Shown here one piece after another: positions 1-57,547 of a stretch of 57,547 bases of DNA (the first letter of the stretch is position 1; each line of letters opens with the position of its first letter). A program made the position numbers and the translations under genes. A model generated the notes under the pieces. It was not told the DNA's origin, did no database searches, and saw nothing but the letters and a program-made list of their open reading frames with translations. Source of the stretch: Candidatus Kuenenia stuttgartensis (GTDB lineage Bacteria; Pseudomonadota; Alphaproteobacteria; SMXS01); assembly GCA_943329845.2 (NCBI GenBank), contig CALQFM020000021.1, forward strand, positions 1 through 57,547, in the 5' to 3' direction.

Positions 1-138
1 CTCAAGGCCTTGCTGAGGCACGAGCCCGCACGAACCGTCGATGCTCTGATCGAGCGCATCGGCAGCATGCTCGACCGCTTCCTTCCGGCCGAGTGCGCCA
101 ACTTCTTCCAGGCAGCCGGTTATCAACGCTCAAAGTGA
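1..138 (+). CDS. IS630-family transposase, C-terminal end (partial)
   Basis: The frame is open from the first base and ends in TGA at 136-138, giving 45 residues. They read like the tail of IS630-type DDE transposases: a helix with RTVDALIERIG, then the segment PAECANFFQAAGY just before the stop. The catalytic DDE residues lie outside the window, so activity cannot be judged. The bases after the stop (139-210) contain no obvious gene and probably hold the element's right end, but I could not place its terminal repeat or TA target. It lies downstream of and convergent with recO. The family call rests on this short tail only. Confidence 0.72.
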   Translation, partial: LKALLRHEPARTVDALIERIGSMLDRFLPAECANFFQAAGYQRSK

Positions 139-210
139 AAATGCTCTAATAGATGAGTACCATGCACCTTTCGGACGCGCCATTCCAATCATTGCCAAAC
201 GACAATGAGT

Positions 211-927
211 TTAGCGCCGCAGCAACGCCAAAAACCTGTCCCGCGCGGGCGGCAGGCGCATGCGGTTGGGGACGTAGATGCTGCGCTCAAGGAAGTAGCC
301 CGTCAGGTCGAAGCCGGCCAGCATGCCGTCGGGCGTCGGATCGGTCAGCACCGGCAGCTTCAGCAGGCGCTCGGCATACTCGCCCGCCCCGGCCCGGCTG
401 ACCGCGCGGCCGGTGCGCGGCGAGACATAGGCCAGGTCGTCGGTCTGGCCGGTGACGGCGCAGGACGTCAGGTCGAGGCCGTAGCCCAGCGCGCCGAGGA
501 CGCCCAGCTCCCAATAGACCAGCGCGGCGGCGATGTGGGTGATGTCGGTGGCGTCGTCGCGCAGCAAGGCGATCACCGGCAGTGCGCCGAGGAACACTTC
601 CGGATGCGCCTCGCGTTCGGGCAGCGCGGTCGACGCCACGGCGCACAGCGAGGCCAGCGCCAGCAATCGGGTTGGATCGGACAGGACGGAAGCCGCGTTG
701 GCGTCGATCAGCTCCAGCGTGGCGGTGCCGAGATGCTCGGCGAGGCGTCCGCGCCAGGTGACAGCGACCCGGTTGCCCGCCTGCATCACGCCGCGCATGC
801 GGCCGCCCGAGCCGCCGCGCACCAGTCCCTTGTGGCGGCCATGCGAGCGGGTCAGCAGCTCGACGATGACGGAGGATTCGCCGTGCTTGGCGGCGCCGAG
901 GACCAGGGCTTCATCCGTCCACTCCAT
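211..927 (-). CDS. recO: DNA repair protein RecO
   Basis: RecO helps RecF and RecR load RecA at single-stranded gaps. The 238-residue product has the family length. It opens with the N-terminal OB-fold pattern (WTDEALVLGAAKHGESSVIVE, then HGRHKGLVRGG) and continues with an alpha-helical C-terminal domain ending in the usual RxxxxxLxLLRR-type tail. The four-cysteine zinc site of some RecO proteins is not visible, as is common in this class. It is the last gene of the minus-strand housekeeping run, starting 6 bases after the era stop, so it is very likely co-transcribed with era and rnc. Confidence 0.95.
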   Translation of the reverse strand: MEWTDEALVLGAAKHGESSVIVELLTRSHGRHKGLVRGGSGGRMRGVMQAGNRVAVTWRGRLAEHLGTATLELIDANAASVLSDPTRLLALASLCAVASTALPEREAHPEVFLGALPVIALLRDDATDITHIAAALVYWELGVLGALGYGLDLTSCAVTGQTDDLAYVSPRTGRAVSRAGAGEYAERLLKLPVLTDPTPDGMLAGFDLTGYFLERSIYVPNRMRLPPARDRFLALLRR

Positions 928-933
928 CGGCCC

Positions 934-1833
934 TCAATCGCTGTAGTCGAGGCCCATCTCGCGGTAGCGCTCGCGCTCGTCGCCCCAGCCCTTGCGCACC
1001 TTGACCTTGAGGAAAAGGTGCACCTTGCGGTCCATGATCTGCTCCAGCTCGCGGCGCGCCGCCTCGCCGATGTCCTTGATGGTCTGGCCGCCCTTGCCGA
1101 TAACGATGGGCTTCTGGCTGTCGCGCTCGACGAAGATCACCTGATGGACAGTGACGGAGCCGTCCTTGCGCTCTTCCCAGCTTTCGGTTTCGACCGTCGC
1201 CGCATAGGGCAGTTCCTGGTGCACGCGCAGGAACAGCTTCTCGCGGGTCACCTCGGCGCCCATCAGCCGCATGGGAATGTCGGAAAGCTGGTCCTCGGGA
1301 TAGAGCCATGGACCCACGGGCGCGCTCTCGGCGAAGAACCGCTTCAGGTCGCCGACGCCGTCGCCGGTCGTGGCCGAGATCATGAAGATGCGGCTGAACA
1401 GCTCGGTGCGGTTCAGCTCGTCGGCCAGTGACAGCAGCGAATCCCGCGGCACCAGATCAATCTTGGTCAGCAGCAGCACCGCCTTGCGGCCGGTATCCTT
1501 CAGGCCGTCGAGAACCAGCCGCACTTCCGGGTCGATCCGCTTCTTGGCGTCCACCAGCAGGCAAACCACGTCGGCGTCGGCCGCGCCCCAGGCCGCCGCG
1601 ACCATGGCCCGGTCGAGCCGCCGCTTCGGCGCGAAGATGCCGGGCGTGTCCACGTAGACCAGCTGCGCGTCGCCCTCGATGGCGATGCCGCGGATACGGG
1701 TGCGGGTGGTCTGCACCTTCTGGGTGACGATGGAAATCTTCTGGCCCACCAGCGCGTTGAGCAGCGTCGACTTGCCGGCATTCGGCGCTCCCAGCAGCGC
1801 GACGAAGCCGCATCGTGTCTGTCGTTCGGTCAT
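934..1833 (-). CDS. era: GTPase Era
   Basis: Era is an essential GTPase that binds the 3' end of 16S rRNA during 30S maturation. The 299-residue protein carries the G1 loop GAPNAGKST near residue 15, G3 DTPGIF, G4 TKID and a C-terminal KH domain with IGKGGQTIKDIG near residue 245. Length and domain order are standard. Its start codon overlaps the rnc stop (ATGA), which implies translational coupling, and recO follows after 6 bases. The rnc-era-recO cluster is one of the most conserved in Proteobacteria, so the assignment is secure. Confidence 0.98.
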   Translation of the reverse strand: MTERQTRCGFVALLGAPNAGKSTLLNALVGQKISIVTQKVQTTRTRIRGIAIEGDAQLVYVDTPGIFAPKRRLDRAMVAAAWGAADADVVCLLVDAKKRIDPEVRLVLDGLKDTGRKAVLLLTKIDLVPRDSLLSLADELNRTELFSRIFMISATTGDGVGDLKRFFAESAPVGPWLYPEDQLSDIPMRLMGAEVTREKLFLRVHQELPYAATVETESWEERKDGSVTVHQVIFVERDSQKPIVIGKGGQTIKDIGEAARRELEQIMDRKVHLFLKVKVRKGWGDERERYREMGLDYSD

Positions 1834-2504
1834 TCCGTTCCGTTCAGTCTGTCCAGCAGGCTTCGCGCCGCCGATTGTTCCGCCACGCGCTTGGATGCGC
1901 CCTTGCCCGTGGCCTCATGTTTCCTGCCGACGGTGACGCCGACGGTGAATTCGGGTTCGTGCGGCGGCCCGTCGCGGGAAATCTCGCGATAGGACGGCGC
2001 CGCCATGCCGCGCCCCTGCGCCCACTCCTGCAGCAGCGTCTTGGGATCCTTGTCCTTCAGCGCCACACCGGCGACGAGGTCCTGCCAGTGCTTCTCGACG
2101 AAGGCATGCGCCGCCGCGAAGCCGGAGTCCATGAACATGGCGCCAATCACCGCCTCGCAGCAGTCGGCAAGGATCGCCGGCTTCTGCCGCCCGCCATTGT
2201 CTTCCTCGCCCATCGATAGCCGCACATGTTGGTCGAGGCCGAGCCGCAGCAGGATCTGCGCCAGCGTCTCCTTGCGGACCAGCTCGTTGAAGCGGATCGC
2301 CAGCTCGCCTTCCTTGAAAGTCGGGTATTCGCGGTACAGCCGCTGGGCGATGATGGCGCCAAGCACCCGGTCGCCGATGAACTCCAGCCGCTGGTAGTTG
2401 GGCACGCCGGTGCAGGACGGATGGGTCAGCGCCTGCTCCAGCAGGGATGGATCGGCGAAGCGATAGCCGAGCAGCGCGTAGATATCCTCCAGGCTCTTCG
2501 ACAT
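1830..2504 (-). CDS. rnc: Ribonuclease III
   Basis: Endoribonuclease for double-stranded RNA, acting in rRNA and mRNA processing. The catalytic domain shows the signature EFIGDRVLG (usually EFLGD) and the second acidic motif DCCEAVIGAMFMD. The C-terminal dsRNA-binding domain begins at DPKTLLQEWAQG and ends at AARSLLDRLN. I start it at ATG 2504; an in-frame GTG at 2516 would add four residues. The stop overlaps the era start by 4 bases. lepB lies 92 bases upstream, in the usual alphaproteobacterial order lepB-rnc-era. Confidence 0.97.
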   Translation of the reverse strand: MSKSLEDIYALLGYRFADPSLLEQALTHPSCTGVPNYQRLEFIGDRVLGAIIAQRLYREYPTFKEGELAIRFNELVRKETLAQILLRLGLDQHVRLSMGEEDNGGRQKPAILADCCEAVIGAMFMDSGFAAAHAFVEKHWQDLVAGVALKDKDPKTLLQEWAQGRGMAAPSYREISRDGPPHEPEFTVGVTVGRKHEATGKGASKRVAEQSAARSLLDRLNGTE

Positions 2505-2596
2505 TACCCGTTCCACGCAACCAAGCCGTTGCCGATGCTACCAGCAAAGCGTCCGGATGCGGATATTTTACGGGCAGCGGCCGAGGTCAACCGCCA

Positions 2597-3436
2597 TCAC
2601 CCGATCAGGTTGAAGAAGCGGCCGTAGCGGATGGCGCCAAACCAGTTCCAGGGCTTCCACAGCGGCGCATCGCAATACTGGCCGCAGGTGGAGAAGAACA
2701 GTATGTCGGCCCGGCCGACCAGGTTCTCGGCCGGCAGGAAGCCGACGCCGGTCTGCGTCGGGAAGCGGCTGTCGGCCGAATTGTCGCGGTTGTCGCCCAT
2801 GGCGAAGTAATGGCCTTCCGGCACCAGGAACGGCCCCGCATTGTCGGCCGCCGATTCCATGCAGTCCTGGGTGCCGGGGAAATAGGCGCAGTCCAGGGTG
2901 TTGAAGCTGACGCCGTTAGGGAGTGTCTCGCGCACCTGCCTGTAGGTGAAGTTGCTGCCCTCGATGCCGCTCTCGCCCATGTTGAAGTCCTGGACCTGCT
3001 GGCGCTTCACCGGCTGGTCGTTGATGTAGAGGACGCCGTCGATCATCTCGATCTTGTCGCCGGGCAGGCCGACGATGCGCTTGATGAAGTCGGTCTTGTT
3101 GTCGGCCGGCCGCTTGAACACGGCCACGTCGCCGCGCGTGACCTGGCGTTCCAGGATGCGCCCCTTGAACGGAATGATGCTCATGGGCAGCGAATGCTGG
3201 CTGTAACCATAGGAGAATTTCGACACCAGCAGGTAGTCGCCAATCCACAGGGTCGGGTACATGGAGCCCGACGGAATGTTGAACGGTTCGTAGGCCACCG
3301 TGCGGAACGCCAGCGCGATCAGCACCGCCACCACGATGGTCGAGACGAACTCGGAGAAAGCGCCCTTCTCCTTCTTGCCTTTCTCGGCCGGCTTTTCGAC
3401 GTCGCCGGTCTTCGTGTCGCTCGCGGACTCTGACAT
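2597..3436 (-). CDS. lepB: Signal peptidase I
   Basis: Inner-membrane serine protease that removes Sec and Tat signal peptides. An acidic and lysine-rich N-terminal tail (about 28 residues) precedes one membrane segment (STIVVAVLIALAFRTVAY). The Ser box follows as IPSGSMYPTL, the Lys general base sits in DFIKRIVGLPGD, and the conserved GDNRDNSADSR box is near residue 220. At 279 residues it has one clear transmembrane helix, as in other alphaproteobacteria. It is 18 bases downstream of acpS in the same direction. Confidence 0.97.
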   Translation of the reverse strand: MSESASDTKTGDVEKPAEKGKKEKGAFSEFVSTIVVAVLIALAFRTVAYEPFNIPSGSMYPTLWIGDYLLVSKFSYGYSQHSLPMSIIPFKGRILERQVTRGDVAVFKRPADNKTDFIKRIVGLPGDKIEMIDGVLYINDQPVKRQQVQDFNMGESGIEGSNFTYRQVRETLPNGVSFNTLDCAYFPGTQDCMESAADNAGPFLVPEGHYFAMGDNRDNSADSRFPTQTGVGFLPAENLVGRADILFFSTCGQYCDAPLWKPWNWFGAIRYGRFFNLIG

Positions 3437-3455
3437 GCTGGCTTTCTCGCGGATG

Positions 3456-3878
3456 CTATTTCAACAGGCTGGCGTATTCGGCCGGGACGGCGGTGATCAG
3501 CACGATGGCCTGGGCCAGCGGAAAATCGTCGGTGATGGTCAGGTGCAGCTGTGCCACCATGCCCGGTGGCGTCATCTGCTCCAGTCGAATCTTGGCGCCG
3601 CCCGTCAGTTCCATGGTCGGGCGGCCGGACGGCAGGTTTACCACACCCATGGTGCGCCAGTGAACGCCGCGCCTGATGCCGGTGCCCAGCGCCTTCGAGC
3701 AGGCCTCCTTGGCCGCGAAGCGCTTGGCGTAGCTGGCGGCGCGATTCATCCGGCCGTCGGACTTCTTCTGTTCGATTTCGGTGAACACCCGGTCGACAAA
3801 GCGCTGGCCGAAGCGGTGCAGCGATTTCTCCACCCGCCGGATGTCGATGAGATCATTACCCAATCCTAGAACTATCAT
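3456..3878 (-). CDS. acpS: Holo-[acyl-carrier-protein] synthase
   Basis: Transfers 4'-phosphopantetheine from CoA to acyl carrier protein. The start is ATG 3878, giving [17 protein letters not shown], where the aspartate of GxDLxxIxR binds Mg; a longer frame to 3902 would add an unconserved leader. The second motif, [15 protein letters not shown], carries the KEA lysine and glutamate. At 140 residues it is of normal size. It lies between pdxJ and lepB with short gaps, matching the pdxJ-acpS-lepB-rnc order of many Proteobacteria. Confidence 0.96.
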
Positions 3879-3891
3879 TGGCCCAGCTCGA

Positions 3892-4629
3892 TCATCGAGC
3901 ACTCCGCCGTCCGGCGTCCATCAGGGCGCGCATCTGCCGGATCACGGGGTCCAGCCCCTGGAAGATGGCCTCGCCGATAATGAAGTGGCCGATGTTGAGT
4001 TCAACCACGTTCGGGATCGCCGCCACCGCCTCGACCGTCTCGAAGTTGAGGCCGTGGCCCGCGTGGCATTCGAGGCCGAGGCGCAGCGCCGCCGCGGCGG
4101 CCTTCCGGATGCGTTCCAGTTCATGCTGCCGGTCCGCGCCTGTCGCCTTGGTGTAGGGGCCGGCGTGCAGCTCGACGATGTCGGCGCCGACCATGCGGGC
4201 CGCCTCCACCTCTTTTACGTCGGGATCGACGAACAGCGACACGCGGATGCCCTGGTCCTGCAGCCTGGACACATAGGGTCTGAGATGGTTCATGCCGGCG
4301 TGAACCGCGAGGCCGCCCTCGGTCGTCAGTTCCTGGCGCTTCTCGGGCACGAGGCAACAGGCGTGCGGCAGGATGCCGGAGGCGATGGCCAGCATCTCGT
4401 CGGTCGCGGCCATCTCGAAATTGAGCGGCAGGCCCACATCCTTCAGCGCCCGCATGTCGGCGTCGCGAATATGCCGGCGATCCTCGCGCAGATGGGCGGT
4501 GATGCCGTCGGCGCCTGCTTTCGCGGCCAGACGGGCCGCCTCGACCGGATCGGGATGGATGCCGCCGCGCGCGTTGCGCAGCGTCGCCACGTGATCCACG
4601 TTCACTCCAAGGCGGATGTGCTCGACCAC
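3892..4629 (-). CDS. pdxJ: Pyridoxine 5'-phosphate synthase PdxJ
   Basis: Makes pyridoxine 5'-phosphate from 1-deoxyxylulose 5-phosphate and aminoacetone phosphate. The recognisable N-terminus is [18 protein letters not shown], followed by [14 protein letters not shown] and the C-terminal [13 protein letters not shown]...[10 protein letters not shown] typical of the TIM barrel. The frame is open further upstream, but that extension lies wholly inside the rel gene. I therefore choose GTG 4629, two bases after the rel stop, which gives 245 residues, the family length. Confidence 0.96.
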
Positions 4630-4631
4630 GC

Positions 4632-6767
4632 CTAGCTCCGCACCCGTTCGACGGTCTCGACGACGGTCAGCGTGCGCAGCGCCGCGATGATCTCGGTCAG
4701 GTGCTTGACGTCCTGCACCTCCAGATCGATCAGCATGGTGAACACTTTCATACCGCGCTCGGTCAGCTTCAGATTGGTGATGTTGCCGTGGTTCTTGCCG
4801 ATCAGGGTCGAGATCTTGCCCAGCGCGCCGGGTTCGTTCTGCGACCGCACCTCGATCGACGCCAGATGATAGCCGTGGCGCGCCGCGTCGGGCTCCCACG
4901 ACAAGTTGAGCCAGGCGTCGGGATCCTCGGTGGCGGCGCCCAGCGCCTCGCAGTCGATGGTGTGGATGACCACGCCCTTGCCCGGCGTCACCACGCCGAC
5001 GATCCGGTCGCCAGGCACCGGATGGCAGCAGGTGCCCAAGGTCATGGCCACGCCCGGATTGGCGCCGCTGACCGGGATCGCGTACGGGCCGTCGCCAGGC
5101 AGCGGATCGTCGCCCTTGCGGCGGCGGTCGCGGCGGTTCTTCTCGCCCGGGAACTCGGCCTCGAGCACCTGGCGCACGGTGATGTTGCCCCGGCCCACTT
5201 CGATCAGCAGATCGTCGACGGTCTTCTCGCCCAGCACCTTGCAGGCAGGCTCGAGGTTCTGGTCGTTGAGATTGTAGCCGGCGCGGATGAAAGCGCGCTC
5301 GACCAGCTTCTGGCCCAGTTCGCGGTACTCGCCCCTGCCCTGGGACCGCAGGAACCGGCGGATGGCGGCGCGGGCACGACCGGACGCGACCATGCCTTCC
5401 CAGGCCGGTGATGGTGTCTGAGCCCGGGAGCGCACGATTTCCACCTGGTCGCCGTTGTTGAGCTCGGTCGACAGCGGCACCATGGTTCCGTTGACCTTGG
5501 CGCCGACCGTCGTGTGGCCGACGTCGGTATGCACCATATAGGCGAAGTCGATGGGCGTGGCGCCGCGCGGCAGGGTGATCAGGTCGCCCTTGGGCGTGAA
5601 ACAGAAGACCTGGTCGCTGTAGAGGTCGATCTTGGTGTGCTCGAGGAATTCCTCGGGGCTTTCCGCGTTCTCCAGCATCTCGATCATGTGCCGCAGCCAG
5701 CCGAACTGGCTGCCGTCCAGCTTCTGGGGCGTCTGCTGCTTGTAGCGCCAGTGCGCCGCCACGCCGTAGGTGGCGATGGCATGCATGTCACGGGTGCGGA
5801 TCTGGATCTCGATCCGCTGCCGCTCGGGTCCCAGCACGGTGGTATGCAGCGAGCTGTAGTTGTTGGGCTTGGGGTTCGAGATGAAGTCCTTGAACCGGCC
5901 CGGCACCGCGCGCCATTCGCTGTGCGCCACGCCGAGCGCCCGGTAGCACGCGTCGTCGTCCTCGACGATGACGCGGAACGCCATGACATCGGAGAGCTGC
6001 TCGAAGCTGACGTTGTCGCGCTGCATCTTGCGCCAGATCGAATAGGGCTGCTTTTGGCGGCCGAACACCTCCGCCTTCAGGCCCGCGCGCTTCAGCCGCG
6101 CCTCCAGCTCGTAGGTGATGCGGCCCTGGATGTTACCGGCCTTTTCGGTGAGGAAGTTCAGCCGCGCCACGATGGATTCGCGCGCGTCCGGGTTGAGGTA
6201 GAGGAACGCCAGATCCTCCAGCTCCGTCTTCATGGCCTGCATGCCGATGCGCTCGGCAAGCGGCGCGTAGATCTCGACCGTCTCCAGCGCGATGCGGCGG
6301 CGCTTGTCCGGGTTCTTGATGAAATGGAGCGTGCGCATGTTGTGCAGCCGGTCCGCCAGCTTGACCAGCAGTACCCTGATGTCCTTCGACATCGCCAGCA
6401 CGAACTTGCGGAAGTTCTCGGCCTGCTTGGCGTCCTCGGAGGACAGTTCAAGCTTCGACAGCTTGGTGACGCCGTCGACGAGCTGCGCCACTTCCAGGCC
6501 GAACAGGGATTCCACCTCTTCGTAGGTGGCGACCGTGTCCTCCAGCGTGTCGTGCAGCAGCCCGGTGACGATGGTCGCGTCGTCGAGCCGCATGTCGGTC
6601 AGGATGCCGGCAACTTCGAGGGGATGGAGGAAATAGGGATCGCCGGATGCGCGCTTCTGCGCGCCGTGCGCCCTCATCGAGAACACGTAGGCGCGGTCGA
6701 GCAGCTTCTCGTCCACATTGGGGTCGTAGGCGCGAACGCGCTCGACAAGCTCGTACTGCCGGATCAT
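4632..6767 (-). CDS. rel: Bifunctional (p)ppGpp synthetase/hydrolase (RSH)
   Basis: Makes and degrades (p)ppGpp in the stringent response. The 711 residues run HD hydrolase, synthetase, TGS, helical and ACT domains. The hydrolase HD motif is intact (GLLHDTLEDT near residue 70), which argues for an active hydrolase. The synthetase region includes YSSLHTTVLGP and carries RFKD, the RxKD form found in bifunctional Rel/SpoT enzymes rather than the ExDD of RelA. TGS starts near DQVFCFTPKGDLITLPRG and ACT covers the last 75 residues. A single RSH next to rpoZ is the usual alphaproteobacterial arrangement. Confidence 0.97.
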   Translation of the reverse strand: MIRQYELVERVRAYDPNVDEKLLDRAYVFSMRAHGAQKRASGDPYFLHPLEVAGILTDMRLDDATIVTGLLHDTLEDTVATYEEVESLFGLEVAQLVDGVTKLSKLELSSEDAKQAENFRKFVLAMSKDIRVLLVKLADRLHNMRTLHFIKNPDKRRRIALETVEIYAPLAERIGMQAMKTELEDLAFLYLNPDARESIVARLNFLTEKAGNIQGRITYELEARLKRAGLKAEVFGRQKQPYSIWRKMQRDNVSFEQLSDVMAFRVIVEDDDACYRALGVAHSEWRAVPGRFKDFISNPKPNNYSSLHTTVLGPERQRIEIQIRTRDMHAIATYGVAAHWRYKQQTPQKLDGSQFGWLRHMIEMLENAESPEEFLEHTKIDLYSDQVFCFTPKGDLITLPRGATPIDFAYMVHTDVGHTTVGAKVNGTMVPLSTELNNGDQVEIVRSRAQTPSPAWEGMVASGRARAAIRRFLRSQGRGEYRELGQKLVERAFIRAGYNLNDQNLEPACKVLGEKTVDDLLIEVGRGNITVRQVLEAEFPGEKNRRDRRRKGDDPLPGDGPYAIPVSGANPGVAMTLGTCCHPVPGDRIVGVVTPGKGVVIHTIDCEALGAATEDPDAWLNLSWEPDAARHGYHLASIEVRSQNEPGALGKISTLIGKNHGNITNLKLTERGMKVFTMLIDLEVQDVKHLTEIIAALRTLTVVETVERVRS

Positions 6768-6809
6768 GCCGTTGCTTTCAGCAATGTCCGGTCAGTGATA
6801 TGCCGGATG

Positions 6810-7226
6810 TTAGAGGTCTTCGTCTCCGTCAGCATCCAGGTCGTCAGCGCCGTCGATGTTCATCTCCTGCTCGACCTCGTCGCCGACAATGTCGGAGAAC
6901 ACCTTGTGGAGGCTGTCGGCCGTCAGTTCCTCATGCACGGCCGAAAGCTGGCGGCCGGCGAATTCCAGGCTCAGTTCGTCTTCCTCGGGCTCGTCGCGCT
7001 CGACATAGCGCTGCATGCTGCGGATGCGGGCCTCGCGCAGCTCTTCCGGGGTGATGGTGCCGTCGGCGATCTCGCGCAGGGCGACGACCGGATCCTTGTC
7101 GTTGTCGCGGTCGATGGTCAGCGGCGCGCCGGAGGAAATCTCCCGGGCGCGCTGGGCCGCGAGCAGCACGAGCTCGAAGCGGCTGGGAACCTTCTGGACG
7201 CAATCTTCAACGGTAACGCGGGCCAT
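6810..7226 (-). CDS. rpoZ: DNA-directed RNA polymerase omega subunit
   Basis: Small RNA polymerase subunit that folds on the beta' C-terminus. The N-terminus [19 protein letters not shown], then [12 protein letters not shown] and [12 protein letters not shown], is diagnostic. At 138 residues it is longer than the E. coli protein because of an acidic C-terminal tail ([11 protein letters not shown]), common in this class. A strong Shine-Dalgarno AGGAG (minus strand of 7234-7238) sits 7 bases before the ATG. It precedes rel by 42 bases, so the two are probably co-transcribed. Confidence 0.97.
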
Positions 7227-7266
7227 AAAGCCACTCCTAGTAACACATGCCGGGACGAAGGACCGT

Positions 7267-7295
7267 TACATAGGGACATAATGTACCAAAAGCAA
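7267..7295 (-). promoter_or_regulatory. Candidate sigma-70-type promoter for rpoZ-rel
   Basis: Reading the minus strand, TTGCTT (7295-7290) and TATGTA (7272-7267) are 17 bases apart, followed by about 30 bases of leader to the AGGAG and ATG of rpoZ. The spacing is ideal and the hexamers are fair matches. No transcription data support it. Confidence 0.4.
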
Positions 7296-7298
7296 CAT

Positions 7299-7838
7299 TT
7301 ACAGCCTCCTGACGTCATTCAGATCGGACAACTCACCTATGAGCGCATCGATGCCAGCACCGGTGACCGGATGACGCCAGTCGGGCGCCACGTCGCGCAG
7401 TGGCAGCAGCACGAAGCCACGCAGATGGGCACGCGGATGGGGCAGCACCAGGCCGCCGCCATCCGCGCCGGTCACCACCCCGCCATAGTCGATAAGATCG
7501 AGGTCGATGACCCGGGCCTCGTTGCGCCTCGCGCGCACCCGGCCGAACGCGTCCTCGATCCGGTGAAGCAGCGCCAGCAGGTCGGCCGGCCCGAGTTGGG
7601 TACCTACGCGGGCGACACCATTGACGTAGTCCGGCTGGTCCGAGCGCGGCACCGGGGCGGTGGCGTACCAGGCGGACCGCGCCTCGACAGTGACGCCGGC
7701 GGCCCGGAAAGCCGCCAAAGCGGCCTCCAGCGTCGCCTCCGGACCGCCGTGATCCGATGGCAGATTGGCCCCGAGGGCAACGAATATGGGGGGCGGCTTC
7801 CGTGTCACGATCGCGCGAGGCTCCAGCCTGACTGTCAA
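7299..7838 (-). CDS. folK: 2-amino-4-hydroxy-6-hydroxymethyldihydropteridine pyrophosphokinase
   Basis: HPPK transfers pyrophosphate from ATP to 6-hydroxymethyl-dihydropterin in folate synthesis. The core begins IFVALGANLPS, and the signature RRNEARVIDLDLIDYG holds the Mg-binding aspartates; the LPHPRAHLRGFVLLPL segment follows. The first ten residues before an in-frame GTG are unconserved, so the true start may be about 30 bases downstream of 7838. It sits 72 bases upstream of rpoZ with the candidate rpoZ promoter between. folP and folB are not present nearby. Confidence 0.94.
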   Translation of the reverse strand: MTVRLEPRAIVTRKPPPIFVALGANLPSDHGGPEATLEAALAAFRAAGVTVEARSAWYATAPVPRSDQPDYVNGVARVGTQLGPADLLALLHRIEDAFGRVRARRNEARVIDLDLIDYGGVVTGADGGGLVLPHPRAHLRGFVLLPLRDVAPDWRHPVTGAGIDALIGELSDLNDVRRL

Positions 7839-7959
7839 AATTACACTTCCATTGCCTGACGGGCGCGCATACTTTTTGCGTGGAAAGTCACGTCAGACTT
7901 TTCGACGCGTATCACGCATCAGCCAAAAAGACGCTTTTTTTCCAGGAGTGGCATTTATC

Positions 7960-8571
7960 ATGATCTTCTATCCGAGTGAGCGTATTGCCCTGTTCATTGA
8001 TGGCTCGAACCTGTTCGCCGCGGCGCGAACCCTGGGCTTCGACATCGACTACCGGGCGTTGCTCAACGAGTTCTCCAGCAAGGGCCACCTTGTCCGGGCG
8101 CTCTACTACACGGCGATTCTGGAAGACCAGGACTTCTCGCCGTTACGGCCGCTGGTCGACTGGCTCGACTACAACGGCTTCACCGTCGTCACCAAGCCGG
8201 CGAAGGAATACATCGATTCCACCGGCCGCCGTAAGATCAAGGGCAACATGGACATCGAGATCGCGGTGGACATCATGAGCCTGTCCGACCATCTCGACCA
8301 CATCGTCCTGTTCTCCGGTGACGGCGACTTCCGCCGCCTGATCGAGGCGGTGCAGCGGCGCGGCAAGCGCGTCTCGGTGGTCAGCACGCTGCAGACGCAG
8401 CCGGCGATGGTGGCGGACGAGCTTCGCCGTCAGGCCGACAGCTTCATCGAGCTGGCCGATCTGGCGCCGATGATCGCACGCGATCCGGCCGCCCGCGCCC
8501 AGTCGCAGGCCAACCGGGCCGCCCGTGAGCATGCCGCGGCACCGGCCGAGGCCGAGGACGTGCGGGCCTGA
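7960..8571 (+). CDS. NYN/PIN-like domain protein (LabA/DUF88 family)
   Basis: The 203-residue product has the NYN fold, a PIN-like predicted RNase. Acidic catalytic positions are visible in ALFIDGSNLF (residues 8-17), KGNMDIEIAVDIM and LFSGDGDFRRLIEAV, and the end RGKRVSVVS is also conserved. The C-terminal 35 residues are Ala-rich and disordered. I start at ATG 7960, which has CCAGGAGTGG just upstream. Family members are proposed to act in RNA turnover; the target is unknown. It is divergent from folK, with a 121-base intergenic region containing the short palindrome AAAAAG-ACG-CTTTTT (7924-7938). Confidence 0.9.
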   Translation: MIFYPSERIALFIDGSNLFAAARTLGFDIDYRALLNEFSSKGHLVRALYYTAILEDQDFSPLRPLVDWLDYNGFTVVTKPAKEYIDSTGRRKIKGNMDIEIAVDIMSLSDHLDHIVLFSGDGDFRRLIEAVQRRGKRVSVVSTLQTQPAMVADELRRQADSFIELADLAPMIARDPAARAQSQANRAAREHAAAPAEAEDVRA

Positions 8572-8593
8572 GGGTTCGCCCGGACTTTCACGC

Positions 8594-9241
8594 ATGCCGA
8601 CAGGCGCAGCCTCCGGTCCGTCCAGGGACTGCCCAATCTGCCCCAGGCTCGCGGGCCTGCGCCTGTCGCTTCGTGAACAGCATCCCGACTGGTTCAACGC
8701 GCCGGTCCCGTCGTTCGGCGATCCAGGCGCGCGGCTGGTCATCGTCGGCCTGGCGCCCGGCCTCAACGGCGCCAACCGCACCGGCCGGCCGTTCACCGGC
8801 GACTATGCGGGCGACCTGCTCTACCAGACTCTGCTGAAGCTGGGGCTGGCGGTTGGCGAATACCGTGCCGACCCGCGGGACGGCCTGACGCTGAAGGATT
8901 GCCTGATCACCAATTCCGTCCGCTGCCTGCCGCCGGCCAACAAACCGCTGCCCGAAGAGATCACCGCCTGCCGGCCGTTCCTTACGGGACAGCTCGACGC
9001 GGTTCCCTCGGCACGCGCCATAGTCGCGCTGGGCCGCATCGCCCATGAAAGCGTCGTGCGCTCCCGGGCCGGCAAGCTGAAGGATTACCCATTCGGTCAC
9101 GGGGCGCCGCACGGCCTGCCCGGCGGCCTGCGACTGTTCGACAGCTATCACTGCAGCCGCTACAACACCAATACGGGCCGGCTGACGGAAAAGATGTTCG
9201 TCGAGGTGATGACGGCCGCGCGGGACTTCGCGCTGGCCTGA
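8594..9241 (+). CDS. Uracil-DNA glycosylase, family 5 (UDGb-like)
   Basis: Excises uracil and related deaminated bases from DNA. Four cysteines fit the iron-sulfur cluster site: CPIC near the N-terminus, and CLITNSVRC in the middle. Motif A reads GLAPGLNGANRTGRPFTG, characteristic of type-5 enzymes rather than family 4, and motif B reads YHCSRYNTNTGRLT. The start at ATG 8594 (215 residues) avoids the 47-base overlap with the preceding NYN gene that a longer start would create. The 22-base gap to that gene suggests a two-gene unit of nucleic-acid maintenance functions. Confidence 0.93.
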   Translation: MPTGAASGPSRDCPICPRLAGLRLSLREQHPDWFNAPVPSFGDPGARLVIVGLAPGLNGANRTGRPFTGDYAGDLLYQTLLKLGLAVGEYRADPRDGLTLKDCLITNSVRCLPPANKPLPEEITACRPFLTGQLDAVPSARAIVALGRIAHESVVRSRAGKLKDYPFGHGAPHGLPGGLRLFDSYHCSRYNTNTGRLTEKMFVEVMTAARDFALA

Positions 9242-9245
9242 CCGG

Positions 9246-9920
9246 TCACGAGTACCGTTCTTCCTTCCAGGGGTCGCCCTCGTTGTTGTAGCCGCGCACT
9301 TCCCAGAAGCCCGGCTTGTCCCGTGCCGAGATCTCGATGCGCTTGATCCACTTGGGCGACTTCCAGAGATAGTATTGCGGGATCACCAGCCGCACCGGGC
9401 CGCCATGCTGGCGCGGGATCGGCTTGCCTTCCCAGCGGTGGGCGAGCAGCGCGTCGGGCGCGGCGAAGGCTTCCAGCGTCACGTTGGTGGTGTAGCCGTC
9501 ATAGGAGTGCATGATCACATGCTTCGCGTCGGCCTTGGGCCGCACAAGTTCCAGAATGTGCGCGGTGCTGACGCCTTCCCAGTGGTTGTCGTAGCGCGAC
9601 CAGGTGGTGACGCAGTGGATGTCGGAGACGTCCTCGAACACCGGCTGGCTTATGAAGTCCTGCCACTTCCATTCCAGCGGCTTCTCGACCAGGCCGTCGA
9701 CCACCAGCTTCCATTTGTCGAGCGGCACATCCGGCTGGACGCCCAGGTCCAACACCGGCCAGTCCTTCGTCAGCCGCTGTCCCGGCGGCAGGCGCTGGGT
9801 ACGGTCCTCCATCGACTGGTTTCCGGTGAGCAGGCGGCCGTCCCGCGCCCATTCCTGCTTGCGGCGGATCAGCTTCTGCTTGATCTCGCCATACATCTCG
9901 ATGCCGTCGTCGTCCGCCAT
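9246..9920 (-). CDS. Sulfite oxidase-like molybdopterin oxidoreductase
   Basis: Single-domain protein of the SUOX/MsrP fold. The likely molybdenum-ligating cysteine is in HCVTTWSRYDNHWEG, and later segments HGGPVRLVIPQYYLWKS and GFWEVRGYNNEGDPW are typical of the family. I choose ATG 9920 because GGAGG precedes it by 6 bases; a start at 9941 adds seven residues. There is no Tat signal and no MsrQ-type haem partner nearby, so a cytoplasmic enzyme with unknown substrate is more likely than a periplasmic methionine sulfoxide reductase. Confidence 0.88.
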   Translation of the reverse strand: MADDDGIEMYGEIKQKLIRRKQEWARDGRLLTGNQSMEDRTQRLPPGQRLTKDWPVLDLGVQPDVPLDKWKLVVDGLVEKPLEWKWQDFISQPVFEDVSDIHCVTTWSRYDNHWEGVSTAHILELVRPKADAKHVIMHSYDGYTTNVTLEAFAAPDALLAHRWEGKPIPRQHGGPVRLVIPQYYLWKSPKWIKRIEISARDKPGFWEVRGYNNEGDPWKEERYS

Positions 9921-10019
9921 GCCCTGCCTCCGTCTTGTCATCCTGTTATATCGCCATTTCCCCGCTGACCGTTACACGCCGAATTAAGGTATGTGAGGAA
10001 TGCACGACAGGAACGAGAC

Positions 10020-10526
10020 ATGACCAACGCCGAGTGGCGGCCGATGACACCAGCCGACATTGCCGCCGTCGATACCATCGCGGCGGCGATCCACGTCGCG
10101 TTGCCCGAGCACGCCTTCGTCTTCGCCGAGCGCCAGCGCCTGTATCCGAAGGGCTGCTTCATGCTCGAGGTCGACGGTGAGCCGGCCGGCTACGTCATCA
10201 GCCACCCGTGGCATTATCTGCGGCCGCCGCCACTGAACACGCTGCTGGGGAGGATTCCCGGCGACGCATCGACCTACTACATCCACGACCTGGCGCTGCT
10301 GCCGTCATCGCGCCGGACAGGCGCCGGCTCGGCCATCGCCCGTCGGCTGGTTGCCCATGCCGAGGAAGTCGGCCTGCCCAACGTGTCGCTGATCGCCGTG
10401 TATGACGCCGCCACGTTCTGGCAGCGGCATGGATTCGACGATGTCGACGATCCGGCGCTGGCGAAGAAGCTGGCCGGATACGGTGCCGAGGCGCGCATGA
10501 TGGTGCGGTTGGTCGAGCGGGCCTGA
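10020..10526 (+). CDS. GNAT-family N-acetyltransferase
   Basis: 168-residue acetyltransferase. The acetyl-CoA-binding region is visible as IHDLALLPSSRRTGAGSAI, where RRTGAG stands for the usual R/QxxGxG/A loop, and VSLIAVYDAATFWQRHGF is the family's beta-5/alpha-4 end. The ATG at 10020 follows a purine-rich stretch (ACGACAGGAACGAG). The substrate is unknown. It stands alone between the divergent sulfite-oxidase-like gene and the convergent smpB. Confidence 0.87.
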   Translation: MTNAEWRPMTPADIAAVDTIAAAIHVALPEHAFVFAERQRLYPKGCFMLEVDGEPAGYVISHPWHYLRPPPLNTLLGRIPGDASTYYIHDLALLPSSRRTGAGSAIARRLVAHAEEVGLPNVSLIAVYDAATFWQRHGFDDVDDPALAKKLAGYGAEARMMVRLVERA

Positions 10527-10546
10527 AGATCGCGAACGGGTTGGCC

Positions 10547-11023
10547 CTATCCCCGCGCCCGCATCAGCCGAGCCTTCTGCTTCTGCCAGTCGCGGGCCTT
10601 TTCGGTCTCGCGCTTGTCGACCACGTTCTTGCCCTTGGCGAGGCCCAGCTCCAGCTTGGCCATGCCGCGGTCGTTGAAATAGAGCTTGAGCGGCACCACG
10701 GTCATGCCGTTGCGGCGGATCGCCTGGGACAGCTTCTCGATCTCGCGGCTGCGCAGCAGCAGCTTTCTGGGCCGCCGCGTCTCGTGGTTCAGGTAGCTGG
10801 CCTGGTTGTATTCGGGGATATAGGCGTTCACCAGGAACATCTCGCCGTCCTTCGCCTCGGCATAGGACTCGGCGATATTCGACTGACCCAGCCGCAGCGA
10901 CTTCACCTCGGAGCCCTGCAGCATGATGCCGGCCTCGAGCGTTTCCTCGATGAAGTAGTTGTAGCGCGCCTTACGGTTCTCGGCGACGAGCTTGCGAACC
11001 GGTTCTTCCTTCTTCTTGGCCAT
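10547..11023 (-). CDS. smpB: SsrA-binding protein SmpB
   Basis: Partner of tmRNA in rescue of stalled ribosomes. The 158 residues begin [19 protein letters not shown] and carry [29 protein letters not shown] and the basic C-terminal tail [16 protein letters not shown] that mimics part of tRNA and enters the decoding site. The open frame extends upstream through dapA, but the homologous part starts at 11023, where the ATG shares one base with the dapA stop (TGATG). dapA-smpB is a common alphaproteobacterial pair. The tmRNA gene itself was not seen in this window. Confidence 0.97.
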
Positions 11024-11895
11024 CAGAGCAGCCTGGCATGTTCCATCGCCGCGCGCACGATCTGACGGGTGGGTTCGGAAATCTGCACCAGCGGCAGGCG
11101 GACGTCCTCGCGGCACTTGCCGAGCAGGCTGGCGGCGTACTTCACCGGCGACGGGCTGGTCTCGACGAACAGCGCGCTGTGCAGCGGCATCAGCCGGTCC
11201 TGCAGCTCGAGCGCCTCGGCGTAGTTCCCCTGCAGCGTGGCGTTCTGGAACTGCGACAACAGGCGTGGCGCCACGTTGGCGGCCACCGAGATGCAACCAA
11301 CGCCGCCATGGGCGTTGAAGCCCAGCGCGGTGCCATCCTCGCCGGACAACTGAATGAAGTCGGCGCCGCACTTCAGCCGCTGCAGGCTGGGCCGGGTCAG
11401 GTCGCCGGTGGCGTCCTTCACCCCGATGATGTTGGGCAGTTCGGCGAGCCGGGCCATAACCTCGACGGTCATGTTGACCACCGACCGGCCCGGAATGTTG
11501 TAGATGAAGATCGGGATGTCGACGGCCTCGGCGATGGCCTTGAAATGGGCGTAGAGCCCTTCCTGCGTCGGCTTGTTGTAGTAGGGCGTCACCACCAGCG
11601 CGGCGTCGGCGCCGGCCTGCTTGGCGTGGCGCGTCAGCGCGATGGCTTCCTCGGTGCTGTTGGAACCCGATCCCGCCATCACCGGGACGCGGCCGCCCGC
11701 GGCCTCGATGCACAACTCCACCACCCGCTTGTGCTCGTCATGGCTCAGGGTCGGCGACTCGCCCGTCGTGCCCACCGGCACAAGTCCGTGCGTGCCCTCG
11801 CCGATCTGCCATTCGACGAAAGACTGGAACGCCGCCTGATCGACCTGACCGTCCTTGAACGGGGTGATCAGCGCCGTGATCGAACCTCTGAACAT
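11023..11895 (-). CDS. dapA: 4-hydroxy-tetrahydrodipicolinate synthase
   Basis: Condenses pyruvate with aspartate semialdehyde in lysine and diaminopimelate synthesis. The 290-residue TIM barrel shows GTTGESPTL (active-site threonines), [10 protein letters not shown] (catalytic tyrosine) and [11 protein letters not shown] (Schiff-base lysine). Start ATG 11895 gives [16 protein letters not shown], the normal N-terminus. It is coupled to smpB by a one-base overlap and is divergent from the sulfur regulator at 12051 across a 155-base region. Confidence 0.97.
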
Positions 11896-12038
11896 TCTGT
11901 ACGCTACCGGGTCGTGATGCCGCTGTGGCCGCGAACATAATCATGCGCCCGCCCCGCCGCAAGCGCACAGGTCCAGGCACCCCCAGGTTATCTCGAAGGA
12001 GCAATCAATCCCCTTGCCTTGCATCTTCATATATTCGT

Positions 12039-12058
12039 ATATTCGTATCTATGAATAT
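12039..12058. promoter_or_regulatory. Probable SqrR/BigR-type operator (ATTC-N8-GAAT)
   Basis: The bases at 12039-12058 form a 20-bp imperfect palindrome, ATATTC then eight bases then GAATAT. It contains ATTC-N8-GAAT, the consensus I recall for the sulfide-responsive repressor SqrR. A second half site ATATTCGT directly precedes it at 12031-12038. The site overlaps the ATG of the regulator gene at 12051, so binding would block initiation of its own operon. The match is by eye; binding is inferred. Confidence 0.68.
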
Positions 12059-12374
12059 AAATCCGGATATCAGCCTCGATGACATGAAGGAAAACGCGGG
12101 CCGCGCCTGTGATTTCCTTCGCTCGATCGCGCACCCGCAGCGGCTGCTCGTCCTGTGCCAGCTGTCCCAGGCCGAAAGGCCGGTCGGCGAACTGGCCGGG
12201 CTGCTGGGCATGCGCCAGTCGACCCTGTCGCAGCACCTGGCGCGGCTGAAGGCTGAAGGCCTCGTGGCCGCACGGCGCGACGGCACCTCGATCCGATACT
12301 CCCTGGCACGGACCGAGATTCTCCCCGTGATCGAAGTCCTTTACGGCGTATTCTGCAGGGCAGAAGGCAAATGA
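12051..12374 (+). CDS. ArsR-family persulfide-sensing repressor (SqrR/BigR/YgaV-like)
   Basis: 107-residue winged-helix repressor. The recognition helix is in MRQSTLSQHLARLKAEGLV and the wing in RRDGTSIRYSL. Cys36 (in LLVLCQL) and Cys102 (in YGVFCRA) are 66 residues apart, the same spacing as the redox pair in SqrR, BigR and YgaV, which form a disulfide or tetrasulfide on exposure to sulfane sulfur and leave DNA. An extra Cys20 is also present. Arsenic-type CxC ligands in the recognition helix are absent. It overlaps the SulP gene by 4 bases and probably represses the whole sulfur operon. Confidence 0.88.
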   Translation: MNINPDISLDDMKENAGRACDFLRSIAHPQRLLVLCQLSQAERPVGELAGLLGMRQSTLSQHLARLKAEGLVAARRDGTSIRYSLARTEILPVIEVLYGVFCRAEGK

Positions 12375-14122
12375 TGGATCGGCTGGCGCGCTATGTCCCG
12401 ATCCTCTCCTGGGGACGCGCCTATTCCGCGCGCGATCTGCCGGGCGACCTGACTGCCGGGCTGATCACCGCGATCATGCTGGTTCCCCAGGCCATGGCCT
12501 ACGCGATGCTGGCCGGCCTGCCGCCGCAGATCGGACTGTATGCCAGCATCGCCCCGCCGATCCTCTACGGCATCTTCGGATCGAGCCGGGCGCTCGCCGT
12601 CGGCCCGGTGGCCATCGCGTCGCTGATGACGGCGACGGCGCTTTCCGCCCTGTCGGCTCCCGGCAGCGCGTCCTATATCGCCAACGCTCTCGTCCTGTCG
12701 CTGCTGATCGGTCTGATACTGCTGGTGCTGGGCATGGTGCGCGCCGGATTCCTGGTGAATTTCCTGAGCCACCCGGTGATCTCCGGCTTCACCAGCGCCG
12801 CCGCCATCCTGATCGTCATCAGCCAGCTCAAGCTCCTGATGGGCATCGACATTCCCCGTGGGGAAGCCATCGCGACCATCGTCAACGTGGCCCGCCATGC
12901 CGGCGGGACCAATCCGGTCACGCTGGCGATCGGCGCCGGCGCCATGGCGATCCTGCTGATGATGCGAGGGCCGCTCGCCGCGTTGCTCCAACGGCTCGAG
13001 GTGCCTCCTGTCACGGCCCAGTTCATTACCCGGTCAAGCCCACTGCTGGCGGTCGTGCTCGGCATCGCCGTCACTGCCGGCTGGCACCTCGCCGAGACAT
13101 CCTCCGTCGCCATTGTCGGCGCGATTCCAAGCGGCCTTCCATCTCTGACCGTGCCAAGCGCGGATATGACGATCTGGCGGACCCTGTTGCCATCGGCGGC
13201 GCTGATCGCGTTCGTGAGCTACCTGGAAAGCGTGTCGGTTGCCAAGGCACTCGCCGCGAAACGGCGGCAAAAGGTGGACGCGGACCAGGAACTCATCGGC
13301 CTGGGCGCCGCCAACATCGCCGCCGCATTCACCGGCGCAAGTCCGGTCGCCGGCGGATTCGCCCGGTCCATGGTGAATTTCGCCGCCGGCGCCAACACCC
13401 CGCTTGCCTCCATCCTGACCGCGCTGTTGCTGGCGGTGTCCGTCGTATTCCTGACGCCGTTGCTGCATTATCTCCCTCAGGCGGTGCTGGCCGCGACCAT
13501 CGTGGTGGCGGTCGTCCAACTCATCGACCATCGAAGCTTCCGCCGGACCTGGCAGTACAACAAGGCGGATTTCGCAGCGCAGGCCGTGACGTTTCTGGTC
13601 GTACTGATCGTCGGGGTAGAGACCGGCATCATCAGCGGCTTGGTCCTGTCGCTGCTGTTGTATCTTTGGCGAAGCAGCCGTCCCCACTTCGCGATCGTCG
13701 GTCAGGTTGGCGACAGCGAGCACTATCGCAACGTCAGGCGACACAAGGTGCGGACTGACGCGGCGGTGCTGCTGTTCCGGATCGACGAGAACCTGTACTT
13801 CCCGAACGCCGGCTATCTCGAGGAAAGCCTGCGGGCGGAAGTGGCCGCGAACCCGGAGATCACCGACGTGGTGCTGATTCTCAGCTCCGTCAGCCTCGTC
13901 GACGCAAGCGCGCTCGAGACGCTCGATGAACTGCGCGAGACCCTGCATGACGCCGGGATCACGCTCCACCTCGCCGAGGTGAAGGGTCCCGTCATGGACC
14001 GGCTGCAGCGCACATCGTTCATCGAGAACCTGGCTCCAGGGCAGGTTTTCCTGTCGACCCACGATGCAGTCGAATATTTGAGGGAACGGCTCTATGCCGA
14101 TCCATACGGATCGGCGATCTGA
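12371..14122 (+). CDS. SulP-family anion permease with STAS domain
   Basis: 583-residue inner-membrane transporter of the SulP/SLC26 family, usually carrying sulfate, bicarbonate or related anions. The family N-terminus DLTAGLITAIMLVPQAMAYA is followed by about 10-12 hydrophobic segments to residue 430. A C-terminal STAS domain begins near VLLFRIDENLYFPNA and contains VVLILSSVSLVDASALETL. The start overlaps the regulator's stop (ATGA). In BigR-type operons a permease of this or the TauE class is common, so sulfate or sulfite movement is a reasonable inference; the actual substrate is unproven. Confidence 0.93.
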   Translation: MMDRLARYVPILSWGRAYSARDLPGDLTAGLITAIMLVPQAMAYAMLAGLPPQIGLYASIAPPILYGIFGSSRALAVGPVAIASLMTATALSALSAPGSASYIANALVLSLLIGLILLVLGMVRAGFLVNFLSHPVISGFTSAAAILIVISQLKLLMGIDIPRGEAIATIVNVARHAGGTNPVTLAIGAGAMAILLMMRGPLAALLQRLEVPPVTAQFITRSSPLLAVVLGIAVTAGWHLAETSSVAIVGAIPSGLPSLTVPSADMTIWRTLLPSAALIAFVSYLESVSVAKALAAKRRQKVDADQELIGLGAANIAAAFTGASPVAGGFARSMVNFAAGANTPLASILTALLLAVSVVFLTPLLHYLPQAVLAATIVVAVVQLIDHRSFRRTWQYNKADFAAQAVTFLVVLIVGVETGIISGLVLSLLLYLWRSSRPHFAIVGQVGDSEHYRNVRRHKVRTDAAVLLFRIDENLYFPNAGYLEESLRAEVAANPEITDVVLILSSVSLVDASALETLDELRETLHDAGITLHLAEVKGPVMDRLQRTSFIENLAPGQVFLSTHDAVEYLRERLYADPYGSAI

Positions 14123-14132
14123 GGAGGCAAAC

Positions 14133-14561
14133 ATGGACATCGTCAACTTCACGCCGGTTCCGGCGCTGATCGGCGGCGCGCTGATCGGCCTGGCATCGAT
14201 CCTGCTGCTGTTGCTGACCGGCCGCATCGCCGGCATCAGCGGCATCCTGGGAGGCCTGCTGCCGCCCACGCGGGGCGACACCACCTGGCGGCTCGCGTTC
14301 ATTGCCGGGCTGATGCTCGGCGGACTGGGTTTCGTTTACCTGGGCGATCCCTCCGCCATCAGCATCGAGGCGGACACACCGTTGCTGGTCGCCGCCGGGC
14401 TGCTGGTCGGCTTCGGCACGCGGCTCGGATCGGGTTGCACCAGCGGCCATGGCATCTGCGGCATCGGGCGCACGTCGCCGCGCGGACTCGTCGCGACCTG
14501 CATATTCGTTGGCATCGGCATGGTGACCGTGTTCGTCACCCGCCACATCATCGGGAGCTGA
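14133..14561 (+). CDS. YeeE/YedE-family sulfur transporter, first half (PmpA-like)
   Basis: 142-residue membrane protein with four to five hydrophobic segments and the conserved loop GSGCTSGHGICG, whose cysteine is essential in characterised YeeE proteins for thiosulfate uptake. GAGGAGG at 14121-14127 gives a strong ribosome site for ATG 14133. It ends two bases before the next gene, which supplies the other half of the transporter. The pair corresponds to the PmpA/PmpB arrangement of BigR operons, where a split YeeE moves a reduced sulfur compound across the inner membrane. Confidence 0.9.
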   Translation: MDIVNFTPVPALIGGALIGLASILLLLLTGRIAGISGILGGLLPPTRGDTTWRLAFIAGLMLGGLGFVYLGDPSAISIEADTPLLVAAGLLVGFGTRLGSGCTSGHGICGIGRTSPRGLVATCIFVGIGMVTVFVTRHIIGS

Positions 14562-14563
14562 TC

Positions 14564-14983
14564 ATGGGCCGCCCTCTCGTGCCGCTGCTGTGCGGTCTCA
14601 TCTTCGGCGCCGGTCTTGCCGTATCCGGCATGGTCAACCCGGCCAAGGTACTCGGCTTCCTCGACGTCACCGGGCAATGGGACCCGAGCCTTGTGCTGGT
14701 GATGGCGGGAGGCGTCGCTGTGTTCGCCCTCGGCTTCCTGCTGGTGAAGCGTTCAGCCAAGCCGCTGCTGGCAGCCAAATTCGAGATTCCGACCCGCCGC
14801 GACATCGATCCAAGGCTGGTTGCCGGCGCGGTGCTGTTCGGCATCGGCTGGGGTCTCGCGGGCCTCTGCCCCGGCCCGGCCCTGACTGGCCTCGCCTTCG
14901 GAATAACCAAGGTCTACATCTTCGTCGCCGCCATGGTGGCGGGAAGCCTGGCCTATGGGCTGTGGATGAGATTCAGGGGTTAA
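14564..14983 (+). CDS. YeeE/YedE-family sulfur transporter, second half (PmpB-like)
   Basis: 139-residue membrane protein with GLCPGPAL near residue 105, the second-half signature of split YeeE transporters (the first half has GCTSGH). Hydrophobic segments include LLCGLIFGAGLAVSGMV and VMAGGVAVFALGFLLV. It starts two bases after the stop of the first half, so the two are translated together. Its stop codon overlaps the convergent GNAT gene by 4 bases, ending the operon without room for a long terminator. Confidence 0.9.
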   Translation: MGRPLVPLLCGLIFGAGLAVSGMVNPAKVLGFLDVTGQWDPSLVLVMAGGVAVFALGFLLVKRSAKPLLAAKFEIPTRRDIDPRLVAGAVLFGIGWGLAGLCPGPALTGLAFGITKVYIFVAAMVAGSLAYGLWMRFRG

Positions 14984-15495
14984 CGCGCCATCAAAGCGTC
15001 GGCTGTCGCGACGAAGTAATACAGGTCGCGCAGGCCGAACGCGTCGCGCAGGCCGCGCCGCCGCAGGCCGGCCTTTTCGAGCACCTTGTGCGAGGCGGCG
15101 TTCTCCGGCCGGCTGACGGCGACGATCTCCTGCAGGCCCAGATCCTCGAAGCCGTGGCGCAGCAGGCGCTTCGTCGCTTCGGTCGCGAAGCCCCTGCCCC
15201 AGGCAAGCACCTTGAAGCCGTACCCGACCTCGATGTCGTCGCTGCCGTCGAGATGGGTGAGCACGACCCAGCCGAGGAACTGTCCGGTGTCCCGCTCGGT
15301 TACGATCCAGCGGCCAAGCGGGCCTTCCATCTCCAGGGTCTCCAGGGTCAGCTCCTCGGAGTCCTGCAAGGTCATGGCGCCCTCGCCAATGAACTTCATG
15401 ACCTGCGGGTCCATGCTCATGGCGATCAGCTCGACAGTATCGCTTTCCGCCTGCGGGCGCAGGATCAGCCGTTCCGTTTCGAGCGTCGGCTTCAT
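14980..15495 (-). CDS. GNAT-family acetyltransferase (RimJ/RimL type)
   Basis: 171-residue protein starting at ATG 15495 with KPTLETERLILRPQAESD, the classic beginning of Acetyltransf_3 (RimL-like) proteins. The CoA loop region reads AWGRGFATEATKRLLRHGFE and the end contains NAASHKVLEKAGLRRRG. The open frame runs further upstream into the GST gene, but only the part from 15495 is conserved. The target may be a ribosomal protein N-terminus or a small amine; it cannot be told from sequence. Confidence 0.9.
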   Translation of the reverse strand: MKPTLETERLILRPQAESDTVELIAMSMDPQVMKFIGEGAMTLQDSEELTLETLEMEGPLGRWIVTERDTGQFLGWVVLTHLDGSDDIEVGYGFKVLAWGRGFATEATKRLLRHGFEDLGLQEIVAVSRPENAASHKVLEKAGLRRRGLRDAFGLRDLYYFVATADALMAR

Positions 15496-15499
15496 GGCC

Positions 15500-16525
15500 T
15501 CATTCAACCAGATACCGCCAGGCGTCGGTGCCCTCGAGCAGACGCTGCACCTTGCGGCGGTCGGCCTCGGAAAGGGCCGCCAGCTTTTCACGCATCACCT
15601 GCAGGCAGCGCGCGTGGTACTTCATCGGCTTCTGGGCGTGGCTCATCCCGTCAAGTACTTGTATATGCAGCCGTTCCTCGCCGGACTCGATGGCCTTCAG
15701 GGTCGCGGCCAGGTAGGGCAGATAGACCTCTCCGGCCAGCCAGAGCAACTCCTTGACCCCGTCGCACAACGGCGCGTCGTGGGCGATCCATTGGCCCTCG
15801 ACGCCGGAGGCGTCGTCGATGATGGTCAGCCACGGCACCATGCGCCTGGACTGCTGGATCATCACCTTGAAGGAGGCCGGATTCCAGAAACACTGGTAGA
15901 GCTGGCCGTAAAAGCCGAAATCGCCCAGTGACGGGCGCGAGCCGAACAGGAAGTTCTGGTCGCGCAGCACCAGGTCCCAGGCGCTGACGATGCGCCCGAA
16001 CATGGCCTCGATCAACGGCACGTTCTGCGGCTCGATGCCGGCCACCGGCCATAGCGGCACCTGCCAGTCGCGGAACTTGTGGGCGGCCTCGCGCAGGGCT
16101 TCGTCGCTCGACGGGCCGGTCCCGGGATAAAGCATCAGGTGGGAGACATAGTCGGTATCGCCGCCCTTGTCCTCGCCGACCCAGCGATAGTGGAACATCA
16201 TCTTGGTGCCCCACTCGTCGCCGAAATCCTCCAGCAGATGGGCGAGGAAGGCGTGAGCCGGATCGTCCGGCAGGATTGAGCGCTCGCCGTGCCGTCCTTC
16301 CAACAGGTACGCCATCGGACTCGAATCAACATGCCAGACGTCGTCCGGCTCCTCGGGGAAATGCACCTTGGGAATGATCGGCGGCTTGATGTGCTTCGTG
16401 CGTTCCTGGACCTCTTTCGTGTTGAGTATCCAGTCGTGCGGCAGGCGCCGGTAGCGCATGATCGCGCGCATCTTCACCGAAAACGGCGACGACAGCGAGC
16501 CGATGACCTGATAGCGGCCGGTCAT
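15500..16525 (-). CDS. Glutathione S-transferase-like protein
   Basis: 341-residue protein with an N-terminal thioredoxin-like domain (QVIGSLSSPFSVKMRAIMR) and a helical C-terminal domain containing FLFGSRPSLGDFGFYGQLYQ, the GST-C signature with the N-capping aspartate. It is about 120 residues longer than a canonical GST, with a long central insert and extra helices at the C-terminus. A conserved SSPFS rather than CPxC motif suggests a serine-type or non-catalytic thiol site. It ends 4 bases before the GNAT gene starts, so they are likely co-transcribed. Substrate unknown. Confidence 0.85.
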   Translation of the reverse strand: MTGRYQVIGSLSSPFSVKMRAIMRYRRLPHDWILNTKEVQERTKHIKPPIIPKVHFPEEPDDVWHVDSSPMAYLLEGRHGERSILPDDPAHAFLAHLLEDFGDEWGTKMMFHYRWVGEDKGGDTDYVSHLMLYPGTGPSSDEALREAAHKFRDWQVPLWPVAGIEPQNVPLIEAMFGRIVSAWDLVLRDQNFLFGSRPSLGDFGFYGQLYQCFWNPASFKVMIQQSRRMVPWLTIIDDASGVEGQWIAHDAPLCDGVKELLWLAGEVYLPYLAATLKAIESGEERLHIQVLDGMSHAQKPMKYHARCLQVMREKLAALSEADRRKVQRLLEGTDAWRYLVE

Positions 16526-16585
16526 TCTTCCTCCCCAGAGTGTTGCGGAGAGACAGTATGCATGGCGGCCCGGGCCGCGCCAGCC

Positions 16586-17247
16586 TCACTTGCCGTCGAT
16601 GAAGTCCAGCACGGTTTTCGTATAACCTTCCGGGTCCTGCAGCATGGCGAAGTGGCTGACCTGCGGCAGGATCACCAACGTGGCGCCGGGGATCGCCTGC
16701 GCCATGGTGTCGGTGTGCGCCCGGCTGATGGCCTCGTCGTGGTCGCCGAGGACGATGGCAGTCGGCACCTTGATGGCGGCGAGCTGCGCCGCCGTCCAGT
16801 TCGGCTGGCTGGCCCACATATGGCCGATCTGCTCGACGAAGGCGTCATAGTCGGACGGCCCCGGCGGCTCGCCACGCTGTCGATTTTCAGGTGGTCCAGC
16901 AGTTTCACGTAGTCCGACGCCATCAGGTCATAGCCGAACGGCTCGGCCGTGCGGGTCGAGCGGCCATGACCGCGGCTGTCGGCGACGATCACCTGGTGGC
17001 CGGCGGCCACCAGCTTGGGCACCTGGTTCGCCCAGACGTCGGCGTGCGACAGGCCGCCATGGATCAGCAGCACCGGCGGCCCTTCGCCGAACGTGGCGTA
17101 GTACATCTGGATGCCGTTGACCGGCGCGTAGCCGCTCTCCGCCGGCTTCGGCATGGGCGGCGGCTCCGGCACCGTCATCCAACGGTCGGCGGCGGACGCC
17201 GCGGTGGTGAAGACGACGAGGAACAGGGCGGCGACAGCAGCGCGCAT
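16586..17247 (-). pseudogene. Broken secreted alpha/beta hydrolase lacking the nucleophile segment
   Basis: The 5' part (from ATG 17247) encodes a signal peptide (RAAVAALFLVVFTTAASA), an oxyanion segment LLIHGGLSHADVW and a strand LLDHLKIDSVA. At this point (about 16845-16875) homology jumps to another frame and resumes with PSDYDAFVEQIGHMW, then ends normally with VLGDHDEAI (acid) and VSHFAMLQDPEG (histidine), stop at 16586. The expected strand and nucleophile elbow GxSxGG between the two parts are missing, so an internal deletion with frame change has destroyed the gene. The start is 3 bases after the glcF stop, so it once belonged to the glc transcript. Confidence 0.85.
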
Positions 17248-17249
17248 GG

Positions 17250-18530
17250 TTACAGTCCCCTCGGTTTCGGGCCTCCCGTGGCCCAGTCCAGCAGCTCGAC
17301 CGTATGCACGACGGGCACCGACGCGCCGCCGCGAAGCTGGGTGATGCAGCCGATATTGCCGCTGGCGATGACCTGCGGCGCGGTCGCCGCGAGGCGGTCG
17401 AGCTTGCGATCGCGCAGCTGCCCGGCGATCTCGTCCTGCAGCAGGCTGTAGGTACCGGCCGAGCCGCAGCACAAATTGGCTTCCTTCGGCTCCACCACCG
17501 TGAAGCCCGCCTGGCGCAGCAGGTTGACCGGCTGGCGCGTCACCTTCTGGCCGTGCTGCAGCGAGCAGGCCGACTGGTAGGCCACGCGAAGGCCCGGCGG
17601 CGCATTGACGGGCGTTACGCCCAGCTCAAAGAGGAATTCCGACACGTCGCGGGTCAATGAGGCGATCCGCGCGCCTCGAACACCCCATTCGGGATCCCCC
17701 GCCAGCACGAAACCGTAGTCTTTCAGCATGGTGCCGCAACCCGAGGCGTTGGCGATGATGGCCTTGAGCCCCTCGCCGTCCAGTTCCTTTTCCCAGGCGG
17801 CGACGTTCGCCCTCGCCCGCTCAACGGTCGGCGTTTCCTGACCGAGATGATGGGTGATGGCGCCGCAGCAATAGGCCTCGTGCAGGATCACCACCTCGCA
17901 GCCATGGCGGCTCAGCACGCGGATGGTCGCTTCGTTGATCTCGGGACCGATGGCCTGCTGGACGCAGCCGATCAGCAGGCCGACGCGGGCGCGCCGCTCG
18001 CCCTGCGCCGCGACGCGCCGGTCGCGATCGAGCGGCTCGCCGATGAGGCCTAGGGGCGCGGTCAGCGCCATGGCGCGCAGCCGCTTCGGCAGCAGATCGG
18101 CCACGGGAAGCGCCAGCTTCGCCAGCCGTAGCGCCCAGCCGAACGGTCCGGGGCGCGGCAGCAGCCAGCCCAGCATCCGCCGGGTCAGCCGGTCGGGCAG
18201 CGGCCTGGTATAGGTGTTCTCGATATGCGCCCGGGCGGAGTCGATCAGGTGCATGTAGTTGACGCCCGACGGGCAGCCAGCCTGGCACGACAGGCAGGAC
18301 AGGCAGCGGTCCACATGCAGGACCGTGTTGTCGTCGGCCGGCTTGCCGCCTTCCAGCATCTCCTTGATCAGGTAGATGCGGCCGCGCGGGCTGTCGAGTT
18401 CGTCGCCCAGCAGAGTGTAGGTCGGGCATTGCGGCAGGCAGAAGCCGCAATGGACGCAGGTGCGCAACGCCTTCTCGGCCTCCCGCAGATGCGGGTCCGC
18501 CATTTGCTCGTCGGAAAAGAGTGTCCGCAT
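17250..18530 (-). CDS. glcF: Glycolate oxidase iron-sulfur subunit GlcF
   Basis: Electron-transfer subunit of membrane-associated glycolate dehydrogenase. Two 4Fe-4S motifs are clear: CVHCGFCLPQCP near residue 25 and CLSCLSCQAGCP near residue 75. Two CCG-type domains follow (AYCCGAITHHLG and ANLCCGSAGTYSLL), which bind further cofactors in this family. The 426 residues match the family. The start directly abuts the glcE stop with no gap, indicating one transcript glcD-glcE-glcF. Confidence 0.96.
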   Translation of the reverse strand: MRTLFSDEQMADPHLREAEKALRTCVHCGFCLPQCPTYTLLGDELDSPRGRIYLIKEMLEGGKPADDNTVLHVDRCLSCLSCQAGCPSGVNYMHLIDSARAHIENTYTRPLPDRLTRRMLGWLLPRPGPFGWALRLAKLALPVADLLPKRLRAMALTAPLGLIGEPLDRDRRVAAQGERRARVGLLIGCVQQAIGPEINEATIRVLSRHGCEVVILHEAYCCGAITHHLGQETPTVERARANVAAWEKELDGEGLKAIIANASGCGTMLKDYGFVLAGDPEWGVRGARIASLTRDVSEFLFELGVTPVNAPPGLRVAYQSACSLQHGQKVTRQPVNLLRQAGFTVVEPKEANLCCGSAGTYSLLQDEIAGQLRDRKLDRLAATAPQVIASGNIGCITQLRGGASVPVVHTVELLDWATGGPKPRGL

Positions 18531-19769
18531 TCAGGCCGCGCCGGGCAGTGAAACAGCTCCCATCCGGCCGGGGTTGAAGATGCCGCTGGGATCGAACCCA
18601 GCCTTAACACGCGCCGACAGTTTGGCAAGCCCTTCCGCCTGCGGCTGAAACACGGCTTCCTCGCGGCGCACGGCGTCCGGCGCGCGGACCAGCAGCGCGT
18701 GGCCGCCCTCGGTCATGGCAGCGCGGATGCGGGCACCCTGACCCGCTGCGGCCGATTCGTAGCCCAGCCAGATCAGGCCGCCCGCCCAGTCCATCAGCCA
18801 GGAATCGGCGCCCGACGCGGCGATGATCGCGGCGCCATTGGTCGGCGGCACCGAAACGCGCCAGACCACCTGATGGTCGGGTGGCAGCAGCCAGGCATCG
18901 CGCACTTCGGACCAGAATCGGCGGGAATTCATGCTGTGCAGTTCTTCAAGCGGCCCGAACGGCGCCACCAGCTTCTTCAGCTCCTCCATGCGGTGCGTGA
19001 CCGAGACCCCATGCCCTTCGACCCGGATGGCGGTGATCGCCCGGTCGGCCCGGCCCACATAGGGCACTTGCGAGCGCGCCGCTTCCGGGGCGGGAATATG
19101 GGCAAGGCCCGATACCTCGAACGGGCTGTTGGCGGCAGCGGTCAGCGCCTCGACGGCGCGCTCCGGCTTGAGGCCGTGGATCAGCAGGGTGTAGGTCTTT
19201 TCCGGCGCCGGCAGCACCTTCAGGGTGATTTCGGTGAACGCGCCCAGCGTGCCGTAGGCGCCGGTCATCAGCTTGTGCAGGTCATAGCCGGTGACGTTCT
19301 TAACCACCCGGCCGCCAGACTTGAAGCATTCGCCGCGGCCGTTGACCGCATGGGCGCCCAGCACGAAATCCCGCGCCGCGCCTGCCTTCACCCGGCGCGG
19401 GCCCGAGCTGCCCACCGAGATGGCGCCACCGATGGTGCCGTATTTGCTTTCGCCGCACAGCAGCCAACCCCAGTCGAGCGGCTCGAAGGCCAGCATCTGG
19501 TTGCGCTCGGCCAGCATCTGGTTGACCTGCTCCAGCGGCGTGCCGGGCCGGACGGAGATCACCAGTTCCTCCGGCTCGTAGAAAACCACGCCGGCAATAC
19601 CGGAAAGGTCGACCTTCGCCGGGATTCCGCGGCCGTTGATCTTTACCGGGCATCCGAGGCCACGTTTGGTGCCGCTGCCGACCAGTTCGAGCGGCCGCGC
19701 CTCGGCCGACGCCCAGGAGATGAGCTCGGCCAGTTCCTTCTCGTCGGTGGGTTTGTATGCACTCGTCAT
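18531..19769 (-). CDS. glcE: Glycolate oxidase subunit GlcE
   Basis: FAD-binding (PCMH-type) subunit of glycolate dehydrogenase. The start ATG 19769 gives TSAYKPTDEKELAELISWA; an upstream in-frame extension of 11 residues is less likely. FAD-domain segments include ELVGSGTKRGLG and GTIGGAISVGSSGPRR, and VKNVTGYDLHKLMTGAYGTLG is the family hallmark. At 412 residues it is normal. It is translated just before glcF. An AT-rich 143-base gap separates it from glcD, so it may have an additional promoter. Confidence 0.96.
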   Translation of the reverse strand: MTSAYKPTDEKELAELISWASAEARPLELVGSGTKRGLGCPVKINGRGIPAKVDLSGIAGVVFYEPEELVISVRPGTPLEQVNQMLAERNQMLAFEPLDWGWLLCGESKYGTIGGAISVGSSGPRRVKAGAARDFVLGAHAVNGRGECFKSGGRVVKNVTGYDLHKLMTGAYGTLGAFTEITLKVLPAPEKTYTLLIHGLKPERAVEALTAAANSPFEVSGLAHIPAPEAARSQVPYVGRADRAITAIRVEGHGVSVTHRMEELKKLVAPFGPLEELHSMNSRRFWSEVRDAWLLPPDHQVVWRVSVPPTNGAAIIAASGADSWLMDWAGGLIWLGYESAAAGQGARIRAAMTEGGHALLVRAPDAVRREEAVFQPQAEGLAKLSARVKAGFDPSGIFNPGRMGAVSLPGAA

Positions 19770-19912
19770 GGCACGATAAGAACGTGTTTTGCCGCACTGC
19801 ACAAGTCATTCAATGCCCAAAAACAGCGTGCATGAACTTTATAGTTCGACAGGAATGTATGGTATTAGACTATATATGTCAGACAGTTATAGGATATTTG
19901 TAATTGTATGTA
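19770..19912. other. AT-rich spacer between glcD and glcE
   Basis: This 143-base stretch inside the glc cluster is strikingly AT-rich compared with its neighbours, particularly 19835-19912. No coding frame or clean hairpin is seen. It could hold a secondary promoter for glcEF or mark an old insertion; I found no convincing -35/-10 pair. Confidence 0.5.
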
Positions 19913-21406
19913 TCAGAATCTCGGCAACTCCGGAAATGCCGTTTTCCCCTTGTGAACGTGCATTGCACCCAATTCCGCGCAGCGGTGCAGCGTGGGGAAG
20001 ACCTTGCCGGGATTGAGGTGCTGGCCCGGGTCGAATGCGCACTTCAGCCGCTGCTGCTGCTGCATGTCCAGGTCGGTGAACATTTCCGGCATCAGGTCGC
20101 GCTTTTCGGTGCCGACGCCGTGCTCGCCGGTCAGCACGCCGCCCACCGAAACGCACAGCCGCAGGATGTCGTGCCCCAGATGCTCGGCCGCCTCCATTTC
20201 GCCCGGCACATTGGCATCGTAGAGGATCAGCGGGTGCAGGTTGCCGTCGCCGACATGAAACACGTTGGCGATGGTCAGCCCCGAGGCACGCGACAACTCG
20301 CCGATGCGCGCCAGCACCGGCGCCAGCTTGTTGCGCGGGATGGTGCCGTCGAGCACGTAATAGTCGGGCTTCATCTTGGCAGCCGCCGGGAACGCCGACT
20401 TGCGTCCCAGCCAGAACAGCAGCCGCTCCTCCTCGGACTGCGACGCGCGCACGCCGATGGCGCCGTTCCGGGTCGCAATGGCGGTCACCCGCTCGATCAG
20501 GTAGTCGACCTCGGCGGCCGGACCATCCAACTCGCAGATCAGGATGGCTGCGGCGTCCGCCGGATATCCCGGCGCGCAATATTCCTCGACCGCGTCGATG
20601 GTGATGCGGTCCATCATCTCCATCCCGGCCGGGATGATGCCCGAAGCGATGACGTCGGCGACGCAGGCGCCGCCCGCCTCGATGCTGTCGAACGACACCA
20701 GCAGGGCGCGCACGGTCTCGGGCTTGGGCAGGATGCGCACGGTGACCTCGGTGATCACGCCCAGCAGGCCTTCCGAGCCGGTGATGATGCTCAGCAGGTC
20801 GTAGCCTTCCGGGTCGAGGTGCTTGCCGCCGACGCGCAGTACCTCGCCGTCCATGGTCACCAGTTCGACGCCCAGGATGTTGTTCACCGTCAGGCCGTAT
20901 TTCAGGCAGTGCACGCCGCCAGAGTTCTGCGCGACGTTGCCGCCGATGGTGCAGGCGATCTGGCTCGAGGGATCGGGCGCGTAATAGAAGCCGTCGTCCT
21001 CGACCGCCCTGGTGATCCCGAGATTGGTCACGCCCGGCTGCGCGACCACGACCCGGTTGGCGTAGTCGACGTCGAGGATGCGGTTGAACTTGGTCATGGC
21101 CAGCAGCACGCCGCCCGGCACCGGCGTCGCGCCGCCTGAGAGCCCGGTGCCCGCGCCGCGCGGCACGACAGGCACGCCGAACTCCCGGCACAGCCTCAGC
21201 ACCTCGGAAACCTGCGCCACGGTCTCCGGCAGCACGACGATGCCGGGCATCTGCCGGTGCATGGTCTGCGCATCGGTCTCGAACGGCTTGCGGGCGATGG
21301 TGTCGGTGACGACGCACTCCGGCGGCAGCACCTGGCGGAAGCGCGCGGCAAGCGCCGAGAGGTCGGCGGTGATGGGTTCGGGGGCGATGACGTTCATGAT
21401 GGGCAC
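19913..21406 (-). CDS. glcD: Glycolate oxidase subunit GlcD (FAD-linked)
   Basis: Catalytic flavoprotein subunit oxidising glycolate to glyoxylate. The PCMH FAD domain shows VVPRGAGTGLSGGATPVPGG and GGNVAQNSGGVHCLKYG. The C-terminal FAD-oxidase domain includes HVGDGNLHPLILYD, SVGGVLTGEHGVGTEKR and the typical final residues LHRCAELGAMHVHKG. Start is ATG 21406 or the in-frame ATG 21397. It heads the glcDEF run; glyoxylate-handling genes are not adjacent. A long palindrome lies immediately upstream. Confidence 0.96.
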   Translation of the reverse strand: MPIMNVIAPEPITADLSALAARFRQVLPPECVVTDTIARKPFETDAQTMHRQMPGIVVLPETVAQVSEVLRLCREFGVPVVPRGAGTGLSGGATPVPGGVLLAMTKFNRILDVDYANRVVVAQPGVTNLGITRAVEDDGFYYAPDPSSQIACTIGGNVAQNSGGVHCLKYGLTVNNILGVELVTMDGEVLRVGGKHLDPEGYDLLSIITGSEGLLGVITEVTVRILPKPETVRALLVSFDSIEAGGACVADVIASGIIPAGMEMMDRITIDAVEEYCAPGYPADAAAILICELDGPAAEVDYLIERVTAIATRNGAIGVRASQSEEERLLFWLGRKSAFPAAAKMKPDYYVLDGTIPRNKLAPVLARIGELSRASGLTIANVFHVGDGNLHPLILYDANVPGEMEAAEHLGHDILRLCVSVGGVLTGEHGVGTEKRDLMPEMFTDLDMQQQQRLKCAFDPGQHLNPGKVFPTLHRCAELGAMHVHKGKTAFPELPRF

Positions 21407-21420
21407 TATATACCCTTTAT

Positions 21421-21506
21421 TGTCATCCCGGCGGAAGCCGGGACCCAGGGGATCGTAGAGTACAACCCATTCCCCGTTCTGGGTCCCGGCTTCCGCCGGG
21501 ATGACA
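21421..21506. repeat. Palindromic repeat, TGTCATCCCGGC family (perfect 27-bp arms)
   Basis: Arms at 21421-21447 and 21480-21506 are perfect reverse complements, separated by 32 bases. Each arm itself contains a smaller palindrome (CCCGGCNNNAGCCGGG). It fills most of the 118-base gap between glcD and the carboxylase gene. Related units occur at 24793, 32941 and 56186. No T-tract follows, so a simple terminator is not indicated. Confidence 0.93.
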
Positions 21507-21524
21507 AGGAAATGAAGCGCACCC

Positions 21525-23057
21525 CTAAAACTTCACCGGCCAGTTCGACAGCCTGTGTTCTCCCACGCCGCCGGGCCTCGCATGCGCCGCCAGCGCGCGG
21601 ATGATGAAATCCCGCGTCTCCAGCGGGTCGATCACCGCCTGCGTGGCGAACGCCTCGGCGAAGTCGAAGGCGGAGGTTTCGCCGGAGACCGCGTCCAGCA
21701 TGGCGCCGAACTTCTCCGGGTCGTCCTCGTGTTTCACGCCATAGACCACGTTCACCGCCGTCGCCGGGTCCATGAAGCTGATCTCGGCGCCGGGCCAGCA
21801 GGCGGTTTCGCTGGCACGGCCGACGAACATGTTGTGCAACGCCATGCCGAACGCCTTGCGCAGGATCACCGTGACCGTCGGCACGGTCACCTGGTCGAGC
21901 GCCAGGATCCAGTTCATGATCTTGGCGCCCAGCTTCTCCTTCTCGCCGGTGCGGCCGATGAAGAAGCCCGGCGTGTCGGCGAGGAACACCAAGGGCACGT
22001 TGAAGCTGTCGCACAGCACGATGAACGCCAGCACCTTGTCGCAGGCCTCGGCGTCGAACGCGCCGCCCTTGAACAGGGGATTGGACGCGACGATGCCGAT
22101 GCTCCTGCCACCGAGGCGCGCGAAGCCGGTCACCGCCACCTTGGCGAAGCTGTCCTTCAGCGGAAACCACGAACCCTTGTCGGCGATGATCTCGATCGCC
22201 TTGCGCATGTCGTAGACCTTGGTGCGCTGTTCCGGGACCACCTTCAGCAGCCTTTCCTGGTCCTCGCCCGATCCCTCCGGAATCGGCGCGTCGGGCGGCG
22301 ACTCGCCATTGTTGGACGGCAGATAGCTCAGGAACCGGCGGATGATGCGCAGCGCATCCTCGTCGGTATCAGCGACGGCGTCGATCATGCCGGTCTGCTG
22401 CGCATGGACGCGCCAGCCGCCCAGCTCTTCCGGATCGACCGGCTCGCTGATCGCCAGCTCGGTCACCCGCGGCGAAGCGACGCCCATGATCGCGCCCTTG
22501 CGCATCACCACGAAGTCCGAGACCATGGCCTGCCAAGTCGAGCCGCCGAAGCTCTGGCCCAGGATCGCCGAGACCCAGGGCACGACCCTGCCCTTCTGGT
22601 AGGAGCCGCCGGCGAAGCCGATGATGGTGTCGGCCATGCCGCGCGCGCCCATGGCGTCCGGGATGCGCGAGCCCGAGCATTCGCCCAGCTCGATCAGCGG
22701 AAAGCCCGAGCGCTGGGCCGCTTTCTTGACGTAGCCGTGTTTCTTGCCGGCGATGGCCGCCGACGACGCGCCGAGCACGGAAAAGTCCGAGGCGCAGACC
22801 CCCACGCGACGCCCGTCGATCTCGCCGAACCCGCTGACGACGCCGTCGGCCGGGGTCTTCTCGCGGATTTCGGGCCGGTCGGCGACGGCGAGCTGGCCGA
22901 TCTCGTGGAAGCTGCCCGTGTCGAGCAGCGCGTAGACTCGCTGCCGGGCATTGAGCAGGCCGTTTTCGGCCATGCTCGCGAGAATGCGCGGCGAGCCCAT
23001 CGCCTTCGCCTTTTTCTGTCGGCGGCGCAGTTCGGCGCGCTTTTCATCGAAACTCAT
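21525..23057 (-). CDS. Acyl-CoA carboxylase, carboxyltransferase beta subunit
   Basis: 510-residue biotin-dependent carboxyltransferase of the propionyl-/methylmalonyl-CoA carboxylase class. The N-terminal crotonase-like half carries SGSRIPDAMGARG, and the C-terminal half shows GGRSIGIVASNPLFKGG and PLVFLADTPGFFIG. The recognisable final segment includes VNVVYG rather than the canonical GAVNILYR form, suggesting an atypical substrate. No biotin carboxylase/BCCP alpha subunit is in the window, so its partner must be elsewhere. It is divergent from the Rieske oxygenase at 23153. Confidence 0.92.
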   Translation of the reverse strand: MSFDEKRAELRRRQKKAKAMGSPRILASMAENGLLNARQRVYALLDTGSFHEIGQLAVADRPEIREKTPADGVVSGFGEIDGRRVGVCASDFSVLGASSAAIAGKKHGYVKKAAQRSGFPLIELGECSGSRIPDAMGARGMADTIIGFAGGSYQKGRVVPWVSAILGQSFGGSTWQAMVSDFVVMRKGAIMGVASPRVTELAISEPVDPEELGGWRVHAQQTGMIDAVADTDEDALRIIRRFLSYLPSNNGESPPDAPIPEGSGEDQERLLKVVPEQRTKVYDMRKAIEIIADKGSWFPLKDSFAKVAVTGFARLGGRSIGIVASNPLFKGGAFDAEACDKVLAFIVLCDSFNVPLVFLADTPGFFIGRTGEKEKLGAKIMNWILALDQVTVPTVTVILRKAFGMALHNMFVGRASETACWPGAEISFMDPATAVNVVYGVKHEDDPEKFGAMLDAVSGETSAFDFAEAFATQAVIDPLETRDFIIRALAAHARPGGVGEHRLSNWPVKF

Positions 23058-23152
23058 GGTCCCTCCCCTTGATTGCCGGGAGCCTAGCAGGCAGGTCCCC
23101 GCCGCGCTAGGATACCGCCCGGTAAGCGGGCCTGGGGAGGACGCGGAGTATC

Positions 23153-24529
23153 ATGAAGTTCAGCAAATTTTCCGAACGGGCCTACGACCACAAGACCGGA
23201 TGGCGGATCAACCCGGACGCCGGCGAAAGCGCACCTGAGCGCAAGTTCCCGTATATCGACAACGGCACCGGATTCGTCGAGGCCAACCGTTACTACGACC
23301 CCGGTTTCGCCCAGGCGGAATGGGAGCGGCTGTGGACGCGGGTCTGGCTGATCGCCGGACGCGCCTCGGACATCCCCAATGTCGGCGACTGGTTCAAATT
23401 CGATATCGGGAACCAGAGCCTGATCGTCGTCCGCTCGGCCGAGGGAATCCGCGCGTTCCACAATGTCTGCCACCACCGCGGCAACCGGCTGGTGATGGCC
23501 GATTTCGGCCATGCCGAGCACTTCACCTGCGCGTTCCATTCCTGGCAGTGGAACATCGACGGCAGCCTCAACCGGATCACCGACCGCGACACGTTCCGCG
23601 ACCCGGTCATCTGCGACGAACCGGGACTGACGCCCGTCGCGCTGGACCAGTGGGGCGGCTTCGTCTTCGTCAACCTGGACGCCAATCCGTCACGCAGCCT
23701 GCAGGAGTTCCTCGGCGCCGTCCCCGCCCAGCTGGCGCCGTTCCACTTCGAGGACATGGTGGTGGTGAAGGACGTGCAGACGCGCTGGCCCGCCAACTGG
23801 AAGACGGCGCTCGATGCGTTCCTCGAGAGCTACCACGTCCACGCCGTCCATTCGGAGATCCTCGGCTTCTACGACGACTACTACCAGCAATGGGACCTGC
23901 TGGAGAACGGCATGAGCCGCATGCTGATGGAGTTCGCCACCGTCAGCCCGCGCGTCGAGGACCAGCAAACCGTCAACGACGGCCTGATCATGATGCTGCA
24001 GGATGCGGGCATGGACCCGGAGACATTCAAAGGCACCGCCGGCGACGTCCGCAAGGCGATCCAGCGGCACAAGATTCCGGCTTACGCCAAGGCCGGAAAG
24101 TGGTTCGACGGGCTGGTCGAGAACCAGGCGACCGACGACTGGGCCTATTTCATCTTCCCCAACGTCACCCTGAACATCCATCCGGAAGGCTTCCTGTTCC
24201 AGCGCTTCCGCCCCGACCCGCGCGATCCCGAAAGCTTCGTCTACGACGTCCAGGTGATCCTGCAGCCGGTCGAGAACGCCAAGCCGCCGGTCTACATGGG
24301 CGTCGAGGACGGTACCGACTGTTCTGGCAACACCCGCCCGGAGCGACAGCACATCAGGCACGGCGAACCGGGCCTGGGCTTCGTGCTGCAGCAGGACTCG
24401 GTGCTGGTGCCGGTGGTGCAGCAGGGCCTGCGCTCGCGTGCGTTCAAGGGCGCGCGCTTCAGCGAGCAGGAGCAGCGCCTGCGGCATTTCCACGCGGAGC
24501 TGGACCGGTATATCGCCGGGGAGAAATAG
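23153..24529 (+). CDS. Rieske non-heme iron oxygenase, alpha subunit (1)
   Basis: 458-residue aromatic-ring-hydroxylating-type oxygenase. The Rieske 2Fe-2S ligands are Cys106/His108 (VCHHRGN) and Cys126/His129 (CAFHSW). The mononuclear iron site is in DAFLESYHVHAVHSE, with H-x4-H. ATG 23153 begins MKFSKFSERAYDHK after a GGGGAGG ribosome site. No beta subunit or reductase is adjacent. It closely resembles oxygenase 3 at 54795 in spacing and in its last residues (HFHxELDRYxxGEK), so the two are paralogues. Substrate unknown. Confidence 0.93.
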   Translation: MKFSKFSERAYDHKTGWRINPDAGESAPERKFPYIDNGTGFVEANRYYDPGFAQAEWERLWTRVWLIAGRASDIPNVGDWFKFDIGNQSLIVVRSAEGIRAFHNVCHHRGNRLVMADFGHAEHFTCAFHSWQWNIDGSLNRITDRDTFRDPVICDEPGLTPVALDQWGGFVFVNLDANPSRSLQEFLGAVPAQLAPFHFEDMVVVKDVQTRWPANWKTALDAFLESYHVHAVHSEILGFYDDYYQQWDLLENGMSRMLMEFATVSPRVEDQQTVNDGLIMMLQDAGMDPETFKGTAGDVRKAIQRHKIPAYAKAGKWFDGLVENQATDDWAYFIFPNVTLNIHPEGFLFQRFRPDPRDPESFVYDVQVILQPVENAKPPVYMGVEDGTDCSGNTRPERQHIRHGEPGLGFVLQQDSVLVPVVQQGLRSRAFKGARFSEQEQRLRHFHAELDRYIAGEK

Positions 24530-24535
24530 GCTGCG

Positions 24536-24655
24536 ATGCGCGAGGAAAACAGCCGCCTGCTTGACCGATTGATCTGGCGGCGTCGCCTGATCCGCATTAT
24601 CACTCCAGGACTGGTTCTCGTCGTGATCGTGAGCATCCTCCTGGGATTACGGTGA
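24536..24655 (+). CDS. Small membrane protein, 39 residues (hypothetical)
   Basis: A short frame starting 6 bases after the oxygenase stop encodes a charged N-terminus (MREENSRLLDRLIWRRR) followed by one hydrophobic helix (IITPGLVLVVIVSILLG). The topology, a positively charged segment then a single membrane span, is typical of real small membrane proteins, and the position suggests co-translation with the oxygenase gene. Against it, no good ribosome site is visible apart from the GGGGAG before the oxygenase stop, and its last codons run into the repeat that starts at 24651. Confidence 0.5.
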   Translation: MREENSRLLDRLIWRRRLIRIITPGLVLVVIVSILLGLR

Positions 24656-24740
24656 CAGTGCATTAAATTAATAGTCCAGAGCGCGCTCACACCCGGCAAG
24701 TGTGGGCCGAAGTCGATGCCGAATTAACTGCACTGTCACC
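24651..24740. repeat. GGTGACAGTGCA inverted repeat, REP/MITE-like element
   Basis: Arms GGTGACAGTGCA (24651-24662) and TGCACTGTCACC (24729-24740) are perfect complements, and the match continues inward over TTAAATT/AATTAA. The 66-base interior is non-coding. This GGTGACAG...CTGTCACC form resembles palindromes scattered in bacterial genomes with REP-associated transposases, though no such transposase is present here. A shorter relative is at 46040-46081. Confidence 0.78.
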
Positions 24741-24792
24741 ATATTGCTTTCTGATTTCCGCCATGCCTGAAGTGTTCGTGCGCTATGAAGAG

Positions 24793-24821
24793 CTGGGTCC
24801 CCGCGTGCGCGGGGATGACGA
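24793..24821. repeat. Single arm of the CTGGGTCCCCGCGTGCGCGGGGATGACG repeat
   Basis: One repeat arm, nearly identical to 33015-33042, with an internal CCCCGCGTGCGCGGGG palindrome. The partner arm is not found nearby, so it is a solitary half unit, located between the MITE-like element and the end of the methyltransferase gene. Confidence 0.8.
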
Positions 24822-24842
24822 GCTATATTAAAGACTTAGCTC

Positions 24843-25541
24843 TTACTTCCGCGCAACGTAGATGGAGAACGGCGGTACCTTGTGCTCGTTGATCCACGGA
24901 TAGCCGTCTTCGGGCGAACCCATCGGCTGGTGCAGGCGCACGACCGTCAGGCCGGCACCCGCGAACGCCTTGCGGTAGTCGGCGTCGCTCCAGTAGTAGT
25001 CGACCAGTTCCAGCCCCACTTCCGTCAGGAACACGCGGACGGCGTCGCCCGACTTGCAGTCGCGGTTCTCGGGGTAGTCGACCTTCACCGTCAGCCATTC
25101 ACGGGCGTACAGTTCCTCGGCGCCGATCAGCAGGATGAAGACGCCGCCTGGCTTGAGCACGCGGCGGATCTCGGCGGCGGCCTCGGTCATGCCCGCGACG
25201 GTCGGGATCTCGAAGAACACCAGCGACGAGAATGCCAGGTCGAAGCTGCCATCGGGGAACGGCAGGTGGGCGGGTTCGATCTTCAGGTACTCGCCCGCGG
25301 GGTCGAGTTCGCGGGCGGTGTCCAGCATCGCATCGGAGATATCTACACCGGTCACCTCGAAGCCCAGCCGCTTCAGCAGACGGCTGGAGCGGCCCGCGCC
25401 GCAGCCATAGTCCAGCGCCCTGCCGCCCGCGGCATGCTGCGAGATCAGCCACGGGACGTCGCGGAACGCCAGGTACATGGTGCCGGTGAATTCGGCGCGC
25501 CCGTAGTCGTCCGCCGTATCCGAGTAGTCGTTTGTCGGCAC
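24843..25541 (-). CDS. Class I SAM-dependent methyltransferase
   Basis: 232-residue methyltransferase. SAM motif I reads ALDYGCGAGRSSRLLKRLG, motif II GVDISDAML, and motif post-I PFPDGSFDLAFSSLVFFEIP, followed by RVLKPGGVFILLIG. The open frame extends upstream, but only the part after 25541 is homologous; GTG 25541 is one base after the stop of the SnoaL-like gene and gives the right length. The acceptor substrate is not predictable; the family contains UbiE-like and small-molecule methyltransferases. Confidence 0.87.
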   Translation of the reverse strand: MPTNDYSDTADDYGRAEFTGTMYLAFRDVPWLISQHAAGGRALDYGCGAGRSSRLLKRLGFEVTGVDISDAMLDTARELDPAGEYLKIEPAHLPFPDGSFDLAFSSLVFFEIPTVAGMTEAAAEIRRVLKPGGVFILLIGAEELYAREWLTVKVDYPENRDCKSGDAVRVFLTEVGLELVDYYWSDADYRKAFAGAGLTVVRLHQPMGSPEDGYPWINEHKVPPFSIYVARK

Positions 25542-25542
25542 G

Positions 25543-25959
25543 TCAAGCGCCCGGCTGAAGACTGGCGAGCACCGGCTGGAGCTGGAAGATTTCCCAGAAT
25601 TTGACGATCTTGCCATCGCGGAAGGTGAAGATGTCCACCTTCTGCACCTCGTGGATGCGGGCCGACCCTTTCGAGCGGAAGCTGACCTTGCACAGGAAGG
25701 CGATCTGATCGTCGTCGCCCATGTGATCGAGCAGGTCGAACGCCACCACGTCCACCGCCCCGGCAACCGCCTCGAAGAAGGCGGCGACGCCGGCCTTGCC
25801 CTTCCAGGTGCCTGACCATGGCAACGTGCCCGGCTGGCCCACGGAGCACCATTCGACGTCGTCGGAGACAGCATCAACCAGCGGCGCGACATCGCCCGCG
25901 GCACGCCTGCCATAGAGGAATGTCAGCAAGTCCACATGATTGCGCGCGGCGCTCATCAC
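25543..25959 (-). CDS. SnoaL/NTF2-fold protein
   Basis: 138-residue alpha+beta-barrel protein. The pattern LLTFLYGRRAAGDVAPLVDAV, then WSGTWKGKAGVAAFFEAV and DIFTFRDGKIVKFWEIF is that of SnoaL-like polyketide cyclases, ketosteroid isomerase relatives and limonene-epoxide-hydrolase-like proteins. Catalytic residues vary in this fold, so an enzymatic role is not certain. It is one base from the methyltransferase gene and about 40 bases after the acyl-CoA dehydrogenase stop, all on one strand, which suggests one catabolic transcript. Confidence 0.83.
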   Translation of the reverse strand: MMSAARNHVDLLTFLYGRRAAGDVAPLVDAVSDDVEWCSVGQPGTLPWSGTWKGKAGVAAFFEAVAGAVDVVAFDLLDHMGDDDQIAFLCKVSFRSKGSARIHEVQKVDIFTFRDGKIVKFWEIFQLQPVLASLQPGA

Positions 25960-25998
25960 CGTCCCTCCGGTATCGACCCCCTCGATATGGCGGGTAGT

Positions 25999-27201
25999 CT
26001 ACAACCGCAGGACGAGCTTGGCGATGATGTCGCGCTGCACTTCGTTCGATCCGCCGAAGATCGACGAGGCCCGCTTGTTGAGATAGGTGCCGATGGCCGG
26101 CGGCGCGTATTCGGGGCCCGGCAGCCAGTCGTTGATCTCGTAGAGCGGACGGCCGCCCGCCGGCATGGGCGTGGCGTAGTAGTCGAGCGCCTCGACCATC
26201 AGCTCGCTCATGCGCTGGCCCAGGTCGACCGAGGTGGACTTCATGATCGAGGATTCGGCGCCCGGCGGCTGGCCGGCGGCCAGCTTCGACATCATGCGCA
26301 GCTCGGTGATCTCCTGCGCCATCACGCCGACCTCGATCGACGCCAGCTCGGCGGCGAAGCGCGGGTCGCGGATCAGCGGCTGCGTGCCGTTCACCTGCGC
26401 GGACACCACGGCCTTCAGCTTTTCCATCCCGGCCTTCAGGTAGCCGGACGATCCGCCGCCACGCTCGAACTCGAGCAGGAACTTGGCGTATTCCCAGCCC
26501 TGGTTCTCCTCGCCAACCCGGTTCTCGACCGGCACGCGCACGTCGTCGAAGAACACCTGGTTGACCTCGTGGTCGAGGCCCATGGTGATGATCGGGTCGA
26601 TCTTGATGCCCGGCGTCTTCAGGTCGATCAGCAGGAAGGAGATGCCCTCCTGCTTCCGGCCGGTATTGTCGGTCCGCACCAGGCAGAAGATCCAGTCGGC
26701 GTGGTGGGCGTGGGTGGTCCAGATCTTCGAGCCGTTGACCACGTAATGGTCGCCGTCGCGCACCGCGCGGGTCTTGAGACCGGCCAGGTCGGAACCGGCG
26801 CCGGGCTCGGAGTAGCCCTGGCACCAATAGTGCTCGCCATTGAGGATCTTCGGCAGGAAGAAGTCCTTTTGCGCCTGGCTGCCGAAAGTGAAGATCACCG
26901 GGCCGACATAGCGGATGCCCATGGGGATGATGCCCGGCGCGCCGGCCGCGGCGCATTCCTGCTGGAAGATGTAGCGCTGGGTGGCGGTCCAGCCGGTGCC
27001 GCCATATTCCTTCGGCCAGAAATAGGCGAGCCAGCCCTTTTCGTAGAGCTTCTTCTGCCACTTCTCGGCGACATCCTTCTCGACGAAGACCGTGGTCGTC
27101 TTCTCGGTGGCGCGCTTGATCTCGGCGGTGAGGTTTTCCTTCAGGAACGCGCGGACTTCGTTCTGGAACGCTAGGTCCTCGCCCGTGTAGGTCAGATCCA
27201 T
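25999..27201 (-). CDS. Acyl-CoA dehydrogenase
   Basis: 400-residue FAD enzyme introducing an alpha-beta double bond into an acyl-CoA. Segments visible are CQGYSEPGAGSDLAGLKTRA (FAD/substrate loop), GSKIWTTHAHHADWIFCLVR, and the C-terminal FGGSNEVQRDIIAKLVL. Its N-terminal helical domain starts MDLTYTGEDLAFQNEVRAFL. The arrangement resembles the heteromeric-type ACADs of steroid and terpenoid degradation, but a second dehydrogenase chain is not adjacent, so a homo-oligomeric enzyme is equally possible. Confidence 0.94.
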   Translation of the reverse strand: MDLTYTGEDLAFQNEVRAFLKENLTAEIKRATEKTTTVFVEKDVAEKWQKKLYEKGWLAYFWPKEYGGTGWTATQRYIFQQECAAAGAPGIIPMGIRYVGPVIFTFGSQAQKDFFLPKILNGEHYWCQGYSEPGAGSDLAGLKTRAVRDGDHYVVNGSKIWTTHAHHADWIFCLVRTDNTGRKQEGISFLLIDLKTPGIKIDPIITMGLDHEVNQVFFDDVRVPVENRVGEENQGWEYAKFLLEFERGGGSSGYLKAGMEKLKAVVSAQVNGTQPLIRDPRFAAELASIEVGVMAQEITELRMMSKLAAGQPPGAESSIMKSTSVDLGQRMSELMVEALDYYATPMPAGGRPLYEINDWLPGPEYAPPAIGTYLNKRASSIFGGSNEVQRDIIAKLVLRL

Positions 27202-27286
27202 GTTGGCTGGCTCTTCTGCAATCGTCGGATTTGGCGCGCACTATAGGCACGCGCCGGACAGATGCAAATATTCTTGCGGGAAACTG

Positions 27287-28180
27287 CTAGCCGACGAGGC
27301 GCTTGGCGAGCTGTTCGAAACGCGCGGCCAGCGGGTACATGTGCTTGTACTGCAGGATCTGCTTGCCGACGAGCTGGAGCCGCGCCTCGAAGGTCAGGTT
27401 CGAGAACGGCTGGATCTGAGGATTGTTGTACGGCTGCATGTCGCCGCGCTGGAACTCGAGCGCCATGCTGAGGCGCGGATGCTTGGCGAAGCGCGTCGTC
27501 CTGCTCCCCCAGTGCAGCACCGCCTGGTTCCAGCAGAAATAGTCGCCCGGCATGCCCGGCAGCGCGCGGACGTAGGGCAGCTCGACCTTCCAGTCCTTCT
27601 CGCGTTCCGTGCCGTAGACCGGGTCAAGGTTGGCCGGCAGGATATACATGCAGCCATTCTGCGGATGCGCCTCGGTCAACGGCGCCCAGACCGTCAGAGA
27701 CAGCGGGACGTTATTGGTTCCAAGGGAATAGCGCCCCTTGTCGCGGTGCGGCCGCCAGCCTGATTCCGCCTGGGCGGGATCGACATGCCAGGTCCAGAAA
27801 TCCGGGAGCACCTTGTAGTCCTTGCCCAGGAAGTGAGTGAGCATGGGGTGGAGCGAGTAAAAGCACTTCCAGGTCTCGTCGAACAGGAAGATGAATGTCG
27901 GCGGGATATCGAGCTTTTTGCAGGTGAAGACAGCCTCGGCGAGCATCGGGGCATATTTGCCGAAGGTTTCGTTGCGGTCCTGGAAATAGCCCTCTTCCAG
28001 CATCCGCTCGGTGTGCAGTCGGCGGGTGTCGGACGGCAGAACGCCGGTGTCCTTGTCCCATGACTGAAGCTGGCTGTTGATCGTCAGCTTGGGAAAATGC
28101 GCCTGCCAGAACGCCGGGCTGTAAAGCTCCTCGACGCGGGTGTCGACGGTCAGCGTGCTGCCCGTATCCATGATCGTCAT
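27287..28180 (-). CDS. Phytanoyl-CoA dioxygenase (PhyH)-family protein
   Basis: 297-residue protein with the double-stranded beta-helix of Fe(II)/2-oxoglutarate oxygenases. The iron-binding HxD is in SGWRPHRDKGRY, the distal histidine likely in QAVLHWGSRTT, and LSLTVWAPLTEAHPQNGCM is the usual strand between. Start ATG 28180 (or 28171) gives a short leader. It probably hydroxylates a hydrophobic substrate; PhyH homologues also include halogenases and ectoine hydroxylases. It is upstream of the acyl-CoA dehydrogenase on the same strand. Confidence 0.86.
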   Translation of the reverse strand: MTIMDTGSTLTVDTRVEELYSPAFWQAHFPKLTINSQLQSWDKDTGVLPSDTRRLHTERMLEEGYFQDRNETFGKYAPMLAEAVFTCKKLDIPPTFIFLFDETWKCFYSLHPMLTHFLGKDYKVLPDFWTWHVDPAQAESGWRPHRDKGRYSLGTNNVPLSLTVWAPLTEAHPQNGCMYILPANLDPVYGTEREKDWKVELPYVRALPGMPGDYFCWNQAVLHWGSRTTRFAKHPRLSMALEFQRGDMQPYNNPQIQPFSNLTFEARLQLVGKQILQYKHMYPLAARFEQLAKRLVG

Positions 28181-28345
28181 CGTCGGTCCACTTCTCGTCA
28201 GCTATGCAGACGCTTCCCTGCCCGTGCGTCAGCCAGGCGTTGCCGACAATATAGGAGCCTTCGGGTCTTTCCAGCAAGACGCCGCGCGCGACTGCCGGGG
28301 ATGCATCGGCTATCATGCGCGCGGCAAAATCGGGGAGAGCCAAGC

Positions 28346-29062
28346 ATGCCCAGTATTCTGGTGACGGGTGCGAATCGCGGCCTTGGTCTGGAATTCGTCA
28401 GGCAATATGCCGCCGACGGCTGGCGGGTCTACGCCTGCTGCCGGGATCCGGGCGCCGCCGCCGGGCTGTGCGACATCGCCGGCAAGTCCGGCGGCCGGGT
28501 AAGCATCCACACCCTGTCCCTCGTCGATCCGGCGTCGATCCGCGCGCTGGCGCAGGGCCTGGACGGCCAGCCCATCGACGTTCTGGTCAACAACGCCGGT
28601 ACCTACGGGCTCAAGGGCTTCGCCGACGGCGGCATGCAGGCACAGGCGTTCGGCAGCATGGAATATGACGGCTGGGAGCACGCCTTCGCCATCAACACCA
28701 TGGCGCCGCTCCGGGTGATCGAGGCGCTGATCGGCAACGTCGCACGGTCGGACCAAAAGAAGATCTTCACCGTGTCCAGTTCCATGGGCTCGATCGCCGA
28801 GCCGCCGGGCGGCCACCTAGCCTATGGCTCGACCAAGGCGGCGGTGAACTTCGTCATGAGCACGCTGGCCATGGAGCTGCGCGACCGGGGGATCACGGTC
28901 ATGTCGCTGCATCCCGGCTGGGTCGAAACCGACATGGGCGGCAGCACGGCGCCGCTGAAACCCGCGCAGAGCATCGCCGGGCTCAGGAAGGTGATCGCCA
29001 ACGCATCGCTGGCGACGACCGGTCAATTCATCGGATGGGACGGGAAACGGGTTCCCTGGTAG
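28346..29062 (+). CDS. Short-chain dehydrogenase/reductase (SDR 1)
   Basis: 238-residue classical SDR resembling C-factor/carbonyl-reductase-like proteins. Cofactor loop TGANRGLGLEF (TGxxxGxG), NNAGTYG, catalytic serine region FTVSSSMGS and YGSTKAAVNF (Y-x3-K) are all present. GGGGAGAG upstream supports ATG 28346; the in-frame region before it is unconserved. It is divergent from the PhyH gene. Substrate unknown. Confidence 0.91.
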   Translation: MPSILVTGANRGLGLEFVRQYAADGWRVYACCRDPGAAAGLCDIAGKSGGRVSIHTLSLVDPASIRALAQGLDGQPIDVLVNNAGTYGLKGFADGGMQAQAFGSMEYDGWEHAFAINTMAPLRVIEALIGNVARSDQKKIFTVSSSMGSIAEPPGGHLAYGSTKAAVNFVMSTLAMELRDRGITVMSLHPGWVETDMGGSTAPLKPAQSIAGLRKVIANASLATTGQFIGWDGKRVPW

Positions 29063-29075
29063 GCGACCCGTACGC

Positions 29076-29438
29076 TCAGAACATCCCCATGGCGCCGCGG
29101 GCCTTCTTCTCCAGCGGGCCGGTGATCAGCACCTGGATCTCGTCGCCTTCGACCCTCATCTGGTAGGTCTTGATCGGCGCCCAGGCGGGCGGGCCGAAGC
29201 TGCCGTCGATCAGGCTGAAGCGGGCGCCGTGCAGCGGGCACATGATGTGGTTGCCCCGGATGCGGCCGCCTTCCAGCGTGGCATCGGCGTGCGAGCACAA
29301 GTTCTCGACGGCATAGAACTCATCGGTCTTGGTGCGCGCGATCAGGACGTCATGGCCTTCGACCAGGAAGGACTTGCACTTGCCCTGCTCGATATCGGCC
29401 GTCCTGGCGACGGAATGGTAGGTCCCTTCGGACATCAT
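29076..29438 (-). CDS. Rieske-type [2Fe-2S] ferredoxin
   Basis: 120-residue single-domain Rieske protein. Ligands are in NLCSHADATLEGG (CxH) and MCPLHGARF (CxxH). Such ferredoxins (NirD/CarAc/BphF type) pass electrons to ring-hydroxylating oxygenases or nitrite reductase. The frame is open much further upstream through the MFS gene, but the homologous part begins at the tandem ATGs 29438/29435, preceded by CGGAGA. Three Rieske oxygenase alpha subunits lie elsewhere in the window and it may serve one of them; no ferredoxin reductase was found. Confidence 0.9.
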   Translation of the reverse strand: MMSEGTYHSVARTADIEQGKCKSFLVEGHDVLIARTKTDEFYAVENLCSHADATLEGGRIRGNHIMCPLHGARFSLIDGSFGPPAWAPIKTYQMRVEGDEIQVLITGPLEKKARGAMGMF

Positions 29439-29512
29439 GTTTCTCCGGTAGCGATCTTGCCGATGACATAACCGCTGATGCGAAGCAAGGCAAGCCAGCC
29501 TTGACGCTGTTG

Positions 29513-30718
29513 TCAGGATGCGCTCAGTCGCTTGCGGCTCGCAATGGCCTTGAAGGCGAAAAGCGCCGATATGCCGTTGCCGGCGATGATGAAGCCGAGC
29601 ACCGGCCAGACCGTGGAATGGTTGAACGATCCCTGGGCCTGCGCCGCGACGGTGCCGAAGGCGAATTGCAGGAAAGTCATCATGCCGGCGGCGGTGCCGG
29701 TCATCCGCGGCGTCGCCGACAGGGCGCGCGCCGTCGATGTGGGCAACACGAAGCCGGCGCCGAAGCCGTTGATCACCGCCGGCCCGAACAGGCACAGCGG
29801 ATGGTTGATGCCCGACGCGAACAGCACGACAGAGGTGGTGACGCCCACGCCGATCACGGCGAAGCCGATGATCAGCAGGCTGTCGTGGTCGAAGGTCTCG
29901 GCAACCCGGGCGGTGATGAATGCGCTCATCATCATGCCCAGCCCGCCCGCGCCCAGATAGAATCCGAGCTGGTCCGGCGCGATGTTCCAGGCTTCCTGCG
30001 CCACATAGGGGACGCCGCTCATCATGCCGAAGAACGACACCATGATGAACGAGCCGACCATGGTGTAGAGCACGAACACCGGCGAGCGCAGCACGCTGAG
30101 ATAGGCCCGCACCAGCGAGCCGAAATCGGGCAGCGGGATCGGATCCTTGAGGGTTTCCGGAAACCGCGCCACCAGCCACAGCAACACGCCGAAGCCCAGG
30201 GCACCCGACACCTCGAACACCATGCGCCAGCCGAAGCTGTGCACGAGGAACCCCGAAAACGCCGGCGCCATGATCGGCGCCACCATGACGATCATGGTCA
30301 GGTAGGCGAGGATGCTGGTCGCCTTCTCGTGGCTGTGCAGGTCGCGGATCACCGCGCGGGAAATGACGATACCCGCCGAGCCCCCGATCCCCTGCACCAC
30401 CCGTCCCGCGATCACCAATCCGGCGCTTTCGCCGAACGTGCCCATCAGGCTGCCCACGACAAAGCAGGCCACACCGGCCATCAGCATGGGCCGGCGGCCG
30501 AAGCGGTCGGCCAGCAGGCCGAAGAACAGGGTGGAGATGGCGATGCCACCGAGCGTCGCGCTGACCAGCAGCGCGGCGGTGGCGGCGGAGATGCCGAAAT
30601 ATACCTTGATCGTCGCGATGGCCGGAATGATCAGGTGCATGCCGAACGGACCGAGCGCCGAAACGGCGACCAGCTGCACCGTCAACCACCTTCCCGTCAA
30701 ACCGCCTGCCTTGATCAC
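29513..30718 (-). CDS. MFS transporter, Bcr/CflA drug-efflux type
   Basis: 401 residues with about 12 hydrophobic segments. The motif-A loop is FGLLADRFGRRPMLMAG, and motif C-like VVQGIGGSAGIVISRAVIRD is diagnostic of Bcr/CflA multidrug efflux (DHA1) proteins. It ends with LFAFKAIASRKRLSAS. It lies 74 bases upstream of the Rieske ferredoxin on the same strand. A role exporting substrates or intermediates of the neighbouring catabolic genes is possible but speculative. Confidence 0.92.
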   Translation of the reverse strand: MIKAGGLTGRWLTVQLVAVSALGPFGMHLIIPAIATIKVYFGISAATAALLVSATLGGIAISTLFFGLLADRFGRRPMLMAGVACFVVGSLMGTFGESAGLVIAGRVVQGIGGSAGIVISRAVIRDLHSHEKATSILAYLTMIVMVAPIMAPAFSGFLVHSFGWRMVFEVSGALGFGVLLWLVARFPETLKDPIPLPDFGSLVRAYLSVLRSPVFVLYTMVGSFIMVSFFGMMSGVPYVAQEAWNIAPDQLGFYLGAGGLGMMMSAFITARVAETFDHDSLLIIGFAVIGVGVTTSVVLFASGINHPLCLFGPAVINGFGAGFVLPTSTARALSATPRMTGTAAGMMTFLQFAFGTVAAQAQGSFNHSTVWPVLGFIIAGNGISALFAFKAIASRKRLSAS

Positions 30719-30943
30719 GCGCTGCCTGCTGCCGCCGGTCCGTTACCGGCCGGTAATGATTGGGACGCCCCGAATGTCTGGAGAGGGCTCTTGAGCGGAG
30801 CGTGCCTTAGCACGGCGAGCCCGGCGTCACCAGAATCAAAAACTGCAGGCCTGATTATTTGCCGCCGCGAATTTTCCGGCGTTCCGGGAAATTCTGCTAA
30901 GGTCGGCGAAATCCTGACCAGACCGACCAAACGGGAGACTGTC

Positions 30944-31693
30944 ATGCTGCTCGAGAACAAGATTTCCATCGTCACCGGCGGCGGCAGCGGCATCGGCCGC
31001 GCCGCGGCCATCGCCATGGGCCGCGAAGGCGCGACCGTGGTCATCGGCAACCGCTCGGCCGACAAGGGCGAAGCGGTCTGCCACGAGATCGAGAACGCCG
31101 GCGGCAAGGCGCTGTTCCACCGCACCGACTGTTCGGTCGCCGAACAGTGCGAGGCGCTGGTGGCGCGCGCCGAAAAGGAATTCGGCCGGCTGGACCTGGC
31201 CTTCAACAATTCGGGCATGTTCCACGAGACGCTGCTGCCGATCCACGAGATGAGCCTGGACGAATTCAACCGCGGCATCGACCTGAACTTCAAGGGCACG
31301 TTCTACTGCATGAAGTACGAGCTGGCCGCCATGATGCGCGCGGGCGGCGGCGCCATCGTCAACAACGCGTCGATCTACGGCGTCAAGGCCATGGCGGGCC
31401 TGAACTGGTACACCGCCGCCAAGCACGGGATCATGGGCCTGACCAAGTGCGCCGGCCTGGAATATGCCGAGAAGAACATCCGCGTGAACGTGATCTGCCC
31501 CGGCAACACCAAGACGCCGCCCATGGACGCGGCGACCGGCGGCAATGACGAGGTGTTCGCCCAGGTGGTGCCGATGAAGCGCCTCGCCTCGCCCGAAGAG
31601 ATCGCCGACGGCGTCGTGTTCCTGCTTTCCGGCAAGTCGTCCTACATGACGGGTGGCGCGCTGCACGTCGATGGCGGCATGATCGCTGCCTGA
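30944..31693 (+). CDS. Short-chain dehydrogenase/reductase (SDR 2)
   Basis: 249-residue FabG-like SDR. TGGGSGIGRAAAI binds the cofactor, FNNSG replaces the usual NNAG, the catalytic serine is in IVNNASIYG, and NWYTAAKHGIMGLTK gives Y-x3-K. The C-terminus ends LHVDGGMIAA. The ATG at 30944 follows ACGGGAG. It is 26 bases ahead of epoxide hydrolase 1 on the same strand, so they form a unit. The 225-base upstream gap has no gene and probably holds the promoter. Confidence 0.93.
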   Translation: MLLENKISIVTGGGSGIGRAAAIAMGREGATVVIGNRSADKGEAVCHEIENAGGKALFHRTDCSVAEQCEALVARAEKEFGRLDLAFNNSGMFHETLLPIHEMSLDEFNRGIDLNFKGTFYCMKYELAAMMRAGGGAIVNNASIYGVKAMAGLNWYTAAKHGIMGLTKCAGLEYAEKNIRVNVICPGNTKTPPMDAATGGNDEVFAQVVPMKRLASPEEIADGVVFLLSGKSSYMTGGALHVDGGMIAA

Positions 31694-31719
31694 CGAGACT
31701 CTCCTGGGGAGGAAAACTG

Positions 31720-32925
31720 GTGACTGCCGTGACACCGTTCCGGGTCGACATCCCGGACTATGAACTGGACCGCATCAAGCGACGGATCCGCGAATATGAG
31801 TGGTTCGAGGAGCCGGTCGACGCCGGCTGGAACTATGGGTGCAACCAGGCCTATCTGCGCGAGCTGACCGACTACTGGCAGAACGCCTACGACTGGCGCA
31901 AGGCCGAGGCCAGGCTGAACGAGTGGCCGCAGTTCAAGGCCAATGTAAACGGCATCGATATCCATTTCGTCCACGAGCGCGGCTCCAATCCGGACAATCT
32001 GCCGCTCATCCTGCTGCATGGCTGGCCGGGTTCGTATTTCGAGCTGCTGCACCTCACCGGCCCCCTCGCCCATCCGGAACGATATGGCGGCAAGGCCGAG
32101 GACGGCCGCGACGTGATCATTCCGTCGCTGGTGGGCTATGGCTTCTCCGGCCCGCCGCCCAAGCCGATCGGACCGCGCGCCCAGGCCGTCTTCATGGACG
32201 GCCTGATGACCAAGGTGCTGGGCTACGGGAGCTATGTGGTCCAGGGCGGCGACTGGGGCGCGCTGATCGCCGGCTGGCTGGGCTTCGACCACGGCGCCGA
32301 CAAGGGCGGCGCGGTGAAATCGATCCACATGAACCTGGTCGGGGTGCGGCCCGGCGGCAACGCCCCGGCCGGCATCGCCGGGGTCGCGGCGCCTCCCGAG
32401 ACGCCCGAGGAAAAGGCCTGGGCCGTCTATGCCGAGCAGCGGATGGCGGTCGAACGCGGCTACTTCATGGTCCAGGGCACCAAGCCACAGTCGCTGTCCT
32501 ACGCCATGATGGACAGCCCGGTCGGCGTGGCCGCATGGCTGACCGAGAAGTTCTACACCTGGTCCGACCTGTCCAACGAAGGCGAGGAAGGCGGCCACAT
32601 CGAGAACGTGTACAGCAAGGACAAGCTGCTGACGAACATCATGCTCTATGTGGTGACTCGGCGGTTCAACACCGCGGCCTGGCAGTATTACGGCGTCGGC
32701 ACGGAAGGCGGCTTCGCCTTCCCGCCCGGTCAGCGCTGCGAGACTCCGACCGGCATCGCCTCATACCCGCGCGAGATCGCGCCCGTGCCGCCGCGCTCCT
32801 ACGCCGAGAAGGCGTACAACGTGGTCCACTGGAAGGAGCAGCCCAGAGGGGGTCACTTCGCCGCCTTCGAGCAGCCGGAGATCTTCCTGGCGGACCTGCG
32901 GGAGTTTCTGAGGAACTGGGGCTAA
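31720..32925 (+). CDS. Epoxide hydrolase (1)
   Basis: 401-residue alpha/beta-fold epoxide hydrolase with the EHN domain (TPFRVDIPDYELDRIKRRIR). The oxyanion motif is LLHGWPGS, the nucleophilic aspartate in QGGDWGALIAG, and the histidine in RGGHFAAFEQPE. GTG 31720 is chosen because TGGGGAGG is 7 bases upstream. Microsomal-type bacterial enzymes of this class open epoxides of juvenile-hormone, terpene or fatty-acid kind. It has a tandem paralogue at 33053 separated by a palindromic repeat. Confidence 0.94.
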   Translation: MTAVTPFRVDIPDYELDRIKRRIREYEWFEEPVDAGWNYGCNQAYLRELTDYWQNAYDWRKAEARLNEWPQFKANVNGIDIHFVHERGSNPDNLPLILLHGWPGSYFELLHLTGPLAHPERYGGKAEDGRDVIIPSLVGYGFSGPPPKPIGPRAQAVFMDGLMTKVLGYGSYVVQGGDWGALIAGWLGFDHGADKGGAVKSIHMNLVGVRPGGNAPAGIAGVAAPPETPEEKAWAVYAEQRMAVERGYFMVQGTKPQSLSYAMMDSPVGVAAWLTEKFYTWSDLSNEGEEGGHIENVYSKDKLLTNIMLYVVTRRFNTAAWQYYGVGTEGGFAFPPGQRCETPTGIASYPREIAPVPPRSYAEKAYNVVHWKEQPRGGHFAAFEQPEIFLADLREFLRNWG

Positions 32926-32940
32926 GACTTTAAACTGGAA

Positions 32941-33042
32941 CGTCATTCCCGCGCACGCGGGAACCCAGTTCTTCGTAGGGCTGGAGCCTTTGAGAAGGTG
33001 ATGCCCTTCCCCATCTGGGTCCCCGCGTGCGCGGGGATGACG
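32941..33042. repeat. Palindromic repeat between the two epoxide hydrolase genes
   Basis: Arms at 32941-32968 and 33015-33042 match as reverse complements at 26 of 28 positions, with a 46-base loop. It belongs to the same family as 21421 and 56186 (xTCATxCC...GGxxCCAG) but with a CGCGTGCGCG core. The 33042-33045 GAGG at its edge sits 7 bases before the GTG of the next gene and may act as its ribosome-binding site. Confidence 0.92.
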
Positions 33043-33052
33043 AGGTTTTGGT

Positions 33053-34240
33053 GTGCAGCCCTTCACCGTCGGCATCCCGCAGCACGACATCGACCGGATC
33101 ATGGCGCGGGTGCGCGACTATGAATGGTTCGAGGAGCCGGTCGACGCCCGCTGGCAATACGGCGCCAATGGCACCTACATGCGGGCGCTGTGCGAGCACT
33201 GGCTGAACCGGTTCGACTGGCGCGGCGCCGAAGCCGGCCTGAACCGGTTTCCCCAGTTCAAGGCGGACGTGGACGGCATCCCGATCCATTTCATTCGCGA
33301 AAAAAGATCAGGATCCAACTCTATCCCATTGATCCTGCTTCATGGCTGGCCGGGCTCCTATTTCGAATTCCTGGAGTGCGTCGAACGCCTCGCCCATCCG
33401 GAGCGGTTCGGCGGCCATGCGGAGGACGGCCGTGACGTGATCGTCCCGTCTCTGATCGGCTACGGCTATTCCGGCAAGCCGCCCTCGCCGGTCGATCCCC
33501 GCGAGCAGGCCCGCTTCATGAACGGGCTGATGACCGATGTCCTCGGCTACACATCCTACGTGGCGCAGGGCGGCGACTGGGGCAGTTCCATCGCCGCCTG
33601 GATGGGTTTCGACCATGGCACCGACAAGGGCGGCGCCTGCGTGGCCATCCACATGAACATGTTCGGCCTGCGCCCCGGCGGCGACTTCCGCAACATCTTC
33701 GGCGTCGGCGTCGCCCGGCTGGACACGCAGGAAGAGAAGGACTGGGCCCGCGAGGCCGCCCGCCGCGGCGAGGGCCGGTTCGGCTACATGGTGCTGCAGT
33801 CCACCAAGCCCCAGTCCCTCTCCTACGGCATGATGGACAGCCCGGTGGGCATCGCCGCCTGGATCACCGAGAAGATGCAGGCCTGGGGCGACCGCACCGG
33901 CACCGGCAGCGACGACCCGGTGTTTTCGATGGACCAGATCCTGACCAACATCATGATCTATCTGACCAGCCGGAGCTTCAACACGGCGGCCTGGCAGTAC
34001 CGCGCCGTGCGCGACACCGGCCACTCGGTGATGCCGCCGGGCAAGAAGGTCATGGTCCCGGCTGGCTTCGCGGATTTCCCGGGCGAGCTGTCGCCCATCC
34101 CGCCGCGCTCATACCTCGAGAAGGGCTACGCCAACGTGGTCTATCAGAGCACGCCGCCCAAGGGTGGCCATTTTGCCGCCCTGGAACAGTCGACATTGTT
34201 CTGCAATGACTTGCAGGCATTTTTTCAGACCATACGATAA
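33053..34240 (+). CDS. Epoxide hydrolase (2)
   Basis: 395-residue paralogue of the preceding enzyme. It shares the EHN start (QPFTVGIPQHDIDRI), DYEWFEEPVDA, LLHGWPGSYFEF, the nucleophile in QGGDWGSSIAAW and the histidine in KGGHFAALEQ. The N-terminus is a few residues shorter than in paralogue 1 because the upstream repeat lies right against it; GTG 33053 is the best start. The pair is a tandem duplication that has diverged widely. Substrate unknown. Confidence 0.93.
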   Translation: MQPFTVGIPQHDIDRIMARVRDYEWFEEPVDARWQYGANGTYMRALCEHWLNRFDWRGAEAGLNRFPQFKADVDGIPIHFIREKRSGSNSIPLILLHGWPGSYFEFLECVERLAHPERFGGHAEDGRDVIVPSLIGYGYSGKPPSPVDPREQARFMNGLMTDVLGYTSYVAQGGDWGSSIAAWMGFDHGTDKGGACVAIHMNMFGLRPGGDFRNIFGVGVARLDTQEEKDWAREAARRGEGRFGYMVLQSTKPQSLSYGMMDSPVGIAAWITEKMQAWGDRTGTGSDDPVFSMDQILTNIMIYLTSRSFNTAAWQYRAVRDTGHSVMPPGKKVMVPAGFADFPGELSPIPPRSYLEKGYANVVYQSTPPKGGHFAALEQSTLFCNDLQAFFQTIR

Positions 34241-34251
34241 CTAGTTAACCT

Positions 34252-34497
34252 CTATGCTCTGAAGAACAACTCGTCATTCTCAGGTGACAGCTTTGGACCG
34301 CCCAACAACAGCACCTGCAGATCCTTACCGTGCTTCGGCTCATGTTGCGGGACGGACATAAGTTGGTAATCCTCGAGCGACACGACAACCGCTCGATCCA
34401 TCCCATATCGAGTGATGATCTGCGGTCCCTCGCTTTGCGCACGCACGAGAATCTCGCCCAATTTTCGCTTGGCCTCGTGAGTCGACCACGCAGTCAT
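34252..34497 (-). CDS. Phd/YefM-family antitoxin (orphan)
   Basis: 81-residue protein with the Phd/YefM N-terminus MTAWSTHEAKRKLGEILVRA, then PQIITRYGMDRAVVVSLEDY, a close fit to the DNA-binding domain of type II antitoxins. The C-terminal toxin-wrapping part is short and Leu/Pro-rich. No toxin gene is adjacent: downstream is the convergent epoxide hydrolase gene and upstream, two bases away, is a carbonic anhydrase-like gene. It therefore appears to be an orphan or a remnant of a toxin-antitoxin pair. Confidence 0.82.
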   Translation of the reverse strand: MTAWSTHEAKRKLGEILVRAQSEGPQIITRYGMDRAVVVSLEDYQLMSVPQHEPKHGKDLQVLLLGGPKLSPENDELFFRA

Positions 34498-34499
34498 CT

Positions 34500-35027
34500 T
34501 CAGCCGACGACTTTCAGTGTCTCTCGGAACTTGCGGCCCTTTTCGGCATACATGCGAGCCGAGAACTCCAGCATGCGAATATCGTCGTCGGTGAGTTGCC
34601 GGACGATCTTGCCGGGCGCGCCGAGCACCAGCACGCCGTCGGGGATTTCCTTGTTGTTGCCGATCAGCGTGTTGGCGCCGATCAGCGTGTTCGAGCCGAT
34701 CTTCGCGCCGTCCAGGATCACCGCGCCGATGCCGATCAGCGTGTTGTCGCCGATCGTGCAGCCATGGACCATGGCCATGTGGCCGATGGTGACGTTGCGC
34801 CCGACGGTGCAGGGAAAGCGCGGATCGACGTGGATGACCGCGCCGTCCTGCACGTTGCTGTCCTCGCCGATGGTGATGACGTTGTCGTCGCCGCGCAGGG
34901 TGGCGTTGAACCAGATATTGGCGCCCTTCCTGAGCACCACGCGCCCCATCACGTCGGCGCTGGGCGCCACCCAGATGTCGTCGCTTTCGAGCGTCGGCCG
35001 GTGGTCCCCGATGGCGTATAGCGGCAT
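34500..35027 (-). CDS. Gamma-class carbonic anhydrase-like protein
   Basis: 175-residue left-handed beta-helix protein of hexapeptide repeats (for example VTIGHMAMVHGCTIGDNTLIG and the preceding VIHVDPRFPCTV). The histidines of VIH and of GHMAMVHGC fit the metal ligands of gamma carbonic anhydrases. Close bacterial relatives (PaaY/YrdA type) show weak or no anhydrase activity and PaaY is a thioesterase, so the catalytic role is uncertain. It is followed after two bases by the antitoxin gene, an unusual partner. Confidence 0.9.
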   Translation of the reverse strand: MPLYAIGDHRPTLESDDIWVAPSADVMGRVVLRKGANIWFNATLRGDDNVITIGEDSNVQDGAVIHVDPRFPCTVGRNVTIGHMAMVHGCTIGDNTLIGIGAVILDGAKIGSNTLIGANTLIGNNKEIPDGVLVLGAPGKIVRQLTDDDIRMLEFSARMYAEKGRKFRETLKVVG

Positions 35028-35089
35028 GTCGAATCCCCTGAAATCGTCTTCCTTTAGCCTAAGCGGATCGTCCTGGACGCGCGAAGCGC

Positions 35090-36121
35090 TTATTTGAGCT
35101 TGAACCAGCCGTCGCCCTTCAACAGGCGGGCACAGTCCTGGTCGAGCCAGCGCCGGGCCGCCGGATCATCGCGGAGATAGGCGTCCCAGAAGGCCAGAAC
35201 GATGGAGCGCATCCACTGGTGGCAAAGCCTCTCTCGTGTCGAGGCATTGCCCTTGGCGAGGCGGGCGCCGCTGAGTGTGTGATGGTCTCCGCCCTTCAGC
35301 ATCAGGGCATACTGGCCCGGCGCGCCGCTGCGCCAGAACGGCACCAGCTTGTGCCGGGCCTGATGGCCGGTACCATAGGAGAAATCGCCTCGGGCCGTCA
35401 TATAGAGCACAGGCGTGGCCATGTCCGAATAGGTACCGTCCGGCAGATCATCGTCTAGCCCGACGCCGCTGTAGGCGATGACAGCCCTGACGCGCGGGTC
35501 CTTCCGGGACACGAGCTCTGGCGGCTGGCGAAGACCGGACAGTTCCAGCGCGGACAGCGCGCCGAAGGAATGGCCCGACATGCCGATGCGCGACAGGTCG
35601 AAGCGGTTTTGCCACGGGCCATCCGTATTCCACTCTGCGAGCGTGTCGATGAGGAACGACAGCTCGGCGGCGCGCCAGGCATAGTTGGCGGGATCGCGGT
35701 ACCGGCTGTTCACATAGGTCATCCTGTCTTGCGCGACGGCGAGGCTGACCGGCAGAACCATGGCGTCGCTGCCCGGATGACGAACATTGATGGTCGCGTA
35801 CCCGGCGGCGGCCAGCGCCTCGGCGACAAAGGCAGCATCGCCGGACGGGCTGGCGGGGCTCCAGTCGGGCGGCGCCGAGAAGATCGCGACCGGCAGCGGA
35901 CCATCTTCATCCGCCGGCATGCGGACGACACAATTGATGGCGAAGCCGGTCGCCGGATGGGTGATTCCGACGATTTGCGTCTCGATGCCACGCGGTGCAC
36001 GGGAGGTGTAAGGATCGGCGTCACGTGGACCCGCGCATTTGTCCAAGCGCCGGGACAATAACCAGAGCGTGCGCTCGATATAGTACCGCGCTCTCGATAA
36101 GGCACTGACGCGTGGTTTCAT
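35090..36121 (-). CDS. Alpha/beta hydrolase (PAF-acetylhydrolase/dienelactone hydrolase-like)
   Basis: 343-residue hydrolase. The nucleophile elbow is GMSGHSFGALSALEL, an aspartate region is present around MTARGDFSYG, and the histidine is in MLKGGDHHTLSGA. The overall pattern, including PLPVAIFSAPPDW and AAAGYATINVRHPGSD, matches predicted dienelactone hydrolases and platelet-activating-factor acetylhydrolase isoform II. No signal peptide is evident. It is divergent from the CoA transferase gene. Substrate unknown, likely an ester. Confidence 0.83.
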   Translation of the reverse strand: MKPRVSALSRARYYIERTLWLLSRRLDKCAGPRDADPYTSRAPRGIETQIVGITHPATGFAINCVVRMPADEDGPLPVAIFSAPPDWSPASPSGDAAFVAEALAAAGYATINVRHPGSDAMVLPVSLAVAQDRMTYVNSRYRDPANYAWRAAELSFLIDTLAEWNTDGPWQNRFDLSRIGMSGHSFGALSALELSGLRQPPELVSRKDPRVRAVIAYSGVGLDDDLPDGTYSDMATPVLYMTARGDFSYGTGHQARHKLVPFWRSGAPGQYALMLKGGDHHTLSGARLAKGNASTRERLCHQWMRSIVLAFWDAYLRDDPAARRWLDQDCARLLKGDGWFKLK

Positions 36122-36264
36122 GAATTCCGCGGGCCCAGCGATTCGTCCCGCACAAGCCTAGGGCGCGGAAAGGCGACCGTCTATTTGCGCGGATTCGCGC
36201 TGGCACAAGCGCGGCGGCTTCTTGCATAGTGCGGCGAAGAAAATTCCGAGATGGGGAGAGCGAC

Positions 36265-37467
36265 ATGCCGGGAGTGCTGGACGGCGTCAGGGTGCTGGAT
36301 TTCGGCCGCTATATAGCCGGGCCGTACTGCGCCACCTTGCTGGGCTATCTGGGCGCCGAGGTGATCCGGGTCGAGAAGATCGACGGCGGCGAGGACCGCT
36401 ACGTCTATCCGCTGTTCTGGAACGAGGACGGCTCGGAGGGCGAAGGCAGCATCTTCATGCAGGTCGGCGTCAACAAGAAGTCGGTGACGCTCAATCCCGC
36501 CAAGCCGGAAGGCCGCGAGATCGTGAAGAAGCTGGTGCGGACCGCCGACGTGGTCGTCGCCAACCTGCCCATGCCGGCCATGAAGTCGTTGGGCCTGGAC
36601 TACGACTCCCTCGTCCAGATCAAGCCGGACATCATCCTGACCAGCATCTCGACCTTTGGCCCCACCGGACCCTACGCCAACCGCGGCGGCTTCGACGGCA
36701 TCGGCCAGGTGATGTCGGGCGCGGCGTGGTTTACCGGCACCATCGGCAACCCGGTGAAGTCGAACGCGCCCTGGGTGGATTTCGGCACGGCGCTGTCGAG
36801 CGCCTTCGGGACGCTGGCGGCGATCATGCACCACAAGGCGACCGGCGAAGGCCAGGAAGTCGGCGGCGCGCTGCTGCGTACCGGCATGACCCTGATGAAC
36901 GGCCTGCTGATGGAGCAGGCGGTGCTGAACATCAACCGCACGCCCAGCGCCAACCGGGTGCAGACCTCGGCGCCGTCGGACATCTTCAAGACGAAGGACG
37001 GCCACATCCTCACCCACACCGTCGGCGACGCCCTGTTCGCCCGCTGGGCGCGGATGATGGGCGAGGAAGAGAAATGGGTGAACGACCCGCGCTTACAGTC
37101 CGACCAGACCCGCGGCGACCACGGCACGGTGATCGGCGCGCGCATGGCCCAGTGGTGCGCCGAACGGACCACCGACGAAGCCATCGCCCTGTGCGAGGAA
37201 TTCGGCGTACCGGCCGGCCCGGTGCTGACGCCGACGCAGGCACTGGCCGACCCGCAGGTGCAGGCCATGGGCGACCTCTATCCCATGCAGGTGCGCGGCG
37301 CCGACGTGACCGCGCCGGTCGCCGGCCCGCCGTTCCACCTGTCGAGGACGCCGGGACTGATGGCCGAAAGCGCACCGTCGCTGGGCCAGCACACCGACGA
37401 GATCATGCACGAACTGGGTTACGCCGATGCCGAGATCGCCGACCTGCGGGCCAGGCGGATCATCTAG
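36265..37467 (+). CDS. CaiB/BaiF-family CoA transferase (class III)
   Basis: 400-residue family III CoA transferase moving CoA between carboxylic acids. The N-terminus GVLDGVRVLDFGRYIAGPYC and LGAEVIRVEKIDGGED are typical, as is NPAKPEGREIVKKLV. The active-site aspartate is likely in APWVDFGTALSSAFG. ATG 36265 is preceded by GGGGAGAG; an upstream in-frame start would add an unconserved leader. A following VOC-type gene lies 58 bases away on the same strand. Confidence 0.94.
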   Translation: MPGVLDGVRVLDFGRYIAGPYCATLLGYLGAEVIRVEKIDGGEDRYVYPLFWNEDGSEGEGSIFMQVGVNKKSVTLNPAKPEGREIVKKLVRTADVVVANLPMPAMKSLGLDYDSLVQIKPDIILTSISTFGPTGPYANRGGFDGIGQVMSGAAWFTGTIGNPVKSNAPWVDFGTALSSAFGTLAAIMHHKATGEGQEVGGALLRTGMTLMNGLLMEQAVLNINRTPSANRVQTSAPSDIFKTKDGHILTHTVGDALFARWARMMGEEEKWVNDPRLQSDQTRGDHGTVIGARMAQWCAERTTDEAIALCEEFGVPAGPVLTPTQALADPQVQAMGDLYPMQVRGADVTAPVAGPPFHLSRTPGLMAESAPSLGQHTDEIMHELGYADAEIADLRARRII

Positions 37468-37525
37468 CTATGGCGCGGCCCCGTCCAGGGGCTAGAATGG
37501 CGCGGAGGCAAGGGGAGAAGGCATC

Positions 37526-37894
37526 ATGAACGTTCAGCTGCTCGACCACGTGACGCTCAACACGCGGCATCTCGACGACTGCATCCGGTTCTACAGCGAG
37601 GTGCTCGGCATGGAGAACGGCCCACGGCCCGACTTCGGCTTTCCCGGCGCCTGGATGTACCTGGAAGGCCGGCCGGTGGTGCACATCATGGCGATGGACA
37701 ATGCGCGCGGCGGCACCAGCGGGCCCATCGACCATATCGCCTTCCGCTGCAAGGGCTTCGACGAGGTCAAGGCGCGGCTGCTCGAGGCCGGCTACACGCC
37801 CGGCCAGAACATCGTCGCCGACTTCAAGATCAAGCAGCTCTACATCGACGACCCGGACGGCGTGAAGATCGAACTGAACTTCGTCGGGGAATAG
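37526..37894 (+). CDS. Glyoxalase/VOC-family protein
   Basis: 122-residue vicinal-oxygen-chelate protein of two beta-alpha-beta-beta-beta units. Metal ligands are probably H8 in LLDHVTLNT, the histidine of PIDHIAFRCKG and the glutamate of VKIELNFVGE. The pattern FYSEVLGMENGPRP and DPDGVKIELNF resembles glyoxalase I, methylmalonyl-CoA epimerase-like and fosfomycin-resistance enzymes; the exact reaction cannot be assigned. GGGGAGAAGG upstream supports the ATG. Confidence 0.87.
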   Translation: MNVQLLDHVTLNTRHLDDCIRFYSEVLGMENGPRPDFGFPGAWMYLEGRPVVHIMAMDNARGGTSGPIDHIAFRCKGFDEVKARLLEAGYTPGQNIVADFKIKQLYIDDPDGVKIELNFVGE

Positions 37895-37910
37895 GCTCGC
37901 CCTCCTCTCG

Positions 37911-38080
37911 TTGTCACCCCGGACTTGTTCCGGGGTCCGTGGTGACGCGTGACGGTCGTCTTGAGGTTTCCCAAACCCATGCGCGTTTGTGCGAGCAACG
38001 CGAAGTCACGCAGGGTGGAGGCCTATGGCGGTGGTATACACGCCCTTAGACAGCCCCCGGAATAAATCCGGGGTGACAAC
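37911..38080. repeat. TTGTCACCCCGGA...CCGGGGTGACAAC inverted repeat
   Basis: Arm 1 (37911-37938, TTGTCACCCCGGACTTGTTC...) and arm 2 (38055-38080) are imperfect complements, and each has an internal CCCCGG/CCGGGG palindrome. They bracket about 115 non-coding bases that include a further inverted pair (GTGACGCGTGACG and GCGAAGTCACGC). This is the 303-base gap between the VOC gene and Rieske oxygenase 2, which holds no gene. A perfect copy is at 44573. Confidence 0.82.
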
Positions 38081-38197
38081 GAAAAGGGAACGGCAGCCCC
38101 AATAAACCAACAAAAATGTTTGTTTCGGCTGGAGACCGGCCCATCCTCATGCTACGCCTCGCGCCGCAAGCCTGAGCGCACCCACGGAAGGCAATCC

Positions 38198-39460
38198 ATG
38201 TCGAACATGCAACTGGACCTCGACGCGATCGAGGCGCTGAACCGGCGGCTGATCCGGGCCATGGACTATGAGAAGGGCCGCGGCGGCCCGCCCGACGGCT
38301 TCCCCGCCTTGCCCGAGATTCCCGGCGGCCGCTACACCGATCCGGCGTTCCTCGAGGCCGAATGGCAGGCGCTGTGGAAGCGCAGCTGGCTCTATGCCTG
38401 CCACGCCGACGAGCTGGCCAGGCCCGGCGATTACATGCTGTGGAGGAACACCGGCTCGCCCATCCTGATCGTGCGCGGCGAGGACGGCGTGATCCGCGCC
38501 TTCTACAACACTTGCCGCCACCGCGGCGCGCCGGTGGTGATGGACGATGCCGGCAACGCGCGCGGGCTGGTCTGCTCCTATCACGGCTGGACCTACAATC
38601 TGCAGGGCGAGCTGCTGAACCTGCGTGACAGGCGCGACTTCGTCGACCTGGACATGTCCTGCCGTTCGCTGATCCCGGTGCGCTGCGAGCAGCTCGGCAA
38701 ATGGGTGTTCGTCAGCGAAGATCCAGAAATCGAATCTTTGCTGGACTATCTGGGCCCGCTGGTGCCCCAGCTGATGCAGTTCCAGCCCGACAGGATGCGC
38801 TTCGTCGAGAAGCACGGCTTCGACATCGCCTGCAACGTCAAGGTGATGATGGACGCCTTCCTCGAGACCTACCACGTCAAGTCGATCCACCAGCACACCG
38901 TCGACCGCTTCATCGACTCGCGTGGCACGGCGATCATGCTGTGGGACAACGGCCATTCGCTGATGTGCACGCCCAACCGCCGCGAAGGCTGGCGCGATCC
39001 GGGCACTGTAGGGCTCAGGCACATGGACACGGTGACCGACGTCCCGCGCATCCACAATCTGTCGTTCAACGTCTACCCGAACCTGGTGTCGCCGCCGCAC
39101 GCTTCCGGCGTGCCGATCCTGACCTTCTGGCCCACCGGGCCCAACACCATGCGCGTCGAATGCCACTGGTTCTCGCCCGAGTGGGGCGACGGGCCGATCC
39201 CCGATGTCTGGCACACCCGCATCGCCAATTTCGACAGGATCCTGTTCGAGGACACCCAGTTCGCGCCGTTCATCCAGCAATCCACGGAATCGCCGGGCTT
39301 CGAGGGCGTGCTGCTGAGCTACCAGGAGCGCCGCATCTATCACTGGCACGAGGAGCTGGACCGCCGCATCCGCGCCGCCGGCGTCGCCGTGCCCGAGGAA
39401 CTGATGATCGAGCCCATGATGGGCCCGTGGCGCGACGACGCGAAGCAGGCGGCGGAATAG
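38198..39460 (+). CDS. Rieske non-heme iron oxygenase, alpha subunit (2)
   Basis: 420-residue oxygenase. Rieske ligands are Cys106/His108 (NTCRHRGAPV) and Cys126/His129 (VCSYHGW); the mononuclear iron site is DAFLETYHVKSIHQH with H-x4-H. It differs clearly from oxygenases 1 and 3, which share extra N-terminal and C-terminal features. The ATG at 38198 begins MSNMQLDLDAIEALN after an AAGGCAA stretch. No reductase or beta chain is nearby. Substrate unknown. Confidence 0.93.
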   Translation: MSNMQLDLDAIEALNRRLIRAMDYEKGRGGPPDGFPALPEIPGGRYTDPAFLEAEWQALWKRSWLYACHADELARPGDYMLWRNTGSPILIVRGEDGVIRAFYNTCRHRGAPVVMDDAGNARGLVCSYHGWTYNLQGELLNLRDRRDFVDLDMSCRSLIPVRCEQLGKWVFVSEDPEIESLLDYLGPLVPQLMQFQPDRMRFVEKHGFDIACNVKVMMDAFLETYHVKSIHQHTVDRFIDSRGTAIMLWDNGHSLMCTPNRREGWRDPGTVGLRHMDTVTDVPRIHNLSFNVYPNLVSPPHASGVPILTFWPTGPNTMRVECHWFSPEWGDGPIPDVWHTRIANFDRILFEDTQFAPFIQQSTESPGFEGVLLSYQERRIYHWHEELDRRIRAAGVAVPEELMIEPMMGPWRDDAKQAAE

Positions 39461-39514
39461 GCTCCATCCCCGGATTGGAGGGTATTCAGGCGTTGATGCC
39501 GCTCACCCCATTAT

Positions 39515-39587
39515 CCGTGTCCCTGACCTTGTCGAAGGACCTGCACGAATAACGATGCAAGGCCCTTCGACAAGCTCAGGGACACGG
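39515..39587. repeat. CCGTGTCCCTGACCTTGTCGAAGG palindrome
   Basis: Arms 39515-39538 and 39564-39587 match at 23 of 24 positions as reverse complements, with a 25-base loop. It is a third, distinct palindrome family (CTTCGACAAGCTCAGGGACA), common in proteobacterial intergenic DNA. It lies between the convergent ends of Rieske oxygenase 2 and the amidohydrolase, and could form a transcript-end hairpin, though no T-tract follows. Confidence 0.9.
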
Positions 39588-39649
39588 TGAAGAGTGTGTC
39601 TTGCCCCGCGAAGGGTGCGGCGCAGGCATCCAGGTCGCCCTGGGAAGCC

Positions 39650-40864
39650 CTACTCGGCCGCCATCGCCGGCTGCGCCACCGGGAGTTGCCCGCTGACCAC
39701 CTCGCCGCCCTTGATCACGGTCACGATCCGCGCCGGGTCCAGCAGGACCCTGATGTCCACCGACGGGTCGCCGTCGACGATCACCATGTCGGCCAGCTTG
39801 CCGGGTTCGATGGTGCCCAGGTCCGGAATGCCGGTCATCTCGCCGCCATACTTGGTCGCCCAGCGGATCACGTCGACCGGGCTGATGCCGACCTGCTCCA
39901 CATAGCACACCAGCTCGCCCGAATAGGAACCGTGCGGCGCCATGTCGAAGAAGCCGAAATCGTCGCCGGGCACGAACTTCACGCCGCGCGCATTGGCGAC
40001 CGGCACCTTCGCCCGCATGTATTCGAAGTCGTCCTCGTCATAGTACTCGGAGCCGTCCCGCGTCTTGTCGTCCTTCGACAGCCAGGGCGTGTACATGCTG
40101 GGCAGCACGAACCGGTTGTTCGCGATCAGCGCGTCGATCACCTCGTCGTCCATCCAGTCCGCATGGTCGATGATGTCGACGCCGGCCTTGATGCACTTCA
40201 TCACCTGGGCGGTGCCGCAGACATGCGCCCGCGTGCGCGCGCCGCGCTCATGCGCCGCGTCCGAGGCCGCCTTCAGCTCCTCGTAGGTCATCTCGCGGCA
40301 GCTGCGCATGGCGTGGCCCTGCGCGGCGAAAACCTTGACGATCTTCGCGCCGCGCTCGATCTCGCTGATCGCCGCCGCCCGGAAATCGTCCGGGCCCCAG
40401 CATTTCAGCCACGGCACGCCCTCGGACGGCTCGTCCTCGGTGACCTTGGGCGACAGCGCCCGGCTCGACGGGATCAGCCGCGGCCCGGTGACCGCGCCGG
40501 AGTCGATCGCCTCGGCCAGCCGTCCGTCGACGTCGTGGAACGTGCCCGCGCCCACCAGGCTGGTGTAGCCGGCCCGCAGCGCCTTCTGCACGTTGGACAG
40601 CGCATAGAGCGCCAGCTGCGTCGGTGGCGCGGCCATCGGGATCTTGTCGCCGCCCATGCTGTAGGCGGCGTGGTAATGGCCGCTGACCATGCCGGGCATC
40701 AGCGTCATGCCGTGCAGGTCGACGACCGTGTCGCCGGCGCGCGGCGCCACGTTGCCGGCGGTCACCTCGGTGATGCGCTCGCCCTCGACGACGATGCTGG
40801 TGTTCCGGCGCGCGGGCTTGTCCCCGTCGAGCAGGTTGGCGTTGCGGAATACGATGCGGCTCAT
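39650..40864 (-). CDS. Amidohydrolase-family metal-dependent hydrolase
   Basis: 404-residue protein of the imidazolonepropionase/prolidase-like amidohydrolase branch. Metal ligands are visible as HYHAAYS (HxH), RAHVCGT (H), DIIDHADWM (H) and PGDDFGFFD (D), and the composite beta-sandwich begins RIVFRNANLLDG and ends PDLGTIEPGKLADMVIVDGDP. The lysine of the usual carboxylated bridging position may be in IVKVFAAQGH. Substrate unknown; many homologues cleave cyclic amides or peptides. It is on the opposite strand to its neighbours. Confidence 0.92.
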   Translation of the reverse strand: MSRIVFRNANLLDGDKPARRNTSIVVEGERITEVTAGNVAPRAGDTVVDLHGMTLMPGMVSGHYHAAYSMGGDKIPMAAPPTQLALYALSNVQKALRAGYTSLVGAGTFHDVDGRLAEAIDSGAVTGPRLIPSSRALSPKVTEDEPSEGVPWLKCWGPDDFRAAAISEIERGAKIVKVFAAQGHAMRSCREMTYEELKAASDAAHERGARTRAHVCGTAQVMKCIKAGVDIIDHADWMDDEVIDALIANNRFVLPSMYTPWLSKDDKTRDGSEYYDEDDFEYMRAKVPVANARGVKFVPGDDFGFFDMAPHGSYSGELVCYVEQVGISPVDVIRWATKYGGEMTGIPDLGTIEPGKLADMVIVDGDPSVDIRVLLDPARIVTVIKGGEVVSGQLPVAQPAMAAE

Positions 40865-41068
40865 GGCGCGCCCCTTCTCCCCGTTGATCTGAGGCCGTTT
40901 CTCGCCCCGATGCTAGAATTGTTCGGACGCACATTCAACCGTGCAGGTTTGGCAACCGTGCAGGCTCGGTCATGCGGCCGATCTGCAGTCTTACCGTGCC
41001 GTCGCGAACCCGCTACAGTGTCTGCTGTCCGGCTGTGGGGGCCGGGCGCGCTCAAACGGGGAAATCAG

Positions 41069-41605
41069 ATGAAGAACTTGACCTGGCTCGCGGTGTTTCT
41101 GGCGCTTGCCACGCCGGCCCTGGCCGCCGATGCGCCGTCGAAGGGCGGCGCGGGTGCGCCCGCCAATGCCCAGCAGGATGCGCGCATCCAGCTCGCCACC
41201 GATCTGTTCAAGGCCTGGAGCAGCGGCAATGCCGACGCGCCGGGCGCCTACCTGTCCCAGGATGCGGTGCTCGAGGATATCGTCGGCGGCAAGTTTCAGG
41301 GCTGGCCGGCGATCCGCAAGTTCTTCGCCGACGGCATCGCCAAGTGGCCCGACCTGAAGCTGGTGCCCGTGTCGTTCTGGGTGAGCGACGATGGCGTGGC
41401 CCTGACCTGGACCATGACCGCGACCCAGGTCGGACCGGAGTTCGGTCCCGCCGCGGTCGGCAAGGTCTGGTCCTCGCCCGGCATGAGCTACCTGGTCATC
41501 CGCAACGGCAAGGTGGTGAAGGAAGTCGACTATCACGACCGCTTCAACGTGCCGCTGTCGCTCGGCGTCGATCCGGGCAAGGCCGGCGCCAAGCTGGTCG
41601 ACTGA
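41069..41605 (+). CDS. Secreted SnoaL/NTF2-like protein
   Basis: 178 residues with a cleavable signal peptide (MKNLTWLAVFLALATPALAA, cut near AADAP). The mature part has LATDLFKAWSSGNADAPGA, WPAIRKFFADGIAKWP and SYLVIRNGKVVKEVDYHD, the SnoaL-like fold. It is exported, unlike the other SnoaL proteins of this window. It begins the plus-strand run with the EthD and PQQ genes, spaced 26 and 44 bases, suggesting one periplasmic oxidation unit. Exact function unknown. Confidence 0.85.
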   Translation: MKNLTWLAVFLALATPALAADAPSKGGAGAPANAQQDARIQLATDLFKAWSSGNADAPGAYLSQDAVLEDIVGGKFQGWPAIRKFFADGIAKWPDLKLVPVSFWVSDDGVALTWTMTATQVGPEFGPAAVGKVWSSPGMSYLVIRNGKVVKEVDYHDRFNVPLSLGVDPGKAGAKLVD

Positions 41606-41631
41606 GTGCCATTGCGGGAAAGGAGCCCATC

Positions 41632-41997
41632 ATGTTCAAGACCGTCTGTCTGTTGAAGCGCCGGCAGGGAATGTCCTTCGACGATTTCATCGCCTACTAC
41701 GAAACCTATCACCGCAAGATCGGCGAGAAGGTGCTTCCCACCGCCCGCCGCTACATGCGCCGGTATCTGCGGCCGGTTCCCAATCCGCTTACGGGCGAGG
41801 TGGAGGAACTCGAATACGACGTGCTGACGGAGATATGGTTCGACACCCGCGAAGCCTACGAGGCCGGGATGCGGGCGCTCGCCGTTCCCGAGACCGCCGC
41901 CGAGATCGCCGAGGACGAGGAAAAGCTCTTCGACCGCAGCAGGAACCGCTTCTGCACCATCGAGGAACACGAATCGCAATTGGCGTCGGCCGCCTGA
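41632..41997 (+). CDS. EthD-domain protein
   Basis: 121-residue dimeric alpha-beta-barrel protein. The EthD start KTVCLLKRRQGMSFDDFIAY and the following ETYHRKIGEKV match the family found beside cytochrome P450 and other oxidation genes. The conserved histidine in YETYHRK is present. EthD of the ethyl tert-butyl ether pathway is needed but its role is unknown; others are monooxygenase- or cyclase-like. AAGGAG upstream supports ATG 41632. Confidence 0.87.
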   Translation: MFKTVCLLKRRQGMSFDDFIAYYETYHRKIGEKVLPTARRYMRRYLRPVPNPLTGEVEELEYDVLTEIWFDTREAYEAGMRALAVPETAAEIAEDEEKLFDRSRNRFCTIEEHESQLASAA

Positions 41998-42041
41998 TCG
42001 CGGCGCGCCCTTCGCGGGGACAGGTTGGGGAACCGGGGGAA

Positions 42042-43967
42042 ATGATGAGAAACGCACGGGGTTTTCTGTCTCAACTGGCGCTGGGGCTGCTGCTGACCGC
42101 GGCCTCCTGGCAACTGCATCCCGCGGCCGCGGCGGAAGCGCCCGAGGCCTGGGTTCCCTCGACCGCGTGGGACAACAAGGATGCGGCCAGCGCCGGCCGC
42201 GCCGGCGAGGTCTACACCCAGGTCTGCGCCGCCTGCCATGACAAGGGGCTGAACCGGGCGCCGCAGCGCTCCATGCTGGCGCTGATGCCGGCCGAGTCGA
42301 TCAACCGCGCCCTGACCGAAGGCATCATGAAGCCCATGGCCGATGCCGCCGAGCTGTCCGCCGACGACAGGATGGCCGTGTCCCGGTTCATCTCCAAGAC
42401 CAAGCTGCTGGGCGAAGGCCCCGGCTCGGCGCCGCTGATGTGCGCGGCGGGCGTGTCGCCCTTCGACGTGGGCGAGCCGCCCGTGCTCTCCGGCTGGGGC
42501 CTCGCGCCGGGCAGTTCGCACCGGATCGACACCGCCGTGGCCGGCATCGACCGGCACAATGTGGGCACGCTGAAGCTGAAATGGGCGCTCGCCTATCCGG
42601 CGGCGGTCCGCGCCCGCTCCCAGCCGGCGCTCGCGGCGGGCGCCATCTTCGTCGGCAGCAATGACGGGTCCGTCCTCGCCCTCGACCGGGCCACCGGCTG
42701 CGCGCGCTGGAGCTTCCATGCCAGCGCCGAGGTGCGCACCGCCATCGTCCTGTCCGGCTGGAAGGCCGGCGACACGGCGGCAGACCCGCTGGCCTATTTC
42801 GCCGACCTGGTCGGCAACGTCTATGCGGTCAAGGCCCGGACTGGCGAGCTGGTCTGGAAGGTGCGGCCCAACAACCATCCCAACGCCACCATCACCGGCG
42901 CGCCGGTGCTGCATGGCGGCCGGCTCTACATCTCGGGGTCGTCGCTGGAGAAGATCCGCATCGAGGCGACCTATGAATGCTGCCGGTTCCGGGGCTCGGT
43001 GACCGCGCTCGACGCGGCGACCGGCAAGGAAATCTGGAAGACCTACACCGTCGACAAGCCCACCCTGCAGGGCGTCAACAAGGCGGGCGCCGAGATGTAC
43101 GGGCCGTCGGGCGCGTCGGTCTGGAATGCGGCGTCCATCGACGAGAAGCGCAACCGCCTCTATGTCGGCACCGGCAACAACTATTCGTCGCCGCCATCGG
43201 CCATGAGCGATTCCGTCATCGCCATGGACCTCGACACCGGCGCCATCGCCTGGCACTATCAGGCGACCGCGCAGGACGCCTGGAACGTGGCGTGCAACCA
43301 GCCGGATTCGACCCTCTGCCCGAAGGAGAACGGGCCGGACGTGGATTTCGGCGCCGGCACCATCTATGCCACCGCCAGCGACGGCAAGGACTACGTGCTC
43401 GCCGGGCAGAAGGCCGGCACCGTCTACGGCATCGACCCGGATACCGGCAAGCCGCGCTGGACCACCCAGATCGGCCGCGGCGGCATTGTCGGCGGCGTGC
43501 ATTTCGGCATGGCCCTGTCGGGCGACAGGCTGTTCGTGCCCATCGCCGACGCCCCCGACGCCAAGGAGAAGGAATACAAGCGGCCGCCCAATCCCGGCAT
43601 GTACGCCGTCGACATCAGGACCGGCAAGCTGGAGTGGGAAGCGCCCTCGGCCAATGTCTGCCCTGCGGGCCGCGAGTTCTGCTATCCGGGCTATTCGGGC
43701 GCGATCACCGCCACCCCTGAGCTGGTGCTTGCCGGCTCCCATGACGGCCACCTGCGCATCTACGACGCGGCGAACGGCAAGGTGCTGTGGGACTTCGACA
43801 CCGTCCGCGACTTCCCGGCCGTCAATGGCGGCGTCGCCCATGGCGGCTCCATGAGCGGCGGCAGCGCGCCCATTGCCTACAAGGGGTTGCTGATCACCAA
43901 TTCAGGCTATGGCTTTGCCCGCAAGATGCCGGGCAATGCCCTGCTGGTGTTCGAGACCGGGAAATAG
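42042..43967 (+). CDS. PQQ-dependent dehydrogenase with cytochrome c domain (polyvinyl-alcohol-dehydrogenase-like)
   Basis: 641 residues. A signal peptide (GLLLTAASWQLHPAAAAEAP) leads to a cytochrome c domain with CAACH at 62-66 and a likely axial Met in IMKPMADAAEL. It is followed by a PQQ beta-propeller from about residue 150, with repeats such as GSVLALDRATG, GNVYAVKARTG and GSVTALDAATG. A vicinal cysteine pair (YECCRF, 313-314) recalls the disulfide of PQQ alcohol dehydrogenases. The order haem-then-propeller fits polyvinyl alcohol dehydrogenases rather than type II ADHs, whose haem is C-terminal. The substrate is unproven; an alcohol in the periplasm is inferred. Confidence 0.9.
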   Translation: MMRNARGFLSQLALGLLLTAASWQLHPAAAAEAPEAWVPSTAWDNKDAASAGRAGEVYTQVCAACHDKGLNRAPQRSMLALMPAESINRALTEGIMKPMADAAELSADDRMAVSRFISKTKLLGEGPGSAPLMCAAGVSPFDVGEPPVLSGWGLAPGSSHRIDTAVAGIDRHNVGTLKLKWALAYPAAVRARSQPALAAGAIFVGSNDGSVLALDRATGCARWSFHASAEVRTAIVLSGWKAGDTAADPLAYFADLVGNVYAVKARTGELVWKVRPNNHPNATITGAPVLHGGRLYISGSSLEKIRIEATYECCRFRGSVTALDAATGKEIWKTYTVDKPTLQGVNKAGAEMYGPSGASVWNAASIDEKRNRLYVGTGNNYSSPPSAMSDSVIAMDLDTGAIAWHYQATAQDAWNVACNQPDSTLCPKENGPDVDFGAGTIYATASDGKDYVLAGQKAGTVYGIDPDTGKPRWTTQIGRGGIVGGVHFGMALSGDRLFVPIADAPDAKEKEYKRPPNPGMYAVDIRTGKLEWEAPSANVCPAGREFCYPGYSGAITATPELVLAGSHDGHLRIYDAANGKVLWDFDTVRDFPAVNGGVAHGGSMSGGSAPIAYKGLLITNSGYGFARKMPGNALLVFETGK

Positions 43968-44016
43968 CCGCCGAGGGTCCGATGACCCCGGCGGCCGCCC
44001 CGAATTCGGCTGTGGC

Positions 44017-44445
44017 TTAGCTGTAGTCGAACTTCTGGCCGCTCAGGTCCACCGGGCCCTGGTACAGGCGCGAATAGCGGCGCGACTTGAACTTCCACTC
44101 GCCGTCCTCGCGCACGACCTCGTCGTTGTAGCAGCCATAGACGCGGAACGAGGTGCCGTCATTGGTGCCGAGGATTTCGGTGACATAGGACCGGCAGGTG
44201 CCCTTGTCGCCGTCCACATTGACGATGGCCGGCTGCACCAGGAACACCGCGAACGGGAAGCCGGCCATGGCCCCTTCCCACACCTTGCGGATCTCGTCGC
44301 GGCCGCGCACCGGCTCCTCGCGCAGGTACCACTCGCCGTCCTTCGCCCAGGTGGCCGCCCAGTCGTCGCCATTGTGGCGCATCACCGCGTCGGCATAGCG
44401 CTGGGGCAGCATCTGGATCTTCAGGATGTCCTCGGCAACGCTCAT
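44017..44445 (-). CDS. SnoaL/NTF2-fold protein
   Basis: 142-residue protein. The conserved elements are MLPQRYADAVMRHNGDDWAATWAKD, RGRDEIRKVWEGAM, and GEWKFKSRRYSRLYQGP, typical of SnoaL_4-like proteins encoded beside Rieske oxygenases in aromatic degradation operons. The W-x-D at the helix end marks the pocket. No signal peptide. It is convergent with the PQQ gene and divergent from the next SnoaL gene at 44784. Confidence 0.84.
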   Translation of the reverse strand: MSVAEDILKIQMLPQRYADAVMRHNGDDWAATWAKDGEWYLREEPVRGRDEIRKVWEGAMAGFPFAVFLVQPAIVNVDGDKGTCRSYVTEILGTNDGTSFRVYGCYNDEVVREDGEWKFKSRRYSRLYQGPVDLSGQKFDYS

Positions 44446-44572
44446 CGTCGTCTCCCCTTCATGGATGAATGTTTTCGGGCGAGGACGTTAGCGCAGCGCG
44501 CGCACCGGCGCCAGCCTTCAGCATCGCCAGTCGCGTATGGGGCAGTCTCGCCCGCTGCTTTCTCTCTGTCTT

Positions 44573-44665
44573 TTGTCACCCCGGACTTGTTCCGGGGTCT
44601 GTCTATCCGCGTGATGGACCGTGCCCGACATCGACACGGACCCCGGAACAAGTCCGGGGTGACAA
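44573..44665. repeat. Perfect TTGTCACCCCGGACTTGTTC... palindrome (27-bp arms)
   Basis: Arms at 44573-44599 and 44639-44665 are perfect reverse complements, with a 39-base loop. The arm sequence is shared with 37911-37938, so the two loci hold members of one family. It lies in the 338-base divergent gap between two SnoaL genes, which holds no other gene. Confidence 0.93.
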
Positions 44666-44783
44666 TTGGAGGGTTTGGTCGAGCGGCAACCCAATAAGCC
44701 GCCGAGGCCGCTTCCCCGGCACGGCGATAGCGAATAGGCTGTCACCGGGGAACACGATCACACCACGAACCGGGGGAGACCAC

Positions 44784-45248
44784 ATGTCCGATCGACGCGC
44801 CGAAACCGCCGCCGACAAGCACGATATCGAATATCTGCAGCGGCTCTACGCCAAGGCCACCGACAAGCTGGGCAAGAAGACGGCCGAGCTGCGCGAGGAA
44901 GGCCGGCAGATCTACCACCGCATCTTCACGCCCGACGCCAAGGTGCGCACCGCCAACACCGGCAACGACTTCGTCGCCGACGGGCCCGACGGCTGGGCGG
45001 CCGTGGCCGAGAACGCCCTGAAGGACTACATCGGCACCCAGCACCTCATCGGCACCCAGATCGCCGAGGTGAACGGCGACCAGGGCACGCTGGAAAGCTA
45101 CCTGAACGCCTGGCACAAGAACGCGGATGGTTCGGTGTACTACTTCCTCGGCACCTATCTGTCGAAAGTCCGGCGCGGCAAGGACGGCTGGCAGATCTAC
45201 GACATGACGCTCCGGCTCGACACCAGCGGCAACGTCCAGACCACCTGA
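44784..45248 (+). CDS. SnoaL/NTF2-fold protein
   Basis: 154-residue protein. Segments IEYLQRLYAKATDKLG, IYHRIFTPDAKVRTAN and VYYFLGTYLSKVRRGKDGWQ fit the SnoaL-like fold, with the last being the strand-turn-strand before the C-terminus DMTLRLDTSGNVQTT. GGGGGAGACC precedes the ATG. It lies 17 bases before the SDR gene at 45266 and is co-transcribed with it. A decayed copy of its 3' end occurs at 46091-46147. Confidence 0.85.
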   Translation: MSDRRAETAADKHDIEYLQRLYAKATDKLGKKTAELREEGRQIYHRIFTPDAKVRTANTGNDFVADGPDGWAAVAENALKDYIGTQHLIGTQIAEVNGDQGTLESYLNAWHKNADGSVYYFLGTYLSKVRRGKDGWQIYDMTLRLDTSGNVQTT

Positions 45249-45265
45249 CACAAGGAGACCGGATC

Positions 45266-46069
45266 ATGCTGAACGGAAAGGTCGCCGTCGTCACCGGCGC
45301 CGCCACCGGCATCGGCCGCGGCCTGTGCCTCGCCCTGGCGCGGCAGGGCGCGAAAGTCGCCGCGCTGGACATCGACAGCGCCAACAACGAGTACACCGCC
45401 GGCCTCGTCCGCGACGCCGGCGGCCATTGCCTGCCGGTGACCTGCGACGTCGGCGACCGGCAGCAGGTGCGCCTCGCCATGGCGCTGGTGCTGCGCGAGT
45501 TCGGCCGCGTCGACCTGCTGGTGAACAACGCGGCCTTCTGGGACAATTCGTCCCTGCTCGAAGGCACCTATGACAGCCAGACCGCCCAGTTCGAGCAGGC
45601 GATCAGCTCCTGCACCCTGGGCAGCTTCAACTGCTCCAGCGCCGTGGTCCCGGCCCTGCGCGCGGCGGGCGGCGGCAACATCGTCAACCTGATCACCGAG
45701 CATGTGAAGGAAGGCCATTACCTCACCGGCCGCCGTGGCCTGGGCTATGACTGCGCCAAGTTCGCCCAATGGCGCCTGACGGCGGTGCTGGCCGCCGAGC
45801 TGAAGGCCGACAACATCCGCGTCAACGGCCTGTGCTTCGGCGCCACCGACACCCCCATGCTGCGCGGCGAAGCCCCCGACCTCGCCGACATCGCCATGAA
45901 GCCGGAGGATCTGGCCCAGGCGGTGCTGAACGTGATCGCACATGGGCCGGACGGGCCGACGGGAGAGACGTATCTGTTCGGGACGAGCGGGACGCCGAGA
46001 GAAGAGAGCGTTCGGGCGATCGCTGCGTTGGCGCCGGCGGGTGACAGGAAACTTGGCCAGACAGTTTGA
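45266..46069 (+). CDS. Short-chain dehydrogenase/reductase (SDR 3)
   Basis: 267-residue SDR. TGAATGIGRGLCLAL binds the cofactor, LLVNNAAFWDN is the NNAG equivalent, IVNLITEHV replaces the usual NxSS strand, and GYDCAKFAQWRLT gives Y-x3-K (Y-D-C-A-K). The catalytic serine normally in this strand appears to be Thr. AAGGAG supports the ATG. The last codons (APAGDRKLGQTV) overlap the GGTGACAG palindrome at 46040-46081, so the C-terminus may have been altered by an element insertion. Confidence 0.9.
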   Translation: MLNGKVAVVTGAATGIGRGLCLALARQGAKVAALDIDSANNEYTAGLVRDAGGHCLPVTCDVGDRQQVRLAMALVLREFGRVDLLVNNAAFWDNSSLLEGTYDSQTAQFEQAISSCTLGSFNCSSAVVPALRAAGGGNIVNLITEHVKEGHYLTGRRGLGYDCAKFAQWRLTAVLAAELKADNIRVNGLCFGATDTPMLRGEAPDLADIAMKPEDLAQAVLNVIAHGPDGPTGETYLFGTSGTPREESVRAIAALAPAGDRKLGQTV

Positions 46070-46081
46070 TGCGCTGTCACC
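46040..46081. repeat. Short GGTGACAG...CTGTCACC inverted repeat
   Basis: GGTGACAG (46040-46047) and CTGTCACC (46074-46081) are perfect 8-bp complements with a 26-base loop. The same arms form the outer part of the larger element at 24651-24740. The stop codon of SDR 3 lies in the loop. It marks the left edge of the segment containing the SnoaL remnant and the phosphorylase/solenoid genes. Confidence 0.6.
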
Positions 46082-46090
46082 GTATCCTAG

Positions 46091-46147
46091 AAGATTTACG
46101 ACAGGACGCGCAGGCTTGACACCAGTGGTATCGTCCAGACGACCTGA
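46091..46147 (+). pseudogene. 3' remnant of a SnoaL-like gene
   Basis: Read in one frame, these bases encode KIYDRTRRLDTSGIVQTT and a TGA. The end of the SnoaL gene at 44784-45248 reads QIYDMTLRLDTSGNVQTT, so 14 of 18 residues agree and the stop falls at the same place. The upstream part of the gene is absent. It is a leftover of a duplication or of a recombination that brought in the following genes. Confidence 0.8.
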
Positions 46148-46298
46148 CGTTCGGCGGCGCACCCACCACTAGCTGTTTCATGGCGTATCGCGATATGGCA
46201 AAGTCCAAGCCCATGGCGATACGGCACTTACCATGCCCTTGTTCGACGGGTTCATGAAGCCGCATACCCGAGCTATTAGGCGCAACCAGGGGCGATGA

Positions 46299-47465
46299 GT
46301 GGACGATCCGGCCGACATTCTCAAGAATGCGGATTCGCGAGGATTGCGGCGCGTATTGATCGTTACTGCGCTGCCGCTTGAGCGCGATGCGGTGCGGGCG
46401 CATTTTACCGAGATCGGGACCTGTGTAGGTGAGGATGACCGCCTCTACGACTGCTTCGAATATCACTGCGGCGGCAAGGAAGATGCCGCCGCACAAGGAT
46501 GGTTGGTAGTCGTTGCAGAAAGCGGTGCGGGAACGCACGTCGCGCAAAGCGCGGTGTTGTTGGCTCACCAAATGTTCAAGCCCTTCGAACTCATCCTGTT
46601 TGTCGGTGTCGCCGCCTCGCGCAAGAAAGACATTCCGAACGGCAGCGTCGTCGTTTCGGACCGAATCTATTACGCGCATGTCGGCAAGTACGAGGAAGGC
46701 AGCTTTCACAACCGGCCGCGGCTATACAATGTTAGCGCCAATCTCAAAATGCTTGCCACTTGGGTTATCCGCGAGAATGGTTGGCAGAATCGCGTCCGGC
46801 CGATCGACGGCTGGAAGCCGCCGGAAGACGAGAAGTACGTGTCCCTTTTCACGGTTGCTCCCATCGCCAAGATTGCAGGGATCGTCACCGTCGAGGCAGT
46901 TTCCGCCGACATCACGAGTGAGCTCGAGAAGAATATCGAGGCGCACTATCAGGACGCGCACGCGCTTGAGATGGAGGGCTATGGTGCGGCGATGGGGGCT
47001 GACGCGGTCAAAACCCCGATTATTGTAATCCGCGGTATATCGGACATGCGCAAGGACAAAACACCCGAGGACGATGCCATTTACCAGCCGGTCGCAGCTA
47101 TGAATGCTGCGGCGTTCGGTGTGCGCCTACTCGACGAATGGAGTGATCGCCACCAACCCCAGCCGGTAGCCCTCCAACCTATGGCGCAAGCGCAAGCCAC
47201 GACCGAGGATCCCGCACCGGCACCGGCCGGTCGCACTGTGTTCAATCTCGATGCAGAGATTGAGAACCTTTCCGAGGAGCAACTGGAACGGATCGTCGAG
47301 ACTATCCGGCAGCGCACCGGTAAACCGTCTGCATATTGGCAACACCGAAGACCAATCGAGTACGGCGAAACGTCTTATCGAGGCGGTCGCCCCCTATTGG
47401 AGTGCGGATCAACTGCTGCGCTTCGAGAGATATGTGATCGATCATGGGCCGGATTATTCGGATAA
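46299..47465 (+). CDS. Nucleoside phosphorylase (PNP/MTAN)-fold effector domain protein
   Basis: 388 residues. The phosphorylase-type fold runs from VLIVTALPLERDAV (19-32) to about residue 282: LILFVGVAASRKKDIPNGSV (98-117), HALEMEGYGAA (221-231, nucleoside-binding glutamates) and VIRGISDMRKDK (243-254, catalytic aspartate). A Pro/Ala linker (about 284-312) follows, then FNLDAEIENLSEEQLERIVE, which resembles the start of effector-associated domains of STAND proteins. After RQRTG (341) the sequence loses family character. GTG 46299 has AGGGG before it. In STAND-linked systems this domain is a predicted NAD/nucleotide-cleaving effector. It overlaps the next gene in another frame. Confidence 0.82.
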   Translation: MDDPADILKNADSRGLRRVLIVTALPLERDAVRAHFTEIGTCVGEDDRLYDCFEYHCGGKEDAAAQGWLVVVAESGAGTHVAQSAVLLAHQMFKPFELILFVGVAASRKKDIPNGSVVVSDRIYYAHVGKYEEGSFHNRPRLYNVSANLKMLATWVIRENGWQNRVRPIDGWKPPEDEKYVSLFTVAPIAKIAGIVTVEAVSADITSELEKNIEAHYQDAHALEMEGYGAAMGADAVKTPIIVIRGISDMRKDKTPEDDAIYQPVAAMNAAAFGVRLLDEWSDRHQPQPVALQPMAQAQATTEDPAPAPAGRTVFNLDAEIENLSEEQLERIVETIRQRTGKPSAYWQHRRPIEYGETSYRGGRPLLECGSTAALREICDRSWAGLFG

Positions 47466-49248
47466 GGGCACCCCGCCGCCTGAGGCTCGCCGAGCGGTCA
47501 ATTCGATCCTTCGTCGGACTAAGTTGGGCCTGCTCCAGGCGCTGCCTAGTGATCGTCTCTCGGAGGATTCGCTGCGTTTAGTACGGGAGGAATCACGCGT
47601 CTTTGCTGATGGCAAGGTCGGCTCAACCTTTTCAGGCATCCAGTCCATCGGCTCGCCTATTTCGGCGGAAGCGCTGGTGGCTGCGAGTGAGCAGGATATC
47701 GTCCGCGCCTTTGAGAAGCTTCCCGATGCCAGCGGCTGGGATCACCCTAAGCGCCGGATGGCAGGTGGCAACATCCAACTCTCCCGTGAGTTCGCCGACT
47801 TTGCGCGCGACGCACCACATCGTGCTGCGAAGGTGCTTCGCGAGTTGTCGCCACAGACAGGTACCCGTGCGGCAGGCTATGCGCTCTCGGCAATGGCAGA
47901 GAAGGCGGACCCAGACCTGGTATGCGACGTGTTCCGCGATGTGGTCTTCCGTGGTTTCGACGGAGAGGAATTCAGGGGCTCCTGCGCTAGTGCGTTGTCC
48001 CGCCTCTCCCGCCGAGACTTCGTGGTACCACATGATGTCGCTGCTATCCTCGAAGGCTGGCTTCAGACTCCGGTAACAGATCTGCAAGAAAAGGGGGATG
48101 ATTCTAGCCAAGCCGCATCCGACGTTGAGGTCACGAGCGAAGGCGGGGAAACCAGCCACACTGAGGGAGCGGAGCGCGAGCACTCGATCCTCTGGGATAC
48201 GTCCGGAATGGTTATGCTTCCGCATGGAAATTTCCCGATTCTCGACTGCCTAATGAACCTCTATCTACATCGCGGCGATCCTGATGGGTTGATCGACTTG
48301 TTCCAAAGGCATCTCGAAAGAGGCGAGGAAACCGCGATCTGGCAGCCTCTAGTTTATCGGCTTGTGCAGGTTCAGCCGGGAGATCCGACGCGGCTCGTCG
48401 AATTCGTGCGCGCTTTATTTTCCCGTCATCCGGCCCTATCGGGAACACGTGAGGCGGGGTTTTTCCTTGGGCATTTTCACTGGAGGCACCCCGAAGTCGT
48501 GAAAGAGCTCATGCTCGTCTGCAAGCAAGCGACTAACCCCACCGTGCAGCAATATTTCGGCGAGCTTGTCGCACTCGTCGCACTGGTGCAGCCGGAACAG
48601 CAATGGGCTCGCGATGAATTCGATGCCCTGCTCTTACCAAATGTGCCCCTTGCGGCGAGGCATGGCGGTATGGAGACAGCTAGCCACCTGTGGAACGAGG
48701 AAAAGGCCCTGCCCGAGGCAACGCGCTGGCTGGTGGCCGCGATGCCCTTGGCCGATGCTCGGGGCTGGGAGATCATTATCGATCTATTTCGCCAGTTCCA
48801 AGACCTTCAACCGGGTACGTGCACGACGGCACTGCTCGAAGCGATTGCAGATTACCTTCCAACAACGTTTGAAGCAGACCCGACGTACCTCGTTTCGGCA
48901 CTGGCCAGTCTGCTGCCGCACAATGCCGACCTCGTGAGCCGTATCGCTAGTAGACTCGTCGATGTGCAACGTGCCCGGCTCGCCGACCTTCGAACCGGCC
49001 ATTCCGCCGTCGTTCCAGATCTCGTCGACCTTGCGATTACGCTGCATCGTGCTGGAGCCGCCTCACGCGAGGCGGGGATCGCGCTGTTCGAACAACTTAT
49101 GAACCTGGACGCATACCTTGCACGCCAGACCTTCGACGAAATCGACAATCGCTTCCGTGCTACCGCAATGCCTCGCCAACGCCGCCTACCACGCCGCTCA
49201 CAGAGACGTAAGACGCGTCGCGCCACTAGGCCCGCGGAATCTCGTTAA
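47251..49248 (+). CDS. C-terminal alpha-solenoid of a STAND/NACHT (Avs-like) ATPase, NTPase core absent
   Basis: 665 residues from a nominal ATG at 47251; real similarity starts near residue 28. From LIEAVAPYWSADQLLRFERYV onwards it follows the C-terminal solenoid of large antiviral STAND ATPases: QALPSDRLSEDSLRLVRE, SIGSPISAEAL (131-141), NIQLSREFADF, the internal low-complexity stretch, and the final DLVDLAITLHRAGAASREAG and NLDAYLARQTFDEID. There is no P-loop GxxxxGK[ST] and no Walker B anywhere, so the expected NTPase core is missing. The last 25 residues are highly basic. It lies in frame +1 relative to the phosphorylase gene. Probably a decayed gene half; a split functional form cannot be ruled out. 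Confidence 0.78.
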   Translation: MQRLRTFPRSNWNGSSRLSGSAPVNRLHIGNTEDQSSTAKRLIEAVAPYWSADQLLRFERYVIDHGPDYSDKGTPPPEARRAVNSILRRTKLGLLQALPSDRLSEDSLRLVREESRVFADGKVGSTFSGIQSIGSPISAEALVAASEQDIVRAFEKLPDASGWDHPKRRMAGGNIQLSREFADFARDAPHRAAKVLRELSPQTGTRAAGYALSAMAEKADPDLVCDVFRDVVFRGFDGEEFRGSCASALSRLSRRDFVVPHDVAAILEGWLQTPVTDLQEKGDDSSQAASDVEVTSEGGETSHTEGAEREHSILWDTSGMVMLPHGNFPILDCLMNLYLHRGDPDGLIDLFQRHLERGEETAIWQPLVYRLVQVQPGDPTRLVEFVRALFSRHPALSGTREAGFFLGHFHWRHPEVVKELMLVCKQATNPTVQQYFGELVALVALVQPEQQWARDEFDALLLPNVPLAARHGGMETASHLWNEEKALPEATRWLVAAMPLADARGWEIIIDLFRQFQDLQPGTCTTALLEAIADYLPTTFEADPTYLVSALASLLPHNADLVSRIASRLVDVQRARLADLRTGHSAVVPDLVDLAITLHRAGAASREAGIALFEQLMNLDAYLARQTFDEIDNRFRATAMPRQRRLPRRSQRRKTRRATRPAESR

Positions 49249-49504
49249 GTACAAAATATTGCGTGATAAATTTGACCCAACCCCAATCGTGATCGCTTGA
49301 GCTTACTCAGTCTCTGAACGATGCGTTTTAAATTAGGGCAGATCGCACTAACCAAACAGGCGCTTCGGAGGCACCAGCGTGAACCAGCACAGATCGAAAA
49401 GTGACTCCGCTCTTGCCCAGCCAGGCCGCGCTATCCCTTGAACCCCCGCCCCCTCCCCGCTATCACTACCGCCACCTTCCGGCTCTAACGGGGAACGAAC
49501 CACC

Positions 49505-50944
49505 ATGACCTCTGTCGGCATCACCGCCTATGGCGCGTACCTGCCCAAGCGCCGCCTGAACCGGGCGGCCATCGCCGCCGCCAATGCCTGGATGAACCCG
49601 GCGCTGAAGGGCATGGGCAAGGGCGCCAAGGCCATGTGCAACTGGGACGAGGACACGGTCACCATGGCCGTCGAGGCCGGGCGCGACTGCCTGACCGGCA
49701 TCGACCGCGCCACCGTCGACAGCGTCACCCTGGCGTCGACCACCCTGCCCTTCGCCGACCGGCACAATGCCGGCATCGTGCTGGCGGCGCTGACCCTGGA
49801 CGAGAATTCGGAATCCATCGACGTCACCGCCACCCAGCGGGCCGGCACCACGGCGCTGATCAAGGCGCTGAAGGCCGGCGGCAACGCGCTGGTGCTCGCC
49901 GCCGACCACCGCATCGCCAAGCCGGGCAGCGCCCAGGAGATGCAGCTGGGCGACGGCGCCGCCGCGCTGCTGCTGGGCACCGAGAAGGTGATCGCCCGCT
50001 TCCTCGGCTCGCACTCGCTGGCCCGCGACCTGGTCGACCACTACCGCTCGGCCAACGCCGAATACGACTACAATCTGGAAGAGCGCTGGATCCGCGACAT
50101 GGGCTACGACCTGATCGTGCCCGAGGCGGCCAAGCAGGCGCTGGAAAAGGCCGGCGTGGCCGCCGCCGACATCGACCACTTCATCATGCCCGCGATCCAG
50201 AACGGCCTCGACGCGCGCCAGGCCAAGCGCATCGGCGTCAAGGCCGAGGCGGTGCGGAGCAATCGGAACCGCGAGATCGGCGAGGCCGGCGTCGCCCACC
50301 CGCTGCTGATGCTGGTGCACGCGCTGGAGGAAGCGCAGCCGGGCCAGAAGATCATGGTGATCGGCTTCGGCCAGGGCGCCGACGTGCTGATCTTCGAGAC
50401 CACCGACGCGCTGAAGCAGCTGCCGAAGCGGTCCGGTGTCACCGGCCAGCTCGCCCGCGGCGCCGAGGACAACAACTACCAGCGCTTCCTGTCGTTCAAC
50501 GGCCAGATCGACTATGAATGGGGCATTCGCGCCGAGCGCGACAACCGCACCGCCCAGAGCACCGCCTACCGCAAGCGGGATTCGATCACCTCGTTCCTGG
50601 GCGGCAAGTGCACCCAGTGCGGCACCGTGCAGTTCCCCAAGAGCAATGTGTGCGTGAACCCCAACTGCCAGGCCATCGGCACCCAGGTCGACCATCCGTT
50701 CGCCGACCTGGAAGCGGCGGTGAAGACCTTCACCGAGGACAACCTGGCCTATTCGCCGAATCCGCCGCTGCAATATGGTAATATCGGTTTCAACGAAGGC
50801 GGGAACATCTATATGGACCTGACGGATTTCGATTCCGGCACGATCTCGGTCGGCAGCAAGGTCCGGATGGTTTTCCGCATCAAGGACTTCGACGACAAGC
50901 GCGGTTTCCGCCGCTATTTCTGGAAAGCGGCCCCGGCGGCCTGA
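49505..50944 (+). CDS. HMG-CoA synthase-like protein fused to DUF35 zinc ribbon/OB-fold
   Basis: 479 residues. Residues 1-310 have the thiolase-like fold of HMG-CoA synthase/KAS III (VGITAYGAYLPKRRLNR, then QLGDGAAALLLG and GEAGVAHPLLML). The nucleophile region reads DVTATQRAGTTAL, so by eye Gln111 occupies the place of the catalytic Cys. The C-terminal DUF35 domain has a zinc ribbon with Cys369, 372, 383 and 388 (CTQCGTVQFPKSNVCVNPNC) and an OB-fold end. DUF35 proteins partner with SCP2-type thiolases as retro-aldolases in sterol side-chain breakdown. The following gene is such a thiolase, so a joint complex is likely; the exact reaction is unknown. Confidence 0.87.
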   Translation: MTSVGITAYGAYLPKRRLNRAAIAAANAWMNPALKGMGKGAKAMCNWDEDTVTMAVEAGRDCLTGIDRATVDSVTLASTTLPFADRHNAGIVLAALTLDENSESIDVTATQRAGTTALIKALKAGGNALVLAADHRIAKPGSAQEMQLGDGAAALLLGTEKVIARFLGSHSLARDLVDHYRSANAEYDYNLEERWIRDMGYDLIVPEAAKQALEKAGVAAADIDHFIMPAIQNGLDARQAKRIGVKAEAVRSNRNREIGEAGVAHPLLMLVHALEEAQPGQKIMVIGFGQGADVLIFETTDALKQLPKRSGVTGQLARGAEDNNYQRFLSFNGQIDYEWGIRAERDNRTAQSTAYRKRDSITSFLGGKCTQCGTVQFPKSNVCVNPNCQAIGTQVDHPFADLEAAVKTFTEDNLAYSPNPPLQYGNIGFNEGGNIYMDLTDFDSGTISVGSKVRMVFRIKDFDDKRGFRRYFWKAAPAA

Positions 50945-50986
50945 GACGGCAACTGGTGCGCATAGAACAGACGAAAGGACAGAGAG

Positions 50987-52186
50987 ATGGCTGGCATTCG
51001 TGACAAGGTGGCGATCATCGGCATGGGCTGCTCCAAGTTCGGCGAGCGCTGGGACGCCAGCCCCGACGATCTGATGCTGGAGGCCTATACCGAGGCCCTC
51101 GCCGACGCGGCCATCGCCAAGGAAGACATCCAGATGGCGTGGCTGGGCGTGTTCTTCGACGAGCAGAACGTCGGCAAGTCGGCGATCCCGCTGTCGCAGG
51201 CGCTGCGCCTGCCCAACATCCCGGTGACCCGCGTCGAGAACCTCTGCGCCACCGGCACCGAGGCGCTGCGCGGCGCGGTCTATGCGGTCGCCGCCGGCGC
51301 CTGCGACATCGCCATGGCGCTGGGCGTCGAGAAGCTGAAGGACACCGGCTATGGCGGCCTGCCCGAGCGCACCAAGGGCACGTTCGAGGATCTGTGGCAG
51401 CCCAACTCCACGGCGCCCGGCTCGTTCGCCCAGCTCGCCAGCGCCTATTCGGCCAAGCACGGCGTCGACATGCAGGACCTGAAGCGCGCCATGGCGCATG
51501 TGTCGTGGAAGAGCCACCAGAACGGCGCCAAGAACCCGAAGGCGCATCTGCAGTCGGTCGTCGACATGGACAAGATCCTGAACGCGCCGATGGTGTCGTT
51601 CCCGCTCGGCCTGTTCGACTGCTGCGGCGTGTCGGACGGCGCCGCCTGCGCCATCGTCACCACGCCGGAGAAGGCCCGCGAGATGGGCTTCGACAATCCG
51701 GTGGTGGTGAAGGCGCTGCAGCTCGCCGCCTCCAACGGCGTCGAGATGAGCCACAATTCGTGGGACGGCTCCTACACCATGACCACGCGGATGGCCGCCC
51801 AGCGCGCCTATGCCGAAGCCGGCATCAAGGACCCGCTGAAGGAGCTGTCGATGACCGAGGTGCATGACTGCTTCTCGATCACCGAGCTGGTGGTGATGGA
51901 GGACCTGGGCCTGTCGAAGGAAGGCCAGGGCTACAAGGACATCCTGAACGGCAAGTACGACGCCGACGGCGAGGTGCCCTGTCAGATCGACGGCGGCCTG
52001 AAGTGCTTCGGCCACCCGATCGGCGCGTCCGGCCTGCGCATGGCCTACGAGGTCTACACCCAGATCAACGGCCGGGCGGGCAGCCGCCAGCTGAAGGACC
52101 CGGTGATGGGCCTGACCCACAACCTGGGCGGCATCCCGAACCGGAACGTTTGCAGCGTCTCGATCCTCGGCCGCCTCAACCAATAG
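50987..52186 (+). CDS. SCP2-type thiolase/acetyl-CoA acetyltransferase
   Basis: 399-residue thiolase-like protein. Cys87 is in ENLCATGTEALRGA, the HDCFS motif in EVHDCFSITEL, and the conserved C-terminal GGLKCFGHPIGASGLRM carries the other catalytic Cys and His. This is the SCP2/Ltp2 branch rather than FadA-type. Some members with DUF35 partners act as retro-aldolases cutting C-C bonds after hydration of side chains. It lies 42 bases after the HMGS/DUF35 gene and 8 bases before an SDR gene, forming a compact three-gene module. Confidence 0.92.
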   Translation: MAGIRDKVAIIGMGCSKFGERWDASPDDLMLEAYTEALADAAIAKEDIQMAWLGVFFDEQNVGKSAIPLSQALRLPNIPVTRVENLCATGTEALRGAVYAVAAGACDIAMALGVEKLKDTGYGGLPERTKGTFEDLWQPNSTAPGSFAQLASAYSAKHGVDMQDLKRAMAHVSWKSHQNGAKNPKAHLQSVVDMDKILNAPMVSFPLGLFDCCGVSDGAACAIVTTPEKAREMGFDNPVVVKALQLAASNGVEMSHNSWDGSYTMTTRMAAQRAYAEAGIKDPLKELSMTEVHDCFSITELVVMEDLGLSKEGQGYKDILNGKYDADGEVPCQIDGGLKCFGHPIGASGLRMAYEVYTQINGRAGSRQLKDPVMGLTHNLGGIPNRNVCSVSILGRLNQ

Positions 52187-52194
52187 ACCCACCA

Positions 52195-53091
52195 GTGAAC
52201 CAGGAACTGACCATCGAGGAGAAGATCGCCCTCAAGCAGTGGGGCCTGGACGACGACGCCCTCGCCGTCCATCCCACCGTCTACCGGAACGATCTGCTCG
52301 ACGGCCAGGTGTTCCTGATCTCGGGCGGCGGCACCGGCATGGGCCGCACGCTGGCCTATCTGGTCGCGCGCCTCGGCGGCCAGGTGATGATCTGCGGCCG
52401 GCGCCAGGAGATGCTCGACGAGACGGCGGTGGGGATCAAGTCGCGCCTCGGGAAGGAGATCGGCACCTACGCCATGTCGATCCGCGACGAGGACCAGGTG
52501 TCGGCGCTGATGGACACCACCTGGGAGCGCTTCGGCCAGGTGAACTGCCTGGTGAACAACGCCGGCGGCCAGTTCGTGCAGAACGCCATCGACTTCTCCA
52601 AGAAGGGCTGGCGCTCGGTCATCGACCTGAACCTCAACGGCACCTGGTACATGATGCAGGAAGCCGCCATCCGCTGGCGCGACACCGGCTTCCACGGCGG
52701 CAACATCATCAACAACGTGGCGACGGTGGCGCGCGGCATGCCCCAGTCGGGCCACACCTGCGCCGCGCGCGCCGGCATCATCGCCATGTCGAAGACCGTC
52801 TCGACGGAATGGGCGCCGTTCCGCATCCGGGTGAACTGCGTCGCGCCCGGCTCCATCGAGACCACCGGCTTCCACGTCTATTCCGACGAGGCGCTGACCA
52901 CCTTCGCCAGCTGCAACCCGATGAAGCGCATGGGCACCGCCTGGGACGTGGCCGAGGCCATGGTCTATCTCGCCGGCCCCGCCGCCAGCTTCATCACCGG
53001 CGAGGTCCTGACCGTCGACGGCGGCATGTCCCAGATGGGCTGGATGTGGCCCGCCGGACGCCCGGACTACTTCAAGGACATCATCGGCTGA
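52195..53091 (+). CDS. Non-canonical SDR (dienoyl-/enoyl-CoA-reductase-like)
   Basis: 298 residues. Cofactor site SGGGTGMGRTLAYL, then CLVNNAGGQFVQNAIDFS and INNVATVARGMPQSGHTCAARAGI. The Y-x3-K pair of classical SDRs is absent: the position reads HTCAARAG, so Tyr is Thr and Lys is Arg, as in 2,4-dienoyl-CoA reductase and related enoyl-CoA reductases whose active site is different. The N-terminus has a 35-residue leader before the Rossmann fold. GTG 52195 lies 8 bases after the thiolase stop. It most likely acts on an acyl-CoA intermediate of the module. Confidence 0.87.
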   Translation: MNQELTIEEKIALKQWGLDDDALAVHPTVYRNDLLDGQVFLISGGGTGMGRTLAYLVARLGGQVMICGRRQEMLDETAVGIKSRLGKEIGTYAMSIRDEDQVSALMDTTWERFGQVNCLVNNAGGQFVQNAIDFSKKGWRSVIDLNLNGTWYMMQEAAIRWRDTGFHGGNIINNVATVARGMPQSGHTCAARAGIIAMSKTVSTEWAPFRIRVNCVAPGSIETTGFHVYSDEALTTFASCNPMKRMGTAWDVAEAMVYLAGPAASFITGEVLTVDGGMSQMGWMWPAGRPDYFKDIIG

Positions 53092-53113
53092 GGGCGGTCG
53101 AGCGCCCGCCCTC

Positions 53114-53872
53114 TCACATCTTGATGCTGGCGCCGCCGTCCACCTTGATGCCGGTGCCGTTGATGAAGTTCGAGCTGTCGAGCGCCAGGAACAGCGCCGC
53201 GTTGGCCACGTCGATGGCCTCGCCGAGGCGGCCGACCGTGGTCTTGTTCCGCCAGTAGTCGATCTCGCCGGGCGGCGCGGTTTCCACGTAGCGCTCGGTC
53301 ATGCCGGTGACGATGAAGCCGGGCTGCACGTAATTGGCGGTGATGCCGAGCGGGCCAAGCTCCAGCGCCTGCACCTTGGTCAGGCCGGCGACGGCGTGCT
53401 TCGACGTCACATAGGCGCTGAGCGCGGGCGCGGCCTGCTGCGAGGCGACCGACGCGGTGTTGATCACCCGGCCGTTGCCCGACTGGCGCAGATGCGGCAC
53501 GGCGGCCAGCGTCATGCGGTTGACCGCCGAGACGTTGACCGCCATCACCCTGTCCCAGGCGCCGGGCTGCTGCTCCAGATACGGGTCGTAGGGCGCGATG
53601 CCGGCGTTGTTGAACAGGATGTCGAGCTTGCCGAACGCGGCGATGGCGGCGGCGGCGATGGCATCCGGCGCGTCCGCGTCGGTCAGGTCGCGGGCGACGC
53701 GGACCACCGCCGGATTGCCGCCGTGCCGCCGCTCCAGCGCATCGGCGTCGATGTCGTTGGCGATGACCTTCGCGCCCTGGGCGGTGAACAGGTCGACGGC
53801 CGCGGCGCCGATGCCGCTCGCCGCGCCGGTGATGATGGCGACCTTGCCCTGAAGCCGGTTTTCCCGTGGCAT
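53114..53872 (-). CDS. Short-chain dehydrogenase/reductase (SDR 5)
   Basis: 252-residue FabG-like SDR. KVAIITGAASGIGAAAVD binds cofactor, ILFNNAGIAPYD follows, catalytic serine is in VINTASVASQQA and AYVTSKHAVAGLT gives Y-x3-K. The last residues NGTGIKVDGGASIKM are typical. The frame is open further upstream, but only the part from ATG 53872 fits the family. It is preceded on the same strand, 10 bases away, by a paralogous SDR at 53883. It is convergent with the thiolase-module SDR. Confidence 0.93.
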   Translation of the reverse strand: MPRENRLQGKVAIITGAASGIGAAAVDLFTAQGAKVIANDIDADALERRHGGNPAVVRVARDLTDADAPDAIAAAAIAAFGKLDILFNNAGIAPYDPYLEQQPGAWDRVMAVNVSAVNRMTLAAVPHLRQSGNGRVINTASVASQQAAPALSAYVTSKHAVAGLTKVQALELGPLGITANYVQPGFIVTGMTERYVETAPPGEIDYWRNKTTVGRLGEAIDVANAALFLALDSSNFINGTGIKVDGGASIKM

Positions 53873-53882
53873 GATGTGCTCC

Positions 53883-54632
53883 TCAGCCGTGCGACATGGC
53901 GCCGCCATCGACCCACAGGCCGATGCCGCTGACATAGCTGGCCTCGTCGGACGCCAGGAACAGCACCGCGTTGGCGATGTCCTCGGATTCGCCGAGGCGG
54001 CCGACGGACGCGCGCTCCGTCCAGTATTGCGCATACGCCGGCATGCGCTCGAACGCCGGCGAGGTGATGCCGGTCACGATCGCGCCCGGCTGGATGTAAT
54101 TGGCGGTGCCGTGCGAGCCCAGCTCGCAAGCCAGCACCTTGGTCAGGCCGGCGACGGCGTGCTTGGTGGCGGTGTAGGCCGCCGCGCCGGAATCGGCATA
54201 TTCGGAGCGCACCGAGCCCACATTGATGATCCGCGCCGCGCCGGACTGCTTCAGATAGGGAAACGCCGCCTTCGACAGGCGGTAGACCGACGTCAGGTTG
54301 AGGCCGATGACGAAGTCCCAGTCGGCCTCGTCGTGGGTTTCGACCACGCCGCCCTTGCCGACCGTGCCCGCGTTGTTGAACAGGATGTCGAGCCGGCCGA
54401 AGGCGTCGATGGCGGCCTGGACGATCCGCCCTGCCGCGCCCTCCGCGGTCACGTCCATGTCCATGCACACGATTTTGGCGCTGCCGGCATGCACCACGGC
54501 GAGCGGTTTGCCCGGCAGGTCGACCGCCAGCACCTTCGCGCCTTCCGCCGCCAGCAACCGGGCCGACGCCTCGCCGATGCCGCTCGCGGCGCCGGTCACG
54601 ATCGCCGCCTTGCCGTCCAGCAGTCCCGTCAT
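53883..54632 (-). CDS. Short-chain dehydrogenase/reductase (SDR 6)
   Basis: 249-residue FabG-like SDR, paralogue of the downstream gene. KAAIVTGAASGIGEAS is the cofactor loop, ILFNNAGTVGKGG follows, then RIINVGSVRSEYADSG and AYTATKHAVAGLTK with Y-x3-K. The final VSGIGLWVDGGAMSHG is usual. The two neighbouring SDRs share GRLGE and ITANYVQPG/GTANYIQPG segments and probably arose by tandem duplication. The start codon region has a purine-rich GGGGGAGAC. Confidence 0.93.
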   Translation of the reverse strand: MTGLLDGKAAIVTGAASGIGEASARLLAAEGAKVLAVDLPGKPLAVVHAGSAKIVCMDMDVTAEGAAGRIVQAAIDAFGRLDILFNNAGTVGKGGVVETHDEADWDFVIGLNLTSVYRLSKAAFPYLKQSGAARIINVGSVRSEYADSGAAAYTATKHAVAGLTKVLACELGSHGTANYIQPGAIVTGITSPAFERMPAYAQYWTERASVGRLGESEDIANAVLFLASDEASYVSGIGLWVDGGAMSHG

Positions 54633-54794
54633 CAGGTCTCCCCCTCCGGTTGATCGCCAGAGTGGCCGGAGGCGCGGCCGGCGTCAACGTGCGGGCCCGT
54701 TTTTGAAGCAGGCAGTATTGTTTCTTTCGCTTCTTTAGCGGGCCCGGGGGCTATGCTAGGGTCCGCGCGGGAGACGACGAGCGGGAGAGTACCG

Positions 54795-56168
54795 ATGGAC
54801 TACAACCTGGAACAGGGCGGACCGGTGCTGAACCCGGACGCGCCGCCCGCCGCACCCGACGCGAAGGCGCCCTATGTGGACAATGGCGCCGACATCAAGG
54901 CCCCGTCGCGCTACTACACCGCCGCCTGGAAGGCGAAGGAATGGGAGCGGGTCTGGAGCCGCGTCTGGACCATCGCCGGACTGGTGTCCGACATCCCGGA
55001 AGTCGGCGACTTCCTGACCTATGACCTGCTGCACGAATCCTTCGTGATCGTGCGCACCGGCGCCGGCCCCGCCGACATCCGGGCCTGGTACAATATCTGC
55101 GGCCACCGCGGCAACCGGCTGGTCCACGCCGATTTCGGCCACGTCGCCGGCCGCTTCACCTGCAACTTCCATTCCTGGCAGTGGGACATCGACGGCCGGC
55201 TGGCCCATGTCACCGACGCGGAATCCTTCAGGCCCGAGGTGCTGGCCTGCGCGCCCGACCTGGTGCCCGTTACCATGGACATCGTCGCCGGGGTGATCTT
55301 CGTCACCATGGCCGACGATCCCGTGCCGCTGCGCGAGTTCCTGGGCCCGGTCGCGTCGCACATGGAAGCCTTCCAGGTTGATAAGATGAACGTGGTGCGC
55401 CACGTGCGCAGCGATTGGGCGGCCAACTGGAAGACCGGCATCGACGCGTTCTACGAGACCTATCACCTGGGATCGGTGCATCCGCAGACCCAGCCGATCA
55501 TGGGCGACATCACCACCCAGATCGACTGCTATCCCAACGGCATGAGCCGCATGATCGTGCCGATCGGCGTGCCGAGCCCGCATTTCCCAGACCAGTCGTC
55601 GATCAATCCGGGCCTGCGCTACATGCTGGAATCCGTGGGCCTGAAGCCCGATGCGTTCGCGGGCGGGCCGCAGGACGTGCGCCCTGCCCTCGCCGCCGCC
55701 AAGCGCGAGGTCTCGAAGCGCTTCGGCCTGGGCTGGGACAGCCTGTCCGACGTGCAGCTGACCGACAGCTTCGCCACCGGCATCTTCCCCAACGTGCAGT
55801 TCGGCATCCATCCGGAAGGCGCGTTCCTGATGCGCTTCATGCCCCACGCCGACGACCCGCAGCGCTTCACCTACGACACAATGACGCTGGTGCGCCACGT
55901 GGACGACCCCAGCTTCCGGGTGCCGGACTGGATGGGCCTGCCCGAAGGCACCGACTGCTCGGGCCGCGAGCGCCCCGAGATCGAATACAAGGGCATCGGC
56001 GAGCCCGCCGATCTGGGCCTCGTCCTCGACCAGGATTCCGAGCTGCTGCCCATCGTCCAGAAGGGCCTGCGCAGCAAGGGCTTCAAGGGTCCCCTGTGGA
56101 GCGAGCAGGAAGGCCGCGTGCGGCACTTCCACAACGAGCTGGACCGCTACGTCGAGGGGGAGAAGTGA
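54795..56168 (+). CDS. Rieske non-heme iron oxygenase, alpha subunit (3)
   Basis: 457-residue oxygenase, paralogue of oxygenase 1. Rieske ligands are Cys102/His104 (NICGHRGNRLV) and Cys123/His126 (CNFHSW); the iron site is DAFYETYHLGSVHPQ (H-x4-H). The two share PYxDNG, SRVWTIAGLVSDIPEVGDF-type segments, CSGxxRPE and the end HFHNELDRYVEGEK. ATG 54795 has GGGAGAG upstream. Its companion ferredoxin and reductase are not adjacent; an acyl-CoA ligase follows after a palindromic repeat. Confidence 0.93.
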   Translation: MDYNLEQGGPVLNPDAPPAAPDAKAPYVDNGADIKAPSRYYTAAWKAKEWERVWSRVWTIAGLVSDIPEVGDFLTYDLLHESFVIVRTGAGPADIRAWYNICGHRGNRLVHADFGHVAGRFTCNFHSWQWDIDGRLAHVTDAESFRPEVLACAPDLVPVTMDIVAGVIFVTMADDPVPLREFLGPVASHMEAFQVDKMNVVRHVRSDWAANWKTGIDAFYETYHLGSVHPQTQPIMGDITTQIDCYPNGMSRMIVPIGVPSPHFPDQSSINPGLRYMLESVGLKPDAFAGGPQDVRPALAAAKREVSKRFGLGWDSLSDVQLTDSFATGIFPNVQFGIHPEGAFLMRFMPHADDPQRFTYDTMTLVRHVDDPSFRVPDWMGLPEGTDCSGRERPEIEYKGIGEPADLGLVLDQDSELLPIVQKGLRSKGFKGPLWSEQEGRVRHFHNELDRYVEGEK

Positions 56169-56185
56169 CGGCTATCCTTAATAGC

Positions 56186-56286
56186 CGTCATCCCGGCGAA
56201 GGCCGGGATCCAGACCATTCTTACGAAAGGACGCGCGCATAGCGCGCACTCGCCAAGCCTGGGTCCCGGCCTTCGCCGGGATGACG
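56186..56286. repeat. Palindromic repeat, CGTCATCCCGGCGAAGGCCGGGATCCAG family
   Basis: Arms at 56186-56213 and 56259-56286 match at 27 of 28 positions as reverse complements with a 45-base loop. It shares its outer and inner patterns with the repeats at 21421 and 32941. It fills most of the 142-base gap between Rieske oxygenase 3 and the acyl-CoA ligase gene; the ligase ribosome site AAAACGGGGAAG follows it. Confidence 0.93.
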
Positions 56287-56310
56287 ACCGAGATAAAACG
56301 GGGAAGAACC

Positions 56311-57547
56311 ATGACAGAAATCAACACTTTCGGGCGGCTGCTGACCCGCGCGGCCAGGACCTGGCCGGAACGCGACGCGGTGATCTTTCCCGAGCGCCGG
56401 CAGAGCTTCGCCGAGTTGCATGACCGGGCCGTGCACCGCGCCCGCCAGCTCGTCGCGCTGGGCGTGCAGCCGGGCGACAATGTGGGCATCCTGCTGGCGA
56501 CCAGCTTCGAGTTCATGGAGGTGATGTTCGGCATCGCCATGGCCGGCGCCGTCATGGTGCCGATCAACGCCCGCTACCGCGGCAGCGAGATCGCCTATGT
56601 CACCGAAAACGCCGACATCGTCACCATCGTCACCACCGGCAAGGTGGCCGAGGGCGTGAACTTCGTCGAGCGCCTCGGCGAGGGCCTGCCCGGCCTGGCG
56701 GCATCCGCCAATCCGCGCGCCCTGTCGCTGGCGGTGGCGCCCAGGCTGCGCAACATCCTGCTGCTGGGCGGCGGCAGCGCGCCCGGCCTGGTGAGCGAGC
56801 CCGACCTGTCGTCCTACGCAAGCTCGATCCCCGCCGCCGAGATCGAGCGCCGCAGCGACGCCGTCGGCGACGACGATCTGTGCATGATCCTCTACACCTC
56901 GGGCACCACGTCCAACCCGAAGGGCTGCATGATCACCGGCCGGTCGATCATCGGCAACGGCCGCGCCATGGCCAAGGCCTACGGCATGACCGAGAAGGAC
57001 AGCTTCTGGTCGCCGCTGCCCATGTTCCACATCGCCGCCACCTTCCCCATCGCCGCCTGCTTCGACATGGGCAGCGCCTATGTGACCATGGGCTATTTCG
57101 ACGCCGGCGTGGCGCTGAAGCTGTTGGAGGAGTCGCGGGCGACCATCAACTACGCCTGCTTCGTCACCATCATCGGCGACCTGATCAACCACCCGGACTT
57201 CGCCACCACCGACCTGAGCGCCATAAGGCTGATGAACTCCAGCCTGGCGGTGCAGCCGCCCGGCTTCACCGAGAAGCTGACGAAGGCCATGCCGAACTGC
57301 ATCCAGGTCGGCACCTATGGCCTCAGCGAGGCCTCGGGCACGGTCACCACCTCGCCGGTCGACAGCCCGGAGCATCTGCGCCACACGCGGCTGGGCTCGC
57401 CCATGCCCGGCCAGGAAGTGGAGATCCGCGATCCCGATACCGGCAAGCCGGTGCCGACCGGCGAGCGCGGCGAAATCTGCGTGCGCGGCGTCAACATCCT
57501 GAAGGGCTACTACAAGGACCCGGAGAAGTCCGCCCAGACCATCCGCG
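56311..57547 (+). CDS. AMP-forming acyl-CoA synthetase/ligase (5' part, runs off the window)
   Basis: The frame opens at ATG 56311 and is still open at the last base, giving 412 residues of an ANL-superfamily enzyme that activates a carboxylic acid with ATP and CoA. The P-loop motif is MILYTSGTTSNPKGCMIT, then LPMFHIAATFPIAA (A4-like), and the substrate region VGTYGLSEASGTVTTSP (A5-like). GERGEICVRGVNILKGYY precedes the edge. The C-terminal lid with the catalytic Lys lies outside. It may activate the substrate for the neighbouring CoA-dependent genes. Confidence 0.93.
   Translation, partial: MTEINTFGRLLTRAARTWPERDAVIFPERRQSFAELHDRAVHRARQLVALGVQPGDNVGILLATSFEFMEVMFGIAMAGAVMVPINARYRGSEIAYVTENADIVTIVTTGKVAEGVNFVERLGEGLPGLAASANPRALSLAVAPRLRNILLLGGGSAPGLVSEPDLSSYASSIPAAEIERRSDAVGDDDLCMILYTSGTTSNPKGCMITGRSIIGNGRAMAKAYGMTEKDSFWSPLPMFHIAATFPIAACFDMGSAYVTMGYFDAGVALKLLEESRATINYACFVTIIGDLINHPDFATTDLSAIRLMNSSLAVQPPGFTEKLTKAMPNCIQVGTYGLSEASGTVTTSPVDSPEHLRHTRLGSPMPGQEVEIRDPDTGKPVPTGERGEICVRGVNILKGYYKDPEKSAQTIR

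Follow-up and report, generated by a model that had tools for sequence, protein, structure and literature searches.

A probable persulfide-sensing autorepressor operon of sulfur transporters with no adjacent persulfide dioxygenase gene

The window, by which we mean the whole 57,547-nucleotide stretch of DNA analysed here, contains a compact set of genes encoding an ArsR-family repressor, a SulP permease and the two halves of a split YeeE transporter, PmpA and PmpB (Table 1). The original prediction that sulfur-type transporters follow the repressor gene is thus borne out. No gene for Blh/persulfide dioxygenase (PDO) was found inside the operon or within 7 kb of sulP, which places the locus outside the bigR-type detoxification operons. 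Searches for PDO (E ≤ 1e-40), sulfide:quinone reductase (SQR)/DUF442 (E ≤ 1e-5) and rhodanese (E ≤ 1e-5) gave no match anywhere on the contig, in agreement with the prediction that sulfide:quinone reductase, Blh and rhodanese are missing here, and the description of the locus as an all-transport relative of a bigR-type operon is likewise supported. The component parts are of known kinds, and their enzyme-free combination, kept across the lineage, appears to be a new arrangement; in the portions of the open-licence PMC literature retrieved, we recognised no description of ArsR-SulP-PmpA-PmpB without PDO.

Table 1. Genes and predicted regulatory features of the operon (positions refer to the window).
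Feature	Position	Strand	Remarks
Predicted −35-like hexamer TTGCCT	12014..12019	+	18-bp spacer to −10
Extra upstream half-site ATATTC	12031..12036	+	direct repeat, 8 bp ahead of the palindrome's own
Predicted −10-like hexamer TATATT	12038..12043	+	overlaps operator
Predicted operator palindrome ATATTC-N8-GAATAT	12039..12058	+	overlaps arsR ATG at 12051
SqrR/BigR/YgaV-type ArsR repressor, Cys36/Cys102	12051..12374	+	107 aa; profile matches and alignments
SulP (SLC26-type) anion permease with STAS domain	12371..14122	+	4-bp overlap with arsR end
PmpA/YedE1-type half of YeeE transporter	14133..14561	+	142 aa; conserved Cys102 (GSGCTSGHG)
PmpB/YedE2-type half of YeeE transporter (DUF6691)	14564..14983	+	139 aa; conserved Cys102 (GLCPGP)

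The winged helix-turn-helix of the repressor is recognised by PF01022 (HTH_5; 50.6 bits, cut-off 22) and NF033788 (79.3 bits, cut-off 55). Its only cysteines are at positions 20, 36 and 102; in alignments with solved relatives and with Escherichia coli YgaV, Cys36 and Cys102 each match a cysteine. Both are present in all nine orthologues of the order (Cys20 in just four), and 24 of 36 ArsR ORFs from related SulP loci, a count that leaves out the window and locus L005, carry both sensor cysteines. The 66-residue spacing had been attributed to SqrR, BigR and YgaV together; it equals that given in the excerpted texts for BigR (Cys42/Cys108, PMC5823870; C34/C100 in Acinetobacter baumannii, PMC7315123), but is one residue short of the 67 separating C31 and C98 in YgaV (PMC9774250, in part). 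The protein missed the NCBIfam BigR equivalog NF040642, with 76.5 bits against a cut-off of 155, which none of seven comparison ArsR proteins reached either: YgaV scored 59, five ArsR proteins of related loci 81.9–111.8, and an ArsR of congener G007 that lacks the pair 81.6. As the pair-less protein scores this high, the model does not separate pair-bearing from pair-less ArsR proteins. Taken together, the sequence comparisons support a repressor of the SqrR/BigR type. Sensors of arsenic or cadmium in the ArsR family carry their cysteines in a close pair. A metal-sensing candidate was set aside, with cysteines 20, 36 and 102 forming no such pair.

An ATTC-N8-GAAT palindrome had been proposed to lie over the arsR start codon, and it does so in the extended form listed in Table 1, its core being identical to the SqrR site as cited in the part of PMC9774250 seen. 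This is the only site with at most one mismatch in the window, and none of 100 dinucleotide shuffles produced one; positions 12031–12050 match the pattern with two mismatches. The exact core is found in the same register in seven of the nine orthologues of the order, the exceptions being G007 (one mismatch) and G001 (exact core shifted 8 bp upstream). Not all repressor genes of this kind share the motif: within 60 bp upstream of ygaV and of three plasmid reference-like ArsR genes no exact ATTC-N8-GAAT was seen. Codon 2 of arsR is AAT in all nine orthologues although AAT is a minority codon (16 of 95 Asn codons in twelve window ORFs), so that the DNA, not the protein, looks constrained at the arsR start. 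The 70 bp around this start have 31–41% GC, against 65% for the window, and six of nine orthologous upstream regions have their best-scoring −35/−10 pair at this offset from the ATG (two ties). In all nine, the 22 bp preceding the ATG contain none of six Shine-Dalgarno-like words. The arsR promoter is probably leaderless, with transcription predicted to start on the ATG or right beside it; we recognised no description of a leaderless SqrR-type promoter in the retrieved parts of the open-licence PMC literature.

SulP matches TIGR00815 with 452.9 bits (cut-off 380.45), and its STAS domain PF01740 with 58.8 bits (cut-off 22.6). PmpA scored 25.7 bits against PF04143, slightly below the cut-off of 27; a profile of it hits TsuA in the C-terminal half (E 1e-9). 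PmpB scored 148.7 bits against DUF6691 and matched no solved structure, including the N-terminal half of TsuA; its putative assignment as a split-YeeE half draws on DUF6691 and on the portion of PMC11582611 available. Cys102 is conserved in 34 of 35 relatives of PmpA and in 36 of 36 of PmpB, counted among ORFs shorter than 190 aa (35 of 43 PmpA and 36 of 42 PmpB hits) with the window's own proteins counted apart, and the cysteines of these halves are reported as essential in YedE1E2 and TsuA (excerpts of PMC10812762 and PMC11582611). Predicted models reached mean pLDDT values of 61.6 (PmpA) and 78.6 (PmpB) and gave no PDB match at E ≤ 0.001, which, for weak models of halves each folded without its partner, is no argument for a different fold.

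The ArsR-PmpA-PmpB genes occur together in nine of 10 genomes of the order, a set that includes the window's own (G000) and two that are 78% and 84% complete. SulP is part of the operon in eight; G002 keeps ArsR-PmpA-PmpB in an operon without it. The operon keeps its genomic place, as a GST-like gene (9/9), dapA (8/9, window included) and a GNAT gene (6/9) recur as neighbours. For a wider comparison we sampled 80 of at least 587 confirmed SulP loci. PDO is present in 22 of the 24 sampled loci with ArsR, PmpAB and SulP, the remaining two being of this lineage, and PDO or DUF442/SQR lies near SulP in 61 of 81 loci, a count made by score thresholds within 7 kb of sulP on many short contigs, so that absences are upper bounds.

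Several known systems share parts of this arrangement. The BigR-controlled yeeE-yedE-pdo2 operon of A. baumannii (PmpA/PmpB of Serratia) has the same kind of Cys-pair repressor (C34/C100) and split YeeE/YedE, but it includes PDO2 and the excerpt of PMC7315123 mentions no SulP, whereas the window operon has SulP and no PDO. In Cupriavidus pinatubonensis an ArsR/SmtB gene likewise lies beside yedE1-yedE2, with neither an adjacent PDO nor, unlike here, a SulP mentioned in the part of PMC10812762 seen. The bigR operon of Xylella and Agrobacterium has the same repressor type and 66-residue cysteine spacing, but also Blh and a TauE-related transporter (PMC5823870, in part), neither of which was found in the window operon. 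Gene order is identical in L017, from an uncultured alphaproteobacterium MAG, which differs in that arsR has a divergent PDO gene beside it, scoring 221.9 bits and truncated where the contig stops. A plasmid survey covered five of 469 records with a related ArsR, one of them unannotated. The Diaphorobacter sp. HDW4A plasmid (NZ_CP049911.1) carries ArsR, YeeE/YedE, DUF6691 and SulP genes co-directionally, as here, but its sulP is preceded by a TIGR01244 sulfur transferase gene, and an MBL-fold gene runs divergently from its arsR.

The missing enzymes had been suggested to lie in trans under the same repressor, with further ATTC-N8-GAAT sites near sqr or blh. This finds no support in the window's genome, which has no SQR/DUF442 match at E ≤ 1e-5, in a search that strongly matched four congeners, and no site near its orphan PDO. 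Allowing two mismatches, there is none on the PDO contig (C31) or on the rhodanese contigs C52, C29 and C8; a site on C26 is 20 kb from a rhodanese gene and inside an ORF, and on C92 an MBL-rhodanese gene extends to the very edge of the contig, leaving its upstream region outside (the genome is in 107 contigs). Four orthologous PDO loci of congeners (L164–L167) also have no site with up to two mismatches. Genome-wide, ATATTC-N8-GAATAT with at most two mismatches occurs at 24 places, three in the arsR promoter, 16 inside ORFs (called by length and GC3) and five outside. Besides that of arsR, two sites are exact. The C2 site falls within an Xre/MbcA/ParS antitoxin gene adjoining a RES-domain gene; the C5 site precedes a helix-turn-helix gene by 74 bp and recurs in G007 with nearly the same inner bases, and from this position and recurrence we read it as that gene's own operator. 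A one-mismatch site on C42, flanked by thiC and a gene for a 4Fe-4S ferredoxin-like protein, may still be a target of the repressor. A metallo-beta-lactamase gene ∼4.3 kb from it (44 bits to PDO, 31% identity over half of the query) was not counted as PDO, the resemblance being weak.

Congener G004 has exactly three sites with at most one mismatch: two at the arsR promoter and one (C2:709755-709774, one mismatch) before a PDO-DUF442-SQR cluster near which no ArsR was found. Simulating 2000 stretches of 320 bp with the G004-locus composition gave such a site in 0.15% of cases, a figure uncorrected for the several loci inspected. Control of this cluster in trans by the operon repressor is plausible in G004. 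The SQR loci of G002, G005 and G007 lack a site of this kind, and each has its own local ArsR in which the two sensor cysteines are missing. Among operon-bearing genomes, no PDO match at E ≤ 1e-40 was found in G001, G003 and G009, and no full SQR in G000, G001, G003, G006 (78% complete) and G009. Weak partial SQR matches (28–58 bits) were seen in G001, G003, G004, G006, G007 and G009, with none in G000; those of G003, G004, G007 and G009 lie within 3 kb of soxZ, and another sulfide-oxidising flavoprotein is possible in these four.

We consider it probable that ArsR-SulP-PmpA-PmpB is a persulfide-sensing autorepressor operon of sulfur transporters, with sensing and import argued from relatives. 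The reduced ArsR dimer would sit on ATATTC-N8-GAATAT, over the −10 and start codon, and block the promoter; persulfide or polysulfide would link Cys36 to Cys102, and the repressor would leave the operator. The four genes would then be transcribed as one unit. PmpA and PmpB would form one YeeE-like transporter passing zero-valent (sulfane) sulfur into the cytoplasm via their conserved cysteines, and SulP may move a linked inorganic anion, sulfate, sulfite or similar being our guess. Cupriavidus YedE1E2 stimulated import of zero-valent sulfur and not its export, and the Sinorhizobium pair likewise sped uptake (PMC10812762, in part). By analogy this favours import over export for PmpAB, so that of the two main responses first envisaged, uptake gains ground and export loses it. 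Against the proposed operon function, pmpA/pmpB of Hyphomicrobium denitrificans did not respond to thiosulfate (excerpt of PMC11582611). Sulfane-sulfur import upon persulfide sensing would also be an odd detoxification unless the sulfur is consumed, and the operon-bearing G001, G003 and G009 have no PDO match at E ≤ 1e-40.

That the transporters instead expel sulfite, thiosulfate or sulfane sulfur as persulfides rise, with SulP as main exporter, seems unlikely. It would suit the proximity of SulP to sulfite-making PDO in related loci and the sulfite transporter of the bigR operon (PMC5823870, in part), but YedE1E2 did not aid export of zero-valent sulfur, the window's genome has no SQR or DUF442 match, and the G002 operon dispenses with SulP. 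We regard as doubtful, too, that the repressor responds not to persulfide but to some other thiol-reactive signal, such as peroxide, quinone, nitric oxide or heme, with the operon acting in redox stress by way of the cell's sulfane sulfur: solved HlyU proteins have the same cysteines, oxidative stress in E. coli was reduced by YedE1E2 (PMC10812762, in part) and five operon-bearing genomes have no full SQR, but the partner genes are sulfur-type transporters and the Cys-pair members described answer sulfide or persulfide (excerpts of PMC5823870, PMC7315123 and PMC9774250). A single regulon in which the same repressor also governs sulfide-oxidising enzymes elsewhere in the window's genome is improbable, the G004 precedent and the truncated C92 upstream region being outweighed by the missing SQR/DUF442, the siteless PDO and rhodanese loci, and the local ArsR proteins of G002, G005 and G007.

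Within the preferred reading of a persulfide-sensing transporter operon, we tentatively suggest a self-amplifying uptake switch for sulfane sulfur, likened to a sugar operon that imports its own inducer. Here the repressor might be released by the imported species, the persulfide sensor having been turned from detoxification to the acquisition of sulfane sulfur or to antioxidant loading, in a lineage that often lacks sulfide:quinone reductase. In G004 the sulfide-oxidation genes, too, would apparently have been captured by this repressor.

If the persulfide-sensing reading is true, persulfide sensing is separated from persulfide oxidation in a natural lineage that keeps sensor, operator and transporters with no adjacent enzymes. 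The in vivo cargo of PmpAB and SulP would become testable, as would whether a persulfide response can serve uptake instead of detoxification. G004 has the box and no local ArsR, whereas G002, G005 and G007 have a local ArsR and no box, a contrast that hints at how sulfide-oxidation loci may pass from one repressor to another.

The window's ArsR-type repressor carries Cys36 and Cys102, which align with the cysteine pair of YgaV and with that of solved relatives. Both residues are kept in all nine orthologs from the ten genomes of the order (the window's own, G000, and relatives G001–G009), with Cys20 present in four of the nine. Among 36 other ArsR ORFs from related SulP loci, 24 have both sensor cysteines, six the first alone and six neither. 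The protein falls below the NCBIfam BigR cut-off, as do YgaV and six other scanned ArsR proteins, and on sequence grounds we place it in the SqrR/BigR/YgaV subfamily, not as BigR proper.

The palindrome over the arsR start codon is the sole match in the window to ATATTC-N8-GAATAT at one mismatch or fewer, and none of 100 shuffled windows gave such a match. Its ATTC-N8-GAAT core is identical to the recognition sequence published for SqrR (PMC9774250). Across the nine orthologous upstream regions, the exact core lies over the start codon in the same register in seven (G000, G002–G006 and G009); GTTC replaces ATTC in G007, and in G001 the exact core sits 8 bp farther upstream, with 2 bp between its end and the ATG. 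Codon 2 of arsR is AAT in all nine, a codon used for 16 of the 95 Asn residues in twelve window ORFs. The observation in the original prediction of a Cys36/Cys102 ArsR protein, a palindrome over its start codon and accompanying transporter genes is confirmed. The exact core was not found in the 60 bp upstream of ygaV or of the starts of three plasmid-borne relatives, which counts against the generality of the motif.

A −35/−10 pair at the same offset is the top-scoring promoter candidate in six of the nine regions (two of them ties), and no Shine-Dalgarno-like word is present in any of the nine. Because the pair would place the start at or beside the ATG and no such word precedes it, the operon mRNA is predicted to be leaderless. 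The repressor would then cover both the −10 and the start codon; recognition of the −10 region is also reported for BigR (PMC5823870). The overlap and short gaps between the four genes make a single arsR-sulP-pmpA-pmpB transcript likely.

Features of the operon, its flanks and the G004 box
Feature	Position	Remark
Predicted −35	12014-12019	promoter scoring
Predicted −10	12038-12043	promoter scoring
Predicted operator, ATATTC-N8-GAATAT	12039-12058	over arsR start codon
ArsR-type repressor gene	12051-12374	107 aa
sulP	12371-14122	4-bp overlap with arsR end
pmpA	14133-14561	starts 10 bp past sulP
pmpB	14564-14983	2 bp past pmpA
dapA		upstream of arsR operon, divergent
GNAT acetyltransferase gene		downstream of pmpB, convergent
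G004 one-mismatch SqrR-type box	C2:709755-709774 (L163:5756-5775)	ends 74 bp before presumed start codon of persulfide dioxygenase

The repressor is present in nine of the ten order genomes and PmpB in the same nine; both were searched for in G008 and neither was found. Eight of the nine have the complete ArsR-SulP-PmpA-PmpB set, and G002 has ArsR-PmpA-PmpB without SulP. In a sample of 80 of at least 587 related SulP loci (titled records) plus the window, ArsR and PmpA/PmpB lie near SulP in 24 loci, 22 of which also have a persulfide dioxygenase (PDO). The dioxygenase is missing from the other two, the window and L005. The L005 contig and a G006 contig are identical, and within the sampled loci the enzyme-free form is therefore a trait of the window's lineage. 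A PDO search at E≤1e-40 gave nothing in G001, G003, G008 and G009, three of which carry the operon. Enzyme-poor relatives occur on a Pseudomonas plasmid (ArsR, two YeeE-like genes, DUF2892 and OsmC) and in Cupriavidus, where ArsR adjoins yedE1E2 (PMC10812762).

The original interpretation is partly supported: the enzyme-free operon stands, and the suggestion of enzymes in trans under the same repressor is not supported in G000 (3.68 Mb, 107 contigs, completeness rating 100%), of which the window is contig C21. A profile from eight DUF442-sulfide:quinone reductase (SQR) proteins gave no match at E≤1e-5 in the whole genome, and no box at two mismatches or fewer lies near the PDO on C31 or the rhodanese domains on C52, C29, C26 and C8, the region upstream of a further gene on C92 lying beyond the contig end. 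This C92 gene (L125:3071-4348) extends to the contig end; its product joins a metallo-beta-lactamase to a rhodanese domain at the C-terminus and resembles a PDO-rhodanese fusion.

Strong SQR matches (>660 bits, DUF442 adjoining) are found in G002, G004, G005 and G007. The PDO-DUF442-SQR locus carries its own ArsR in G002 (L161), G005 (L162) and G007 (L160). These local regulators have no cysteine at either sensor position; Ser-Cys at the first puts a cysteine one residue later, and a further cysteine lies about ten residues ahead of the second, perhaps forming a shifted pair. In G004, a genome of two contigs, a search for ArsR at this locus found none, and a one-mismatch box precedes the PDO. 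It and two sites at arsR are the only sites at one mismatch or fewer genome-wide, and the reversed-motif control gave zero. This is good, if single-genome, evidence that the SQR locus can be taken over by this repressor, with a change of regulator possible in G004.

Partial, weak SQR-profile matches (28–58 bits) occur in six order genomes, G000 not among them. Four lie within 3 kb of soxZ (G003:C2, G004:C1, G007:C63 and G009:C138) and are possibly another sulfide-oxidising flavoprotein. SoxZ itself is present in four of the ten order genomes, matches which show that the search works; none was found in G000 or in 14 of 14 control genomes.

Similar boxes occur elsewhere in G000. The palindrome ATATTCCAATT(T/A)GGGAATAT is common to G000:C5:50752-50771 (L086:1501-1520), 74 bp ahead of a helix-turn-helix gene, and G007:C58:14859-14878, and is probably that gene's own operator, an SqrR-box look-alike. 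On C2 near 95,350 (L085:219-1892) lies a gene of the ArsR family whose product has a C-terminal tail rich in cysteine; its neighbours encode a RES-domain protein and an Xre/MbcA/ParS antitoxin, and an exact ATATTC-N8-GAATAT falls within the ORF of the latter. A one-mismatch box at C42:10487-10506 (L124:5488-5507) is flanked by a 4Fe-4S ferredoxin-like gene on one side and thiC on the other; roughly 4 kb from it lies a metallo-beta-lactamase gene.

According to a published proposal (PMC11582611), PmpA and PmpB each make up one half of a YeeE-type transporter. A profile of PmpA finds the C-terminal half of TsuA; a search for a solved relative of PmpB gave none. Cys102 and Cys109 of PmpA are each conserved in 34 of 35 relatives, and Cys102 of PmpB in 36 of 36. 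The Cupriavidus and Sinorhizobium counterparts are reported to accelerate zero-valent sulfur uptake, the Cupriavidus pair requiring both conserved cysteines and giving no help to export (PMC10812762). SulP would carry an inorganic anion; its best solved relative is 'Sulfate transporter 4.1, chloroplastic'.

Taken together, the analysis suggests that the operon most likely serves persulfide sensing and sulfur transport. Persulfide or polysulfide would oxidise the repressor's cysteine pair, the oxidised repressor would depart from the start codon, and its release would allow the transporters to be produced. If it is not removed by PDO or another consumer, the additional inducer imported by PmpAB would set up a positive loop. 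Such a loop, if it operates, is the most interesting point raised by the operon.
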